IMG/VR virus record: IMGVR_UViG_3300032046_000104
Span: 1 to 36,392 of that record
From: a virus
Strand: one strand, 5' to 3'
Length of the DNA stretch: 36,392 bases
How positions within the stretch are numbered: the first letter of the stretch is position 1; each line of letters starts with the position of its first letter. The notes under the pieces are model-generated. The model saw nothing but the letters and a program-made list of their open reading frames with translations, was not told where the DNA came from and ran no database searches. The translations under genes and the position numbers were made by a program. This document shows positions 1 through 36,392 of the stretch, one piece after another.

Positions 1-107
1 TGCGGGCTGCGCACATGGAGAACAAAACGTACGCTGCCCTTGCGCGGCAATACAAAATCCCTTACCATATTGTTCGGCGGATCTGCGCTTACGAGGCTTA
101 TGACTGA
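1..107 (+). CDS. C-terminal fragment of a helix-turn-helix protein, cut by the left edge
   Basis: An open frame enters from the left edge (codons from base 3) and ends at TGA 105-107. The visible 34 residues include a helix-turn-helix-like stretch (TYAALARQYKIPYHIVRRI). This resembles the DNA-recognition tail found at the end of many phage HNH endonucleases, so the missing part may be an HNH nuclease; that is inference. The next gene starts at ATG 100 and overlaps this one by 8 nt, which suggests translational coupling and supports both calls. Confidence 0.5.
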   Translation, partial: RAAHMENKTYAALARQYKIPYHIVRRICAYEAYD

Positions 108-693
108 CAATTTTTCTCAAATTCTTCTTAAGAACAGTGAAGCCATCCAAAATCAATTTCCTGAAGAGGCTCATGAAGCAAGCGAAATCTTAAGAAAAAA
201 TGAAGACATCCTTTGCCTGTGGCACAAAAAGAAACAACCCGGCCACAAAGGAAAGTTTGGATTGATGTATGAGTGCCTTGATTGCATGGAGGAAATCCAG
301 AATGGCAGGTGCGCTATTGACGTAAAAAACTTCAGCTTCGATACCTACTGGCAGGTCAAGAAGTTTTGGGAGAAGGTTGAAATTAAAAAAGCAACCATGT
401 GTTGGCCATGGATCGGCGCCACGAAGAAGAAGAACACAGAAACAGCCGCGTACATGCCAAGCCCCGCCCACAGTGGTCGAATCCAATCGGCAGCACGGGT
501 TGCCTTCTGGACATCAAGGGGTTACACCGGACGGATGCGCGTGTTCCACCAACCGGGTTGCGATATGTTGTGCTGTAATCCACTTCATTTGCAGCTCCGT
601 GAGCTAGAATCAATTCCCGTCCCTACAAAAGCTCCCGTTGTGAACTTAAGTTACGGGAACATCTTTGATCATGCCAGAGCAGCAAATGTCTAA
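100..693 (+). CDS. HNH-like endonuclease (phage type)
   Basis: The 197-residue product carries the layout of small phage HNH proteins: CWPWIGA near residue 100, an R..ARVAFW helix about 30 residues later, then a V(F)HxPGCDxLCCNPLHL ending. That ending matches the usual 'H-x-CDNPxCVNPxHL' metal-binding core. In the family this core nicks or cuts DNA. The first His of the core is present, but the residues around it (FHQPGCDMLCCNP) diverge, so activity is uncertain. I chose ATG 100 over an upstream TTG at 40 because it overlaps the preceding stop by 8 nt and follows a GAGG. The next gene starts inside its last bases, so the left-end genes form a tight + strand run. It may be a selfish homing-type gene. 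Confidence 0.6.
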   Translation: MTDNFSQILLKNSEAIQNQFPEEAHEASEILRKNEDILCLWHKKKQPGHKGKFGLMYECLDCMEEIQNGRCAIDVKNFSFDTYWQVKKFWEKVEIKKATMCWPWIGATKKKNTETAAYMPSPAHSGRIQSAARVAFWTSRGYTGRMRVFHQPGCDMLCCNPLHLQLRELESIPVPTKAPVVNLSYGNIFDHARAANV

Positions 694-1009
694 GCCCACA
701 TCCAAAATCAGCCGAGTGCTGCCCAGTAATTACCACGAAGAAACACGTCAATATGCAGGCCATGTTTACATTGGCGGCACCAATCATTGGACCAAATGGT
801 TTGATGATAAAGAAGAAGCAACCCTAGAGCTACGTTGCTTGGAGAAAAGGCTAAGCTTTGAAACAATTGAAACTGTTGAAGAAGAGGGCATGTATCCCGA
901 TCGTGCTAAAGTGATGGAAGAAAAGTATCAAGCTAGTGGCCGCACTGACGGTCTTTACACTGGTTTAATGACAGAAGATGGCCAGGTTCCTAACAACACT
1001 ACCTGCTAA
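671..1009 (+). CDS. Small AP2-like hypothetical protein
   Basis: The 112-residue product has a central stretch (YAGHVYIGG...WTKWFDDKEEATLEL) that resembles the three-strand-plus-helix core of AP2/integrase-type DNA-binding domains. Those domains are often appended to phage HNH nucleases. The match is by eye and weak. It directly follows, and overlaps, the HNH-like gene, which fits a DNA-binding partner. Start choice is open: ATG 671 or ATG 686, the latter overlapping the upstream stop by 8 nt as the neighbouring gene pair does. The C-terminal third is acidic. Function is otherwise unknown. Confidence 0.5.
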   Translation: MPEQQMSKPTSKISRVLPSNYHEETRQYAGHVYIGGTNHWTKWFDDKEEATLELRCLEKRLSFETIETVEEEGMYPDRAKVMEEKYQASGRTDGLYTGLMTEDGQVPNNTTC

Positions 1010-1733
1010 CTCAGGTTATTATAATTTAGGCTCCGTACAGGCCTACCCCGCTGGCGGATCGGGGCCAACTGCTTACGGCCCTACGTCATATTTTGGGAGT
1101 GATCCCTTGCCTTCACGGACAGGGGATTCAATTAATACTGCGCAAGATCTTGGTGATTTTTCTGATATTTTTAAATCGCTGACACTAACAAGTACACACG
1201 GCGGCAACACTCGGATTCAATCCACATTTTACAAGCTAACACTAAACAAACCAAGGGCGTTGCTTCTTTCACAGAATTACAGCCCTACCTCATATCAATC
1301 AAATACAAACCGAAACACAATTGTTTCTTTCTACAAAGTAGAGGATGGAACCCATCGTCGGGAACTTCCTATCAACGATGATGGTTATGTTTATAAGCAA
1401 ACGGGTCTGAACGAAGAAGATTCTTCTGACGGAAACGATGGTTATTCACACGATTACCCAAGCGAACAGCTTGATCCTGGCACTTACATAATGCTGATAA
1501 CGAACGATATTCGTTATCTAACCACTACTTATTCACTTACGTTATTTTCCGTCAATGGCGATTGGCGTTATGTTAATGAAGCACTTGCAGAATCCACTGA
1601 TTTTGGTCTGATAACTGAAGGCTCAGGGGCAGCCCTAGATTTTGGTGATTTATCAGTGATCAAAAGAAGGAGCAATTATCCTTATTCAGCGGTCAGTGGT
1701 CTAGGGTACACGCGAGAAGGCGTTTCACCGTAA
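978..1733 (+). CDS. Virion or surface protein with PPC-like beta-domain
   Basis: The 251-residue product starts MARFLTTLPANSG, a Gly/Ser/Tyr-rich opening typical of phage virion proteins. Residues about 50-190 follow the pre-peptidase C-terminal (PPC) domain pattern common in cyanobacterial secreted proteins: an N-T-A-x-DLG entry, a FYKLTL strand, a VSFYKVEDG strand and an LDPGTYIMLIT near-terminal strand. PPC domains are beta-sandwiches that usually mediate binding. No signal peptide is visible. The start overlaps the preceding gene by 32 nt and follows AGAAG. It stands far from the main structural cluster, so it may be an accessory particle or adhesion protein; that role is inferred. Confidence 0.55.
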   Translation: MARFLTTLPANSGYYNLGSVQAYPAGGSGPTAYGPTSYFGSDPLPSRTGDSINTAQDLGDFSDIFKSLTLTSTHGGNTRIQSTFYKLTLNKPRALLLSQNYSPTSYQSNTNRNTIVSFYKVEDGTHRRELPINDDGYVYKQTGLNEEDSSDGNDGYSHDYPSEQLDPGTYIMLITNDIRYLTTTYSLTLFSVNGDWRYVNEALAESTDFGLITEGSGAALDFGDLSVIKRRSNYPYSAVSGLGYTREGVSP

Positions 1734-1772
1734 CAAAACATCTGCTAACCTGTTTAAATCCAGGAGAATCCC

Positions 1773-2033
1773 ATGAAAGTTGTTACGTTTCAAGAATTGG
1801 AAGCTTCTTTCGAGCAAATCCTGGAAGACATCGAAGCCAATAAAGAGCACTACAGGATTCAACGGGAGGGCGGAGAGGACGTAATGCTCGTTCCCGTCGA
1901 AACCTACACAGTGTTAAAAGATGTGTACACAGATTGGGTTGAAGAACCGCAAAACGAGCCGCCCATGGAACAGTTTGATCCGTACCCGCTCCCTATGGAG
2001 TACATTGCAGACGCTGAGCCTGAGACGTTTTAA
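1773..2033 (+). CDS. Phd/YefM-family antitoxin-like protein, no partner toxin
   Basis: The 86-residue product begins MKVVTFQELEASFEQILEDIE and continues with YRIQREGGEDVMLVPVETYTVL. This matches the Phd/YefM antitoxin N-terminal fold, in which a strand-helix dimer binds operator DNA, with the strand 'vLVPveeY' well conserved. The acidic, proline-rich tail (residues 55-86) is where family members bind and inhibit their toxin. A strong AGGAG lies 6 nt before the ATG. No RelE/Doc-type toxin is next to it: upstream is the PPC-like gene, and downstream is a convergent gene whose stop codon abuts this one with no gap. It may neutralise a host toxin or act as a regulator; both are inference. Confidence 0.7.
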   Translation: MKVVTFQELEASFEQILEDIEANKEHYRIQREGGEDVMLVPVETYTVLKDVYTDWVEEPQNEPPMEQFDPYPLPMEYIADAEPETF

Positions 2034-2639
2034 CTAACCAAAAAACCTCTGCGGAATAGACGAAGCGGGGGTTTGAGGTGCAGGAGAATTAGGGTCAATT
2101 TTCCAACCACCTTCTACGTAACCGTTTTTTGAAGAAGACTCTTTTTGATATATCCATTTTGGTCCAGTGGCGTCTTTAGAAGCAGGAGCAGGAGCAGGCG
2201 CGGGTGTAGCAGCGTCACCATAACCTGCACCTTCTGCCCAAGATGGACGTTCTTTTGCAACTCGTGCAGGTCTGTCGCCTGAACGGCTTAGAGCCTCAGC
2301 ATAAGTTTTCTGTGATTCTGAAAAACGATCGCTAGCCGCTTGTTGAGCGGGGGCATATTTATTTTCAACGCCACTGGTTTCACGGGTGTATTTGTCCCCA
2401 GTGGGCAGGCTGGATAGGTAAGTTCCGGCAGCTTGCATGTCCACCCCAGCATTTTGCGCCCTGAGTTGTGCTGGGGTGCCTGCTTGCGCGTACAATGTGT
2501 CTTGAGCCGTTTGTGTTTGACTTTGAAGCCGCGCCAAGTAATCTGCAGTGTGCGCAAAACTTTCCTTAGGAATTACCGATTGGTAAACCGTAGGAGAAGT
2601 GGGAGATGGCATAACTGTAGTCGGAGGTGAGCCACCCAT
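2034..2639 (-). CDS. Pro/Ala-rich virion-type protein, function unknown
   Basis: The 201-residue product has a proline-rich start (MGGSPPTTVMPSPTSP), a helical Gln/Ala-rich middle and a PAPAPAP linker near residue 150. Its first residues resemble those of the 223-residue repeat protein at the other end of the window (MGGSSPSV...PPPPP), and both continue into a Gln-rich helix, so they may be distant paralogues or share a capsid-entry signal. The stop codon touches the stop of the convergent antitoxin-like gene with no base between. A purine run (AAGAAGTAAG) precedes the ATG. No enzymatic motif is seen; a minor structural role is inferred from composition only. Confidence 0.5.
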   Translation of the reverse strand: MGGSPPTTVMPSPTSPTVYQSVIPKESFAHTADYLARLQSQTQTAQDTLYAQAGTPAQLRAQNAGVDMQAAGTYLSSLPTGDKYTRETSGVENKYAPAQQAASDRFSESQKTYAEALSRSGDRPARVAKERPSWAEGAGYGDAATPAPAPAPASKDATGPKWIYQKESSSKNGYVEGGWKIDPNSPAPQTPASSIPQRFFG

Positions 2640-2698
2640 AATTCTTACTTCTTAATCTGCACTTGTATGCTAATTTTATCAGTTACGAATCCATAAAG

Positions 2699-3031
2699 AT
2701 GTTGGACACCAACAACTCCCAAGGGTCCCAAAATCAGAACCAAAAGCAATTCAGCAACAGTGATGGGCCTGGACATAAAGAGGAGTGCACTTCTATGGAT
2801 GAGTTTAGCCTCCTTTTGTCAAAAGTGTCCACCGATGTGCTATGGAAAACACTGATGACTCAACAACAACGATTAATAGCCACGGCTTTATGGCAGGCCT
2901 GCAACTATGGCGGGAGACCAAAGCCTGGTGATCTTAAACACATGGAAAAGAAACGTGATTACGCAGAGTGGGTTTTACGAATTGATCACCGCCAGCAAGT
3001 AGAAAAAGCCAAAAAACAAGGTAAGCTGTAA
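2699..3031 (+). CDS. Hypothetical protein
   Basis: The 110-residue product from ATG 2699 starts with an Asn/Gln-rich, disordered-looking stretch. It then forms an apparent helical domain (residues 30-75, FSLLLSKVSTDVLWKTL...) and ends in a Lys-rich tail. A TTG at 2663 would extend it by 12 residues, but the ATG is preferred. I recognise no family. It heads a + strand run of four unknown or DNA-modifying genes and is divergent from the Pro/Ala-rich gene, so the short intergenic stretch 2640-2698 probably holds promoters for both directions; no convincing -35/-10 pair was found there. Confidence 0.5.
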   Translation: MLDTNNSQGSQNQNQKQFSNSDGPGHKEECTSMDEFSLLLSKVSTDVLWKTLMTQQQRLIATALWQACNYGGRPKPGDLKHMEKKRDYAEWVLRIDHRQQVEKAKKQGKL

Positions 3032-3051
3032 CAACCAGCAACGTTGTACCA

Positions 3052-3714
3052 GTGGAAGAAGATCTGTTTCTGCAGGAAGAAGAACCACTCATGGAAGGGG
3101 TGGGGCCACTCACGGAAGGGGTAGCTCCTGTGACACCTGCCAGAGCCACTAAATACCTTAGCTACCGCTTCACGGGACTCGATATTGATACTGTCACTGT
3201 TGATAACTACGAAAACCTCATGCGACCTTCGCTTGCTGAGCAGGTGAGCATGTTTATTCCTCTCTCCGGTAGTTTTAAAACGCCTGATCTGCGCCGTTAC
3301 CTTGAGCTACTAAAAACATATGAGACTAGTACAAATGATCTAATCCTTGGGTTCTCCCTGGCGGATCAAATTAGGGTAACGTTTAGCGACATGAAACCTG
3401 CCACCATCTGTGAGAAGTTCCCGGACATTGATCTTGTCACGAAACGACGGTACCGTTGTGTAGCCGAATACCTTATACGGCAAGGCGAACTGACCAAAGT
3501 TAAAGATGAAAACGGTAAACTAGTTAAGAAAATAGGGAACATGGGCAAAGCAGTGGTCATTTATGAGCCACTACCCAAGATTCGCCAAACCCTCCAACGC
3601 TCAGGACTTGCTGAGTACATAAAAAATGAACAACCAACGCAAGAAGCTGCTGTCGAAACTCAACCTGGCGAACCCAGCACCGGAGGAGCGGATCCTGACG
3701 CAACTGACGATTGA
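3052..3714 (+). CDS. Hypothetical protein with acidic N-terminus
   Basis: The 220-residue product starts at GTG. It has an acidic N-terminal tail containing a near-repeat (MEGVGPLTEGVAPVT), then a compact-looking alpha/beta region from residue 33 to about 190 with many conserved-type aromatics and charged pairs. An acidic Gly/Thr-rich tail closes it. The middle (residues 110-185) has the look of a winged-helix replication or regulatory domain (DLVTKRRYRCVAEYLIRQGEL), but I cannot assign a family. It lies 20 nt after the preceding gene, and the next gene begins inside its last 89 nt. A DNA-binding role would be speculation. Confidence 0.55.
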   Translation: MEEDLFLQEEEPLMEGVGPLTEGVAPVTPARATKYLSYRFTGLDIDTVTVDNYENLMRPSLAEQVSMFIPLSGSFKTPDLRRYLELLKTYETSTNDLILGFSLADQIRVTFSDMKPATICEKFPDIDLVTKRRYRCVAEYLIRQGELTKVKDENGKLVKKIGNMGKAVVIYEPLPKIRQTLQRSGLAEYIKNEQPTQEAAVETQPGEPSTGGADPDATDD

Positions 3715-4033
3715 ACGTATTTGCGCAGACATGTGCGATTTTTATGAAAAATTCTATGCACAAGAGGGCCCTGGCACCATTGTGTATGTTCCCGATGCAG
3801 AAAAAGAGGAGGACTCAATGTTCTTTTTATCGGTGGATTGTTTGATTTCAGCAGTTGATGACCTCAACCGCCAGGAGTTAGAAGGTCCTGCAGAAGTAAT
3901 GCGAAAGGCCATCGCCAGGGCAGAGGCACTGGATCCTGACAAAGAGGCGCTTTTTATCATCCAGGATAAAGAGCACCTGGCGCTTGTACACTACAACCGC
4001 GAAAAATCTGCGTCAAAACTAACCATTACGTGA
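3626..4033 (+). CDS. Hypothetical protein
   Basis: The 135-residue product is acidic and mostly helical in appearance, with no recognised domain. The ATG at 3626 lies 89 nt inside the preceding gene, an unusually long overlap. An internal ATG at 3731 would remove the overlap, and neither has a clear Shine-Dalgarno sequence. The 3' end is firmer: its TGA overlaps the GTG start of the methyltransferase gene (GTGA), so the two are probably translated together. That coupling makes a role alongside DNA modification possible but unproven. Confidence 0.5.
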   Translation: MNNQRKKLLSKLNLANPAPEERILTQLTIERICADMCDFYEKFYAQEGPGTIVYVPDAEKEEDSMFFLSVDCLISAVDDLNRQELEGPAEVMRKAIARAEALDPDKEALFIIQDKEHLALVHYNREKSASKLTIT

Positions 4034-4644
4034 AAATACGCCCCTGGCTTTCTAAAACTCAATTCTTAGCAAAAATACGCCACATTGAGGAGGATTGGCT
4101 TACACCAGTCGAGTATCTTCCTTATATTGACGCGGTCATAGGGGACATTGATTTAGATCCATGTTCCACGCACCATGCAAATAATGAATTCTTAAAAGCA
4201 AAACAGATCTATACCCTTAAAGAAGATGGTTTAAATATTGATATCCCTTGGACAGGAACCACGTATTTGTTTCCTCCTACTTACGGAAGATGTTCTCATA
4301 ATAAAGAGCGTGGCACCATCAGATGGTCGCTTAGTAGAGGCAAGTGGTCGCCATCGCACGCTTGGTTTAACCGACTAGAGCGTGAATGGAAGTTACGCAA
4401 CGTACCAGAGGCATTATTTTTTACAACAAATCCTGAATTAATGCGTACTAATCAAAATATTTGGAACTATCCAATTTGTATTCCCCAAAAACGTTGTAAT
4501 CTGGTACACGGTAAGTACATGGCAGTAACGCTCCCAGGGCATAGCTGGGGTTACTTTATCTACTTACCTAAAATGGAGTACGGATTTAGCCAGGTTGATA
4601 AATTTGTTGATGTATTCTCAAACCTTGGCAAAGTAATCTACTGA
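4030..4644 (+). CDS. Phage Dam-type DNA N6-adenine methyltransferase, altered catalytic motif
   Basis: The 204-residue product follows the phage Dam (DNA N-6-adenine methyltransferase) family closely. An N-terminal DWLTP motif is followed by GDIDLDPCST, the strand that helps hold S-adenosylmethionine in the family. Then come AN..LKAK, a DGL..PW motif, and the position of the catalytic (N/D)PPY loop. Here that loop reads FPPTYGR: Phe replaces the Asn/Asp that normally orients the target adenine, and a Thr separates PP from Tyr. Downstream KR and HG motifs remain. The family transfers methyl groups to adenine in DNA; this copy may have reduced or changed activity. The GTG start overlaps the previous stop by 4 nt. 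The 3' end overlaps a convergent gene by 7 nt. Confidence 0.75.
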   Translation: MKIRPWLSKTQFLAKIRHIEEDWLTPVEYLPYIDAVIGDIDLDPCSTHHANNEFLKAKQIYTLKEDGLNIDIPWTGTTYLFPPTYGRCSHNKERGTIRWSLSRGKWSPSHAWFNRLEREWKLRNVPEALFFTTNPELMRTNQNIWNYPICIPQKRCNLVHGKYMAVTLPGHSWGYFIYLPKMEYGFSQVDKFVDVFSNLGKVIY

Positions 4645-4904
4645 TTAACGTTTTCAAGGCGACGTTGCGTTGGGCTGCGCGGCGCCCCAAACGCGTTCTT
4701 AAATCTGTAAGTGGCATCACCAGGTCCTGAAGCAATGAAGTGGCCGTCCTCTTTGCTGTCTTGCGTAAACGTAGAGCGCTGCTGCATCCTGCGTTCAGCA
4801 AGAGATTTTGCTAACGCACGTTTCCCCGATTGATCATCTACAGCACCTTTCATGCCCTGGCGACGATTATCAACGCTGTAATTCGTGCTAGCCTTTGGTT
4901 CCAT
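4638..4904 (-). CDS. Small basic hypothetical protein
   Basis: The 88-residue product is Arg/Lys/Gln-rich (RRQGMKG, GKRALAKSLAERR) with no membrane segment or known motif. It runs convergently into the methyltransferase gene, overlapping it by 7 nt, and diverges from the next + gene with only 26 nt between starts. Similar small, basic, low-complexity proteins occur in the head module of this window, so this may be a minor virion or DNA-binding protein; that is inference. A second, shorter frame on the same strand was judged a shadow. Confidence 0.45.
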   Translation of the reverse strand: MEPKASTNYSVDNRRQGMKGAVDDQSGKRALAKSLAERRMQQRSTFTQDSKEDGHFIASGPGDATYRFKNAFGAPRSPTQRRLENVNQ

Positions 4905-4930
4905 AACACCATTCTGCCAGGGATAAACCC

Positions 4931-5215
4931 ATGAGTTTTACTAAGACTCAATTAAATATTGCCCAGGTGTGTGAGGAAATTAAAACATTGCTCTTAGAAA
5001 AAAATGCTAAATACGGTGACTCAGCGTTAAACCCTTCACGCATTTTTAGCAAAGCAAGCACGGTAGAGCAGCTTCTTGTGCGTATTGACGACAAACTAAA
5101 CCGCATTCAAAAAGGAGCCGGTTTACTCGCCAACGATGAAGACGTTGTTCAAGACTTGATTGGATATTTGGTACTGCTTAAAATTGCATTAGCGCAATCT
5201 GCAGATCAAAGTTAA
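4931..5215 (+). CDS. DUF1599-like (nucleotide-modification-associated) small protein
   Basis: The 94-residue product has the pattern of the DUF1599 / nucleotide-modification-associated family of phages and bacteria: K-x-x-KYGDS near residue 27, a proline, RIFSKAS, then LLVRIDDKLNRI and a closing EDVVQDLIGYLVLLK helix. The acidic and basic residues in those motifs are the conserved ones, and the helical arrangement recalls MazG-type pyrophosphatases. The precise reaction is not established. AGGGAT precedes the ATG. Its TAA overlaps the next ATG (TAATG). The nearby methyltransferase suggests an involvement in DNA or nucleotide modification, which is inference. Confidence 0.65.
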   Translation: MSFTKTQLNIAQVCEEIKTLLLEKNAKYGDSALNPSRIFSKASTVEQLLVRIDDKLNRIQKGAGLLANDEDVVQDLIGYLVLLKIALAQSADQS

Positions 5216-5415
5216 TGGACGCCGATGAGATCTTACGCAATTACTCTCCTGAACTGCAGTTAATAGATATGTTGGATTGGTTGCAAAACACTAGAGGCTT
5301 CGAGGCGAACCCAATCCCCCCTGTTCTTGATTCCAGTATCTCCAAAACCGCCGCAGAGTTTCTTCGGACGGATCCCACTCCAGGAGTTTCCGCTCAAGAT
5401 ATTCTATTGCTTTGA
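5215..5415 (+). CDS. Small acidic hypothetical protein overlapping the lysozyme gene
   Basis: The 66-residue product starts at an ATG sharing one base with the preceding stop (TAATG), a common coupling arrangement. The first 25 residues look like a natural acidic helix (MDADEILRNYSPELQLIDML). The last 125 nt run antisense over the 3' end of the lysozyme-like gene, so either this frame or the lysozyme C-terminus may be extended by chance. No family is recognised. Confidence 0.35.
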   Translation: MDADEILRNYSPELQLIDMLDWLQNTRGFEANPIPPVLDSSISKTAAEFLRTDPTPGVSAQDILLL

Positions 5416-6037
5416 TTTGGTTTGGTGTCCCCATATAACTTTCGCCAAGGTTAAGAAGGCACTGCTTCAGCGGACACTTGTGTTTAGTAAAAAGAGGAAC
5501 TTCAGCGTCTGGCGCCAGGTAGAGATTTAGCTCAACCCTGCGGCGCCTTTTTAACAAGGAATTGACGTAGCTATATTCAGGATTTATAAACGGACTCCAC
5601 TCTTTTATGATTGCATTCCTTGTCGCACGCTCATTAATAAGCTTCAATAAGTTAGATTGCTTAAACGCAATCAAACCGACGCTGTGCGCATAACCAACAA
5701 TTGCCGCACGTTTTTTAACGTTGAGCGGCATGTAAACATAACTAGAAAAATCAACGCAGAAATCTTCTAGGTCTCTAATTAACTGAGCATCAACTTCTTT
5801 TTGTGTTGTTTTAAAATGTGGTCCAGCCCACACCTTGCCGATGCGCTTGCTGCCATAGCCGATGCGCCACTCACCATGTTCAGTTTTATAGCTAGCAAAA
5901 CGGCCAAGACCGATTTCAGTCCTGGCCACAGTGTACGTTTTGATTAAGCGGACAGCAACGTCGCTAAGGAACGGGCTGACGTATTGATCAGGGAATAACG
6001 ACGCTGCCGGTGTATGAGGCTTCACTGTAACTATCAA
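5291..6037 (-). CDS. GH24-like lysozyme (muramidase fold), catalytic residues divergent
   Basis: The 248-residue product shows the phage T4-type lysozyme layout. An early Glu (E41, candidate acid) is followed by WRIGYGSK where the family has TIGYGH, then a middle helix pair, GYAHSVGLIAFKQSNLLKLIN (normally 'fN.G...f..StLl..lN') and LLKRRRRVELNLYL (normally 'GL.rRR..E..l'). The fold call is firm, but the catalytic Asp expected after the Tyr is Thr or Glu here (YKTE), and the active-site Thr is Arg58. It would cleave or bind peptidoglycan for entry or lysis. About 70 extra C-terminal residues follow. The start is TTG 6037 or GTG 6025; both lie inside the end of the upstream virion gene. Confidence 0.65.
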   Translation of the reverse strand: MIVTVKPHTPAASLFPDQYVSPFLSDVAVRLIKTYTVARTEIGLGRFASYKTEHGEWRIGYGSKRIGKVWAGPHFKTTQKEVDAQLIRDLEDFCVDFSSYVYMPLNVKKRAAIVGYAHSVGLIAFKQSNLLKLINERATRNAIIKEWSPFINPEYSYVNSLLKRRRRVELNLYLAPDAEVPLFTKHKCPLKQCLLNLGESYMGTPNQIKAIEYLERKLLEWDPSEETLRRFWRYWNQEQGGLGSPRSL

Positions 6038-6374
6038 ACGACATCAAGACAATATAGTCCTTTGTTGCGTCAGTAACGGTCACAGCCACAACGCCTTTTT
6101 CTTTGCCAGCCTTGGCGATATTAAAATATTTGAAGTATCCAGTGGGGGCAGAGCCTGCCGAATAGGAATCTTCTCTAAAAATTTCAATGTCGTTCAGAGC
6201 AGAGCTTTTGTCAATTTTGACAATAATGTCACCAGTGGCTGCAGGATTTACGCGAAAACCTCTGGTTAAATCGCCAACATTACCTGCTGCGGTGGCACCA
6301 ACGAAGGTGATCTCAGAACCGGCACTGACTTGCAGTCTGTCCAGGGTGCCTTTAATTGTGCGAGTGACGGCCAT
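5988..6374 (-). CDS. Small virion-type beta protein
   Basis: The 128-residue product (MAVTRTIKGTLDRLQVSAGSE...) is rich in Ala, Gly, Thr, Ser and Val, with alternating strands and no Cys or catalytic motif. That composition is typical of cyanophage tail or decoration proteins. It lies 5 nt downstream of the NblA-like gene, and its end overlaps the lysozyme-like gene by 38-50 nt, so the three probably share a transcript. A structural role is inferred from composition and from similar small proteins at 7.7-8.4 kb. Confidence 0.55.
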   Translation of the reverse strand: MAVTRTIKGTLDRLQVSAGSEITFVGATAAGNVGDLTRGFRVNPAATGDIIVKIDKSSALNDIEIFREDSYSAGSAPTGYFKYFNIAKAGKEKGVVAVTVTDATKDYIVLMSFDSYSEASYTGSVVIP

Positions 6375-6379
6375 TGCTA

Positions 6380-6601
6380 TTAAGAGAGTTGGTTTTCGGT
6401 GAGATAGTTGAAGGTGATGTCAGCGTCAATACCATGTTCCTTGAGAACCATAAAGAACATTTGACGATCCATCATTTTTTGATGGAGCATGTCAATGAAC
6501 GCTTCTTCTAGCTCGTCTCGGTCCAGGTTTTTAATCGCAAAAGCCGCTGCATGCACAGCAAACTCCTGATCGACAGATAAACTCAGGGCATCGGCGTCCA
6601 T
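6380..6601 (-). CDS. nblA: NblA-like phycobilisome degradation protein
   Basis: The 73-residue product from ATG 6601 matches the NblA family in size and motif order: LSLSVDQEF at the first helix, then LDRDELEEAFIDML and HQKMM.R at the second helix, ending near LKEHG. The LSV(D/E)Q, DELEE.FI and QKM positions agree closely with Synechococcus-type NblA as I recall it. In the family this adaptor binds phycobiliproteins and ClpC to drive phycobilisome breakdown; freshwater cyanophages such as Ma-LMM01 carry it. Here it would free amino acids or reduce light capture during infection. A TTG at 6613 could add 4 residues. A TGTTAGAAT extended -10 candidate lies 24 nt upstream. Confidence 0.8.
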   Translation of the reverse strand: MDADALSLSVDQEFAVHAAAFAIKNLDRDELEEAFIDMLHQKMMDRQMFFMVLKEHGIDADITFNYLTENQLS

Positions 6602-6624
6602 CAAAAGGCCCAATCTATGACGTA

Positions 6625-6633
6625 ATTCTAACA
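6625..6633 (-). promoter_or_regulatory. Candidate extended -10 promoter for the nblA-like gene
   Basis: On the - strand this reads TGTTAGAAT: an extended TG, one base, then TAGAAT, one mismatch from the bacterial -10. It ends 23 bases before ATG 6601. No -35 is visible at 16-18 bp. A 12-bp element shared with the oxygenase promoter sits 12 bases upstream of the TAGAAT. Confidence 0.4.
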
Positions 6634-6642
6634 GCCGTGATT

Positions 6643-6916
6643 TAAAAGCGCCTAAACTTTGTAAGAAAGCGGACTCAACGGCATGTAACGGCGATCATCC
6701 GCAATTGACGGAGAGTCTTCAGGATTTTCAAAATACCCTTGAGCTAATTGGGGTAATCGTTCCGTAACGTACTGCTGAAGGTGACTTTTCGCGGAGAAAT
6801 CGCTTGCCATGTTGTGCTCCACTGGGTTTCAAGAAGTAGTTACCAAGACCGTAACTTGTGAAAAAAGTACACGCAAAAATCAATGCTGCTGCTTCCACTT
6901 GCCATAGGCGCTTTTA
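6643..6916. repeat. 12-bp inverted repeat shared by two promoter regions
   Basis: TAAAAGCGCCTA at 6643-6654 is the exact reverse complement of TAGGCGCTTTTA at 6905-6916. Read in each gene's direction, the same 12-mer lies just upstream of the nblA -10 candidate and inside the -35/-10 spacer of the oxygenase promoter. This suggests a common operator; the regulator is unknown. The coordinates span both copies. Confidence 0.45.
6652..6810 (-). CDS. 52-residue hypothetical protein upstream of nblA
   Basis: A 52-residue frame starts at ATG 6810 after GTGGAG placed six bases upstream, a good Shine-Dalgarno. It ends in TAG at 6652-6654. The product begins MASDFSAKSHLQQYV and ends PLSPLSYKV, with an acidic middle (ENPEDSPSIADDRR) and no membrane segment. 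It fills what would otherwise be a 340-base gap before the nblA-like gene, and probably precedes it on the same transcript. Function is unknown. Confidence 0.6.
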   Translation of the reverse strand: MASDFSAKSHLQQYVTERLPQLAQGYFENPEDSPSIADDRRYMPLSPLSYKV

Positions 6917-6927
6917 TCCACTATATT
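6899..6927 (+). promoter_or_regulatory. Sigma70-type promoter for the P4H-type oxygenase
   Basis: TTGCCA at 6899-6904 and TATATT at 6922-6927 are separated by exactly 17 bp, close to the bacterial consensus. The predicted start of transcription is about 15-20 bases before the TTG codon at 6951. It is the clearest -35/-10 pair in the window. The spacer holds the 12-bp element shared with the nblA region. Confidence 0.6.
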
Positions 6928-6950
6928 TTATCTAACTTGCATTTTTAAAG

Positions 6951-7745
6951 TTGGAACAAAACGCGCTGGCATATGAAATAATGAAAGCCGCCGTCAGTGG
7001 GGTCAGTAAGACACAGATTATCAAATACATAAAAGAAACTTATGATCAATCAGATGAACAAATAAGACAACTTCTGCGTCTCTGTAATTTTAAAAGCAAA
7101 CCAAAAACAATCAACTACAAAGCATTTGCTGACCGGCAATTCACCAGTGAAGCACGACGCCTTTATTTTCCCTTTACACAACTTTACATAGCAGATGATT
7201 TTCTAACAGCCGATGAATGCCAAGAATTAATTAAAGCTTCTGCTACTATTCTGCGCCCTTCAACAGTTGCAGATCCTGGCGACACAAAAGCAGTGACAAA
7301 GTATCGCACCAGTAAAACAGCAGATCTGCATTATTTTAATTCTCCTTTTTTGAATTACGTAGATAATAAAATTGCAGATTTTATGGGGCTTAATCCTTTC
7401 CTTGGGGAGACCATGCAAGCGCAAAAGTATGCTCCAGGGGAATACTATAAGGCGCATCACGATTACTTTTGCCCGTTATTAAGAGAATTTAAAACTTATA
7501 CCGAGTGGATGGGGCAACGCACTTGGACTTTTATGCTCTACTTAAATGATGTGGAAGAAGGTGGTGAAACTTTATTCAAGCACTTGAAGTTAAAGATTAA
7601 ACCTACTGCAGGCAAAGCTATTGTGTGGAACAACCTTTACAGTAATGGTATTCCAAACCCCAAAACAATGCACGAAGCGCTGCCACCCATTAGCGGTGAT
7701 AAGTACGTGGTCACCAAGTGGTGGCGAAGCTGGCCGTTAATTTAA
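6951..7745 (+). CDS. Prolyl 4-hydroxylase-type 2-oxoglutarate/Fe(II) oxygenase
   Basis: The 264-residue product has a helical N-terminal part (1-60) and a P4H catalytic domain (about 75-262). The iron ligands are H169-x-D171 in YKAHHDYF and H241 in TMHEALPP. K251, ten residues after the distal His, is placed to bind 2-oxoglutarate. YLNDVEEGGETLF and GKAIVWNN are the usual core strands, and the end is KWWRSWP. Enzymes of this family hydroxylate prolines or other residues using oxygen and 2-oxoglutarate; they are frequent in cyanophages with unknown targets. The start is TTG 6951, or ATG 6981 if shorter. It is an isolated + gene with its own promoter, ending 4 nt inside a convergent gene. Confidence 0.85.
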   Translation: MEQNALAYEIMKAAVSGVSKTQIIKYIKETYDQSDEQIRQLLRLCNFKSKPKTINYKAFADRQFTSEARRLYFPFTQLYIADDFLTADECQELIKASATILRPSTVADPGDTKAVTKYRTSKTADLHYFNSPFLNYVDNKIADFMGLNPFLGETMQAQKYAPGEYYKAHHDYFCPLLREFKTYTEWMGQRTWTFMLYLNDVEEGGETLFKHLKLKIKPTAGKAIVWNNLYSNGIPNPKTMHEALPPISGDKYVVTKWWRSWPLI

Positions 7746-8086
7746 TTAGCTGCAACCTGGAACGTAACAGTAGCACTGGTGCCGCCCTCTTCATAGAAAA
7801 AATTGGCACGTATTTTTTTCATAGGGAAACCGCTGACGTTGTAAGCATACGTACCATTTTCCGTAATGGTGTTGGAGATCATTGCTCCAAAATTAGTGCC
7901 GTCAACGCTGCCATCAAGTCTTACAACAACTTTTGTATTAATATTTGCAACAGTTGCAATTAACGTGTAGTTGCGTGTAGACAAATAGTTAATTGTGTAC
8001 ACCTCTACGTCTTCCGTTGCCCCTGGAGCTGTCAGCGTTGGAAAGTTGAATAACGCTGTTTGCTGATAGCTCTCAAAGTAACCCAT
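7742..8086 (-). CDS. Small virion-type beta protein, paralogue 1
   Basis: The 114-residue product is a beta-rich protein with VVVRLDGSVDGTNFGA in the middle and a FPMKKIRANFFYEEGG turn near the end. The adjacent upstream gene has the same plan (VVRFEGSLDGTNFFA and FPLKAVRG), so the two are tandem paralogues. The 'GS-DGTNF' signature is typical of small phage adhesin or capsid-decoration proteins. Only 3 nt separate them. Its stop overlaps the P4H gene by 4 nt. Confidence 0.6.
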   Translation of the reverse strand: MGYFESYQQTALFNFPTLTAPGATEDVEVYTINYLSTRNYTLIATVANINTKVVVRLDGSVDGTNFGAMISNTITENGTYAYNVSGFPMKKIRANFFYEEGGTSATVTFQVAAN

Positions 8087-8089
8087 GAC

Positions 8090-8437
8090 TTATCTGGCTG
8101 AAATTACAAATGTAACAGTAGGAGTTCCTGTAGTGATCGTCACCAGGCGTCCACGTACAGCCTTGAGGGGGAAGTTTGCCACGCTGTAACCGGTTGTACT
8201 GTTAGCGGAGATAGTGGTGTCAGCGGCGGCTAGAGCAAAGAAGTTGGTGCCATCAAGGCTGCCTTCAAACCGGACAACAATGCTGGTTCCAATAGAAGCA
8301 ACAGTGACTTGAAAACCGTAATTAATAGGCGCAAATTCGTCTTGATCTGCAACCAAGCAAGTTGTCGTTACACCTGGAGCGGTCAACGCTGTCGGGTAAA
8401 AAAACAGGGTGTCGTTAAAAATAGGAGAGGCAGACAT
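8090..8437 (-). CDS. Small virion-type beta protein, paralogue 2
   Basis: The 115-residue product shares length, strand order and the VVRxxGSxDGTNF motif with the gene just downstream, and both open with a short aromatic stretch followed by (T/A)LTAPG. Conservation is clear at motif level only, so the duplication is not recent. No Cys pair or enzyme motif is present. The start is 6 nt from the stop of the Dps-like gene, so the three genes are probably co-transcribed. A particle-surface role is inferred. Confidence 0.6.
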   Translation of the reverse strand: MSASPIFNDTLFFYPTALTAPGVTTTCLVADQDEFAPINYGFQVTVASIGTSIVVRFEGSLDGTNFFALAAADTTISANSTTGYSVANFPLKAVRGRLVTITTGTPTVTFVISAR

Positions 8438-8443
8438 GGCTAA

Positions 8444-8914
8444 TTATTTCTTATAATCTAGTGTACTCTTAAGCAACCATTGGAATTTTTTATGCACACG
8501 ACCTCGTTCAACTCCAAGGTCAAGAGTAAGTTGATCGCCAATTGCTTCGCTCATCTTGCTTAACTCTTCAAATTTCTTAGCAAGCAAGTTATGGTTGGTT
8601 GCCAGTTGCAAGATAATGCGCTCTTGATCAAAGCAGCTTTCCAGGGGGACAGTTGGAAGCGTGGTGTACACCAGGTCTTCAACTGTTTTTGGCGTAGCAA
8701 TATCTAACGAGCGAATGTGTTCGGCAATCGTGTCATTGCCTTCTTCCATTTCTTTGTAAATACGTTCCGTCAAGAGGTGAATTTGATAAAACTTACCTCC
8801 CATTAAGTTCCAATGAACAAGTTGAGTTTGATGATAAACATAAACTGAGTCACGCAAGCACTGCGTTAAATGGCAGTAGCAAGGAGTTGACTTGTCGGTT
8901 GCAGGTTTTGCCAC
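8444..8914 (-). CDS. Dps-like ferritin (DNA protection during starvation)
   Basis: The 156-residue product carries the full Dps ferroxidase signature with the expected spacing: H34-W-N, H46 twelve residues later, D61 fifteen after that and E65 four further (LVHWNLMGG, FYQIHLL, NDTIAEH). These residues form the inter-subunit iron site. The length fits one four-helix Dps subunit, and twelve would form a shell that oxidises Fe(II) with peroxide, protecting DNA. A short Cys/His-containing N-terminus replaces the Lys-rich DNA-binding tail of E. coli Dps. The start is GTG. A TATAAT lies 36 nt upstream. In a phage it could limit oxidative damage in a photosynthetic host; this role is inferred. Confidence 0.8.
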   Translation of the reverse strand: MAKPATDKSTPCYCHLTQCLRDSVYVYHQTQLVHWNLMGGKFYQIHLLTERIYKEMEEGNDTIAEHIRSLDIATPKTVEDLVYTTLPTVPLESCFDQERIILQLATNHNLLAKKFEELSKMSEAIGDQLTLDLGVERGRVHKKFQWLLKSTLDYKK

Positions 8915-8949
8915 TAGATTACCAAGCCGTGGTAGGCCTCTTTAAATTC

Positions 8950-8955
8950 ATTATA
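8950..8955 (-). promoter_or_regulatory. Candidate -10 element for the Dps-like gene
   Basis: The - strand reads a perfect TATAAT 36 bases before GTG 8914, in the only 53-base gap between the Dps-like gene and its upstream neighbour. No good -35 lies 16-18 bp away and no TG extension is present, so this rests on the -10 alone. Confidence 0.35.
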
Positions 8956-8967
8956 CGTGAAGCTGGC

Positions 8968-9267
8968 TTACCACTTGACCTTATCTGCCCAAAATGCCGC
9001 TGAACTCTTACCTTTTGCAATATTTTTTGCATGCCTTGCTTTAAAACTTGCGCGCTTTCTCTTCATGCGTTCAGTTTCTCCAGCCTTTGGTTTACCTGCT
9101 GTTTCAGCACCTTGTTCTCCAAAGCGAATAATCTTTTCCCCACCAGGTACGCCCTCACCGCAAGCCTTAACAATATGCGACTTATTCGGATGCCCTGGGG
9201 TTCTTTGAGGAGTGTTGCACTTCAAGTGTTCCTTAGATAAACGCTTGGCTTTTGCGTGATCAGCCAT
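8968..9267 (-). CDS. Conserved-type basic phage protein (RARHAKNIAKGK motif)
   Basis: The 99-residue product is Lys/Arg-rich with three Gly-rich linkers. It ends in the block KRASFKARHAKNIAKGKSSAAFWADKVKW. This 'S-F-R/K-ARH...Y/FW-x-x-K-x-W' ending is one I associate with an uncharacterised small protein of many marine and freshwater phages, often near structural genes. No enzyme motif is seen, apart from two Cys. ATG 9267 lies 2 nt after the previous gene's stop; a TTG at 9273 is less likely. Function is unknown; nucleic-acid or capsid binding is a guess from its charge. Confidence 0.65.
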   Translation of the reverse strand: MADHAKAKRLSKEHLKCNTPQRTPGHPNKSHIVKACGEGVPGGEKIIRFGEQGAETAGKPKAGETERMKRKRASFKARHAKNIAKGKSSAAFWADKVKW

Positions 9268-9269
9268 GA

Positions 9270-9464
9270 TCAAACGTAATTTTCTTTATTCGCAATTAAA
9301 TCTTGAGCTACTGCTCCGTTTGCTCCTTGTTGAAAAGAGCTAGGAATCCGCTCACTCTTTAATTTCTCAATAGCTTGAGCAACAGCGTCACTATAAGCAC
9401 TTAAGAAAGCTTTTCCGGGTGGAATTTTCTGCGGATCAGCTTGTGATCCAGGTGAGGTTTGCAT
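9270..9464 (-). CDS. Small hypothetical protein
   Basis: The 64-residue product has a Pro/Gln-rich start (MQTSPGSQADPQ), a helix with a Lys/Glu face (AYSDAVAQAIEKLKSER) and a Gln/Asn-rich end. No family is recognised. It lies between the HNH gene, whose last 29 nt it overlaps, and the basic phage protein 2 nt downstream. That tight packing is the main support for it being real; no Shine-Dalgarno is evident. Confidence 0.45.
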   Translation of the reverse strand: MQTSPGSQADPQKIPPGKAFLSAYSDAVAQAIEKLKSERIPSSFQQGANGAVAQDLIANKENYV

Positions 9465-9843
9465 CGTGGCAGCTGTACGCAGTAGCTTGCGCTGTTGGAA
9501 CTATTCTTAAGGAGCAAGGTTTTTGCTCCATCCATGTTCTTAGTTTACCAACCCTTTGCTCTGAATAATGGGGAGTTTGTTTGCACCAAGCCTCCCAAGG
9601 GCTAGAACCTTTTTTTTGATTACATGCCTGGCAGGAAGCCGCAAGGTTGTTTCTAGTATTGTGTCCTCCTTTATGTTTAGGGACGATGTGATCGATGGTA
9701 GCTGTGCATTCATCTAACTGTTGATCACAGTAAGCACATTGCCAATTCCAATCCTTAAAAATGTATTCTCGAAAACGTTTTCTTGCTCCTTTCGGACTTA
9801 AAACAATCAGGTTGGCGAGTAAATCGTTTTCTGAATGAAACAT
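9436..9843 (-). CDS. HNH endonuclease (zinc-ribbon type)
   Basis: The 135-residue product has a classical HNH core at about residues 35-75: CAYC, then TIDHIVPKHKGG with the catalytic DH, an Asn in NTRNNL, and CQACN, giving two CxxC zinc pairs. It is followed by KKGSSPWEAW, as in cyanobacterial HNH proteins. Such enzymes cut DNA either as homing nucleases or in packaging. This one lies 70 nt from the tRNA-Leu gene and far from the terminase, so a homing or selfish role is more likely; that is inference. About 35 C-terminal residues beyond the core overlap the next gene, so the true end may carry little conserved sequence. Confidence 0.8.
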   Translation of the reverse strand: MFHSENDLLANLIVLSPKGARKRFREYIFKDWNWQCAYCDQQLDECTATIDHIVPKHKGGHNTRNNLAASCQACNQKKGSSPWEAWCKQTPHYSEQRVGKLRTWMEQKPCSLRIVPTAQATAYSCHDANLTWITS

Positions 9844-9913
9844 GGAGATACATGAATCCTTTCATAAAATTACGGTGCAGATACCTGTACTGTGCGTTAT
9901 GTTGGTACCGCAA

Positions 9914-9996
9914 GGGAGCATGGCGTAATTGGCAGCCGCATCAAATTTAAAATTTGATGGTCATTGACCGTGGGAGTTCGACCCTCCCTGCTCCCA
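9914..9996 (+). tRNA. tRNA-Leu (anticodon UAA)
   Basis: An 83-nt cloverleaf can be drawn. The acceptor stem is GGGAGCA pairing with TGCTCCC. The anticodon stem TCAAA/TTTGA encloses the loop TTTAAAA with anticodon TAA. The long variable arm GGTC-ATT-GACC is typical of class II leucine tRNAs. The T-arm is GGGAG-TTCGACC-CTCCC and the discriminator is A. The 3' CCA is not encoded. No group I intron interrupts the anticodon loop, unlike most cyanobacterial trnL-UAA genes. It is the only tRNA seen, on the + strand among - strand genes, and the first base after it is the stop codon of the convergent neighbour. Confidence 0.92.
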
Positions 9997-10197
9997 TTAT
10001 CCCTCTAAGACAGAATCAAGAAGAACGGCCTCTTCTTTTTCAGATTGTTTTAAGATTTCAATTACCTCCAGGGCGCCGCTTACTTTTAAGTAGCCTTCTT
10101 TGGTGAGGAGTAGTGCTGATTCTGTTGCGCGAATTTGATTTGCAAGATCAGCAAGTTGTTTCTTGAGATCAGCTTCAATTGACTCTAAGTTTTTCAT
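9997..10197 (-). CDS. Small coiled-coil protein
   Basis: The 66-residue product is almost entirely heptad-like helix (IEADLKKQLADLANQIRATESALLLTKEGYLKVSGALEVIEIL). This is a form seen in many small phage proteins next to lysis or tail genes. The stop codon abuts the 3' end of the tRNA gene. No membrane segment is present, so it is unlikely to be a holin itself. The exact function is unknown. Confidence 0.6.
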   Translation of the reverse strand: MKNLESIEADLKKQLADLANQIRATESALLLTKEGYLKVSGALEVIEILKQSEKEEAVLLDSVLEG

Positions 10198-10232
10198 GGT
10201 TTTGTTGTTAATTGGGTTATGTTAGCTGGTTA

Positions 10233-10430
10233 CTAACGCTTAGCAAGAGGAGTTAACAAGCCTGCAAGAATCTCCAACATTTTGTAAAACTTGCTTATCA
10301 TAAAAGTTGATTTAGGAGTTTTAGTTGTGTTGATCACCAACAAAGCTAAAACATGCAAGTACCAGATGATAGTTGAAAAATCTTGTAGAGCTTGTGCAGT
10401 TTTATGAACACTTGCAGGAACAACAATCAT
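10233..10430 (-). CDS. Putative holin-like small membrane protein
   Basis: The 65-residue product has one clear hydrophobic segment (about residues 18-33, FSTIIWYLHVLALLVI). A second, amphipathic one (about 47-62, FYKMLEILAGLLTPLA) follows, and the end is basic (KR), which is the usual look of a small holin. Its ATG overlaps the stop of the C39 peptidase gene (ATGA), so both are made from one message. Holins form holes in the inner membrane that let the cell-wall enzyme through. The assignment rests on topology and neighbourhood, not on a family match. Confidence 0.45.
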   Translation of the reverse strand: MIVVPASVHKTAQALQDFSTIIWYLHVLALLVINTTKTPKSTFMISKFYKMLEILAGLLTPLAKR

Positions 10431-11218
10431 TTAAATGTCCATCCCCAGCCAGTAGCACCGCCTCCAACAAAGAAGCGCGGATTAAGATTTTTAAAAGAAT
10501 AATGCTTGTTTTTGCCTGAGGTTGCTGATTGTGCTGACCAACCTCCGCCTACAAGGTCTTGCTCTCCAAACGGATCTTGTACCAGCCAGTAGGAGGGGCC
10601 ATATCCAGTGATTACGATGAAGTGCCCACCGCCCTTTGGAGCATCAACAGTACCGTGGTGCAGAACACCTGCGGCAACCGGTTTTCCTTTGTCAATTTGA
10701 TTTTTAACGTCAAGGCTGTCCAAGTTTGTCTTGAAGTCAGCTTTGACGCCAAGATCATCTAGCGCGCCGTAATGAGCTTCCCTGGTCGTTGTATCACCGT
10801 GTTTGTTGACGTAACGGAGATAATCAACATCGTCTTTGATTCCCTTGACGCCAAGGTACTTCAAACACATGGCAATTGATGATGTTTGGCATTGGCGCCA
10901 GCCTTCTGCACCGTTGTCCTGCTGCCAGAAGTAAGGGAAGTTGCGGAGGTAGCGGAGATCGCCATCTACGGCGTAGGGAGTGGGCTCTGGGGTAAGCCCG
11001 ATCCAATGGTCATCAAAGATCCACCAAGTGCCCAGGGAGCCCATATTGAGCTGTGTGTGGCCGTCTTTATGATCTACTATGGTGCAATTTGAATACTTGC
11101 GTCCCTGGTAAACCTTGGCTTTTTGATCGTTAGGAAGGGAATCTGCAGCTACTGGTGCCTTCTTAAACCACGTTTGCTGGCGAGAGGTTACGTTAATTGC
11201 GGTCAAAATAAAAACCAA
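10427..11218 (-). CDS. C39-family cysteine peptidase, endolysin candidate
   Basis: The 263-residue product has an N-terminal SH3-like part (residues 1-75; TWFKK, a YQGRKY strand, TWWIFDDHW). A papain-like C39-type domain follows. Catalytic Cys110 is in WRQCQTSSIAM, His199 in GGGHFIVITGYG and Asp215 in VQDPFG, and Gln109 or Gln111 could supply the oxyanion. C39-like enzymes cut peptides near Gly residues. In phages such a domain with an SH3-like wall-binding part can act as a cell-wall endopeptidase. The start is TTG 11218, needed to keep the conserved-looking N-terminus, as no ATG occurs before residue 59. It lies upstream of, and is coupled to, the holin candidate, which supports a lysis role. 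Confidence 0.7.
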   Translation of the reverse strand: MVFILTAINVTSRQQTWFKKAPVAADSLPNDQKAKVYQGRKYSNCTIVDHKDGHTQLNMGSLGTWWIFDDHWIGLTPEPTPYAVDGDLRYLRNFPYFWQQDNGAEGWRQCQTSSIAMCLKYLGVKGIKDDVDYLRYVNKHGDTTTREAHYGALDDLGVKADFKTNLDSLDVKNQIDKGKPVAAGVLHHGTVDAPKGGGHFIVITGYGPSYWLVQDPFGEQDLVGGGWSAQSATSGKNKHYSFKNLNPRFFVGGGATGWGWTFK

Positions 11219-11310
11219 ACACTTGGCTTTATCTTAGCAACCTGTTCTTAGTTGCTTACGAGGTAGCTGGCTAACTAAGTGCGGCCCAGTAGTGGCGTTG
11301 ACTTATCGCT

Positions 11311-12822
11311 CTAGCAAGCCATCAGGACACAAGGTACGCAGTAGCTACCATCCTCATAGGTGCAGGTGACATGAGTTGAGGTTATCTTGGCAATGGTCTT
11401 GCTGCGAATAATGTCATCGTCTTGGGGTTTGGCAGTGCCATCACCAGCAGACATCAGCAGATCACCACGCTCAACCGTGACGCTTTCGGCAATGCGGATG
11501 ATCATGTCGCCCGTCATTGCGACAAAATAATCCAGTGGGCCGTCATCAGAGAACGAAGTGGAGACAAATACGCCAGCCACATTGGCATCGCCTTCAACGT
11601 CGCTTACTTTAGTTTTGTTAAGCTGTTCGTTATCCTCATCGCCCCATTCGCACATCTCGTCAAGGTTAGACATGACGGTGCCCTTGAGGATGTTAAATGG
11701 ATCTTCTCCGTTGGGTAATTGCGACCAGCGAGCTAGGTGGCCTCCTCCATAGGTGACGGTGGTGCCGGAGACGGAGATGACGCCTTCTTGCGCTCCACTT
11801 TCGAAAAAAGCAATTAAATCACCATCGCTAGTTCTTCCTTTGTAAAATACTGCTCCGCCATGAGATAAGAACCCATCAGAAGCTCTAAATGAAAGCCCAA
11901 CTGAGCCAGACGGGTTCTCTAATGTTGTCCCTAATTGAAGATTTCCTGCGTTTGTAATTCTCATCCGCTCCGTCGGGCTGCCCGCTCCGTCTGCGGTGGT
12001 GCTGAAGACCAGGCGGCCTGGCATGTCGTTGGCGCCGGGGGTGCCGTCTACTTCTCCGGTAATAGACGCAGCAATTGTTGGGTTGGTACCATCACTACCA
12101 ACAAAACCAAAATAACCAAGTGTATCATTGTTGCTAACAATTGCATTTCCACTAACAGAAGCGGATCGTGATTTAGCTAGAAATAGATATGGCGGGGCGG
12201 CGTCTACGCTATTTCGCGTAACTGCAATGGTTGCGGCAGATGTTGTTCCTTCAATTTCAAGCTTTCCTGCATATGAGCCACGACTAATAGACGTGCCAAC
12301 TAAGAGCCTGCCGGAGCTGTCCTCAACCATGCTGCTGTAGCCAAGGCTACCAGCGGTTGCGCCGTTCTTTAGAAACTGGTTGGCACTACCATTACTGGTG
12401 GGCAAAGTCAGAGTGTTATTGCCTGCTACGGCTGGTGCTTGAATTGTTGTTGTTCCAGACGTAGCCCCAGTAAGGGGTATAGAAGTAAGTGTCCCAAAAC
12501 TAGAAGTTGTAACAGTTCCGGCGCCAGGTGTTCCGACGTTGATGGATTGGCCTAGGGCGATGATGAAGCAGGTGAGACCGGCTGCTGGCGCAGTCGTAAA
12601 GGTAATTTGGCTGCCGCTTAGGGTGTAGTCCGTTGCAGGATTTTGGATTACGCCGCCGAGGGATACAATTATTTGGAAGGCGCTACCAGGCGTGAAGCTA
12701 TTCCCTGCTCCCCCTGGAGGGATGGAAAGCTGAAATGTTGTGAGAATGCCATTAAAGCTGCTAGCAATATCACTAAGTTTTGTTACTAGTCCAACGGTAG
12801 GCTGGGAACCGATGTACGCCAT
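11311..12822 (-). CDS. Tail-fibre protein with a repeat-type stem and Cys-rich end
   Basis: The 503-residue product opens MAYIGSQPTVG and FNGILTTFQLS, the usual N-terminal attachment part of cyanophage fibres. A long Gly/Ser/Thr-rich stem follows. It includes a block beginning PAVAGNNTLTLPTSNGSANQ that is identical in the 588-residue fibre, and a MPGRLVFSTTADG element. The last 120 residues (VAGVFVSTS...FVAMTGDMIIRI...VERGDLLMSAGDG) resemble the self-trimming or chaperone-like C-terminal domains of phage fibres, closing with CVPCVLMAC. It should bind the host surface. An extended -10 (TGCTATAAT) lies 33 nt upstream, and GAGG 15 nt before the ATG. Confidence 0.75.
   Translation of the reverse strand: MAYIGSQPTVGLVTKLSDIASSFNGILTTFQLSIPPGGAGNSFTPGSAFQIIVSLGGVIQNPATDYTLSGSQITFTTAPAAGLTCFIIALGQSINVGTPGAGTVTTSSFGTLTSIPLTGATSGTTTIQAPAVAGNNTLTLPTSNGSANQFLKNGATAGSLGYSSMVEDSSGRLLVGTSISRGSYAGKLEIEGTTSAATIAVTRNSVDAAPPYLFLAKSRSASVSGNAIVSNNDTLGYFGFVGSDGTNPTIAASITGEVDGTPGANDMPGRLVFSTTADGAGSPTERMRITNAGNLQLGTTLENPSGSVGLSFRASDGFLSHGGAVFYKGRTSDGDLIAFFESGAQEGVISVSGTTVTYGGGHLARWSQLPNGEDPFNILKGTVMSNLDEMCEWGDEDNEQLNKTKVSDVEGDANVAGVFVSTSFSDDGPLDYFVAMTGDMIIRIAESVTVERGDLLMSAGDGTAKPQDDDIIRSKTIAKITSTHVTCTYEDGSYCVPCVLMAC
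12310..12369. repeat. 60-nt direct repeat, copy 1 (inside fibre gene)
   Basis: These 60 bases are identical to 14352-14411 in the neighbouring fibre gene and sit in a longer block encoding about 43 identical residues. Flanking bases differ mostly at synonymous positions, so the perfect stretch suggests recent exchange or conversion. Confidence 0.85.
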
Positions 12823-12854
12823 GTTAGTTTTTACTTTTCCTCAGCATAACAATG

Positions 12855-12863
12855 ATTATAGCA
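12855..12863 (-). promoter_or_regulatory. Extended -10 promoter for the 503-residue fibre gene
   Basis: The - strand reads TGCTATAAT, a perfect extended -10, with 32 bases between it and ATG 12822. No -35 is evident, as is normal for extended -10 promoters. Similar elements precede the capsid gene (TGTTATAAT) and the repeat-protein gene (TGCTATACT). Confidence 0.55.
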
Positions 12864-12904
12864 GTTAGTCATCGTCTTTAATTCTTACCATTAGTTTAAT
12901 TGCC

Positions 12905-12994
12905 CTACGACCACGGCACACCAGCCGCCTTGGTAGGAGCGGCCTGCTCATCCAGTTGCGCTTGGAGTGCAGCCCAGGTGTAGGTGGTGGTCAT
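12905..12994 (-). pseudogene. 29-residue remnant, possibly the tail end of a small fibre-region protein
   Basis: The frame ATG 12994 to TAG 12905 encodes 29 residues (MTTTYTWAALQAQLDEQ..., ending GVPWS). Start and end both resemble parts of a longer small protein known next to phage fibre genes, whose members start MTTYTW and end in a Gln-helix plus PW, so this may be an internally deleted copy. The His/Gly-like repeat GGTGGTGG lies just upstream. Confidence 0.3.
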
Positions 12995-13026
12995 GGTGGT
13001 GTGGTGGTGGTGGGTAGTGGCGTTGA

Positions 13027-13188
13027 CTACGCTGCTTGACGAGCGCGTTCTTCGGCTTGGCCTTTTTCATAGGCCCATTTGGCAATCTCCCAATAAGTAG
13101 CAGAGCGCCCAGATGTGGTTAACATGTCGTCCCACTTATTGGTTAATTCAAATGGGATCTCAAGAAGGCAAACAGTAAGTGGTTTCAT
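13027..13188 (-). CDS. 53-residue hypothetical protein
   Basis: A 53-residue frame starts at ATG 13188, 17 nt after the stop of the 588-residue fibre gene, and ends TAG 13027. The product (MKPLTVCLLEIPFELTNKWDDM... AKWAYEKGQAEERARQAA) looks like a natural small alpha-helical protein with an amphipathic end. No Shine-Dalgarno is visible, so translation would depend on the fibre gene. It fills part of the 383-base gap between the two fibre genes. A fibre-assembly role is possible from position only. Confidence 0.5.
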   Translation of the reverse strand: MKPLTVCLLEIPFELTNKWDDMLTTSGRSATYWEIAKWAYEKGQAEERARQAA

Positions 13189-13205
13189 GTGATTAGGGAA
13201 GGTGA

Positions 13206-14972
13206 CTACGCGCCTTCCAGTGCTGCAACGCGATCCTTCAAGGATGCGATCTCAGCGATAGCTTCCTGCAACGCAGCCGTCAGCAGGGGTACCAGCTTGG
13301 ATTGGTCGATGCCTTGGTACTTGGGGTTGCCGTCTTCATCCTCTGCGTCTTTCTCGCCAGTGACACACTCAGGGACAACGGCTTGGGCTTCGTGGGCGAT
13401 GAAGCCGTCAACCGTGCGGCCAGGGTCCGAGATAAAGTTAAAGCGATGAACCTGAAGCTGGTTGAGTCGGCCCGATGCACCCGTCAGCGGCTCAATATTT
13501 TCTTTGAGACGATAGTCTGAAGAAGTGTTATAAGCAGTTGCGCTTGTTGTTGTTGTTATAGAGCCCTGGCGAACACCGTTGTACAAAAAATCGCAAGCAG
13601 TAGTGGTACCAGTAAAGGAACCATTCCATGTAAGAGTTGGAGCCGAGCCAGCGCCGCTGCGTGTCGGTCCGAAAGTCAATCCAGTCGAATCAAGAATGCC
13701 CGTTCCGTAGGTGATGTAACCGTTGGCGTGAATCCTCATCCGCTCCGTCGGGCTGCTCGCTCCGTCGGCGGTGGTAGAAAATACTAGGCGGCCCGGCATA
13801 TCACCAGATGCGCCAGGTGTGCCGTCTACAAAAGCAACAATGTTGGCGGCTTGATCAAAGCTTGTGCCATTGGCACCGCTAAAAGAAATGGCCCCAAGTG
13901 TATCTCCGCTAGCAACGATTGTGTTCGTTCCTTTCGTTGCAGACTTGGACCGGCCTAGGATGATGCCAGCCGGGTCGGCAGCGGTAGAGGAGTATCTTGT
14001 AGCAGTGATATAAGAATCCGCTGAAGTGCCAACAATCTGCAACGCACCGTCTAGGAGGTTGTTAACGCTAGTAGACGTGCCAACTAACAGTTTCCCGTCT
14101 GCTGTCAGCCTCATTTTTTCTGCTGTCCCCGTGCCGCCAGTGCCTACATAAAACTCTAAAGGAGCGGTGTTGCTAACATTTTCGTATGTTGACCGAATAC
14201 TAGTATTGCCATACTTTGTTCCTGAAAGAATGTATCCATATCCAGCAATTAACACATTTGTAGCATTGACATTAGCGGACGATCCAACAGAAATAGAACC
14301 ATCTTGAATTTCTAATTTTTGTGCAGGGCTATTAGTGCCAATCCCTACACGGCCGGAGCTGTCCTCAACCATGCTGCTGTAGCCAAGGCTACCAGCGGTT
14401 GCGCCGTTCTTCAGGAACTGGTTGGCACTGCCATTACTCGTCGGCAGGGTGAGTGTATTATTCCCAGCAACAGCAGGAGAAGCGATAATTACGGAGCCTG
14501 ACGTTGAACCGTTTAGTTGAACACCAGACGTACTAAATGCAACAGGTGTTGACCCGTTGATACCTACACCAATTTGACCGGAGCCGCTACGGTAGAATCC
14601 AGTGGTGGTTTGGCTAGCAAACGAAATACTTGGAACGGATGCTGTACCGTCAGGATATTGAACGCCTGCATTAACACGATCGGCACCAGCAAGAACTACG
14701 CCCCAAAAAGCTTCACCAGTCTTGGGAGCAGAACTAAAAACAATATTGCTACCAGAGAACCTAAAACCTTCAGTACCTGTGGAGTCCGGTTTCTGCGGTA
14801 CGCCACCGACAGAAATCAAGATGTTCTGTTCGTTAAGAGGAAATGGTACAGGTGTAACACCGTTAACAGTAAGCGCAAATGATGTCGTCGTACCGTTAAA
14901 ACTAGCAGTTAAGCTATCAATTAATTTGTAGCTAGAAAAAGCTACACCTAAATTGTTCCCTAAATATGGCAT
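13206..14972 (-). CDS. Tail fibre with C-terminal S74 self-cleaving chaperone
   Basis: The 588-residue product opens MPYLGNNLGVAFSSYK with an attachment domain (to about residue 110). Then come a Gly/Ser-rich stem, GIGTNSPAQKLEI and MRI(H/L) elements, and a C-terminal intramolecular chaperone of the endosialidase type (peptidase S74, residues about 485-588). The motif SDYRLKENI carries the Ser that starts self-cleavage, and DGFIAHEAQAVVPE is the paired motif; the end is a coiled coil (IAEIASLKDRVAALEG). In the family, the chaperone trimerises the fibre and then cuts itself off. It shares long blocks with the 503-residue fibre gene downstream. Confidence 0.88.
   Translation of the reverse strand: MPYLGNNLGVAFSSYKLIDSLTASFNGTTTSFALTVNGVTPVPFPLNEQNILISVGGVPQKPDSTGTEGFRFSGSNIVFSSAPKTGEAFWGVVLAGADRVNAGVQYPDGTASVPSISFASQTTTGFYRSGSGQIGVGINGSTPVAFSTSGVQLNGSTSGSVIIASPAVAGNNTLTLPTSNGSANQFLKNGATAGSLGYSSMVEDSSGRVGIGTNSPAQKLEIQDGSISVGSSANVNATNVLIAGYGYILSGTKYGNTSIRSTYENVSNTAPLEFYVGTGGTGTAEKMRLTADGKLLVGTSTSVNNLLDGALQIVGTSADSYITATRYSSTAADPAGIILGRSKSATKGTNTIVASGDTLGAISFSGANGTSFDQAANIVAFVDGTPGASGDMPGRLVFSTTADGASSPTERMRIHANGYITYGTGILDSTGLTFGPTRSGAGSAPTLTWNGSFTGTTTACDFLYNGVRQGSITTTTSATAYNTSSDYRLKENIEPLTGASGRLNQLQVHRFNFISDPGRTVDGFIAHEAQAVVPECVTGEKDAEDEDGNPKYQGIDQSKLVPLLTAALQEAIAEIASLKDRVAALEGA
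14352..14411. repeat. 60-nt direct repeat, copy 2 (inside fibre gene)
   Basis: This is identical to 12310-12369 in the neighbouring fibre gene, in the same orientation. Recombination between the copies would delete about 2 kb, including the S74 domain, or swap fibre ends. Confidence 0.85.
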
Positions 14973-14974
14973 TT

Positions 14975-15538
14975 TTACTCCACCTCAGTAGTATCAATTG
15001 TAGCTTCCGCAGGCTCTGGGGCGACTGCTGACTCCTCTACAGTAACGGGGGCCACTTCGTCAACTGTCACAACTACTTGTGCTGCTGCGGCTGCTTGTTC
15101 TGCCAAAACATTGGCGGGTGTTTCTACTGGTTGTTCTGCTTCTTCCTCTGCTGGATCTGTATTAGGGCCTTGGGTTGAGGGTTCTACGGGCCAAATAATC
15201 TCTTGGGGATCTAAACCTGCAAACGTTTGGGGAATATCACGCAAGATTTGACGATACACAGCCCACGCACGTTGATCTACGGTGCAATCAGGGAGCATTG
15301 TCCAATCTGATGCCGTTAGTGCAGCATTACGCTTTAATAGGGCTTGCTCCCAGGTGTAAGGCTGTACGTCAGGGTTAGGGAGGGGAATATTGCCGTCTTC
15401 TAACCACTGGAGGTAAATGGTGTAATCGCTATTGGATTCATCCGCAGGGATCGATGCGCCATCAGAGAGGCGGAGGATGCTGGTGCCGGTGGTGAGTTGA
15501 TACATGGCGTTAGTCATGGTTTGCGTCATGGTTTTCAC
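14975..15538 (-). CDS. Tail fibre assembly chaperone-like protein
   Basis: The 187-residue product has, at residues 60-115, the pattern of phage tail-assembly chaperone proteins: RNAALTASDWTMLPD, then W..YRQILRDIP and IIWPVEP. The rest is an acidic Ala/Glu/Val/Pro-rich tail. Members of the family help fold or mount fibres and are usually encoded next to them, as here: 2 nt upstream of the 588-residue fibre gene and overlapping the preceding adhesin gene by 4 nt. Several in-frame ATGs lie within the first 11 codons; the first is kept because of the overlap. Confidence 0.65.
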   Translation of the reverse strand: MKTMTQTMTNAMYQLTTGTSILRLSDGASIPADESNSDYTIYLQWLEDGNIPLPNPDVQPYTWEQALLKRNAALTASDWTMLPDCTVDQRAWAVYRQILRDIPQTFAGLDPQEIIWPVEPSTQGPNTDPAEEEAEQPVETPANVLAEQAAAAAQVVVTVDEVAPVTVEESAVAPEPAEATIDTTEVE

Positions 15539-16485
15539 AGCTCTGCGCTGAAACCTCCAGTGAATGATACTGCTACTCCAGTGCTCCAGTTTGCACTGTT
15601 GTTGTACACATAAGCTGTGTTGCCATCGGTTCCTGCGCCATATCCTGCGTATAAAATTGGGGAACCTGCGCTACCAGAGGAAACAGCAAAAGAAGAACCG
15701 CCATCAAGAGTTGGCTGCGCTCTCATAGTTGCCTTTAATACAATTGCAGCGCCGGTTGACGTATTATTGTTAATGCTTTGCCCGAATGCAGACGCAAGTT
15801 TTATGAAATACCTCTGACAAAGCGCCAACTCCGCCCCAAACGACCTGCTTTCAAACGTACTGCTAACCAAACCTAACTCCAGTTGAACATTACCAATCGT
15901 CCACGTACCGCTGATCTGCGCACCGACAGTGAAGACAACCTCAACACCAGTCGTGGCGGCGGCTGGGATAGCAATGTTAGCTGTGTAACGCGTTACCGAG
16001 CTGGTAACTGTGAACGTGCCAGTTGCAATTTGCGTTTTAGTCGGAGTTCCAACCGTACCAAACGTATCTGCTGTAGTGGCGTAATAGGCGGTCCAGGTTA
16101 CCGTTGTTAGAAGGGAGTTGGCGAGGTCAACGCCGAGAGTAGCATTACTCCCAGCAAGATCGTAAGAGTTAGCGACTTCGATACGTTGGCCAACGCCAAC
16201 AGCTGTAACAGAAGCCGCACCTGTGATCTGCAAGCGGTTTTTAACCGCACCAGAACCGGCAACTTGCGCGGCTGTAACGTTTGCACCTGTGGAGTAGACA
16301 TACCAACGATCAACGGAAGGATAACCAGTGCTTGCGGTTGGAACCGCAGTACCAGCAGTCACCGTAGCGGAAGTTGCACGTTGTGCAATTGTCATGCCAC
16401 CGTTAATAAAACGGTTACGGAAAGGCCCAACAACATTAAAGACGTTGCTGTTTAGGCCGTCAGCATCAATCTTAGTGAGTGCCAT
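15535..16485 (-). CDS. Adhesin/fibre protein with 'NRFINGGM' carbohydrate-binding-like domain
   Basis: The 316-residue product contains RNRFINGGMTIAQRATSA and SVDRWYVYS near the start, then a beta-sandwich with VTWTAYYATT and IGNVQLELG and a QRYF motif (residues about 225-230). This is a well-known layout in cyanophage and other phage tail proteins, resembling carbohydrate-binding modules. The C-terminal 90 residues are Gly/Asn/Ser-rich. It lies in a gene string with 1-4 nt overlaps on both sides. It should contribute to host recognition; the ligand is unknown. Confidence 0.7.
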   Translation of the reverse strand: MALTKIDADGLNSNVFNVVGPFRNRFINGGMTIAQRATSATVTAGTAVPTASTGYPSVDRWYVYSTGANVTAAQVAGSGAVKNRLQITGAASVTAVGVGQRIEVANSYDLAGSNATLGVDLANSLLTTVTWTAYYATTADTFGTVGTPTKTQIATGTFTVTSSVTRYTANIAIPAAATTGVEVVFTVGAQISGTWTIGNVQLELGLVSSTFESRSFGAELALCQRYFIKLASAFGQSINNNTSTGAAIVLKATMRAQPTLDGGSSFAVSSGSAGSPILYAGYGAGTDGNTAYVYNNSANWSTGVAVSFTGGFSAEL

Positions 16486-16829
16486 CAGGTCTGCTGTAGA
16501 TAGCTAACTGTGATATCTAATGCGCTTGAGGTATCTGAACTTGCCCTGAGAACGTCGTTTGCTGTCATGATTACTTTGCTACCCGAGATCATCTCCAGGG
16601 AAGAACCTGCAGGGATCGGTGCATTTTTAATTAAAAATGCGGCATCACCTGTGTTGGGAAGCAAGTAAATGTTTCCATTTGCGCTACTGCCTGTTTTATT
16701 TGAAACCAGAACGCTAAGGATGATCAGCGTAGCCGTTCCTCCTGCAGTAACAACGTTAGTTGCTGAACTAGAAGTTACATCAGCAGTTGAAAGGCTGGAC
16801 TTGGTGCTTTTTGTGAATGTATTTGCCAT
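16485..16829 (-). CDS. Small cyanophage-type virion protein
   Basis: The 114-residue product (MANTFTKSTKSSLSTADVT..., with LIILSVLVSNKTGSSANG, PIPAGSSLEMISG and a LDITVSYLQQT end) follows a pattern familiar from small T4-like cyanophage tail proteins. It is a beta-sandwich with a K-x-x-KSS N-terminus and a PIPAGS turn. There is no membrane anchor or catalytic motif. Its position between two fibre-region genes and the overlap with both suggest a tail accessory or adhesion protein. Confidence 0.65.
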   Translation of the reverse strand: MANTFTKSTKSSLSTADVTSSSATNVVTAGGTATLIILSVLVSNKTGSSANGNIYLLPNTGDAAFLIKNAPIPAGSSLEMISGSKVIMTANDVLRASSDTSSALDITVSYLQQT

Positions 16830-16830
16830 G

Positions 16831-17235
16831 TCAGCCTAGAGCAACGATAAGGGCGAGGTTGTCAGTGGACTCAAAAGAACCAGACACAGTTAAACCACCA
16901 GAGATTAACACGTTACCTGGAATAGTAATAGAACCAGATGAATCTATTGTAAGACCTGCAACGCCGTTGGCAACCAGTGCAATTTGCCCGATGCCTGGGC
17001 TAATGATCCCTGTGTTAGCACTATTAGCAAATTTTAAAGCGCAGCTAGATAAAGAACCTGGGGAGAGACTTGAGTTTACACAATCAGCGCGCAACAACGG
17101 GTACCCGCCGATCGTTGATGCGTCATGAACAACACACGTATTTAACGTAGTGTTGACAGTAACCTCACCAACAGCGCCGGTAAACGCTGCTGTTTCAGCA
17201 GAAGTACCTCTGCGAAATTGTACTTGTGTTGACAT
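16831..17235 (-). CDS. Tail fibre protein with tropism-determinant-like N-terminus
   Basis: The 134-residue product begins MSTQVQFRRGTSAETAAFTGAVGEV and continues NTCVVHDASTIGGYPL. This is the 'QFRRGT..E...FTGA.GE....T....VVHDG.T.GG' signature of many phage fibre N-terminal domains (hyaluronidase and tropism-determinant-like). The second half is Gly/Ser-rich, with LTIDSSGSITIPGN-type strands, as in beta-helical stems. It is short for a full fibre, so it may be an adapter. It is separated by 1-4 nt from its neighbours in the fibre gene string. Confidence 0.65.
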   Translation of the reverse strand: MSTQVQFRRGTSAETAAFTGAVGEVTVNTTLNTCVVHDASTIGGYPLLRADCVNSSLSPGSLSSCALKFANSANTGIISPGIGQIALVANGVAGLTIDSSGSITIPGNVLISGGLTVSGSFESTDNLALIVALG

Positions 17236-17239
17236 AATA

Positions 17240-18958
17240 CTATCCTAACGCAATTGCAATTGCAGTAGCAAAATCTTGCGATGCCAATGTTGCTGTTTCA
17301 TCTGGTAATGTCAAAGTACGATTTGCAGTTAAAGTCTCTGGCGTCAGTGTAGAAGTAAAACTGCTACTTCCACCTGCCCGTCCATTAAGAATGATTCCGT
17401 CTTGAGTTGAAGTCTGCCTAAATGTTTGGCCTGTTGCATTTGTAAATGTGTTGGCGCCAGTAAAAGCATTATTCGCCCCTAAGTAAGCAACCGTTCCACC
17501 AACACCAAAGGTAATAGTTGACCCATCAGTACCAGCAAACGCAAGCGTGTTGGACGCCGTCAAAGTTTTACCGTCAACAATAGTTAACGTTGAACCTGTT
17601 GCTGGTGCTGTAATCGTAACTTTATTAACACTTGTTGCAGATGCTACGCCAAGAGAAGGTGTCGTCAGCGAAGGCGATGTAGCAAAGACTGCAGACCCTG
17701 AACCTGTTTCATCGCTAAGAACGCCCGCCAGTTGGGCAGAAGTTGTAGAAGCAAAGAACGATAAGTTGTTTGCACTTAACGCAACGGTACCTGTGGCATC
17801 TTGAAGCGTTACGGTACGATTTGCAGTTGGGTTGGTAACTACAACTTTTGTAGTGTTTACAGTAGCAGTAGTGCCTTGGAACACCAAGGCGCTTGCAGTG
17901 CCGTCAAGATACAGCGAGTTGGCTGCACCAAAGACACCACCATACAGGGTGGTTGCTGTCAGGGAGGTAAGCCCTGCAACGGTACTGGTACTGGCGCCAA
18001 GCGCAACCGACGTACTGCCGATCTGCACGCTGGAGTTTGCTAGTTGGCTATTAGGTATTGCGCTTGTGCCAAAAACGCCTGTGCCGGAGTTATATGTTAA
18101 GCCTGAGGCTACAGCGACGCTGAGACTTCCACGAATATTGGCATCAGTAACAACAGCAAAATCGTAATTGCCAGTCGCACTGCTGTAAGTAAGCGCACCA
18201 TAACCCGTACCTGTTGTAGAAGCGGAGAGAGTTCCTCGTACGTTTGCCGCTGTAACAACACTATAAGTGATTGCTCCAGTATTGCTATCGTAACTAAGAC
18301 TGCCAAAACCTGTACCGCTATTAGCAACAGAGATTGAGTTAAGTAGTGCAAGGGTGCCACTTGCATCCGGGAAAGTAATCGACCGTGTGCCGGTAGGATC
18401 TGTAGCATTGACAGTAGTTTTGTTGGCGTCAGCAGTTGCGCCTTCAAAGATAATACCAGTGCTGCCCAGGGTAATGCTGTTTGCAGCTCCTGCTGCACCG
18501 GAAATAACGTTAGTGCTGCCAGTTACTGTTGTAGCGGTAAGACTCGTAAGACCTGCAATGGTACTAGAAGTTCCTCCCAATGAAACCGTAGTGCTGCCAA
18601 ATGTAACGGAACTAAAAGCAAGTTGAGAATTTGGTATTGAGCTGGTACCAAACTGCCCTGTCCCGCTGCTGTACGTTAAGCCTGAGCCAGACGCAACGCT
18701 TAAGCTGCCCCGGATATTTGCGTCAGTGACAACGGTATAAGTAAAAGCTCCTGTTACTGTGCTGTACGCCAGTGAACCGTACCCTGTGCCGCTGTTGCTT
18801 ACCGATAAGGCGCCAAATACCCGAGCATTTGTATAGTAGAGGTTGGAGCCTTCAGTAAGGTCAGTTGTTGTGTTGCCAGCAAAATCTAACTTATCTGCTG
18901 GAGTGTTAACTTCCTGGAACAAACCGCTGACCAGGGCAATAGCTTTTCTAGTTGCCAT
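17240..18958 (-). CDS. Long repeat-built tail fibre
   Basis: The 572-residue product has a short N-terminal part (MATRKAIALVSGLFQEV), then NLYYTNARV and long Gly/Ser/Thr repeats. A module of the form 'SNSGTGYGSLAYS...DANIRGSLSV...GLTYSSGTG.FGTS.IPNSQLA.SSV..GS..V.LG..STIAGLTSLTATT' occurs twice (residues about 50-145 and 215-340), with half-copies between. The C-terminal part (ATGSTLTIVDGKTLTASNTLAF, LTANRTLTLPDE) is a common fibre end. It is a candidate for the main long fibre or its stem. It is tightly packed between two structural genes. Confidence 0.75.
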   Translation of the reverse strand: MATRKAIALVSGLFQEVNTPADKLDFAGNTTTDLTEGSNLYYTNARVFGALSVSNSGTGYGSLAYSTVTGAFTYTVVTDANIRGSLSVASGSGLTYSSGTGQFGTSSIPNSQLAFSSVTFGSTTVSLGGTSSTIAGLTSLTATTVTGSTNVISGAAGAANSITLGSTGIIFEGATADANKTTVNATDPTGTRSITFPDASGTLALLNSISVANSGTGFGSLSYDSNTGAITYSVVTAANVRGTLSASTTGTGYGALTYSSATGNYDFAVVTDANIRGSLSVAVASGLTYNSGTGVFGTSAIPNSQLANSSVQIGSTSVALGASTSTVAGLTSLTATTLYGGVFGAANSLYLDGTASALVFQGTTATVNTTKVVVTNPTANRTVTLQDATGTVALSANNLSFFASTTSAQLAGVLSDETGSGSAVFATSPSLTTPSLGVASATSVNKVTITAPATGSTLTIVDGKTLTASNTLAFAGTDGSTITFGVGGTVAYLGANNAFTGANTFTNATGQTFRQTSTQDGIILNGRAGGSSSFTSTLTPETLTANRTLTLPDETATLASQDFATAIAIALG

Positions 18959-18960
18959 GG

Positions 18961-19488
18961 TTAACTTAGTTTAATTGGGGTGGTAAGTTGAATGGATAAT
19001 TTAGTAGTTGTTACTGCTTCTCCTACGTAAGTAACATATTTGCCTGCGCCGCTGGGGGCTGTCGTTGTGATTAAACCGTCGGTGGTGTCAGAAAGGTAAT
19101 AGTGGTTGCCAGGGCTCAGTCCTGTTGTTGGCAGGATGCCTGCGACTAAAACCTGTACAGGATCCCCTTGCATCCGCGTTTGGTTAGCAAATCCAGCTAC
19201 ACGTGCTCTCTCTTCTGTACTATTTGCAATAGCTGTGATTACCAATCCTGTTGTATCCTGTAGGCACACAGCGTCGCCTTGTGTAACTGACGCCCCCGCT
19301 ATACCAGTAAACCCTACTACTGGAGCAACAAAAACAGGAAAACCTTCCTTAAGATCAATGACGGCATCAACAAGACCGCGATAATTAGGTGCGTAGGGTT
19401 CGCGAGTCATTGTAAAACCATTACCTGACATCAGGTCAACAAGTGCTTCAATTGCACCTACTATATTGGCTTCGTAGGTAGCTGTCAC
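18961..19488 (-). CDS. Virion structural protein, fibre-region
   Basis: The 175-residue product is Ala/Gly/Thr/Val-rich. It has a helical start (NIVGAIEALVDLMSG), YRGLVDAVIDLKEGF, then a beta-rich half with GDAVCLQDTTGLVITA, RVAGFANQ and LSPGNHYYLSDTT. The second half resembles the fibre C-terminal domain 'vAGfa...vqVlvaGi.pt.GL.pG..YYLsdt.G', used by many phage adhesins. It is the first gene of the fibre string and starts at GTG, diverging from the + gene at 19561 with 72 nt between. Confidence 0.6.
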   Translation of the reverse strand: MTATYEANIVGAIEALVDLMSGNGFTMTREPYAPNYRGLVDAVIDLKEGFPVFVAPVVGFTGIAGASVTQGDAVCLQDTTGLVITAIANSTEERARVAGFANQTRMQGDPVQVLVAGILPTTGLSPGNHYYLSDTTDGLITTTAPSGAGKYVTYVGEAVTTTKLSIQLTTPIKLS

Positions 19489-19528
19489 ACTGTTGTTTCT
19501 TCTTCGTTTATTTTAGTTGATTCAATCC

Positions 19529-19546
19529 TTTAGAATAAGAACAAAG
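19529..19546 (+). promoter_or_regulatory. TTTAGAATAAG motif, copy 1
   Basis: TTTAGAATAAGAACAAAG lies 14 bases before the TTG start at 19561. The same motif with one extra A is found in opposite orientation before the gene at 29039-29506, and shorter versions lie at 30011-30018 and 23611-23618. TAGAAT is one mismatch from a -10; no convincing -35 is present. It may be a phage promoter or a processing site. Confidence 0.4.
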
Positions 19547-19560
19547 CTACAGTATCTGAT

Positions 19561-19812
19561 TTGGGCTACGAAATCTTGATAGCGGCAGTCTCCGGTGCTG
19601 CTGGTGCTTTTGGTGGAATCCACAAAGCTTATAGCAACGCACAAGAGCGACTAGGGAGGCGTTTTGAGAAAATTGAAAACGACCTTGACGTGCTTAGAAA
19701 CACTGTAATGCACGATTACGTATTAAAAGAAGACTTTTTGCGTGAAATGCAAGCTGTTCATAACAAATTAGATCGTATTTTGGATTTTTTGATCAAAAAT
19801 CCTCATTCTTAG
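19561..19812 (+). CDS. Small membrane-anchored coiled-coil protein
   Basis: The 83-residue product has an Ala/Gly-rich N-terminal segment (about residues 4-20, EILIAAVSGAAGAFGGI) that could sit in a membrane. A long amphipathic helix (residues 25-80) contains DYVLKEDFLREMQAVHNKLDRILD. That arrangement is seen in small phage proteins of holin- or spanin-like type, but no family is claimed. It is the only + gene within 12 kb of - strand fibre genes, with a TTG start, no clear Shine-Dalgarno and the TTTAGAATAAG motif upstream. It ends 4 nt inside the convergent neighbour. Confidence 0.55.
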   Translation: MGYEILIAAVSGAAGAFGGIHKAYSNAQERLGRRFEKIENDLDVLRNTVMHDYVLKEDFLREMQAVHNKLDRILDFLIKNPHS

Positions 19813-20234
19813 ACAGCAACCCACGACGTTGTTGTTGCTTTGTAAATATATAAAGCAGAAAGAGTTAAATCATAATGTAACTGACCGTCTACCGGGTTAA
19901 GCGGCGTACCTGCGGTAATTGATGCAACTGCTCTTGGCGTTTGCCACGCAGCACCATCATAAATTTTTAAGATTTGTGTACTGGCGGTATCAAGCCAAGA
20001 CTCCCCTTTTGATAAAAGGGTGTGGCCAGTGGGAGTTACGTTTGGTGCTGTGCTTCCCACAAAGGTTGGTCCAACCTTGATCAAGCCGGTACTAGGTGAG
20101 GCTGTACTATCAGCAAAATACAGTCCAGGATCAGAAGGATTGTAGTTAATGGCAATCTCTGCCGCACCTAAACGAGTGGGCAAAGGTCTGTCATGTAGTA
20201 AAGAAGAGCGATTGTTAAGTATCTGATCAGCCAT
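19809..20234 (-). CDS. Virion protein with fibre N-terminal-like domain
   Basis: The 141-residue product contains PLPTRLGAAEIAINYNPSDPGLYFADST. This is the 'rRGtaaelaaanp.l..GE..i..dt....iG' type of domain in phage fibres and hyaluronidases, here shortened. It continues with GESWLDTASTQILKIYDGAAWQT and LHYDLTLSALYIYKATTTSWV, short strands resembling the DUF-type 'GdlWydt....lkvydGsaW' motif of phage tail proteins. It is packed between the + gene (4-nt overlap) and the 764-residue protein. A tail or fibre-adapter role is inferred. Confidence 0.6.
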   Translation of the reverse strand: MADQILNNRSSLLHDRPLPTRLGAAEIAINYNPSDPGLYFADSTASPSTGLIKVGPTFVGSTAPNVTPTGHTLLSKGESWLDTASTQILKIYDGAAWQTPRAVASITAGTPLNPVDGQLHYDLTLSALYIYKATTTSWVAV

Positions 20235-20240
20235 AAAAAA

Positions 20241-22535
20241 TTACGCCCCGTACTCACCACAGTCTATAACAATATCTTTGATCACTTGCGGGGTGTAGGT
20301 TTCGCAATCAATACTGCTGATAGCGTTTACTGGCGTCAACGGAACCCCGTTCAAGTACGCGCCACAAACAATCAAGCCGAAGCGATAATCAGTTGCGTAG
20401 TTAATTAAGGGTTCGTTTAAGAACCCAAATTTTGTGCTAGAAACAAGTGTTGGCTCCAGGTTAACAACCTTGCTTAAAACTGAAATTAAACGTTGTGTAC
20501 TGTTTTGTAAAGTGCCATTATCACTTAAGTTGCCGTTAGCGTCGCGCACTATATTATCAGTCAACAAAGATGTCAGAAGGGTTGGTTGATAATTAGCTAC
20601 GGAACGCGGTTGATTTTTAAAATCAAGTGAAGTTGTTGTGCCTAACCAAGTTTTACCCATTCTTAACATGGTAAGTCTCTCTGCATTTTTATATACTCTG
20701 CTATTTTCTTTTGTAAAGTTTTTGTAAAAAGTGTCCGAGTCATCGCCAATGGGGTGATCACTTGGTTCAAGTAACCAAGTTTCCAGATATTGGTGCTCAA
20801 CTATATTTGTAACAGTGCAGTAGCCTGATGTAGTTTGTGAATAAGGATACACAATCACAAAGTTGTTTGCGTCAATAACCTGGTTAACTAAGTACCCACC
20901 AGACAATGCCGCCCCACTGGTAAACTCAAGTGATACCCTGGTGTTAGCAGTGACGTTGTGGTTATTAACAGTGACTAAGATGTTAAAACTGTTTGTTTGG
21001 TTATATGTTCCCGTTAAATTAATTACCGCATTTCCTTCGTCATGAACCATTGAAAAGAAAGCTGCGTAAATATGCTTGCACCAGCGCATTTGATAATACA
21101 ATAGTTCTGTATAACAGTTATCTTTATTATCCTCATAGGTGGGAAGTTGATAAAAGTTATTAGTAGATATATAACCAAGATCGCTGAAAACACCAACGCT
21201 TTCTCTCCTGTCAGTTATGCTGTTGTCTTTATTTAAGGTTGTTCCAGGCTTGACTGAAGTCAACGCTGTGCCCGGAAAACGCTCTTTAGTGTTACTTGAG
21301 TAAAAGTTATATCCTTCCCTTCTAGTAAAATCTTGGCAACTGCATTGATAGCGTACTTCTGATGTCAAGAAATAGCCAGCATAAAACCCGCGATGTGCTG
21401 GATTGGTTAATCCGATAATTCCCTGAGTTGTTTTTGCCCCGTAACTATCGTTACGTTGAAAAACAATTTCAGTATTACTGGTATCAATAGCTTTTACTGT
21501 ATAACCAACATAATCGTCATAATTGAATTTTGCAACTAACCGATACACAAGTGCAGCACCGCTGGTTGAGCCTGTTGCAATTGTTGTAAGTGTAAAGACA
21601 GAAGAAGAGGTTACGGTAATTGTATATAGTCCAGAAGATGCGTTTCCTGTAGAGACATCTAAGTTAATTTTGTTTCCAGTAAATAGTCCGTGATTAATAG
21701 CGCAAGTTACTGTTACGGTGCTGCCGACTCTTGCATAAGTTGCAACAACACCTGGGTCGCTTTCGCTGATGCGATCCGTGAATCTTTCTCCAACAATTGA
21801 AAGTGCTGGTGTAGGTAAGTACCGGAGCTTTGTTCTGATTTCAATCCAGCGAGTGTCATTGAATCCGGTGGAAAGTGCAACAGAAACATTGCCAATTGTC
21901 GTTACAGGAGCTACAGCAGTGCACGTAAAAGTATCTGCTGTCTTAGAAACAATAGGAAGCGTTGCAGTAGTTGCCGTGCCACTAAGGATTGTTAAGTAAA
22001 TATTGTCGCCAGGTTGGAAGCCGTGGTTCGCGTAAGAAACGGTGATAGTTGTGCCCGTTTGGCTATAAGGCATAATTGCAGCAACGCCTAAATAGCGCAC
22101 CGCAATAATAAAAAGACCGAAGTTATAAAAGTTTAATGAGTTGGCATCACGAACAGTTACAGTATGCTCGCCAGTTTCCTCTGAACTGCTTGGGAAAGTA
22201 AAAACCCTGGCAGGGATAAACACACCGGGGTACTGTTGAAACGCACAATAAAATCTGTAATCACCTACTGCAGTGCGATTTATTGCTGTGGAGCCGAATA
22301 CACTTTGTGTTGTTGTGTACAGCTCATAACCACGTCGCCACCGCGACCACAGTGCGTCTCTGTCATAAAAACGGATGCGACTTCTGTACTCGCTATTTTT
22401 AGAGGAAAAACTATAGGGGTTGTCAAACTTGCTAAGATCTACGCGTAACTTTTTTTCAGGACCTTCAAATCCTTTTGAAAAACTGCCGTCAAAGTTAATC
22501 TTTTGGCTGTTAAACGAGTTATGCCCAAAAGCCAC
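20241..22535 (-). CDS. Large tail structural protein with E1-FCCH-like inserts
   Basis: The 764-residue product is the largest in the window. It is aromatic-rich at both ends (SRIRFYDRDALWSRWRRGYELY; DYRFGLIVCGAYLNG...CGEYGA). It contains at least three inserted beta-modules of the 'ITVSYANHGFQPGDNIYLTILSG...ADTFTCTA' type (residues about 165-220, 270-330 and 525-590), which resemble the FCCH-like beta-domains widespread in phage tail proteins. A CSCQDF Cys pair and QMRWCKHIYAAFFS are of note. Size and position next to a shorter partner with the same module suggest a tail nozzle or baseplate component; the exact role is not shown. Confidence 0.65.
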   Translation of the reverse strand: MAFGHNSFNSQKINFDGSFSKGFEGPEKKLRVDLSKFDNPYSFSSKNSEYRSRIRFYDRDALWSRWRRGYELYTTTQSVFGSTAINRTAVGDYRFYCAFQQYPGVFIPARVFTFPSSSEETGEHTVTVRDANSLNFYNFGLFIIAVRYLGVAAIMPYSQTGTTITVSYANHGFQPGDNIYLTILSGTATTATLPIVSKTADTFTCTAVAPVTTIGNVSVALSTGFNDTRWIEIRTKLRYLPTPALSIVGERFTDRISESDPGVVATYARVGSTVTVTCAINHGLFTGNKINLDVSTGNASSGLYTITVTSSSVFTLTTIATGSTSGAALVYRLVAKFNYDDYVGYTVKAIDTSNTEIVFQRNDSYGAKTTQGIIGLTNPAHRGFYAGYFLTSEVRYQCSCQDFTRREGYNFYSSNTKERFPGTALTSVKPGTTLNKDNSITDRRESVGVFSDLGYISTNNFYQLPTYEDNKDNCYTELLYYQMRWCKHIYAAFFSMVHDEGNAVINLTGTYNQTNSFNILVTVNNHNVTANTRVSLEFTSGAALSGGYLVNQVIDANNFVIVYPYSQTTSGYCTVTNIVEHQYLETWLLEPSDHPIGDDSDTFYKNFTKENSRVYKNAERLTMLRMGKTWLGTTTSLDFKNQPRSVANYQPTLLTSLLTDNIVRDANGNLSDNGTLQNSTQRLISVLSKVVNLEPTLVSSTKFGFLNEPLINYATDYRFGLIVCGAYLNGVPLTPVNAISSIDCETYTPQVIKDIVIDCGEYGA

Positions 22536-22543
22536 TGTTCAAC

Positions 22544-23314
22544 TCAATAGTATCCAGCTTCCACGTTGACGTAGAACCCGTTCGTCAGTGAGGTTGCACC
22601 GCTAAATGCTGCGTACAAAGATTGCCCGCGCTGAAGCGTTAGGCCCCGCAGTTTAGGAGCTGTGGTGCTGTTTGCGCTGGTAAAGTTTGCACCAGCCTGA
22701 ACAACCGGGCGGTTAATCAACGGAAGGATATTTTGCTCAGTTAAGCTATAAGATTGATTATCATAAGTTGTAGGAATACTTGCAACAAACAAAGGGAAGA
22801 ATTGGTTAGTAAGAGTTACCGTACTTGTCGACACCAGGTAGAAACAGATGTCGATAGGTAGATAAACATTGACGTTACCTGAAGTCGTAGCCGAGGTTGC
22901 GCTTGTCCCTGTAAACGTTGTGGGTGTAACAGCAGTAACAGTCAGAATCTCATCTACGGCTGTACCACTGGTGTAATCCAGGTAAGCTTTCTGCCCAACT
23001 TGCAAGTTATGGTTTGCAAGCGTAACAACTTGCGCGGTGCCTACTTGATTGTATGTACCAGTGAAAGCAGTTTGTGCGTCAATATAAATGTTATTTCGCT
23101 TGCTGTATCGAATCCAAATTTCGTCAATGTACGCGCCACTGATCGAAGTATCTGTCAGCGCTGAGTCAACGTCAAACACCTTGGTGACGTTACCGACAGC
23201 AGTTGGGATCAAACTTGTTGAGAAAAGTTGACCTGATGCAACCGTAACCAACGCACTAGAAGTCGCTGGACGGTCAAGCATCATCGGCATTTTGTTTGAG
23301 CTGCTGCTAGACAA
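22544..23314 (-). CDS. Tail structural protein sharing the FCCH-like module
   Basis: The 256-residue product has one FCCH-like module (AQVVTLANHNLQVGQKAYL...TPTTFTGTS, residues about 95-150). Its strands match those of the three inserts in the 764-residue neighbour. The C-terminal half (LPLINRPVVQAGANFTS..., GLTLQRGQSLYAAFSG) looks like a phage tail beta-domain. The start is TTG 23314, supported by a strong GGGGAGG placed 8 bases upstream; the in-frame ATG at 23290 has none. It lies 8 nt upstream of the 764-residue gene and is probably its partner in the tail. Confidence 0.6.
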   Translation of the reverse strand: MSSSSSNKMPMMLDRPATSSALVTVASGQLFSTSLIPTAVGNVTKVFDVDSALTDTSISGAYIDEIWIRYSKRNNIYIDAQTAFTGTYNQVGTAQVVTLANHNLQVGQKAYLDYTSGTAVDEILTVTAVTPTTFTGTSATSATTSGNVNVYLPIDICFYLVSTSTVTLTNQFFPLFVASIPTTYDNQSYSLTEQNILPLINRPVVQAGANFTSANSTTAPKLRGLTLQRGQSLYAAFSGATSLTNGFYVNVEAGYY

Positions 23315-23383
23315 AGGATTTTCCTCCCCAGATACAACGCCTTTGAAAGGCCTTCAATTCTTTGATTCTAGTTCAAATAACCT

Positions 23384-23587
23384 TTACTTGGTTCCCGTGG
23401 ACTTGCTGCGAGATTGCCTGCTGTTCTCTTCCATGTGGGTCCGGGCTTTCTTCACAGCCTCTTTCCTTTTCTCTTTGTCGCCTTCTTTCTTTTCCTCAGC
23501 AGAAGAACCGCTGCTTCCTTCCTTACCTTCCGCTCTGGATTTGAAGTGCGCAAGCAAGGCAGGAGGCATCTTTCCTTTGTCAGCCAT
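23384..23587 (-). CDS. Small charged Lys/Glu-rich protein
   Basis: The 67-residue product starts MADKGKMPPALLAHFKSR, then is Lys/Glu/Ser-rich (KKEGDKEKRKEAVKKARTHM). This is a low-complexity, strongly charged composition like small cyanophage virion or DNA-binding proteins. It is preceded by a TAGAATAA element 23 bases upstream. Function is unknown. Confidence 0.5.
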   Translation of the reverse strand: MADKGKMPPALLAHFKSRAEGKEGSSGSSAEEKKEGDKEKRKEAVKKARTHMEENSRQSRSKSTGTK

Positions 23588-23610
23588 GTGAAACTAAAAA
23601 GCTACTGTAG

Positions 23611-23618
23611 TTATTCTA
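23611..23618 (-). promoter_or_regulatory. TAGAATAA motif, copy 4
   Basis: The - strand reads CCTAGAATAACTAC in the gap before ATG 23587. It is the most divergent of the four copies of the TAGAATAA element, and has no matching CAAAG tail. Confidence 0.3.
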
Positions 23619-23626
23619 GGCTAATG

Positions 23627-23851
23627 TTATTTATCCAGGGTACCAAAAATCTGACCGGCTAAGCGTGTTTTTCTGTCATCATCTAAAGGCATTGCCGAAA
23701 AAATGCTTTTTACTGTGTCTTTCATTCCCTTGTCACTTGTCGCCAACGAGCTGGCAACCTGCTGCGTAGTTCCTTGTTTTGGCAGCGGAATAAAACCAGA
23801 AGTGATTGCGGCGGCGCTTCCTGAGTCAAAAGAATTAGCGGTTTGCCCCAC
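23627..23851 (-). CDS. Small hypothetical protein
   Basis: The 74-residue product (MGQTANSFDSGSAAAITSGFIPLP..., ending DRKTRLAGQIFGTLDK) has a Ser/Ala-rich start and a helical end. The start is GTG 23851, preceded by TTGAGATAAAAC, with GAGAT as a plausible ribosome site. No family is recognised. It lies between two small basic proteins in the minor-protein cluster after the peptidoglycan enzymes. Confidence 0.4.
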   Translation of the reverse strand: MGQTANSFDSGSAAAITSGFIPLPKQGTTQQVASSLATSDKGMKDTVKSIFSAMPLDDDRKTRLAGQIFGTLDK

Positions 23852-23888
23852 GTTTTATCTCAATGCTTGAATTAAAAAGTATTCTAAC

Positions 23889-24224
23889 TCAAACATTTGC
23901 AAGCCTTAGTTCTGCTGCACCTACTATCGGCTGCCTGGTAAAAGCCTGCCGCAATCCAGAGCTTTGCTTTATGTCCGCGTCCAATGCTTGCCCTGCCATC
24001 CGCTGGGAGGGCTTTGCTCTCCTATTGGCGCCACGACCTTGTGTAAGCTTTTCAGCGTTGGAAGGTGTTTCCTCTTCACGTTCGGCTTCATTGCGGTGGA
24101 TGCCAAGAGTGTAGCCGCCAGTGGTCAACGTTCTTGTAGCCACTTCATCAGGACGCTCAGGTTGCCAATCCTCCATGTGTTGTGGAGGGTTAACGTGCCG
24201 ATTAAAACTTCCTAACTGACGCAT
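23889..24224 (-). CDS. Basic hypothetical protein coupled to the M23-like gene
   Basis: The 111-residue product is Arg/Gln/Pro-rich, with RPDEVATRTLTTGGYTLGIHRNE in the middle and no recognised domain. The ATG shares a base with the stop of the permuted M23-like gene (TAATG), so it is likely made together with it. Its charge suggests binding to DNA or to an acidic partner in the particle; this is a guess. The end of the gene is followed by a short gap before the next. Confidence 0.5.
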   Translation of the reverse strand: MRQLGSFNRHVNPPQHMEDWQPERPDEVATRTLTTGGYTLGIHRNEAEREEETPSNAEKLTQGRGANRRAKPSQRMAGQALDADIKQSSGLRQAFTRQPIVGAAELRLANV

Positions 24225-24886
24225 TACTCGTACGTAGGACTTGAATTAAAAGCGGAAGCAAGCATTGCTTGTGGATCAAACTGCGATTGTACTTTCTTGT
24301 TTGTGCCGCCCATTAGTTGCTCCATGTAATCATTTAAGAAGTCAGTCGTATCACCTTCTTTCTTTTTACCACCAACATAAATGTTGTAGATACTTCCAGG
24401 TGCCCCAGTTGCCCCAGTTGCTGCGGGTGTTGGCGCTGTTGCTTGAGCTGCAGAAGCTAGCTCAGCAGACTTACCACCTTTTGTATGAAGAAGCTTAATT
24501 TCGTAAGGGTTTCCTTGAGCGTCCGTTGTTTTAATGGTTCCGTAGCCTTTGCCAGGAGTAAATGTGCCAGGTCCTTCCCAGGCAAGCGGTGTGCCTGCGC
24601 CTAATCCGTAATCATGCGCTGGATGATAAGTGGAGGCCCCAGCAGTCGGCGCAACCCTGGGGCCAAACCCTGACGTGATTGGGGCGGCAGGTTTCCATTC
24701 AGATCCTTTCTGTTGCCAAAGGGGCGTGCGTTCTTTGCCAACTTTTAGTCGGGTCAACAAAGAACGTATTGTTTCTGGATTGATGTACTTTCCATCTTTA
24801 AGAACACGTACATCAAGATGCGCTCCTGTGCTGGCAAAATCTTCGCCAGGTTGGGCAACATATCCAGCGTCAATAATTCCAGCCAT
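24224..24886 (-). CDS. M23-like peptidoglycan peptidase with motifs in permuted order
   Basis: The 220-residue product has the M23 (lysostaphin-type) parts in unusual order. Residues 15-40 (EDFASTGAHLDVRV...KYINPETI) match the normal C-terminal 'STG-HLHFE...nP' motif, but with HLD in place of HLH. Residues 72-135 (ITSGFGPRV, HPAHDYG, GTPL, GYGTIKTTD, EIKLLHTK) match the normal start, with the zinc pair H-x3-D in HPAHD. A linker follows, then a C-terminal block (YNIYVGG...FDPQAMLASAFN) shared with the next enzyme. M23 enzymes cut cross-bridges. Activity is uncertain given the missing His. Probably virion-borne. Confidence 0.65.
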   Translation of the reverse strand: MAGIIDAGYVAQPGEDFASTGAHLDVRVLKDGKYINPETIRSLLTRLKVGKERTPLWQQKGSEWKPAAPITSGFGPRVAPTAGASTYHPAHDYGLGAGTPLAWEGPGTFTPGKGYGTIKTTDAQGNPYEIKLLHTKGGKSAELASAAQATAPTPAATGATGAPGSIYNIYVGGKKKEGDTTDFLNDYMEQLMGGTNKKVQSQFDPQAMLASAFNSSPTYE

Positions 24887-24888
24887 CG

Positions 24889-25485
24889 CTATTTACTGTA
24901 ATCGGTGTTAAAAGCAGAAGACAACATTGCCAGCGGATCAAACATTGCGCTAGGTTTATCCTGTTGCCCTGTCAACTTAGGAAGATAGCTGCTCAGGAAA
25001 TCTAAACCTTCCTCTTGCGTTCCGTTTAAATAAATATTGTAAGTGCTGGCAGGAGAACTTTGCTGCGCTGTTGACGTAGCAGGTGTTGACGTTGATGTAG
25101 TAGTTGCTGGTGTTGAAGGCAATCCAGCCGCTGCTTTTTGAACTTGCGGTAAAAACTGCTTGTATTTGCTAGAGCCATAAGTAGACCATGCGCCAAAACC
25201 CGACGAATCTCTTACTTGCTTTGCAGCTTTAAAGTTTGTTTGGGGATCAAGAAGTTGTTCATTTCTTTGTAACCCAAACTGCTTCAAGCGTGCTGGCCCC
25301 ATGGAGCCAAGCATGTTGATCTGTGCTAAACCATAGGAGTTGTCGCCAGTGCCGGCATTTCTGTTGTGAGCGCCAGGATTACCGCTTGACTCAGCCAACG
25401 CGATGGCCGCCATTGTAGTAGCATCCTGGCCCTTAAAGCCTGCGCCTTGTGCGAGCTGTAAAAGTTGTGCGGGGGTTAGTGCCAT
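24889..25485 (-). CDS. Lytic transglycosylase (SLT, virion-type)
   Basis: The 198-residue product from ATG 25485 has a goose-type/SLT lysozyme core: AAIALAESSGNPGAHN carries the catalytic Glu (E31 from this start), followed by NSYGLAQINML and a KAAKQVRDSSGFGAWSTY end of the domain. A Thr/Pro/Ser linker leads to the C-terminal tag STYNIYLNG...FDPLAMLSSAFN, shared with the M23-like neighbour. Such enzymes open a local gap in peptidoglycan during DNA entry. An extension to 25632 was not used because it overlaps the connector gene by 136 nt. The gene sits between the connector candidate and the M23-like gene. Confidence 0.75.
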   Translation of the reverse strand: MALTPAQLLQLAQGAGFKGQDATTMAAIALAESSGNPGAHNRNAGTGDNSYGLAQINMLGSMGPARLKQFGLQRNEQLLDPQTNFKAAKQVRDSSGFGAWSTYGSSKYKQFLPQVQKAAAGLPSTPATTTSTSTPATSTAQQSSPASTYNIYLNGTQEEGLDFLSSYLPKLTGQQDKPSAMFDPLAMLSSAFNTDYSK

Positions 25486-25495
25486 GGAGTGTGGT

Positions 25496-26011
25496 TTAGC
25501 AGAAATCGGTCTCAAACATGAGTCGAGTACCAACAGCGACATCAGCAGGACCAGGAAGGGCTTGGATAAACTCAGCGCCTTCCCGATTAAACCGATACCG
25601 TGCTTGCTCGGGGTTTCGATAATTGGGGGCATAAAGATGTAGGGCTAATCGATCCGTCTCGTATAGATAAATTGCCGTCCAGGTTTTTAAGGTTTCTTTA
25701 AAATCAGAGGTCGAAATTGTTCGTGAAACGTCCCCTGAAATATTTTCAATACGGCTTTTAGGAGGAGAAGCATTGACATACTGTTGCGTAGTGGTGTCAA
25801 AGTATTTTCCAAACGTACTACCAGTCATGTCGGTGCGCTTTTCTGCTTCATCGCACCGAGTAACCTGCTCGACAATTTTGCTATACCAGAACGAATCTGG
25901 GATGTTGTTGATAGCTTCCTCCAGCCTCGCTTGGTCGCCAGCGGGGACAGATGTGTTGTTATATCCCAGGTGCCAGCGAACTTTAGACTGGAGAAAGGTA
26001 TCGAGTTGCAT
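25496..26011 (-). CDS. Probable head-tail connector protein
   Basis: The 171-residue product is an alpha-helix-rich protein with aromatic positions (VRWHLGYN, DSFWYSKIVEQVTRCDEAEKR) and a C-terminal LALHLYAPNYRNPEQARYRFNREGAEFI. It lies downstream of capsid genes and upstream of the virion enzymes, the place where head-completion or adapter proteins are coded. No strict motif confirms it. A structured stretch (26013-26077) lies directly upstream and no Shine-Dalgarno is visible, so its translation may depend on folding there. Confidence 0.55.
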   Translation of the reverse strand: MQLDTFLQSKVRWHLGYNNTSVPAGDQARLEEAINNIPDSFWYSKIVEQVTRCDEAEKRTDMTGSTFGKYFDTTTQQYVNASPPKSRIENISGDVSRTISTSDFKETLKTWTAIYLYETDRLALHLYAPNYRNPEQARYRFNREGAEFIQALPGPADVAVGTRLMFETDFC

Positions 26012-26012
26012 T

Positions 26013-26077
26013 AGAAGAAATTAATGCCTTGAGGTGGTTAACCTCTGTTAGTAGCTTAACACGGCAAAGTTTCTTCT
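26013..26077 (-). other. Long imperfect stem-loop upstream of the connector gene
   Basis: AGAAGAAA at 26013-26020 pairs perfectly with TTTCTTCT at 26070-26077, and an inner 5-bp hairpin GAGGT/ACCTC spans 26031-26045. In the transcript this would cover most of the gap between the HhH gene and the connector gene and end at the connector's start codon. No T-run follows in the - direction, so it is not a standard terminator. Confidence 0.35.
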
Positions 26078-26084
26078 TTTGTTA

Positions 26085-26525
26085 TCACTCAACGCGTACA
26101 AGATTCTCTTCAATGATGGCATCCCAGTCAACTCGCTTAATTGATTTAAGTTGATCAAGCTTGGTAAACTTTTCACCGGTCATTGAAGTTTGCAAATCTT
26201 TGATGTCGCGTGCTGTTTTCAGACCAACGCCAGGTAGTGAATCAGCAATCTGCCTTGCGCTAGCAGTGTTGATGTTCAAGCGCATGTCAAGGGGGAAAGT
26301 TTCCTTGTTGGTAGGACGCGGGGGAGAAACACCTTCTTGCTTCAGTTGCTCCGTTAGGCGTTCTTCAGTTTGAATTTTTTGGGTGGTCGCATCCAGGTGG
26401 GGAATCAAGTCGGTCTCTTCGACAAACAAGACTTCATCTTGTGCATCCACGCACATAAAGATTCCCTCCCCATGCATGGAGACAACTTCAAGTAGGGCGC
26501 CAGTTGGTTTGTACTGGTAAAGCAT
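26085..26525 (-). CDS. Helix-hairpin-helix (ComEA-like) protein in the capsid region
   Basis: The 146-residue product has an N-terminal SH3-like beta part (residues 1-40), a linker, and a clear helix-hairpin-helix DNA-binding domain at about 82-130: LNINTASARQIADSLPGVGLKTARDI, then KFTKLDQLKSI. It is the ComEA/UvrC type, with the LPGVG hairpin. HhH domains bind the DNA backbone without sequence preference. It lies between the second capsid-region gene and the connector candidate, after a terminator, so it may sit at the portal or connector and contact packaged DNA; this is inference. No nuclease domain is fused to it. Confidence 0.7.
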   Translation of the reverse strand: MLYQYKPTGALLEVVSMHGEGIFMCVDAQDEVLFVEETDLIPHLDATTQKIQTEERLTEQLKQEGVSPPRPTNKETFPLDMRLNINTASARQIADSLPGVGLKTARDIKDLQTSMTGEKFTKLDQLKSIKRVDWDAIIEENLVRVE

Positions 26526-26585
26526 TGAGATTGCAGTTACAACTACACGTACAATACCAAGGTTTATCTTAAAGTGCTAGTGCAA

Positions 26586-26612
26586 TAAAAAACGGGCCAC
26601 TAGGACCCGTTT
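26586..26612 (-). terminator. Rho-independent terminator after the capsid-region genes
   Basis: On the - strand a 7-bp stem AAACGGG/CCCGTTT closes a 9-base loop and is followed by T's (26587-26592 are all A on +). It lies 23 nt after the stop of the 288-residue gene, so it should end the high-level capsid transcript before the HhH gene. Confidence 0.75.
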
Positions 26613-26635
26613 AATTATTGATTCAAGTTATTGAA

Positions 26636-27502
26636 TCAGGTGTCGTCGCCACCAACTTGGGAAGCAAAGTCGATGAAGCCTTGGATGTCATTCCAGGAAA
26701 CCGCAGGGGCAGCCTGGATGTAGTTGACACGGGCAATGATGTAGGCTTTACGGCCAGCAGCAATATCATCAGAGGAGATGTACACACCGCCGCCAGTAGC
26801 GGTGGTGGAGGTAATAGCAGTCACCGTGGTCACGCGGAACGTGGTGGCGGCAGTAATTTTGTACACCATCTGGTTGTCAAAACCAGTCAGCTTGGCAGCG
26901 GTGGTATCAGTAGTAGCAGCCTGAACCGAGTTAAGGAACGGAACAAAACCGCCAGTGGTACCGCCGCCAGTGGTAGCGGAAGAGCCTTGAGCAATAGTGT
27001 TGCTGGAAGCAGTCAGGTAGGAGCTGGCTGCAGCAATACCGTTGAGCTGAGGAGAAGCCGTGAGGCCAACGGGGTTGCCGCTGGAGGTGGGGCCAAGCAT
27101 CAGGATGTCTGAAGCGTTAGTAAACTTCAGGTCTGCGGTCACGGGGGTGGCAGGGAAGCCAGGAGCCGGATCAGCAGTGGTGCCAGCGGGCACATCTTTT
27201 GCAACAGCGAGGGAAGCGCCGTAAACAAAAGAAGGAGCAGCGCTAGAGCCGGGGATAACCAGGGTCGTGATGTTGTCACGAACGCGGTCGTCAGTACGGC
27301 GGTCGGGTGAGGGGATGATCAGATCCAGGCTCTTGAAGCTGGCGGCGGAACCACTTGCGTTGCTGATCGGCACATAAGCGATCAGCTCGTAAGCGGCGAA
27401 ACCAGGCCAGCCAAACACTGCTTCAGAGTTGAAGGAGGAGAGACGGTTGATCTGAGCACCAGGCTGGAGGATGTTGCCAGCGTTAGTCTTGTAAGTTGCC
27501 AT
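26636..27502 (-). CDS. Capsid-region structural protein (decoration or second head protein)
   Basis: The 288-residue product starts MATYKTNAGNILQPGAQINRLSS and is Ala/Ser/Thr/Gly-rich, with a Gly-rich patch (residues 175-190) and strands typical of virion proteins (AYELIAYVPISN, KAYIIARVNYIQ). It is 17 nt downstream of the major capsid gene and has a strong GGAGG before its ATG. A strong terminator follows its stop, so it is made at the same level as the capsid protein. Equal expression and position suggest a decoration or cement protein; no fold is claimed. Confidence 0.6.
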   Translation of the reverse strand: MATYKTNAGNILQPGAQINRLSSFNSEAVFGWPGFAAYELIAYVPISNASGSAASFKSLDLIIPSPDRRTDDRVRDNITTLVIPGSSAAPSFVYGASLAVAKDVPAGTTADPAPGFPATPVTADLKFTNASDILMLGPTSSGNPVGLTASPQLNGIAAASSYLTASSNTIAQGSSATTGGGTTGGFVPFLNSVQAATTDTTAAKLTGFDNQMVYKITAATTFRVTTVTAITSTTATGGGVYISSDDIAAGRKAYIIARVNYIQAAPAVSWNDIQGFIDFASQVGGDDT

Positions 27503-27519
27503 AGTTAGTTACCTCCGTA

Positions 27520-28662
27520 TCAGATGACAGTGAAAGCAGAGGTGATGAAGTCCTTGTTCAGGTTAGCAAAACCGGCGTACAGCTGCCAAATCAAGATGAT
27601 GAAGCGGCTGAAGTCGTCGTTGTTGTTGATTAGAACCTGAGCGTTAGGACCACCGATGCCTACGCCAACAGCCTGGGGACCAAAGAACAGGCCCGGAGGA
27701 GTTGTGTGAGAAACGGCGCCAGCACCATCACCAATATCAACGGTGATCGACTTGGCTGCGAAGTTGGTGGATTCGAAGAACCGCACACCTTCAAACACAA
27801 AGCCGGTAGGCATGACAGGTTCGCCAGCCACGAACTGAGCTTGGCCGTACTGACCGCCACCATAGATGGCGCCGCTAGGACCGGCAGCACCCATCAGGGG
27901 GTTGCCTTGACCCATGCCGGGATAACGAGCCACTTCGCGGAAGCCCTGGTCAGCACGGAGATCGCGCATGAAGGAGGGATCAGCGATACAACGGTAGTAA
28001 CCGTCTTGGAACACAGGTACGTTGCGCTTGCGCAGCTGACGAACCACTTCCAGAAGGTCGGTCTTAACGTTGAACTTGTAACGCTCGGAAGCGTACTCGG
28101 TAGCGGTATAAGAGGCCAGGGTGGTGGAGTTGGTGCGAGCTTTACCGTTGGGGTAGTAGTAACCACCTTGGGTATCGCCGGAAGCACCACGGGTCTCCGA
28201 TTTGGCCATCTCGTCCAGGAACACCCGATCGCGCCAACGACGATAGTCGTCGAGCAGCGTCAAAGAGCCGATGGACTGGTGGAACATATTAAGGTTCCCG
28301 GTGTCCAGCAGCAGACGCTGAGCGGTCATCAGGGTCTCACGAGCAATTTTGAAGGTGCTCGGGAGGTTGGAGTTGTTCGGGTCAGCAGGACCGGTGTACT
28401 CGCGGAGTGACACCAGCACTTTGTCCTTGACAATAGCCCGGCTGCTTGCGGTACCGATCGTTTGATCTTGTGTACGCTCGCGGCTGGTCTTCGTTCCAGG
28501 GTTGCCCCAGAAACGATAACGGTCAAGTTGAACGGTTTGACCAGGTTGCTTGGTAAAATCATGGACAACAACGGGTTCAGCCGCCATTTCCACGATGTAA
28601 GCCGGGTGGGGGCGATAAAGCTCCGCACCTAACAGCTTAGGAAAATCATTATCAATAAACAT
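27520..28662 (-). CDS. Major capsid protein, N4-gp56-like
   Basis: The 380-residue product has the features of the N4-gp56-type HK97-fold capsid family. An N-terminal VVHDFTKQPGQTVQLDRYRFWG is followed by a long helical region (about residues 100-200), then DGYYRCIADPSFMRDLRAD...FREVARY, which matches 'G.yv..ihP....dLr' in the family. It then has QFVAGEPVMPTGFVFEGVRFFES and a C-terminal GG/PGL segment. It has no obvious cleaved N-terminal delta domain. A perfect extended -10 promoter and a stable 5' hairpin lie just upstream, and the downstream gene shares the transcript. The call rests on several motifs and on gene order portal-scaffold-capsid. Confidence 0.75.
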   Translation of the reverse strand: MFIDNDFPKLLGAELYRPHPAYIVEMAAEPVVVHDFTKQPGQTVQLDRYRFWGNPGTKTSRERTQDQTIGTASSRAIVKDKVLVSLREYTGPADPNNSNLPSTFKIARETLMTAQRLLLDTGNLNMFHQSIGSLTLLDDYRRWRDRVFLDEMAKSETRGASGDTQGGYYYPNGKARTNSTTLASYTATEYASERYKFNVKTDLLEVVRQLRKRNVPVFQDGYYRCIADPSFMRDLRADQGFREVARYPGMGQGNPLMGAAGPSGAIYGGGQYGQAQFVAGEPVMPTGFVFEGVRFFESTNFAAKSITVDIGDGAGAVSHTTPPGLFFGPQAVGVGIGGPNAQVLINNNDDFSRFIILIWQLYAGFANLNKDFITSAFTVI

Positions 28663-28698
28663 GTGGGGTTACTCAGCGCAGAGAAGTTAGCTGACACC

Positions 28699-28716
28699 AG
28701 AAGATAAAAATCTTCT
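28699..28716 (-). other. Hairpin in the 5' leader of the capsid gene
   Basis: AGAAGAT and ATCTTCT form a perfect 7-bp stem around a 4-base loop, located between the promoter and the capsid start codon. There is no T-run, so it is not a terminator. It may stabilise the abundant capsid message or affect its ribosome access. Confidence 0.5.
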
Positions 28717-28748
28717 ATGCACATGGAACTTTCGTCCCATTAATAAAA

Positions 28749-28757
28749 ATTATAACA
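28749..28757 (-). promoter_or_regulatory. Extended -10 promoter of the major capsid gene
   Basis: The - strand reads TGTTATAAT, a perfect extended -10 sequence, in the 116-base gap between the upstream small gene and the capsid gene. It leaves a leader of about 80 nt. No -35 is present at 16-18 bp, as is usual for this class. Confidence 0.55.
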
Positions 28758-28778
28758 GAAACTTACTTATGCCCGTTA

Positions 28779-29036
28779 TTAACTTCCAGGAACGTACCCA
28801 CCACCAACCACATTACCGGGGCTGTAGTAGTTGTTAGGTAGCATCCCCATGCGGTGATACGGGTTCACCATTGAAGTTTGGTCCTGCATTGCAATTTGCT
28901 GTGCTTGGATCTCGGGGGTAATGCCACCGCCAGCCATCGCTTCTTGCATCATAGCCAACTGCTGCATTTCAGCAACAGTTTGGTCTGTCCGTGCTTTTGC
29001 TTTTGATTTAGCTTTTTTGGCTTTTGAGTGATCCAT
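28779..29036 (-). CDS. Small Met/Gln-rich head-region protein
   Basis: The 85-residue product has a strongly basic start (MDHSKAKKAKSKAKARTDQ), a Met/Gln-rich helix (MQQLAMMQEAMAGGG) and a Gly/Tyr/Pro-rich end. It is the last gene before the capsid promoter and is 2 nt downstream of the next small gene. The composition suits a scaffold-associated or DNA-binding minor head protein; that is a guess. No family is recognised. Confidence 0.5.
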   Translation of the reverse strand: MDHSKAKKAKSKAKARTDQTVAEMQQLAMMQEAMAGGGITPEIQAQQIAMQDQTSMVNPYHRMGMLPNNYYSPGNVVGGGYVPGS

Positions 29037-29038
29037 AA

Positions 29039-29506
29039 TTATTTACGAGCGCGTTGTTGAGCGGCTTGCGCACCAAGTTGTTGAGCAGCAGCGACGGCTG
29101 CGCCCATGGGGAGTTGTCCGGTCATGGGCATCATGCCAGTCAGCATCTGCTGGCCCATGGCTGCAATGTTGTCTTGCTCGGCTTGCGCAGCTTTTATGGT
29201 TTGGTGCGCCATTAGACCATACATTGGAAGAGGCGAACCGGGTTGATTCAAGTGCAAGTAGCTGGAGCTTAGGTTGGACGGCATAGGAGCCGATTGATTA
29301 TCAGGGGAGCCAATCATAGGAGCATTGCCACCCATTCGCTGCATGGCGTAAGGATCGGAATTTCCAGCCATCAATTGTTCCTGTAGGGCGCCAGCACCAT
29401 AACCGACAAGACCAGGAGCAGTAGCAGCACCGACTGGGCCACCCGCAGTACCAATTTGAGATAAAAATTGAGCGGCTCGGGCGCCAGCGCTAGCTCTTCC
29501 TGTCAT
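29039..29506 (-). CDS. Small Ala/Gly/Met-rich head-region protein
   Basis: The 155-residue product is Ala/Gly/Gln/Met-rich, with a helical start (SAGARAAQFLSQIG) and MMPMTGQLPMGAAVAAAQQLGAQAAQQRARK at the end. The middle (DPYAMQRMGG, QSAPMPSNLS) looks disordered. It is preceded by the TTTAGAATAAG motif on the - strand. Similar composition in the two neighbouring small genes suggests a trio of minor head or ejection proteins; no direct evidence exists. Confidence 0.5.
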   Translation of the reverse strand: MTGRASAGARAAQFLSQIGTAGGPVGAATAPGLVGYGAGALQEQLMAGNSDPYAMQRMGGNAPMIGSPDNQSAPMPSNLSSSYLHLNQPGSPLPMYGLMAHQTIKAAQAEQDNIAAMGQQMLTGMMPMTGQLPMGAAVAAAQQLGAQAAQQRARK

Positions 29507-29541
29507 TTTTATAAACCTTAATTAAAGAAAGGAGTTGTACT

Positions 29542-29560
29542 CTTTGTTTCTTATTCTAAA
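29542..29560 (-). promoter_or_regulatory. TTTAGAATAAG motif, copy 2
   Basis: The - strand reads TTTAGAATAAGAAACAAAG, which equals the copy at 19529-19546 apart from one extra A, and lies 35 bases before ATG 29506. Upstream of both copies is a TTGAT..CAA or TTGATCAAC string. This near-identity in unrelated intergenic places is the best evidence for a phage regulatory element in this window. Confidence 0.45.
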
Positions 29561-29569
29561 CTTAGTTGA

Positions 29570-29974
29570 TCAAATAACGCCAGGCATCTGAACACCAAGT
29601 TGAGCACCTAGATTTTGACCAGCAAGGCGTTCTTTTCTTTTTTTGTTTCCGCGTGCAATAACTGCCCCAGCAGCACCAAGTCCAAGAGCCCCTGCTCCTA
29701 CAACGCCGGCTCCAACAGCTTGTGCCACTTGAGGATTCAACATTTGAACTTGGACATTTTGTGCGGCCTGAGGCATCCCGATGGCGCCCAATAACCCTTG
29801 TGTAGATGGAATAACTTGCCTATGGTGACCACCCCAAGGATCTTGCGCCATTTGCGATTTTCCGGGAACCCCAGCAACTGCTGTTCCTACAGCAGAACCA
29901 ATTTGTCCAAGTTGGGGGCCAACTTTAGCTCCTAACTGGCCGAGAAATGCAGCGGTTTTATCACGGATATCCAT
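29570..29974 (-). CDS. Glycine-zipper small protein
   Basis: The 134-residue product carries a long Gly/Ala stretch (VGAGVVGAGALGLGAAGAVIA, residues about 88-108) flanked by RGNKKRKER. This is the form of a membrane-inserting glycine-zipper helix with a positive stop. An earlier part (GSAVGTAVAGVPG) is similar but weaker. Such helices occur in phage ejection proteins that open a channel through the host envelope. Here the position among head genes is consistent with that, but the size is small and the role is inferred. A terminator hairpin lies 10 nt before the ATG. Confidence 0.5.
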   Translation of the reverse strand: MDIRDKTAAFLGQLGAKVGPQLGQIGSAVGTAVAGVPGKSQMAQDPWGGHHRQVIPSTQGLLGAIGMPQAAQNVQVQMLNPQVAQAVGAGVVGAGALGLGAAGAVIARGNKKRKERLAGQNLGAQLGVQMPGVI

Positions 29975-29984
29975 GTTAACAGAT

Positions 29985-30012
29985 AAAAAAGGGGCAGACT
30001 TTGCTACCCCTT
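29985..30012 (-). terminator. Rho-independent terminator after the scaffold candidate
   Basis: On the - strand a 6-bp stem AAGGGG/CCCCTT encloses a 12-base loop and is followed by a T-run (29985-29990 are A on +). It lies about 85 nt after the stop of the scaffold candidate and 10 nt before the next gene's ATG, so it may be a partial terminator that reduces read-through into the small genes. Confidence 0.65.
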
Positions 30013-30018
30013 ATTCTA
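30011..30018 (-). promoter_or_regulatory. TAGAATAA motif, copy 3
   Basis: The - strand has AACTAAACGTAGAATAAGG, then a CAAAG 8 nt later. This overlaps the 5' arm of the terminator hairpin, so it cannot work as a normal promoter for the small gene at 29974 without starting inside the hairpin. It may be part of the same element family as copies 1 and 2. Confidence 0.3.
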
Positions 30019-30075
30019 CGTTTAGTTAATTTACTGATAAACGGCGTTTATTCGTTTTCCTGATAAAGAAGGCTT

Positions 30076-30094
30076 AATCGGATTTAATCCGATT
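30076..30094 (-). other. 8-bp perfect hairpin at the end of the scaffold candidate
   Basis: AATCGGAT and ATCCGATT pair perfectly around TTA, starting immediately after the stop at 30096. No T-run follows; it is probably an mRNA 3' stabiliser or a processing site before the true terminator at 29985-30012. Confidence 0.5.
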
Positions 30095-30095
30095 A

Positions 30096-31115
30096 TCACT
30101 CCATTACTAGGAGTTTCTGGCGGAACACGTCAGGGTTAGCTGAAGCTTGGTTCAGATAACGCCAGGCATTAGCGGGATCGCGATCGGCTAGTGAGCCGAA
30201 GCTTTCCCAGAAGGCGCCAGGGTTACCTTGCACTTGGGGCTGCGGGGGGAAGGGCATCTGAGGGCGCTCAGGGGCCATTCCAGTGGCTGCACCAGCAGGA
30301 CGAACAAACTGTTGCCCAACTTGCTGACCATACACAGGAGCGTCATCGGGGATAGGGTAGGGACCGTTATCACCAAAGAACTCACAAGTATAGTCCGCCA
30401 GGACATCCGGATTGGTCAGGATCGTTTCGTAAGCTTGATGCTCAACGGAAAGTTCCTGAAGAAGATTCACTGCTTGCACCAACTGAGCGTTGGTGTTGAT
30501 CAGTGAATCTTCAATGTTGCAGGCGTAGTTGTTGAGAACAGCAGGAGCATCGGCACCAAAGTAATCAATAACTTGCAGGCTGGCATCACTTACTCCGTTT
30601 GCGCGGAGCTGGTCTGCTGTTATTTCCTGCGAAGTTTGGGAATAACTGTTGGAGTAGGCCGGGTTGCTGTTGATCCCAGGCGAATAGGTCTGCGTCCCCT
30701 GGTTGCTGTACTGAGTTGGTACTCCCTGGGAATTGTAATTGGCCGGAACGGCTTGAGGCGTCGCGGTCGATTGTTGACCCTGGAATGGGAATTGGACGGG
30801 CGAACTCAGGAGCCCTACCAGGCTGTTGAACGCCGACTTGTACGGGTTGTCCGTTTGAGGGGCCTGTGGGGCTGCCTGGTAGGACTGGGGGTACGACGGA
30901 GTAGGGTTGTATTGGGGTTGTGGAACCCCCATCTGGGCCTGCATTTGCGGGGCTGGGGCCACCGCTGTTTGGTAGGGCGCCACCCACTGCGAAGTTGTTG
31001 CTACCGCCGGTGCCTGAGACGCCGTCTGCTGCATTACTGGAGCCGCGTAGCTGATCGGCTGGGTCTGAGATACTTGGGGTGCCGATTGGGTCGGCATTGC
31101 GGTATCGGCCTGCAT
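30096..31115 (-). CDS. Pro/Gln-rich scaffold-like protein overlapping the portal gene
   Basis: The 339-residue product has a Pro/Gln/Tyr-rich N-terminal half (residues 1-170). A structured, acidic C-terminal half follows (TADQLRANGVSDASLQVIDYFGADAP..., LVQAVNLLQELSVEHQAYE), which is helical. The order portal-this-capsid and the acidic helical end fit a head scaffold, but no family motif confirms it. The start is very well supported: AGAGGT lies 5 bases before ATG 31115. That start lies 530 nt inside the portal gene in another frame, so the disordered N-terminal half is coded on top of the portal's C-terminal extension. Confidence 0.6.
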   Translation of the reverse strand: MQADTAMPTQSAPQVSQTQPISYAAPVMQQTASQAPAVATTSQWVAPYQTAVAPAPQMQAQMGVPQPQYNPTPSYPQSYQAAPQAPQTDNPYKSAFNSLVGLLSSPVQFPFQGQQSTATPQAVPANYNSQGVPTQYSNQGTQTYSPGINSNPAYSNSYSQTSQEITADQLRANGVSDASLQVIDYFGADAPAVLNNYACNIEDSLINTNAQLVQAVNLLQELSVEHQAYETILTNPDVLADYTCEFFGDNGPYPIPDDAPVYGQQVGQQFVRPAGAATGMAPERPQMPFPPQPQVQGNPGAFWESFGSLADRDPANAWRYLNQASANPDVFRQKLLVME

Positions 31116-32847
31116 AGGTTACCTCTTTTTGTAGGCTTTCGAGAGTTCGGTAAAGGAAGGGGGTGAGATCAAGTCTCGGATCCGCAGCCATGGGTAGGTT
31201 GGGTTGCTGCGGATGGGGGGTCCTCATTTGTTGATTTACGAGATCAATAAATGTGGACATTGCCCTCTGTACTTCTCCCACCATCCGGAACGGGAAACCG
31301 CTGAGCATGCCAGCAACTTCGTCGTCCGTTTTTGAAGGGAACAAATACTTCAGTGCTTCTATGCTATCAACACCTAACTCCTGTAGGTTCCTAGTAAAGA
31401 TTGATTGATTAAGTTTGTCCTGAGTTGTATCTTCATAAACAGGACCCATCCAACGCCACTCTATAGTTCGATCTCCATCTGGGGCCAAACCCAAGACACC
31501 TGGTGGAATTGTTTTTGTCTCTACGGAATTATCAATTGCTTTTTGAAGTTTCTTTTCATACAAGCTTTTTTGCTTCTCGTATTTTGCTTCTTGCGCAGGA
31601 TCTTGAAGATCAACAGGAGGATCAGGGTATTTAATACCTGAAGCAAATGCCAAGGACTTACGGAAGATTTGCTCTTCCTGAAAAACCATCAGTTCAAGAC
31701 AACGACAAATACCATAAGTATAAAGTTGTAGGCACTTTTTCTTTGCAGTAGCACTGACACGTCCGTACGCTGATTTAATTTCAGTCGCAGTTACGTTAGT
31801 GATACTTAGGTCATCGATGCCTCCAAGGGCAAGCCGGATCTCACTACGAAGCTGTTCTGCGTAACGCGCTTGGTCAGCACTGACAGCGTTGGGCGTAATA
31901 AATCCAACACGATCGGTTGGCTCCAGGTTAGCGATGACCCTGGGGACGCGCAGGCCTGAACCAGGCTTTCCGTAGTAGCCAGGCTTGCGGCGGCTTTCGT
32001 TGTCCGATTTAAATGTGGAGGCGGACAGGCTGAACTCAGATTGGAAACCTGATTGGCTGGAAATACTGGGGCGCTGGTCGGTTTCGCTGCCAACTGCTTC
32101 AGTGATGTCCGCCTTGGGACGAGACGACAGCAGCGTAGGGTTTCCAAAGAATGAAAGGTTTGCTCGGATGTTTTTAACCATCTCATCATGAGCGATGATC
32201 TGGTTGGAAAGCCACTCAAACTCTCCGTGCCCCTCAGTACCAAAGGCGTCGGGATTATTGAAAACTTCTACGCATGGGATAAACTCCATGCTGTTGACAG
32301 TTCTGGTGGTGTTGTTTAAGTTTGCAAACTCCACAGGGCTGTCAAACGACATTTCCTGTTCGCTGTGGCACTCTTCAATTTCTGTTGCAGTAATCCGCAA
32401 CCGCATGTAACGCTTATCAGTTGAGAGACCAATGCCACCAAAGCCCCTGCTAGATTTGACCTTATATGAATAAATAATAATTACTTCTTCTAATTCGCCA
32501 TCTGGTGAGTAATAAGTTCTATAAGCATCTTTGTCAAACCAATACAATCTATACGTTTTCTTTGTTGGTCGAATATAAAAAAGACCCTTACCATAGGCCA
32601 AGAAGCGATCCCACATTGAATCGAGGCGGGCGTCCAGCTTGTTGAACTTGATTACTTGCTGAATAAAATCAAACCGTTGCGTGCCAAAGTTATCTTGATT
32701 TGGATAAAACTCAACGCCTTGCCTAATGCCAAACATGCGCATTTGCGCAAGGTGCGCATTAATGAGCATGGTATCCGCACTGCCGTTTGAGTCGCGCTCA
32801 ACAACAGATTTTAAAATGTCGTCAAGAATAGATTTGTTTTCGGACAT
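30586..32847 (-). CDS. Portal protein with overlapping C-terminal extension
   Basis: The 753-residue product has a portal-type layout. It has an early helical region, WDRFLAYGKGLFYIRPT, YWFDKDAYRTYYSP, then ISSQSGFQSEFSLSAS and IRLALGGIDDLS..TATEIKSAYGRVSATAKKK, followed by helices (QEAKYEKQKSLYEKKLQKAI) and EWRWMGPVYEDTTQDKL. It forms the ring through which DNA enters the head. The conserved core seems to end near residue 575. The remaining 176 residues are a Gly/Pro/Ser-rich tail ending RKRSK, coded in a different frame over the scaffold candidate. The start ATG follows the AbrB-like gene by 23 nt. The tail could be real or a chance open frame. Confidence 0.85.
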   Translation of the reverse strand: MSENKSILDDILKSVVERDSNGSADTMLINAHLAQMRMFGIRQGVEFYPNQDNFGTQRFDFIQQVIKFNKLDARLDSMWDRFLAYGKGLFYIRPTKKTYRLYWFDKDAYRTYYSPDGELEEVIIIYSYKVKSSRGFGGIGLSTDKRYMRLRITATEIEECHSEQEMSFDSPVEFANLNNTTRTVNSMEFIPCVEVFNNPDAFGTEGHGEFEWLSNQIIAHDEMVKNIRANLSFFGNPTLLSSRPKADITEAVGSETDQRPSISSQSGFQSEFSLSASTFKSDNESRRKPGYYGKPGSGLRVPRVIANLEPTDRVGFITPNAVSADQARYAEQLRSEIRLALGGIDDLSITNVTATEIKSAYGRVSATAKKKCLQLYTYGICRCLELMVFQEEQIFRKSLAFASGIKYPDPPVDLQDPAQEAKYEKQKSLYEKKLQKAIDNSVETKTIPPGVLGLAPDGDRTIEWRWMGPVYEDTTQDKLNQSIFTRNLQELGVDSIEALKYLFPSKTDDEVAGMLSGFPFRMVGEVQRAMSTFIDLVNQQMRTPHPQQPNLPMAADPRLDLTPFLYRTLESLQKEVTYAGRYRNADPIGTPSISDPADQLRGSSNAADGVSGTGGSNNFAVGGALPNSGGPSPANAGPDGGSTTPIQPYSVVPPVLPGSPTGPSNGQPVQVGVQQPGRAPEFARPIPIPGSTIDRDASSRSGQLQFPGSTNSVQQPGDADLFAWDQQQPGLLQQLFPNFAGNNSRPAPRKRSK

Positions 32848-32870
32848 TCGTTTGGAAAGCGCTTTAGCTA

Positions 32871-33053
32871 TTATGCCTCAATATCGTATCCGGCGTGCAA
32901 CCTTTTTAGGGTAATCACATCATCTTCAACTTCGACATCAAATCGTTCGCCAGGGCTAAGCCCCATGTCGTGACACAACTCATCGGGGAGCGGAACAACA
33001 GCAGAACCGTAGGCGTCCTGGTCCAGTTCAATAATGTAATAGCCGGTAGACAT
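32871..33053 (-). CDS. AbrB/MazE-like small protein, no partner toxin
   Basis: The 60-residue product has the AbrB/SpoVT/MazE swapped-hairpin signature at residues 17-52: AVVPLPDELCHDMGLSPGERFDVEVEDDVITLKRL. This matches the family pattern of a short basic strand, 'lP..l...lgl..Gd...v...dg.i.l', which makes a DNA-binding dimer in antitoxins and transition regulators. It lies between terminase and portal genes, a very unusual place, without any MazF/PemK toxin nearby. It could repress phage or host genes or neutralise a host toxin; both are inference. The start lacks a clear Shine-Dalgarno. Confidence 0.7.
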   Translation of the reverse strand: MSTGYYIIELDQDAYGSAVVPLPDELCHDMGLSPGERFDVEVEDDVITLKRLHAGYDIEA

Positions 33054-33113
33054 TGTAAGGTGGTTTCATAAGTTTAGATCCAGAATACTTTATCCCTTAC
33101 AATCCTGCACACA

Positions 33114-34637
33114 TCAATATTCGAGCTCAAGTTTCCCCCTGGTCATCAATCCGTTGCAGAGCCAAATTAACGCGTCGACGCAGTCGTCGTGTGAGCTGAC
33201 GCCAAAGTTAATGATCTCATCAGTCAACGCCTGGAACTTGCGATACTTGTTAAAAGTAATTTTGCGCTGCTCAAACAATCCCATGATGCCTCTAAAGCGT
33301 GCAACCTTGTCACCACGGAATCCTTTGACCGCATGCCAGTTAATGTTGTAAAGCCCGTGCTCTCCCAAGCAGATCCGTTTAAAGTCAGCTTCAAGGGACG
33401 CTTGGTATGCCACAGCTTCTGACCACACGTCAATAGTGCTGCCAGTGGGGAAATATTGGTTTCCATCTTTGTGTGCAATTCCCCACTCATAACACATCTC
33501 CATAAGAGACTCCAGCTTCTCTAAGTTACCCATAACGCGGATCCGCTTGCAATCTATGATGTGAATCTTGCTGCCGATCCTGCCGCCAAGCACTATGGCT
33601 GTGTAGTCATTACGTTCTCTTATACCAGCGGAGAGGTCAATGCCGATCCCCAAAGCATCAAACTCCGTGGAGATTTGGCCTTTAACAATCAGCTCAGGGG
33701 AAAGGGAAAGCTCGCTGGTTTGTGCAATTTGATTTTGATACTGAAAACTAAAACTGATAGGTGCTTGACGGCGGCGATCGCTAAGATACTCCAGAGACCA
33801 CATGTTAGGCCAGTAAGAAACTTCGTCTCCGTTAGCATCAACAGTGATTGCGGATTGAACGATTTGAACCCAGTCATTTTGTGGTGTGAAGGTGGTGCTG
33901 TGAATGTCGTCGTGTCTGAACCGAGTGCCAAGGCAGATGGCTCTTCCACCCTCAAACATAGTAGGAACAATAACGGAGTTCCAGTTGTCCTCCATCATCT
34001 GTCGGATGTCTTTATTTTTAATGTCGTCGCTCGACTTAATACAGTCGTCGATTATACATAAGTGGCTTCGTTTTGAGGTCACGGCGCCTTTGAGGCCGGC
34101 GCAACAAACTGTAAACTCTTCTTCACCAGTAGACCTGATGCCTGCAAACTTCCAATCAATACTCCAGTATTCGTTGGAGTTAATCCCTTTGGCAATTTTT
34201 ACCATAGGGAAAATTTCTCGATACGTTTTACTTTCTTCGATGATGCGCTTGATGGCTGCACTCTTAGGCCGAGCAACATCAACCGTGTAGGAAATGTAAA
34301 GAATCTTTAAGGGTTTTTTGTGGAAGGCGTGAACGCCAATTGCCCAAGCTGTATATAAACCTAAAACTGTACTTTTTGCACTACCCCTGGGAGCAAGGAT
34401 GTCAATGTTGGGACCACCGATAGCAATCAAGCACTCAGTATTATCGCCAGTACAAAGGTAGCGGTGCCATTGCTTATGGTGTTCTGCTGGCGGTTTATCT
34501 CCTACTACGTCACAAAAGTATGCAAAATCTGTACGCGCCCGTTCAGTGTCAATGTTAGAAGTTTTTTTAACAACTTGTTGTTTAGCTGCTGCACGCGCAG
34601 TTCTGCGATGAACACTATAAAGACTTGTGCCAGCCAA
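33114..34637 (-). CDS. terL: Terminase large subunit
   Basis: The 507-residue product is a phage DNA-packaging motor. The ATPase has Walker A PRGSAKST (83-90), Walker B LCIIDD (193-198), and a coupling motif CLGTRFRHDD (235-244). The nuclease half has acidic residues at D334 (GIGIDLSAG), around 403-408 (DVWSEAVAY) and DD484-485 plus D488 (SSHDDCVDALIWL), in the order expected for the RNase H-like fold. It cuts concatemers and pumps DNA into the head with ATP. The start is TTG 34637 with GAGG 6 bases upstream. The last acidic residues of the Walker B are DD rather than DE. It is followed by the AbrB-like gene and the portal gene. Confidence 0.93.
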   Translation of the reverse strand: MAGTSLYSVHRRTARAAAKQQVVKKTSNIDTERARTDFAYFCDVVGDKPPAEHHKQWHRYLCTGDNTECLIAIGGPNIDILAPRGSAKSTVLGLYTAWAIGVHAFHKKPLKILYISYTVDVARPKSAAIKRIIEESKTYREIFPMVKIAKGINSNEYWSIDWKFAGIRSTGEEEFTVCCAGLKGAVTSKRSHLCIIDDCIKSSDDIKNKDIRQMMEDNWNSVIVPTMFEGGRAICLGTRFRHDDIHSTTFTPQNDWVQIVQSAITVDANGDEVSYWPNMWSLEYLSDRRRQAPISFSFQYQNQIAQTSELSLSPELIVKGQISTEFDALGIGIDLSAGIRERNDYTAIVLGGRIGSKIHIIDCKRIRVMGNLEKLESLMEMCYEWGIAHKDGNQYFPTGSTIDVWSEAVAYQASLEADFKRICLGEHGLYNINWHAVKGFRGDKVARFRGIMGLFEQRKITFNKYRKFQALTDEIINFGVSSHDDCVDALIWLCNGLMTRGKLELEY

Positions 34638-34677
34638 TGTAAACCTCAGTTATGTGCTTACCTTAGCGCACTAACCT

Positions 34678-35163
34678 TTATGATTCTTCTTGCAGAATTT
34701 TTGTCCATACTGCCATGGACGCTTCTTCTAAGGGGCCTTCAATAGGATCATCACGGAAGATCAAAAGCATCTCACGCAACGCACGATCGGCGCCAGCGAG
34801 GATCAGACCTTGCTTGTCGGTGAGGTGTTTTTCGTCGTTAAGTTGCTTGATGGTGCCACGCAGTTCTTTTTGGAGCATGGCGATCCTGGAGGCCCCCATG
34901 TCTTGCTTGATCATGCCAAGATCAATTGCTTCCCTAAGCTTTGCAATATCCTGCTGCATGGAGTCAATTTCCATCTCCATGATTCCATTGAAGTTTCTCT
35001 TCTTAAATTCTTTTACAGCCCATTCACTGCACTCCACGATGCTGCCTGTAAACCCGAGAAATCGGGAGTACAGATACATCTGTATGGGTGAAGAGATTTG
35101 CTTGCAAAAAGAAAGAAAGGATTCGCGGTCTTTTTCAGTTAAAGACTGGAGCCAGTCAATCAT
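34678..35163 (-). CDS. Small terminase subunit candidate
   Basis: The 161-residue product is helical throughout, with several hydrophobic-charged repeats (IDSMQQDIAKLREAIDLGMIKQ, ASRIAMLQKELRGTIKQLNDEKHL). It has an N-terminal part (TEKDRESFLSFCKQISSPIQ) that could be a DNA-binding helical bundle. It lies 40 nt upstream of the terminase large subunit gene and overlaps the repeat-protein gene by 4 nt. That position, size and composition fit a TerS, which recognises the packaging start, but no family motif is confirmed. TerS sequences are often poorly conserved. Confidence 0.55.
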   Translation of the reverse strand: MIDWLQSLTEKDRESFLSFCKQISSPIQMYLYSRFLGFTGSIVECSEWAVKEFKKRNFNGIMEMEIDSMQQDIAKLREAIDLGMIKQDMGASRIAMLQKELRGTIKQLNDEKHLTDKQGLILAGADRALREMLLIFRDDPIEGPLEEASMAVWTKILQEES

Positions 35164-35831
35164 GCACGATAAGAGCCTTGCGCCCAGTTACGGTTCCTGT
35201 TGGCAGCATAGTTCTCTTGCATGATTTTCTGCAAGTCGGTTTTCCGCGTTTCTTCGCCGGCAGTTTGCGTACCGCGACGTTGCTCTTCGCCGGTTACTCG
35301 CGTACCAAGCCGTTGTTGTTCACCTTCAGTTACCGTACCGAGACGTTGCTGTTCACCAGCGGTTACTGTGCCTAACCGTGATTCCTCACCGGTTACTCGC
35401 GTACCAAGCCGTGATTCCTCACCGGTTACTCGCGTACCAAGCCGTTGTTGTTCACCTTCAGTAATCATACCGCGACGTTGCTCTTCACCAGCTACTCGCG
35501 TACCAAGCCGTGATTCCTCACCGGTTACTCGCGTACCAAGCCGTTGTTGTTCACCTTCAGTTACCGTACCGAGACGTTGCTGTTCACCTTGCGTTGCAAT
35601 GGTGGCACGGGTTTCACCACCAACAGCTTGTGTCTGGCGCATGTCCTGCGTGGTGAAGAACGCCTTGTTCTGCTGGTCCAGCTGCGACCCAAGGGTCATG
35701 TTGAGCCGGGATTGTGCACCGCTGACTTCATTTAACGCAGTTTGAGACTCCAGGGACTGAGTAGGCTGCTGCGTTACCGTGGGGGCCGGCGGCGGCGGGG
35801 GGTAAGTGACAGAGGGTGAACTACCTCCCAT
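35160..35831 (-). CDS. Hendecad-repeat protein upstream of terminase
   Basis: The 223-residue product has a proline-rich start (MGGSSPSVTYPPPPPAP), a Gln/Ser helix (residues 25-70), and then ten near-perfect 11-residue repeats (residues 82-191). The consensus is GE(Q/E)(Q/S)RLGT(R/V)(V/T)(T/E/A), with two weaker copies on either side. An 11-residue period is the hallmark of right-handed, nearly straight coiled coils, so this may be a long rod or tail spike shaft, or a particle-internal fibre. It is upstream of and overlaps the TerS candidate by 4 nt. An extended -10 precedes it. The start ATG has GAGG at 10 nt. Confidence 0.65.
   Translation of the reverse strand: MGGSSPSVTYPPPPPAPTVTQQPTQSLESQTALNEVSGAQSRLNMTLGSQLDQQNKAFFTTQDMRQTQAVGGETRATIATQGEQQRLGTVTEGEQQRLGTRVTGEESRLGTRVAGEEQRRGMITEGEQQRLGTRVTGEESRLGTRVTGEESRLGTVTAGEQQRLGTVTEGEQQRLGTRVTGEEQRRGTQTAGEETRKTDLQKIMQENYAANRNRNWAQGSYRA
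35226..35621. repeat. Twelve 33-bp tandem repeats
   Basis: The array codes for the 11-residue repeat, with ten very similar units (35259-35588) and one weaker copy at each end. Units differ by a few bases, mostly in two alternating types (QQRLGT and ESRLGT), so the array probably grew by unit and two-unit duplications. Copy number may vary between related phages. Confidence 0.9.
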
Positions 35832-35857
35832 GACAATAAAACCTCTTAATTAGTAAT

Positions 35858-35866
35858 AGTATAGCA
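35858..35866 (-). promoter_or_regulatory. Extended -10 promoter of the repeat-protein/terminase operon
   Basis: The - strand reads TGCTATACT, an extended -10 with one mismatch, 26 bases before ATG 35831. No -35 is visible. It would drive the repeat protein, TerS candidate and TerL. Confidence 0.45.
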
Positions 35867-35879
35867 AATAGAGCAGTGA

Positions 35880-36392
35880 TCAGCCTACTTGGAAAGTTTG
35901 ACCGGCAAACCTAAGTCCACCTTGTGCTGCTTGCTGTTGAGCTGCAATACCCATGGCACGGCGATATTCTGAATCAGCCGCTGAAGCCATTTGATTCTGT
36001 TTGGAGGCCATGATATTTTGGATGTTGCTCGGCGAACCTTCTTTGAAAGCTAAAAATTGCTTGCTTGCTGCCAGGTTGCGAGCAGTTGCTTGAGAAGATG
36101 CTGCCGCCATGTACGGAAACACATCTGACAGCTGCTTCCGTGTGAGTTCCGCTTGGAGTGCATACTCCGAAGCACGATCTGCTTGAAGATCAGGACGAAC
36201 TTTTTTATAAAAGTCGTATTGCTCCTGTAAATTCTTGGTAAGGCTGCCAGTAGGCACTGCCGCTGAATCAGTTGCGACAGGCGCTACTAATGGTGCTGCC
36301 GACCCAAGGTTTAAAAACGGTTTTGCCCACGCACTTGGATCAAGTATGCCGCCATACCTGGAACTTAAGTCATATGTTGACTTACCGACCAA
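35880..36392 (-). CDS. Virion-type helical protein, cut by the right edge
   Basis: The visible 170 residues are helical and Ala/Gln/Ser-rich, with QEQYDFYKKVRPDLQADRASEYALQAELTRKQL and AASSQATARNLAASKQFLAFKEG, then ADSEYRRAMGIAAQQQAAQGGL. The frame is open to the edge of the window, and the TTG at the last bases is probably not the true start. It resembles the helical parts of phage internal or ejection proteins; no family is recognised. It lies 48 nt upstream of the repeat protein, and its stop is followed by that gene's promoter. Confidence 0.6.
   Translation of the reverse strand: MVGKSTYDLSSRYGGILDPSAWAKPFLNLGSAAPLVAPVATDSAAVPTGSLTKNLQEQYDFYKKVRPDLQADRASEYALQAELTRKQLSDVFPYMAAASSQATARNLAASKQFLAFKEGSPSNIQNIMASKQNQMASAADSEYRRAMGIAAQQQAAQGGLRFAGQTFQVG

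Follow-up and report, generated by a model that had tools for sequence, protein, structure and literature searches.

An NblA homologue with a conserved, probably dedicated promoter beside the lysozyme gene of an S-EIV1-related phage

Not many phages are known to drive the breakdown of phycobilisomes, and a small gene in the 36,392-bp linear viral record analyzed here (the window, itself a fragment) raises the question of whether its virus carries such a function and, if so, with which other genes it is expressed. The open reading frame lies at positions 6380–6601 on the minus strand, with its ATG at 6601 and its stop codon at 6382–6380; read on the plus strand, the same interval holds no open frame. 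The NblA-like product of 73 residues and the three motifs that the initial annotation had described are indeed present: LSVDQEF at residues 8–14, DELEEAFI at 29–36 and QKM at 41–43. Compared with S. elongatus NblA (3cs5), the product aligns without a gap over residues 6–54.

Profile searches point to the same family. The NCBIfam NblA model (NF045916) matches the product with E = 2.6e-8 (33.9 bits, below its curated cut-off of 100 bits) and the Pfam model (PF04485) with E = 0.0022 (18.9 bits, below the curated 25 bits). The top two matches in a sequence search of the PDB are NblA structures, 3cs5 (E = 8e-5) and 1ojh (E = 0.0012), and profile–profile comparison with hhalign against the Anabaena, S. 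elongatus and Ma-LMM01 NblA proteins gives a probability of 96 and E = 4e-9 over residues 7–60. When the aligned relatives (n = 35) were searched, NF045916 was matched by all 35 and Pfam NblA by 12. For the monomer, AlphaFold2 predicts helices at residues 10–24 and 28–55 (pLDDT 75, pTM 0.41), a hairpin that agrees with the helix-loop-helix reported for NblA (PMC4103541).

Missing a curated cut-off is no argument against membership, since the annotated NblA of the Microcystis phage Ma-LMM01, our positive control, also falls below it: this protein, likewise phage-borne and matched by NF045916, reaches only E = 0.008 and 14.2 bits, worse than the window protein. The cut-off demands more than is usually asked of a phage NblA, and reaching it is not part of what defines the family. 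Because NF045916 also gives weak matches (E ≤ 0.1) in two control genomes that are not cyanobacterial, it is the evidence taken jointly that counts and no single weak match. Searching the phage collection by tblastn with the window protein returned no NblA, and an approximate Anabaena-type NblA query (1ojh) likewise returned none, missing even the annotated Ma-LMM01 gene; plain BLAST is thus too weak for this family.

Weak spurious matches are typical of short helical proteins, and the gene could in principle encode a small helical phage protein, associated for example with the virion or with lysis, that has no kinship with NblA. It always adjoins the lysozyme gene and lies near small virion-like ORFs, and Foldseek, queried with the short two-helix monomer of modest confidence, found no significant match of any kind in PDB or BFVD, NblA included. 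Such a chance resemblance is nevertheless very improbable, given that NblA comes first in three independent searches, that 35 of 35 family members agree, that both helices align without a gap and that the phage has a cyanophage among its relatives. From these comparisons we conclude that the product is an NblA homologue.

Relatives of the protein are encoded by 120 viral contigs found with the window query (65–93% identity) and by at least 330 found with the family profile. Across the relatives' alignment 25 of the 73 columns never vary, including D11, F14, H17, DRDE (27–30), HQK (40–42), K54 and HGID (56–59), and K54 occupies a position aligned with the phycobiliprotein-binding end of NblA. 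The dN/dS ratio ranges from about 0.04 to 0.06 against the closest relatives, with a family median of 0.03, values that indicate strong purifying selection on nblA. Set against cyanobacterial NblA (PF04485/NF045916; 1ojh, 3cs5), the window protein shares both helices without gaps, LSVDQEF where the former has LSVEQQF, the QKM motif, a similar size and the predicted hairpin, but it differs in having D for E at position 11, the invariant H17 and DRDE, scores below the curated cut-offs, and a conserved tail, the last ~14 residues, which lies outside the NblA profile match.

These departures might be read as the marks of a repurposed NblA-fold protein, one that binds ClpC and either brings it some other substrate or blocks host NblA/ClpC as an anti-adaptor, its specificity residing in the tail (HGIDADIxFNYxTxxQLS). 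The tail is conserved and specific to the family, invariant H17, DRDE and HQK are absent from the three NblA sequences compared, and the curated cut-offs are missed. However, the Ma-LMM01 protein, lower still on the NblA model, is an accepted NblA, and the phage NblAs assayed in the literature degrade phycobilisomes (PMC9602691), so that repurposing seems to us unlikely and an NblA directed at phycobilisomes remains the preferred reading.

The window shares 60–68% identity in terminase, 52–53% in portal and 69% in capsid with Synechococcus phage S-EIV1 (KJ410740). It belongs to an S-EIV1-related lineage without being a near relative of S-EIV1, and its virus probably infects a cyanobacterium. 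Unlike the window, S-EIV1 yielded no nblA in a search with the NblA model, and the table of Nishimura et al. for the S-EIV1 genus lists hli and ptoX and not nblA (PMC5332604). Among eight large or intermediate records examined, an integrase occurs in one relative and psbA in two, and neither is found in the window record, which is a fragment. A possible cellular relative was considered and rejected: the lone match among genome contigs (L093; QQUU01000116.1, a 'Bacteroidetes' MAG) is a mis-binned phage contig with nblA, lysozyme, oxygenase and HNH genes in phage order.

Two further features of the record were noted. The terminase gene, compared at 33114–34637 (minus strand), L083 4101–6617 and L180 11659–14118, runs unbroken in both the window and relative G003, whereas its halves lie ~0.8–1 kb apart in S-EIV1 and in relative G002, which suggests an intein in the S-EIV1 terminase, annotated there as one long CDS. 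The ORF translation of 35160–35831 (minus strand) contains many tandem EQQRLGT/EESRLGT repeats.

Does nblA have a promoter of its own, as the initial annotation had claimed? On the minus strand, 23 nt separate an extended −10 (TG at 6633–6632, a T, and TAGAAT at 6630–6625) from the ATG. In a first set of upstream sequences, CTGnTARRAT precedes the ATG in 35 of 35; in a wider set of 83 distinct upstream sequences, 79 have TGnTARRAT at 22–35 nt from the ATG (0.6% in shuffles) and the remaining four carry the variant TGTTAAACT at the equivalent place. Across the 35 upstream sequences at least eight positions of the element are invariant whereas the flanking columns are almost random, and the element persists where the ORF upstream of nblA has been replaced. 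The pattern is therefore that of an extended −10 footprint and not of shared ancestry alone. Many relatives have in addition a TTG box ~16–17 nt further upstream, which the window's clade lacks. The claim of a dedicated extended −10 promoter is thus well supported by comparison among relatives, and the element appears conserved across the family.

The same motif was considered as a phage-wide promoter class and rejected, since its matches in the window, two relatives and S-EIV1 are few and untied to the main structural genes. Two other minus-strand TGnTARRAT matches of the window lie ahead of ORFs (2681 and 11239) and are not clearly conserved.

Downstream of nblA the gene order is fixed. A 128-aa ORF (5988–6374, minus strand) starts 5 nt past the nblA stop codon, and its end overlaps a phage lysozyme gene (5291–6037, minus strand, exact start uncertain; Pfam Phage_lysozyme E = 2.7e-13). 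All 150 of the 150 loci with enough flank keep the order nblA, this ORF directly downstream, and lysozyme, although these counts are not independent, as many loci belong to one lineage and some contigs were fetched twice by different queries. No sigma-70-like site was listed on the minus strand between nblA and lysozyme in a promoter scan. The three genes thus probably form a single transcription unit, in which transcription begun at nblA would continue through ORF 5988–6374 and the lysozyme gene. Their arrangement suggests that nblA is co-expressed with the lysozyme module, unlike the nblA of Ma-LMM01, an early gene that overlaps nrdA (PMC4103541).

Co-transcription with lysozyme could also mean that antenna dismantling is itself coupled to lysis, occurring late or shortly before it, with the tail perhaps directing ClpC to additional proteins. 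We regard this version as doubtful; were it true, nblA might serve amino-acid salvage for virions or loosen thylakoid surfaces, and its timing would differ from that of nblA in Microcystis phages, which is early.

On the other side of nblA lies a small minus-strand ORF of 52 aa (6652–6822, likely ATG at ~6810, TAG stop at 6654–6652), with a homologue in 77 of 159 relatives. It is overlapped in another frame by a GTG-start ORF (6728–6898, minus strand), conserved in relatives, that has one apparent membrane stretch (VEAAALIFACTFFTSYGLGNYFLKP...) and, being near the lysozyme gene, is a candidate holin or spanin. Two genes from nblA, a minus-strand gene (8444–8914) encodes a Dps/ferritin-like DNA-binding protein (Pfam Ferritin E = 6.8e-9; PHROG DNA-binding protein); 75 of 132 relatives have it near nblA, and in S-EIV1 it is located elsewhere. 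Between dps and the oxygenase gene described below are two adjacent minus-strand genes for small paralogous proteins (7742–8086 and 8090–8437), ~40% identical to each other's relatives and present in one or two copies in relatives.

Divergent from nblA is a gene for a 2OG-Fe(II) oxygenase (6951–7745, plus strand; Pfam E = 5.5e-15), and the initial annotation had proposed that a 12-bp element upstream of both genes, TAGGCGCTTTTA, joins their timing. Exact copies do occur in the two upstream regions, at 6643–6654 (minus strand) on the nblA side and at 6905–6916 (plus strand), and nowhere else in the window. The second copy falls within the spacer of the oxygenase promoter, TTGCCA-17-TATATT (6899–6927, plus strand), which is the best sigma-70-like site of the region and is kept in many relatives. 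This proposal does not survive comparison, and we rejected the element as a functional one. It is found in none of 80 relatives, the first three bases of its nblA-side copy are the TAG stop codon (6654–6652) of ORF 6652–6822, and each gene has a conserved promoter that differs from the other's. Nor are exact 12-mer pairs rare: about 100 are expected by chance in a window of such size, and the window has 85 inverted and 435 direct pairs against ~50 of each in shuffled windows. Of 132 relatives, moreover, 93 have the oxygenase gene near nblA and 39 (about 30%) lack it there, which makes the gene a dispensable neighbor and not an obligate partner. Co-timing of the two genes through a shared element is accordingly the least credible of the readings considered here.

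We think it probable, taking homology and locus structure together, that the gene encodes a phage NblA that strips phycobilisomes by way of Clp, has a dedicated promoter and is expressed with the lysozyme module, not the oxygenase. NblA proteins bind ClpC near their N terminus and phycobiliproteins near their C terminus and deliver the latter to the Clp protease, and disruption via structural mimicry has also been proposed (PMC4103541, PMC7966870). By analogy, the helix-turn-helix protein would most likely dimerize, dock through its C-terminal end on phycobilisome proteins and use its N-terminal part to recruit the ClpC unfoldase of the host, so that the host Clp protease would be made to strip phycobilisomes. 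Stripping would free amino acids and lower light absorption during infection. Host-type sigma-70 RNA polymerase would probably recognize the extended −10, and nblA would be timed with the lysozyme module rather than with the oxygenase. Expression of phage NblAs in cyanobacteria leads to phycobilin loss (PMC9602691, which cites Gao 2012, Ou 2015 and Nadel 2019), and phycobilisome breakdown by the window NblA is a strong inference from homology.

Phage NblA is thus already established. PMC9602691 describes, after Nadel 2019, NblAs of picocyanobacterial phages (an uncultured marine cyanophage, cyanopodoviruses and S-TIM5) and reports the marine cyanophage NblA to be active on expression. What the present locus adds is the S-EIV1-related lineage, the well-supported dedicated promoter and the invariant lysozyme linkage. 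No literature report of nblA in S-EIV1-like phages was found in a search that lacked Nadel 2019 and Flores-Uribe 2019. Since at least 330 environmental viral contigs encode members of the family, nblA seems to be common in this lineage, where annotation by curated cut-offs would leave it unnamed as NblA. Finally, its conserved promoter and fixed linkage to lysozyme yield a testable prediction on the timing of antenna dismantling during infection.

Follow-up and report, generated by a model that had tools for sequence, protein, structure and literature searches.

A conserved out-of-frame overlap between the portal gene and a probable scaffold gene in a family of cyanobacterial phages

Our analysis of a 36,392-nt stretch of viral DNA (here called the window; record IMGVR_UViG_3300032046_000104 of IMG/VR, a 36 kb virus record which is possibly a fragment) revealed a 530-nt overlap of two genes that is very probably a genuine dual-coding region, in which the tail of the portal protein and the N-terminal half of the next, internally initiated head-assembly protein are encoded together. 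The portal gene (30586-32847, minus strand) is an ORF of 753 aa and the second gene (30096-31115, minus strand), which encodes a probable scaffold (capsid-assembly) protein, is an ORF of 339 aa; they share positions 30586-31115 of the minus strand, where codons of the second gene begin at the second position of portal codons. Both frames are open and conserved, and purifying selection acts on both in two clades of relatives; the start site and Shine-Dalgarno (SD) sequence of the second gene are conserved as well. The preliminary description of this DNA had reported an out-of-frame overlap of low-complexity segments with both frames open, and its coordinates and frame statement proved exact. 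Residues ~1-577 of the portal form the non-overlapped core, and residues ~578-753, encoded in the overlap, form a Gly/Pro/Ser-rich tail (G 17%, P 16%, S 11%). In the second protein, residues 1-176 are encoded in the overlap and the C-terminal half lies outside it; its head, which starts with MQADTAMPTQSAPQ..., is rich in Gln, Ala, Pro and Ser. The ATG lies at 31115, and the SD sequence AGAGGT that had been noted ahead of it was found at 31126-31121, inside the portal gene.

The overlap is shared by all relatives that we could collect. For viral contigs, the queries were the second protein, three portals (that of the window, that of the isolate Synechococcus phage S-EIV1 (KJ410740) and a divergent one) and a stretch of portal-core DNA; genome contigs were searched too. 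An ATG at the same place and in the same frame, with an overlap of 497-641 nt, was present in every one of the 291 loci that could be scored in a first census and in 158 of the 159 in a second; together the censuses hold 275 distinct overlap sequences, some contigs being present more than once and related sequences inflating the locus counts, and because each search covered the best 80 matches, more distant relatives without the overlap may exist. Loci were picked by patterns in the portal core, or by the DNA block taken from it, rather than by the tail, with the same outcome. In the one exception (L303), the portal appears to be shifted by a single base shortly ahead of the overlap, with both proteins intact past the shift; this is probably an assembly error. 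The relatives fall into two clades, W, which includes the window, and E, which includes S-EIV1, with 55-62% nucleotide identity between them. S-EIV1 itself has a 554-nt overlap with the same start position and a strong SD sequence (AAGGAG). Its portal is 52% identical to that of the window over 95% of the length (about 52-54%), and its second protein is 48% identical over 74%. The window thus shares with S-EIV1-like phages both a homologous portal gene and its overlap by the same downstream gene.

In annotated prokaryote genomes, apparent long co-directional overlaps are usually caused by frameshifts or mispredicted starts, and a survey of 338 such genomes found no real co-directional overlap of more than 60 bp (PMC2478687). 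In the window, one fused portal-scaffold gene might be split by a frameshift at about 31.1 kb that arose in sequencing or assembly, and the preliminary description had asked for this check. We give this explanation next to no chance. The arrangement is identical in hundreds of independent contigs and in one isolate genome, which rules out a sequencing error or a fused gene, and the substitution patterns are those of dual coding and not of a single shifted frame. Moreover, 6 nt ahead of the ATG the frame of the second gene is closed by a stop codon (31119-31121, minus strand, in the window) in 149 of 150 non-redundant relatives, TAA in clade W and TGA in clade E. Likewise, none of the relatives found has a portal stop ahead of the start of the second gene, an arrangement that would have spoken against the overlap.

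Could the second frame be open by chance? When the portal codons of the window alone were re-drawn synonymously, the second frame stayed open in 9-27% of the trials, so the single sequence is not decisive by this approach. Shuffling the order of the portal codons left it open in 0 of 2000 trials, and with the second protein held fixed the portal frame was open in 0 of 1000, the chance expectation being ~7-11 stops, with about nine in the window. It is the conservation in relatives that settles the reality of the overlap: both frames are open in 150 of 150 non-redundant relatives, the third forward frame is never open, and the antisense frame that is open most often is so in 18. Since 18 is the maximum for any antisense frame, we judge an antisense ORF at 30573-31166 (plus strand) to be coincidental.

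Substitution patterns within the overlap were analysed with our own simplified form of an OLGenie-type dN/dS estimator. For the scaffold frame, dNN/dNS was 0.12 (0.07-0.18) and 0.09 (0.05-0.14) in the two clades, and for the portal frame dNN/dSN was 0.17 (0.11-0.26) and 0.20 (0.11-0.32). Mutually exclusive nearest pairs gave similar values (0.16/0.17 for the portal, 0.09/0.08 for the scaffold), and neither estimate reached 1 in any third of the overlap; in the last third the constraint on the portal frame is weaker, at 0.23 (0.06-0.73) and 0.31 (0.11-0.66). The same hypothetical second frame laid over the portal core yielded 0.78-3.64 as a control. Because the ratios are low in both frames and not in the control frame, both frames code for proteins under selection from one end of the overlap to the other. 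The synonymous-site comparison suggested in the preliminary description agrees with this conclusion: at four-fold sites whose codon prefix is conserved, the synonymous diversity of the portal drops 4-6 fold inside the overlap, from 0.59 in the core to 0.14 in clade W and from 0.51 to 0.09 in clade E (rank test p ~1e-19 and ~1e-20, for columns which are not fully independent). The part of the second gene outside the overlap has normal synonymous diversity, and the second protein is conserved at the protein level in 46 sequences. Conserved motifs are present in both proteins. A negative correlation between the conserved segments of the two frames, as expected if these were segregated, was not found, and codon usage did not discriminate which frame is older.

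These data bear on two readings in which only one of the frames is real. If this were the portal frame, the second gene would begin past the portal stop and the open frame upstream would be a by-product of composition, as the synonymous re-draws of the window would allow and as the short form in the GenBank annotation of S-EIV1 would have it. We consider this extremely unlikely, given a second frame that is open in every non-redundant relative and has ratios of 0.08-0.12 with upper bounds to 0.18, a conserved start and SD sequence, and a third-position diversity that falls further at the ATG region. If only the second frame were real, the portal would end near residue 585 and its tail would be a meaningless extension. 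Here the low complexity of the tail and the relaxed constraint on the portal frame, 0.16-0.20 in the overlap versus 0.01-0.05 in the core, could be taken in favour. However, a portal stop at this place does not occur among the relatives found, the portal ratios are far under 1 with confidence intervals that exclude it, the stops expected by chance are absent, and the C-terminal motifs of the portal are conserved as far as S-EIV1, which makes this reading very unlikely, too. Dual coding is thus the reading that we retain, and it has a consequence for the isolate: the GenBank record of S-EIV1 annotates the second gene only as a 134-codon CDS (59863-60264) past the portal stop, and the gene (KJ410740.1 59287-60264; L082 10736-11713) should begin at 59287, ~190 codons further upstream.

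How is the second protein made? Its SD sequence is carried by the Lys-Glu codons of the portal ahead of the ATG, and the combinations AAA-GAG, AAG-GAG and AAG-GAA all retain it. The only combination that loses it, AAA-GAA, occurs in none of the 291 loci of the first census. This pattern is supportive but not conclusive, because the seven AAG-GAA cases in that census come from few lineages. The predicted unpaired fraction of the SD region is 0.61 versus 0.41-0.45 at control positions. A site that is accessible and an SD sequence that is kept by several synonymous solutions point to independent, internal initiation as the simplest reading, while translational coupling to the portal is possible. 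The preliminary description had proposed that the overlap ties the two proteins together in evolution and in dosage. The first tie is borne out by the selection on both frames; the second is not, since a conserved and accessible SD sequence of its own speaks for independent initiation. Two terminator-like hairpins lie 3′ of the second gene (30095-30075 and 30012-29989, minus strand). A scan of the region found six hairpins with 5.4 expected in shuffled sequences, and their location right behind the ORF is what they have as added support.

Unexpectedly, synonymous constraint is not confined to the overlap. In the ~86 portal codons just before the second ATG (31116-31377, minus strand), synonymous diversity is about halved in both clades, with ~0.24-0.29 at position 3 compared with ~0.5 in the core, before it falls further from the ATG region onward. 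The far end of this candidate cis-regulatory stretch holds a 26-nt block, GGTGTTGATAGCATWGAAGCACTGAA (31349-31374, minus strand), which is nearly invariant in both clades, synonymous sites included. Within it, GTTGATAG begins 256 nt before the ATG, and the block lies at exactly this distance in all 131 loci where it was found. A third ORF as the cause of the constraint was ruled out by stops in every alternative frame. The next best match to the block in the window is 17/26, the same as in shuffled sequence, and a recurring promoter of a phage RNA polymerase was ruled out by its single occurrence. A TTGATA hexamer is present, but we rejected a sigma-70 promoter because there is no consistent -10 hexamer across the clades; a consensus promoter scan listed no site at the block. 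Likewise, we found no convincing conserved RNA fold upstream of the second gene (low RNAalifold energies with a positive covariation term), and an Rfam scan returned one sub-threshold match at chance level elsewhere. The stretch and its block may serve as a control element inside the portal gene, an appealing idea but an unproven one.

The assignment of the 30586-32847 product as a portal protein, already made in the preliminary description, is supported by several lines of evidence. The window protein matches phrog_20475 (E=4.6e-208) and the portal family phrog_64 (E=4.3e-05). Among the portals of 35 relatives, 13 matched phrog_64 and 8 phrog_104, and Pfam SPP1_portal was matched weakly in three. 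In a Foldseek search with the portal model, which is poor (pLDDT 41), the first 32 PDB matches were phage portal or portal/tail-complex entries. Finally, the large terminase gene (33114-34637, phrog_38, E=6.8e-78) is separated from the portal gene by just one 60-aa ORF. This small ORF (32871-33053, minus strand) matches phrog_661 (E=1.9e-09) and its product has weak similarity to MazE-type antitoxins in Pfam, below the cut-off.

The second protein is probably a scaffold, an assignment suggested by its position and by its low-confidence predicted architecture. Its gene sits between those for the portal and the major capsid protein (the latter at 27520-28662, phrog_1357, E=6.4e-17) and lies directly 3′ of the portal gene, as do the corresponding genes in T7 and P-SSP7. 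The AlphaFold model (pLDDT 50) predicts disorder for residues 1-176 apart from one helix at 91-104, and helices at 167-246 and 299-336; after a low-confidence N-terminal half with a short helix come a long helix and, towards the C-terminus, three more. A long helix with short C-terminal helices after a low-confidence half corresponds to the general plan of known phage scaffolds. Because the AlphaFold models of both the second protein and the portal are poor, their disorder and folds are taken as indications. The overlap could also be real with a second protein that is something else, such as a minor protein of the virion or one associated with the portal, and we regard this as possible, if rather unlikely. 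Consistent with it, the protein had no family match in PHROG or Pfam and no detectable sequence similarity to gp9 of T7 or P-SSP7, and three small ORFs separate its gene from the major capsid gene. PDB sequence searches gave nothing useful, and Foldseek returned a good match to one 133-aa viral protein alone, which has the size of the annotated S-EIV1 CDS. Hence position and predicted architecture make the scaffold assignment of the preliminary description plausible, and sequence similarity adds nothing to it.

Taking these observations together, we propose that one frame would encode the C-terminal tail of the portal, flexible and rich in Gly, Pro and Ser, and the other the N-terminal half of the head-assembly protein that follows, likewise flexible and rich in Gln, Ala, Pro and Ser. 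This second protein, most probably the scaffold, would be made by internal initiation at the ATG with its own SD sequence; its message would probably be the late mRNA that also carries the portal, with a possible further contribution from an element within the portal gene. Judging from the models, both overlapped segments may be disordered, which may be what makes overprinting tolerable. Each could carry short conserved binding motifs, with QPGDADLYAWDQQQPGLLQQLFPN in the portal and NPYKEAFNKVVGLLSSPVQFPFQGQQ in the scaffold as candidates, and the upstream constrained stretch may help to set the level of the second protein. A more far-reaching version would see here an ancient dual-coding module, fixed in a whole phage lineage, whose overprinted disordered segments co-evolve as interaction partners and in which the element at -256 and the constrained stretch set scaffold output in place of a T7-style intergenic promoter. 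This version we hold to be quite doubtful.

Long out-of-frame overlaps in tailed phages are known from the spanins Rz/Rz1 of lambda and the overlapped spanins of P2, which are often missed by gene callers (PMC6139136), and the median length of viral overlaps of the frame type described here is 14 nt (PMC8903798). As in our case, the spanins combine same-strand out-of-frame dual coding with partners in one process and a second start inside the first gene. However, they are lysis and not head genes, and they occur in embedded, overlapped and separated forms among phages, whereas every relative found here has the overlapped form. In T7, gene 8 (portal) is followed by gene 9 (scaffold) in the same order as here, but with a gap that holds the promoter phi9 instead of a ~530 nt overlap; as the two genes here leave no gap, any promoter would lie inside the portal gene. 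The cyanobacterial phage P-SSP7 also has gp8 (portal) followed by gp9 (capsid-assembly), with an overlap of only 1 nt and with a gp9 that has no detected similarity to the second protein. In lambda, the head-assembly scaffold Nu3 arises by internal initiation inside the head gene C; unlike here, it is in frame and therefore shares sequence with the product of C. A literature search, whose coverage was incomplete, found no report of a portal-scaffold overlap, and head genes of large tailed phages are not usually arranged like this. Head assembly thus joins lysis as a site of long out-of-frame overlaps in tailed phages, with hundreds of contigs of a widespread cyanobacterial phage family preserving two frames over ~530 nt. 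Simple genome compression is a weak reason for this, since the genome of S-EIV1 is 79 kb. The annotation of this isolate missed nearly 200 codons of the probable scaffold, and the phage offers a system for testing why such overlaps persist.

Elsewhere in the window, a tRNA-Leu gene (anticodon taa) lies at 9914-9996 on the plus strand. A 264-aa ORF at 6951-7745 (plus strand) matches phrog_61 (2OG-Fe(II) oxygenase) and, more weakly and over about the same residues, endonuclease families. A 223-aa ORF at 35160-35831 (minus strand) consists of repeats with periods of 33, 66 and 99 nt, with an array at 35251-35588, and encodes units such as TEGEQQRLGTRVTGEESRLG.
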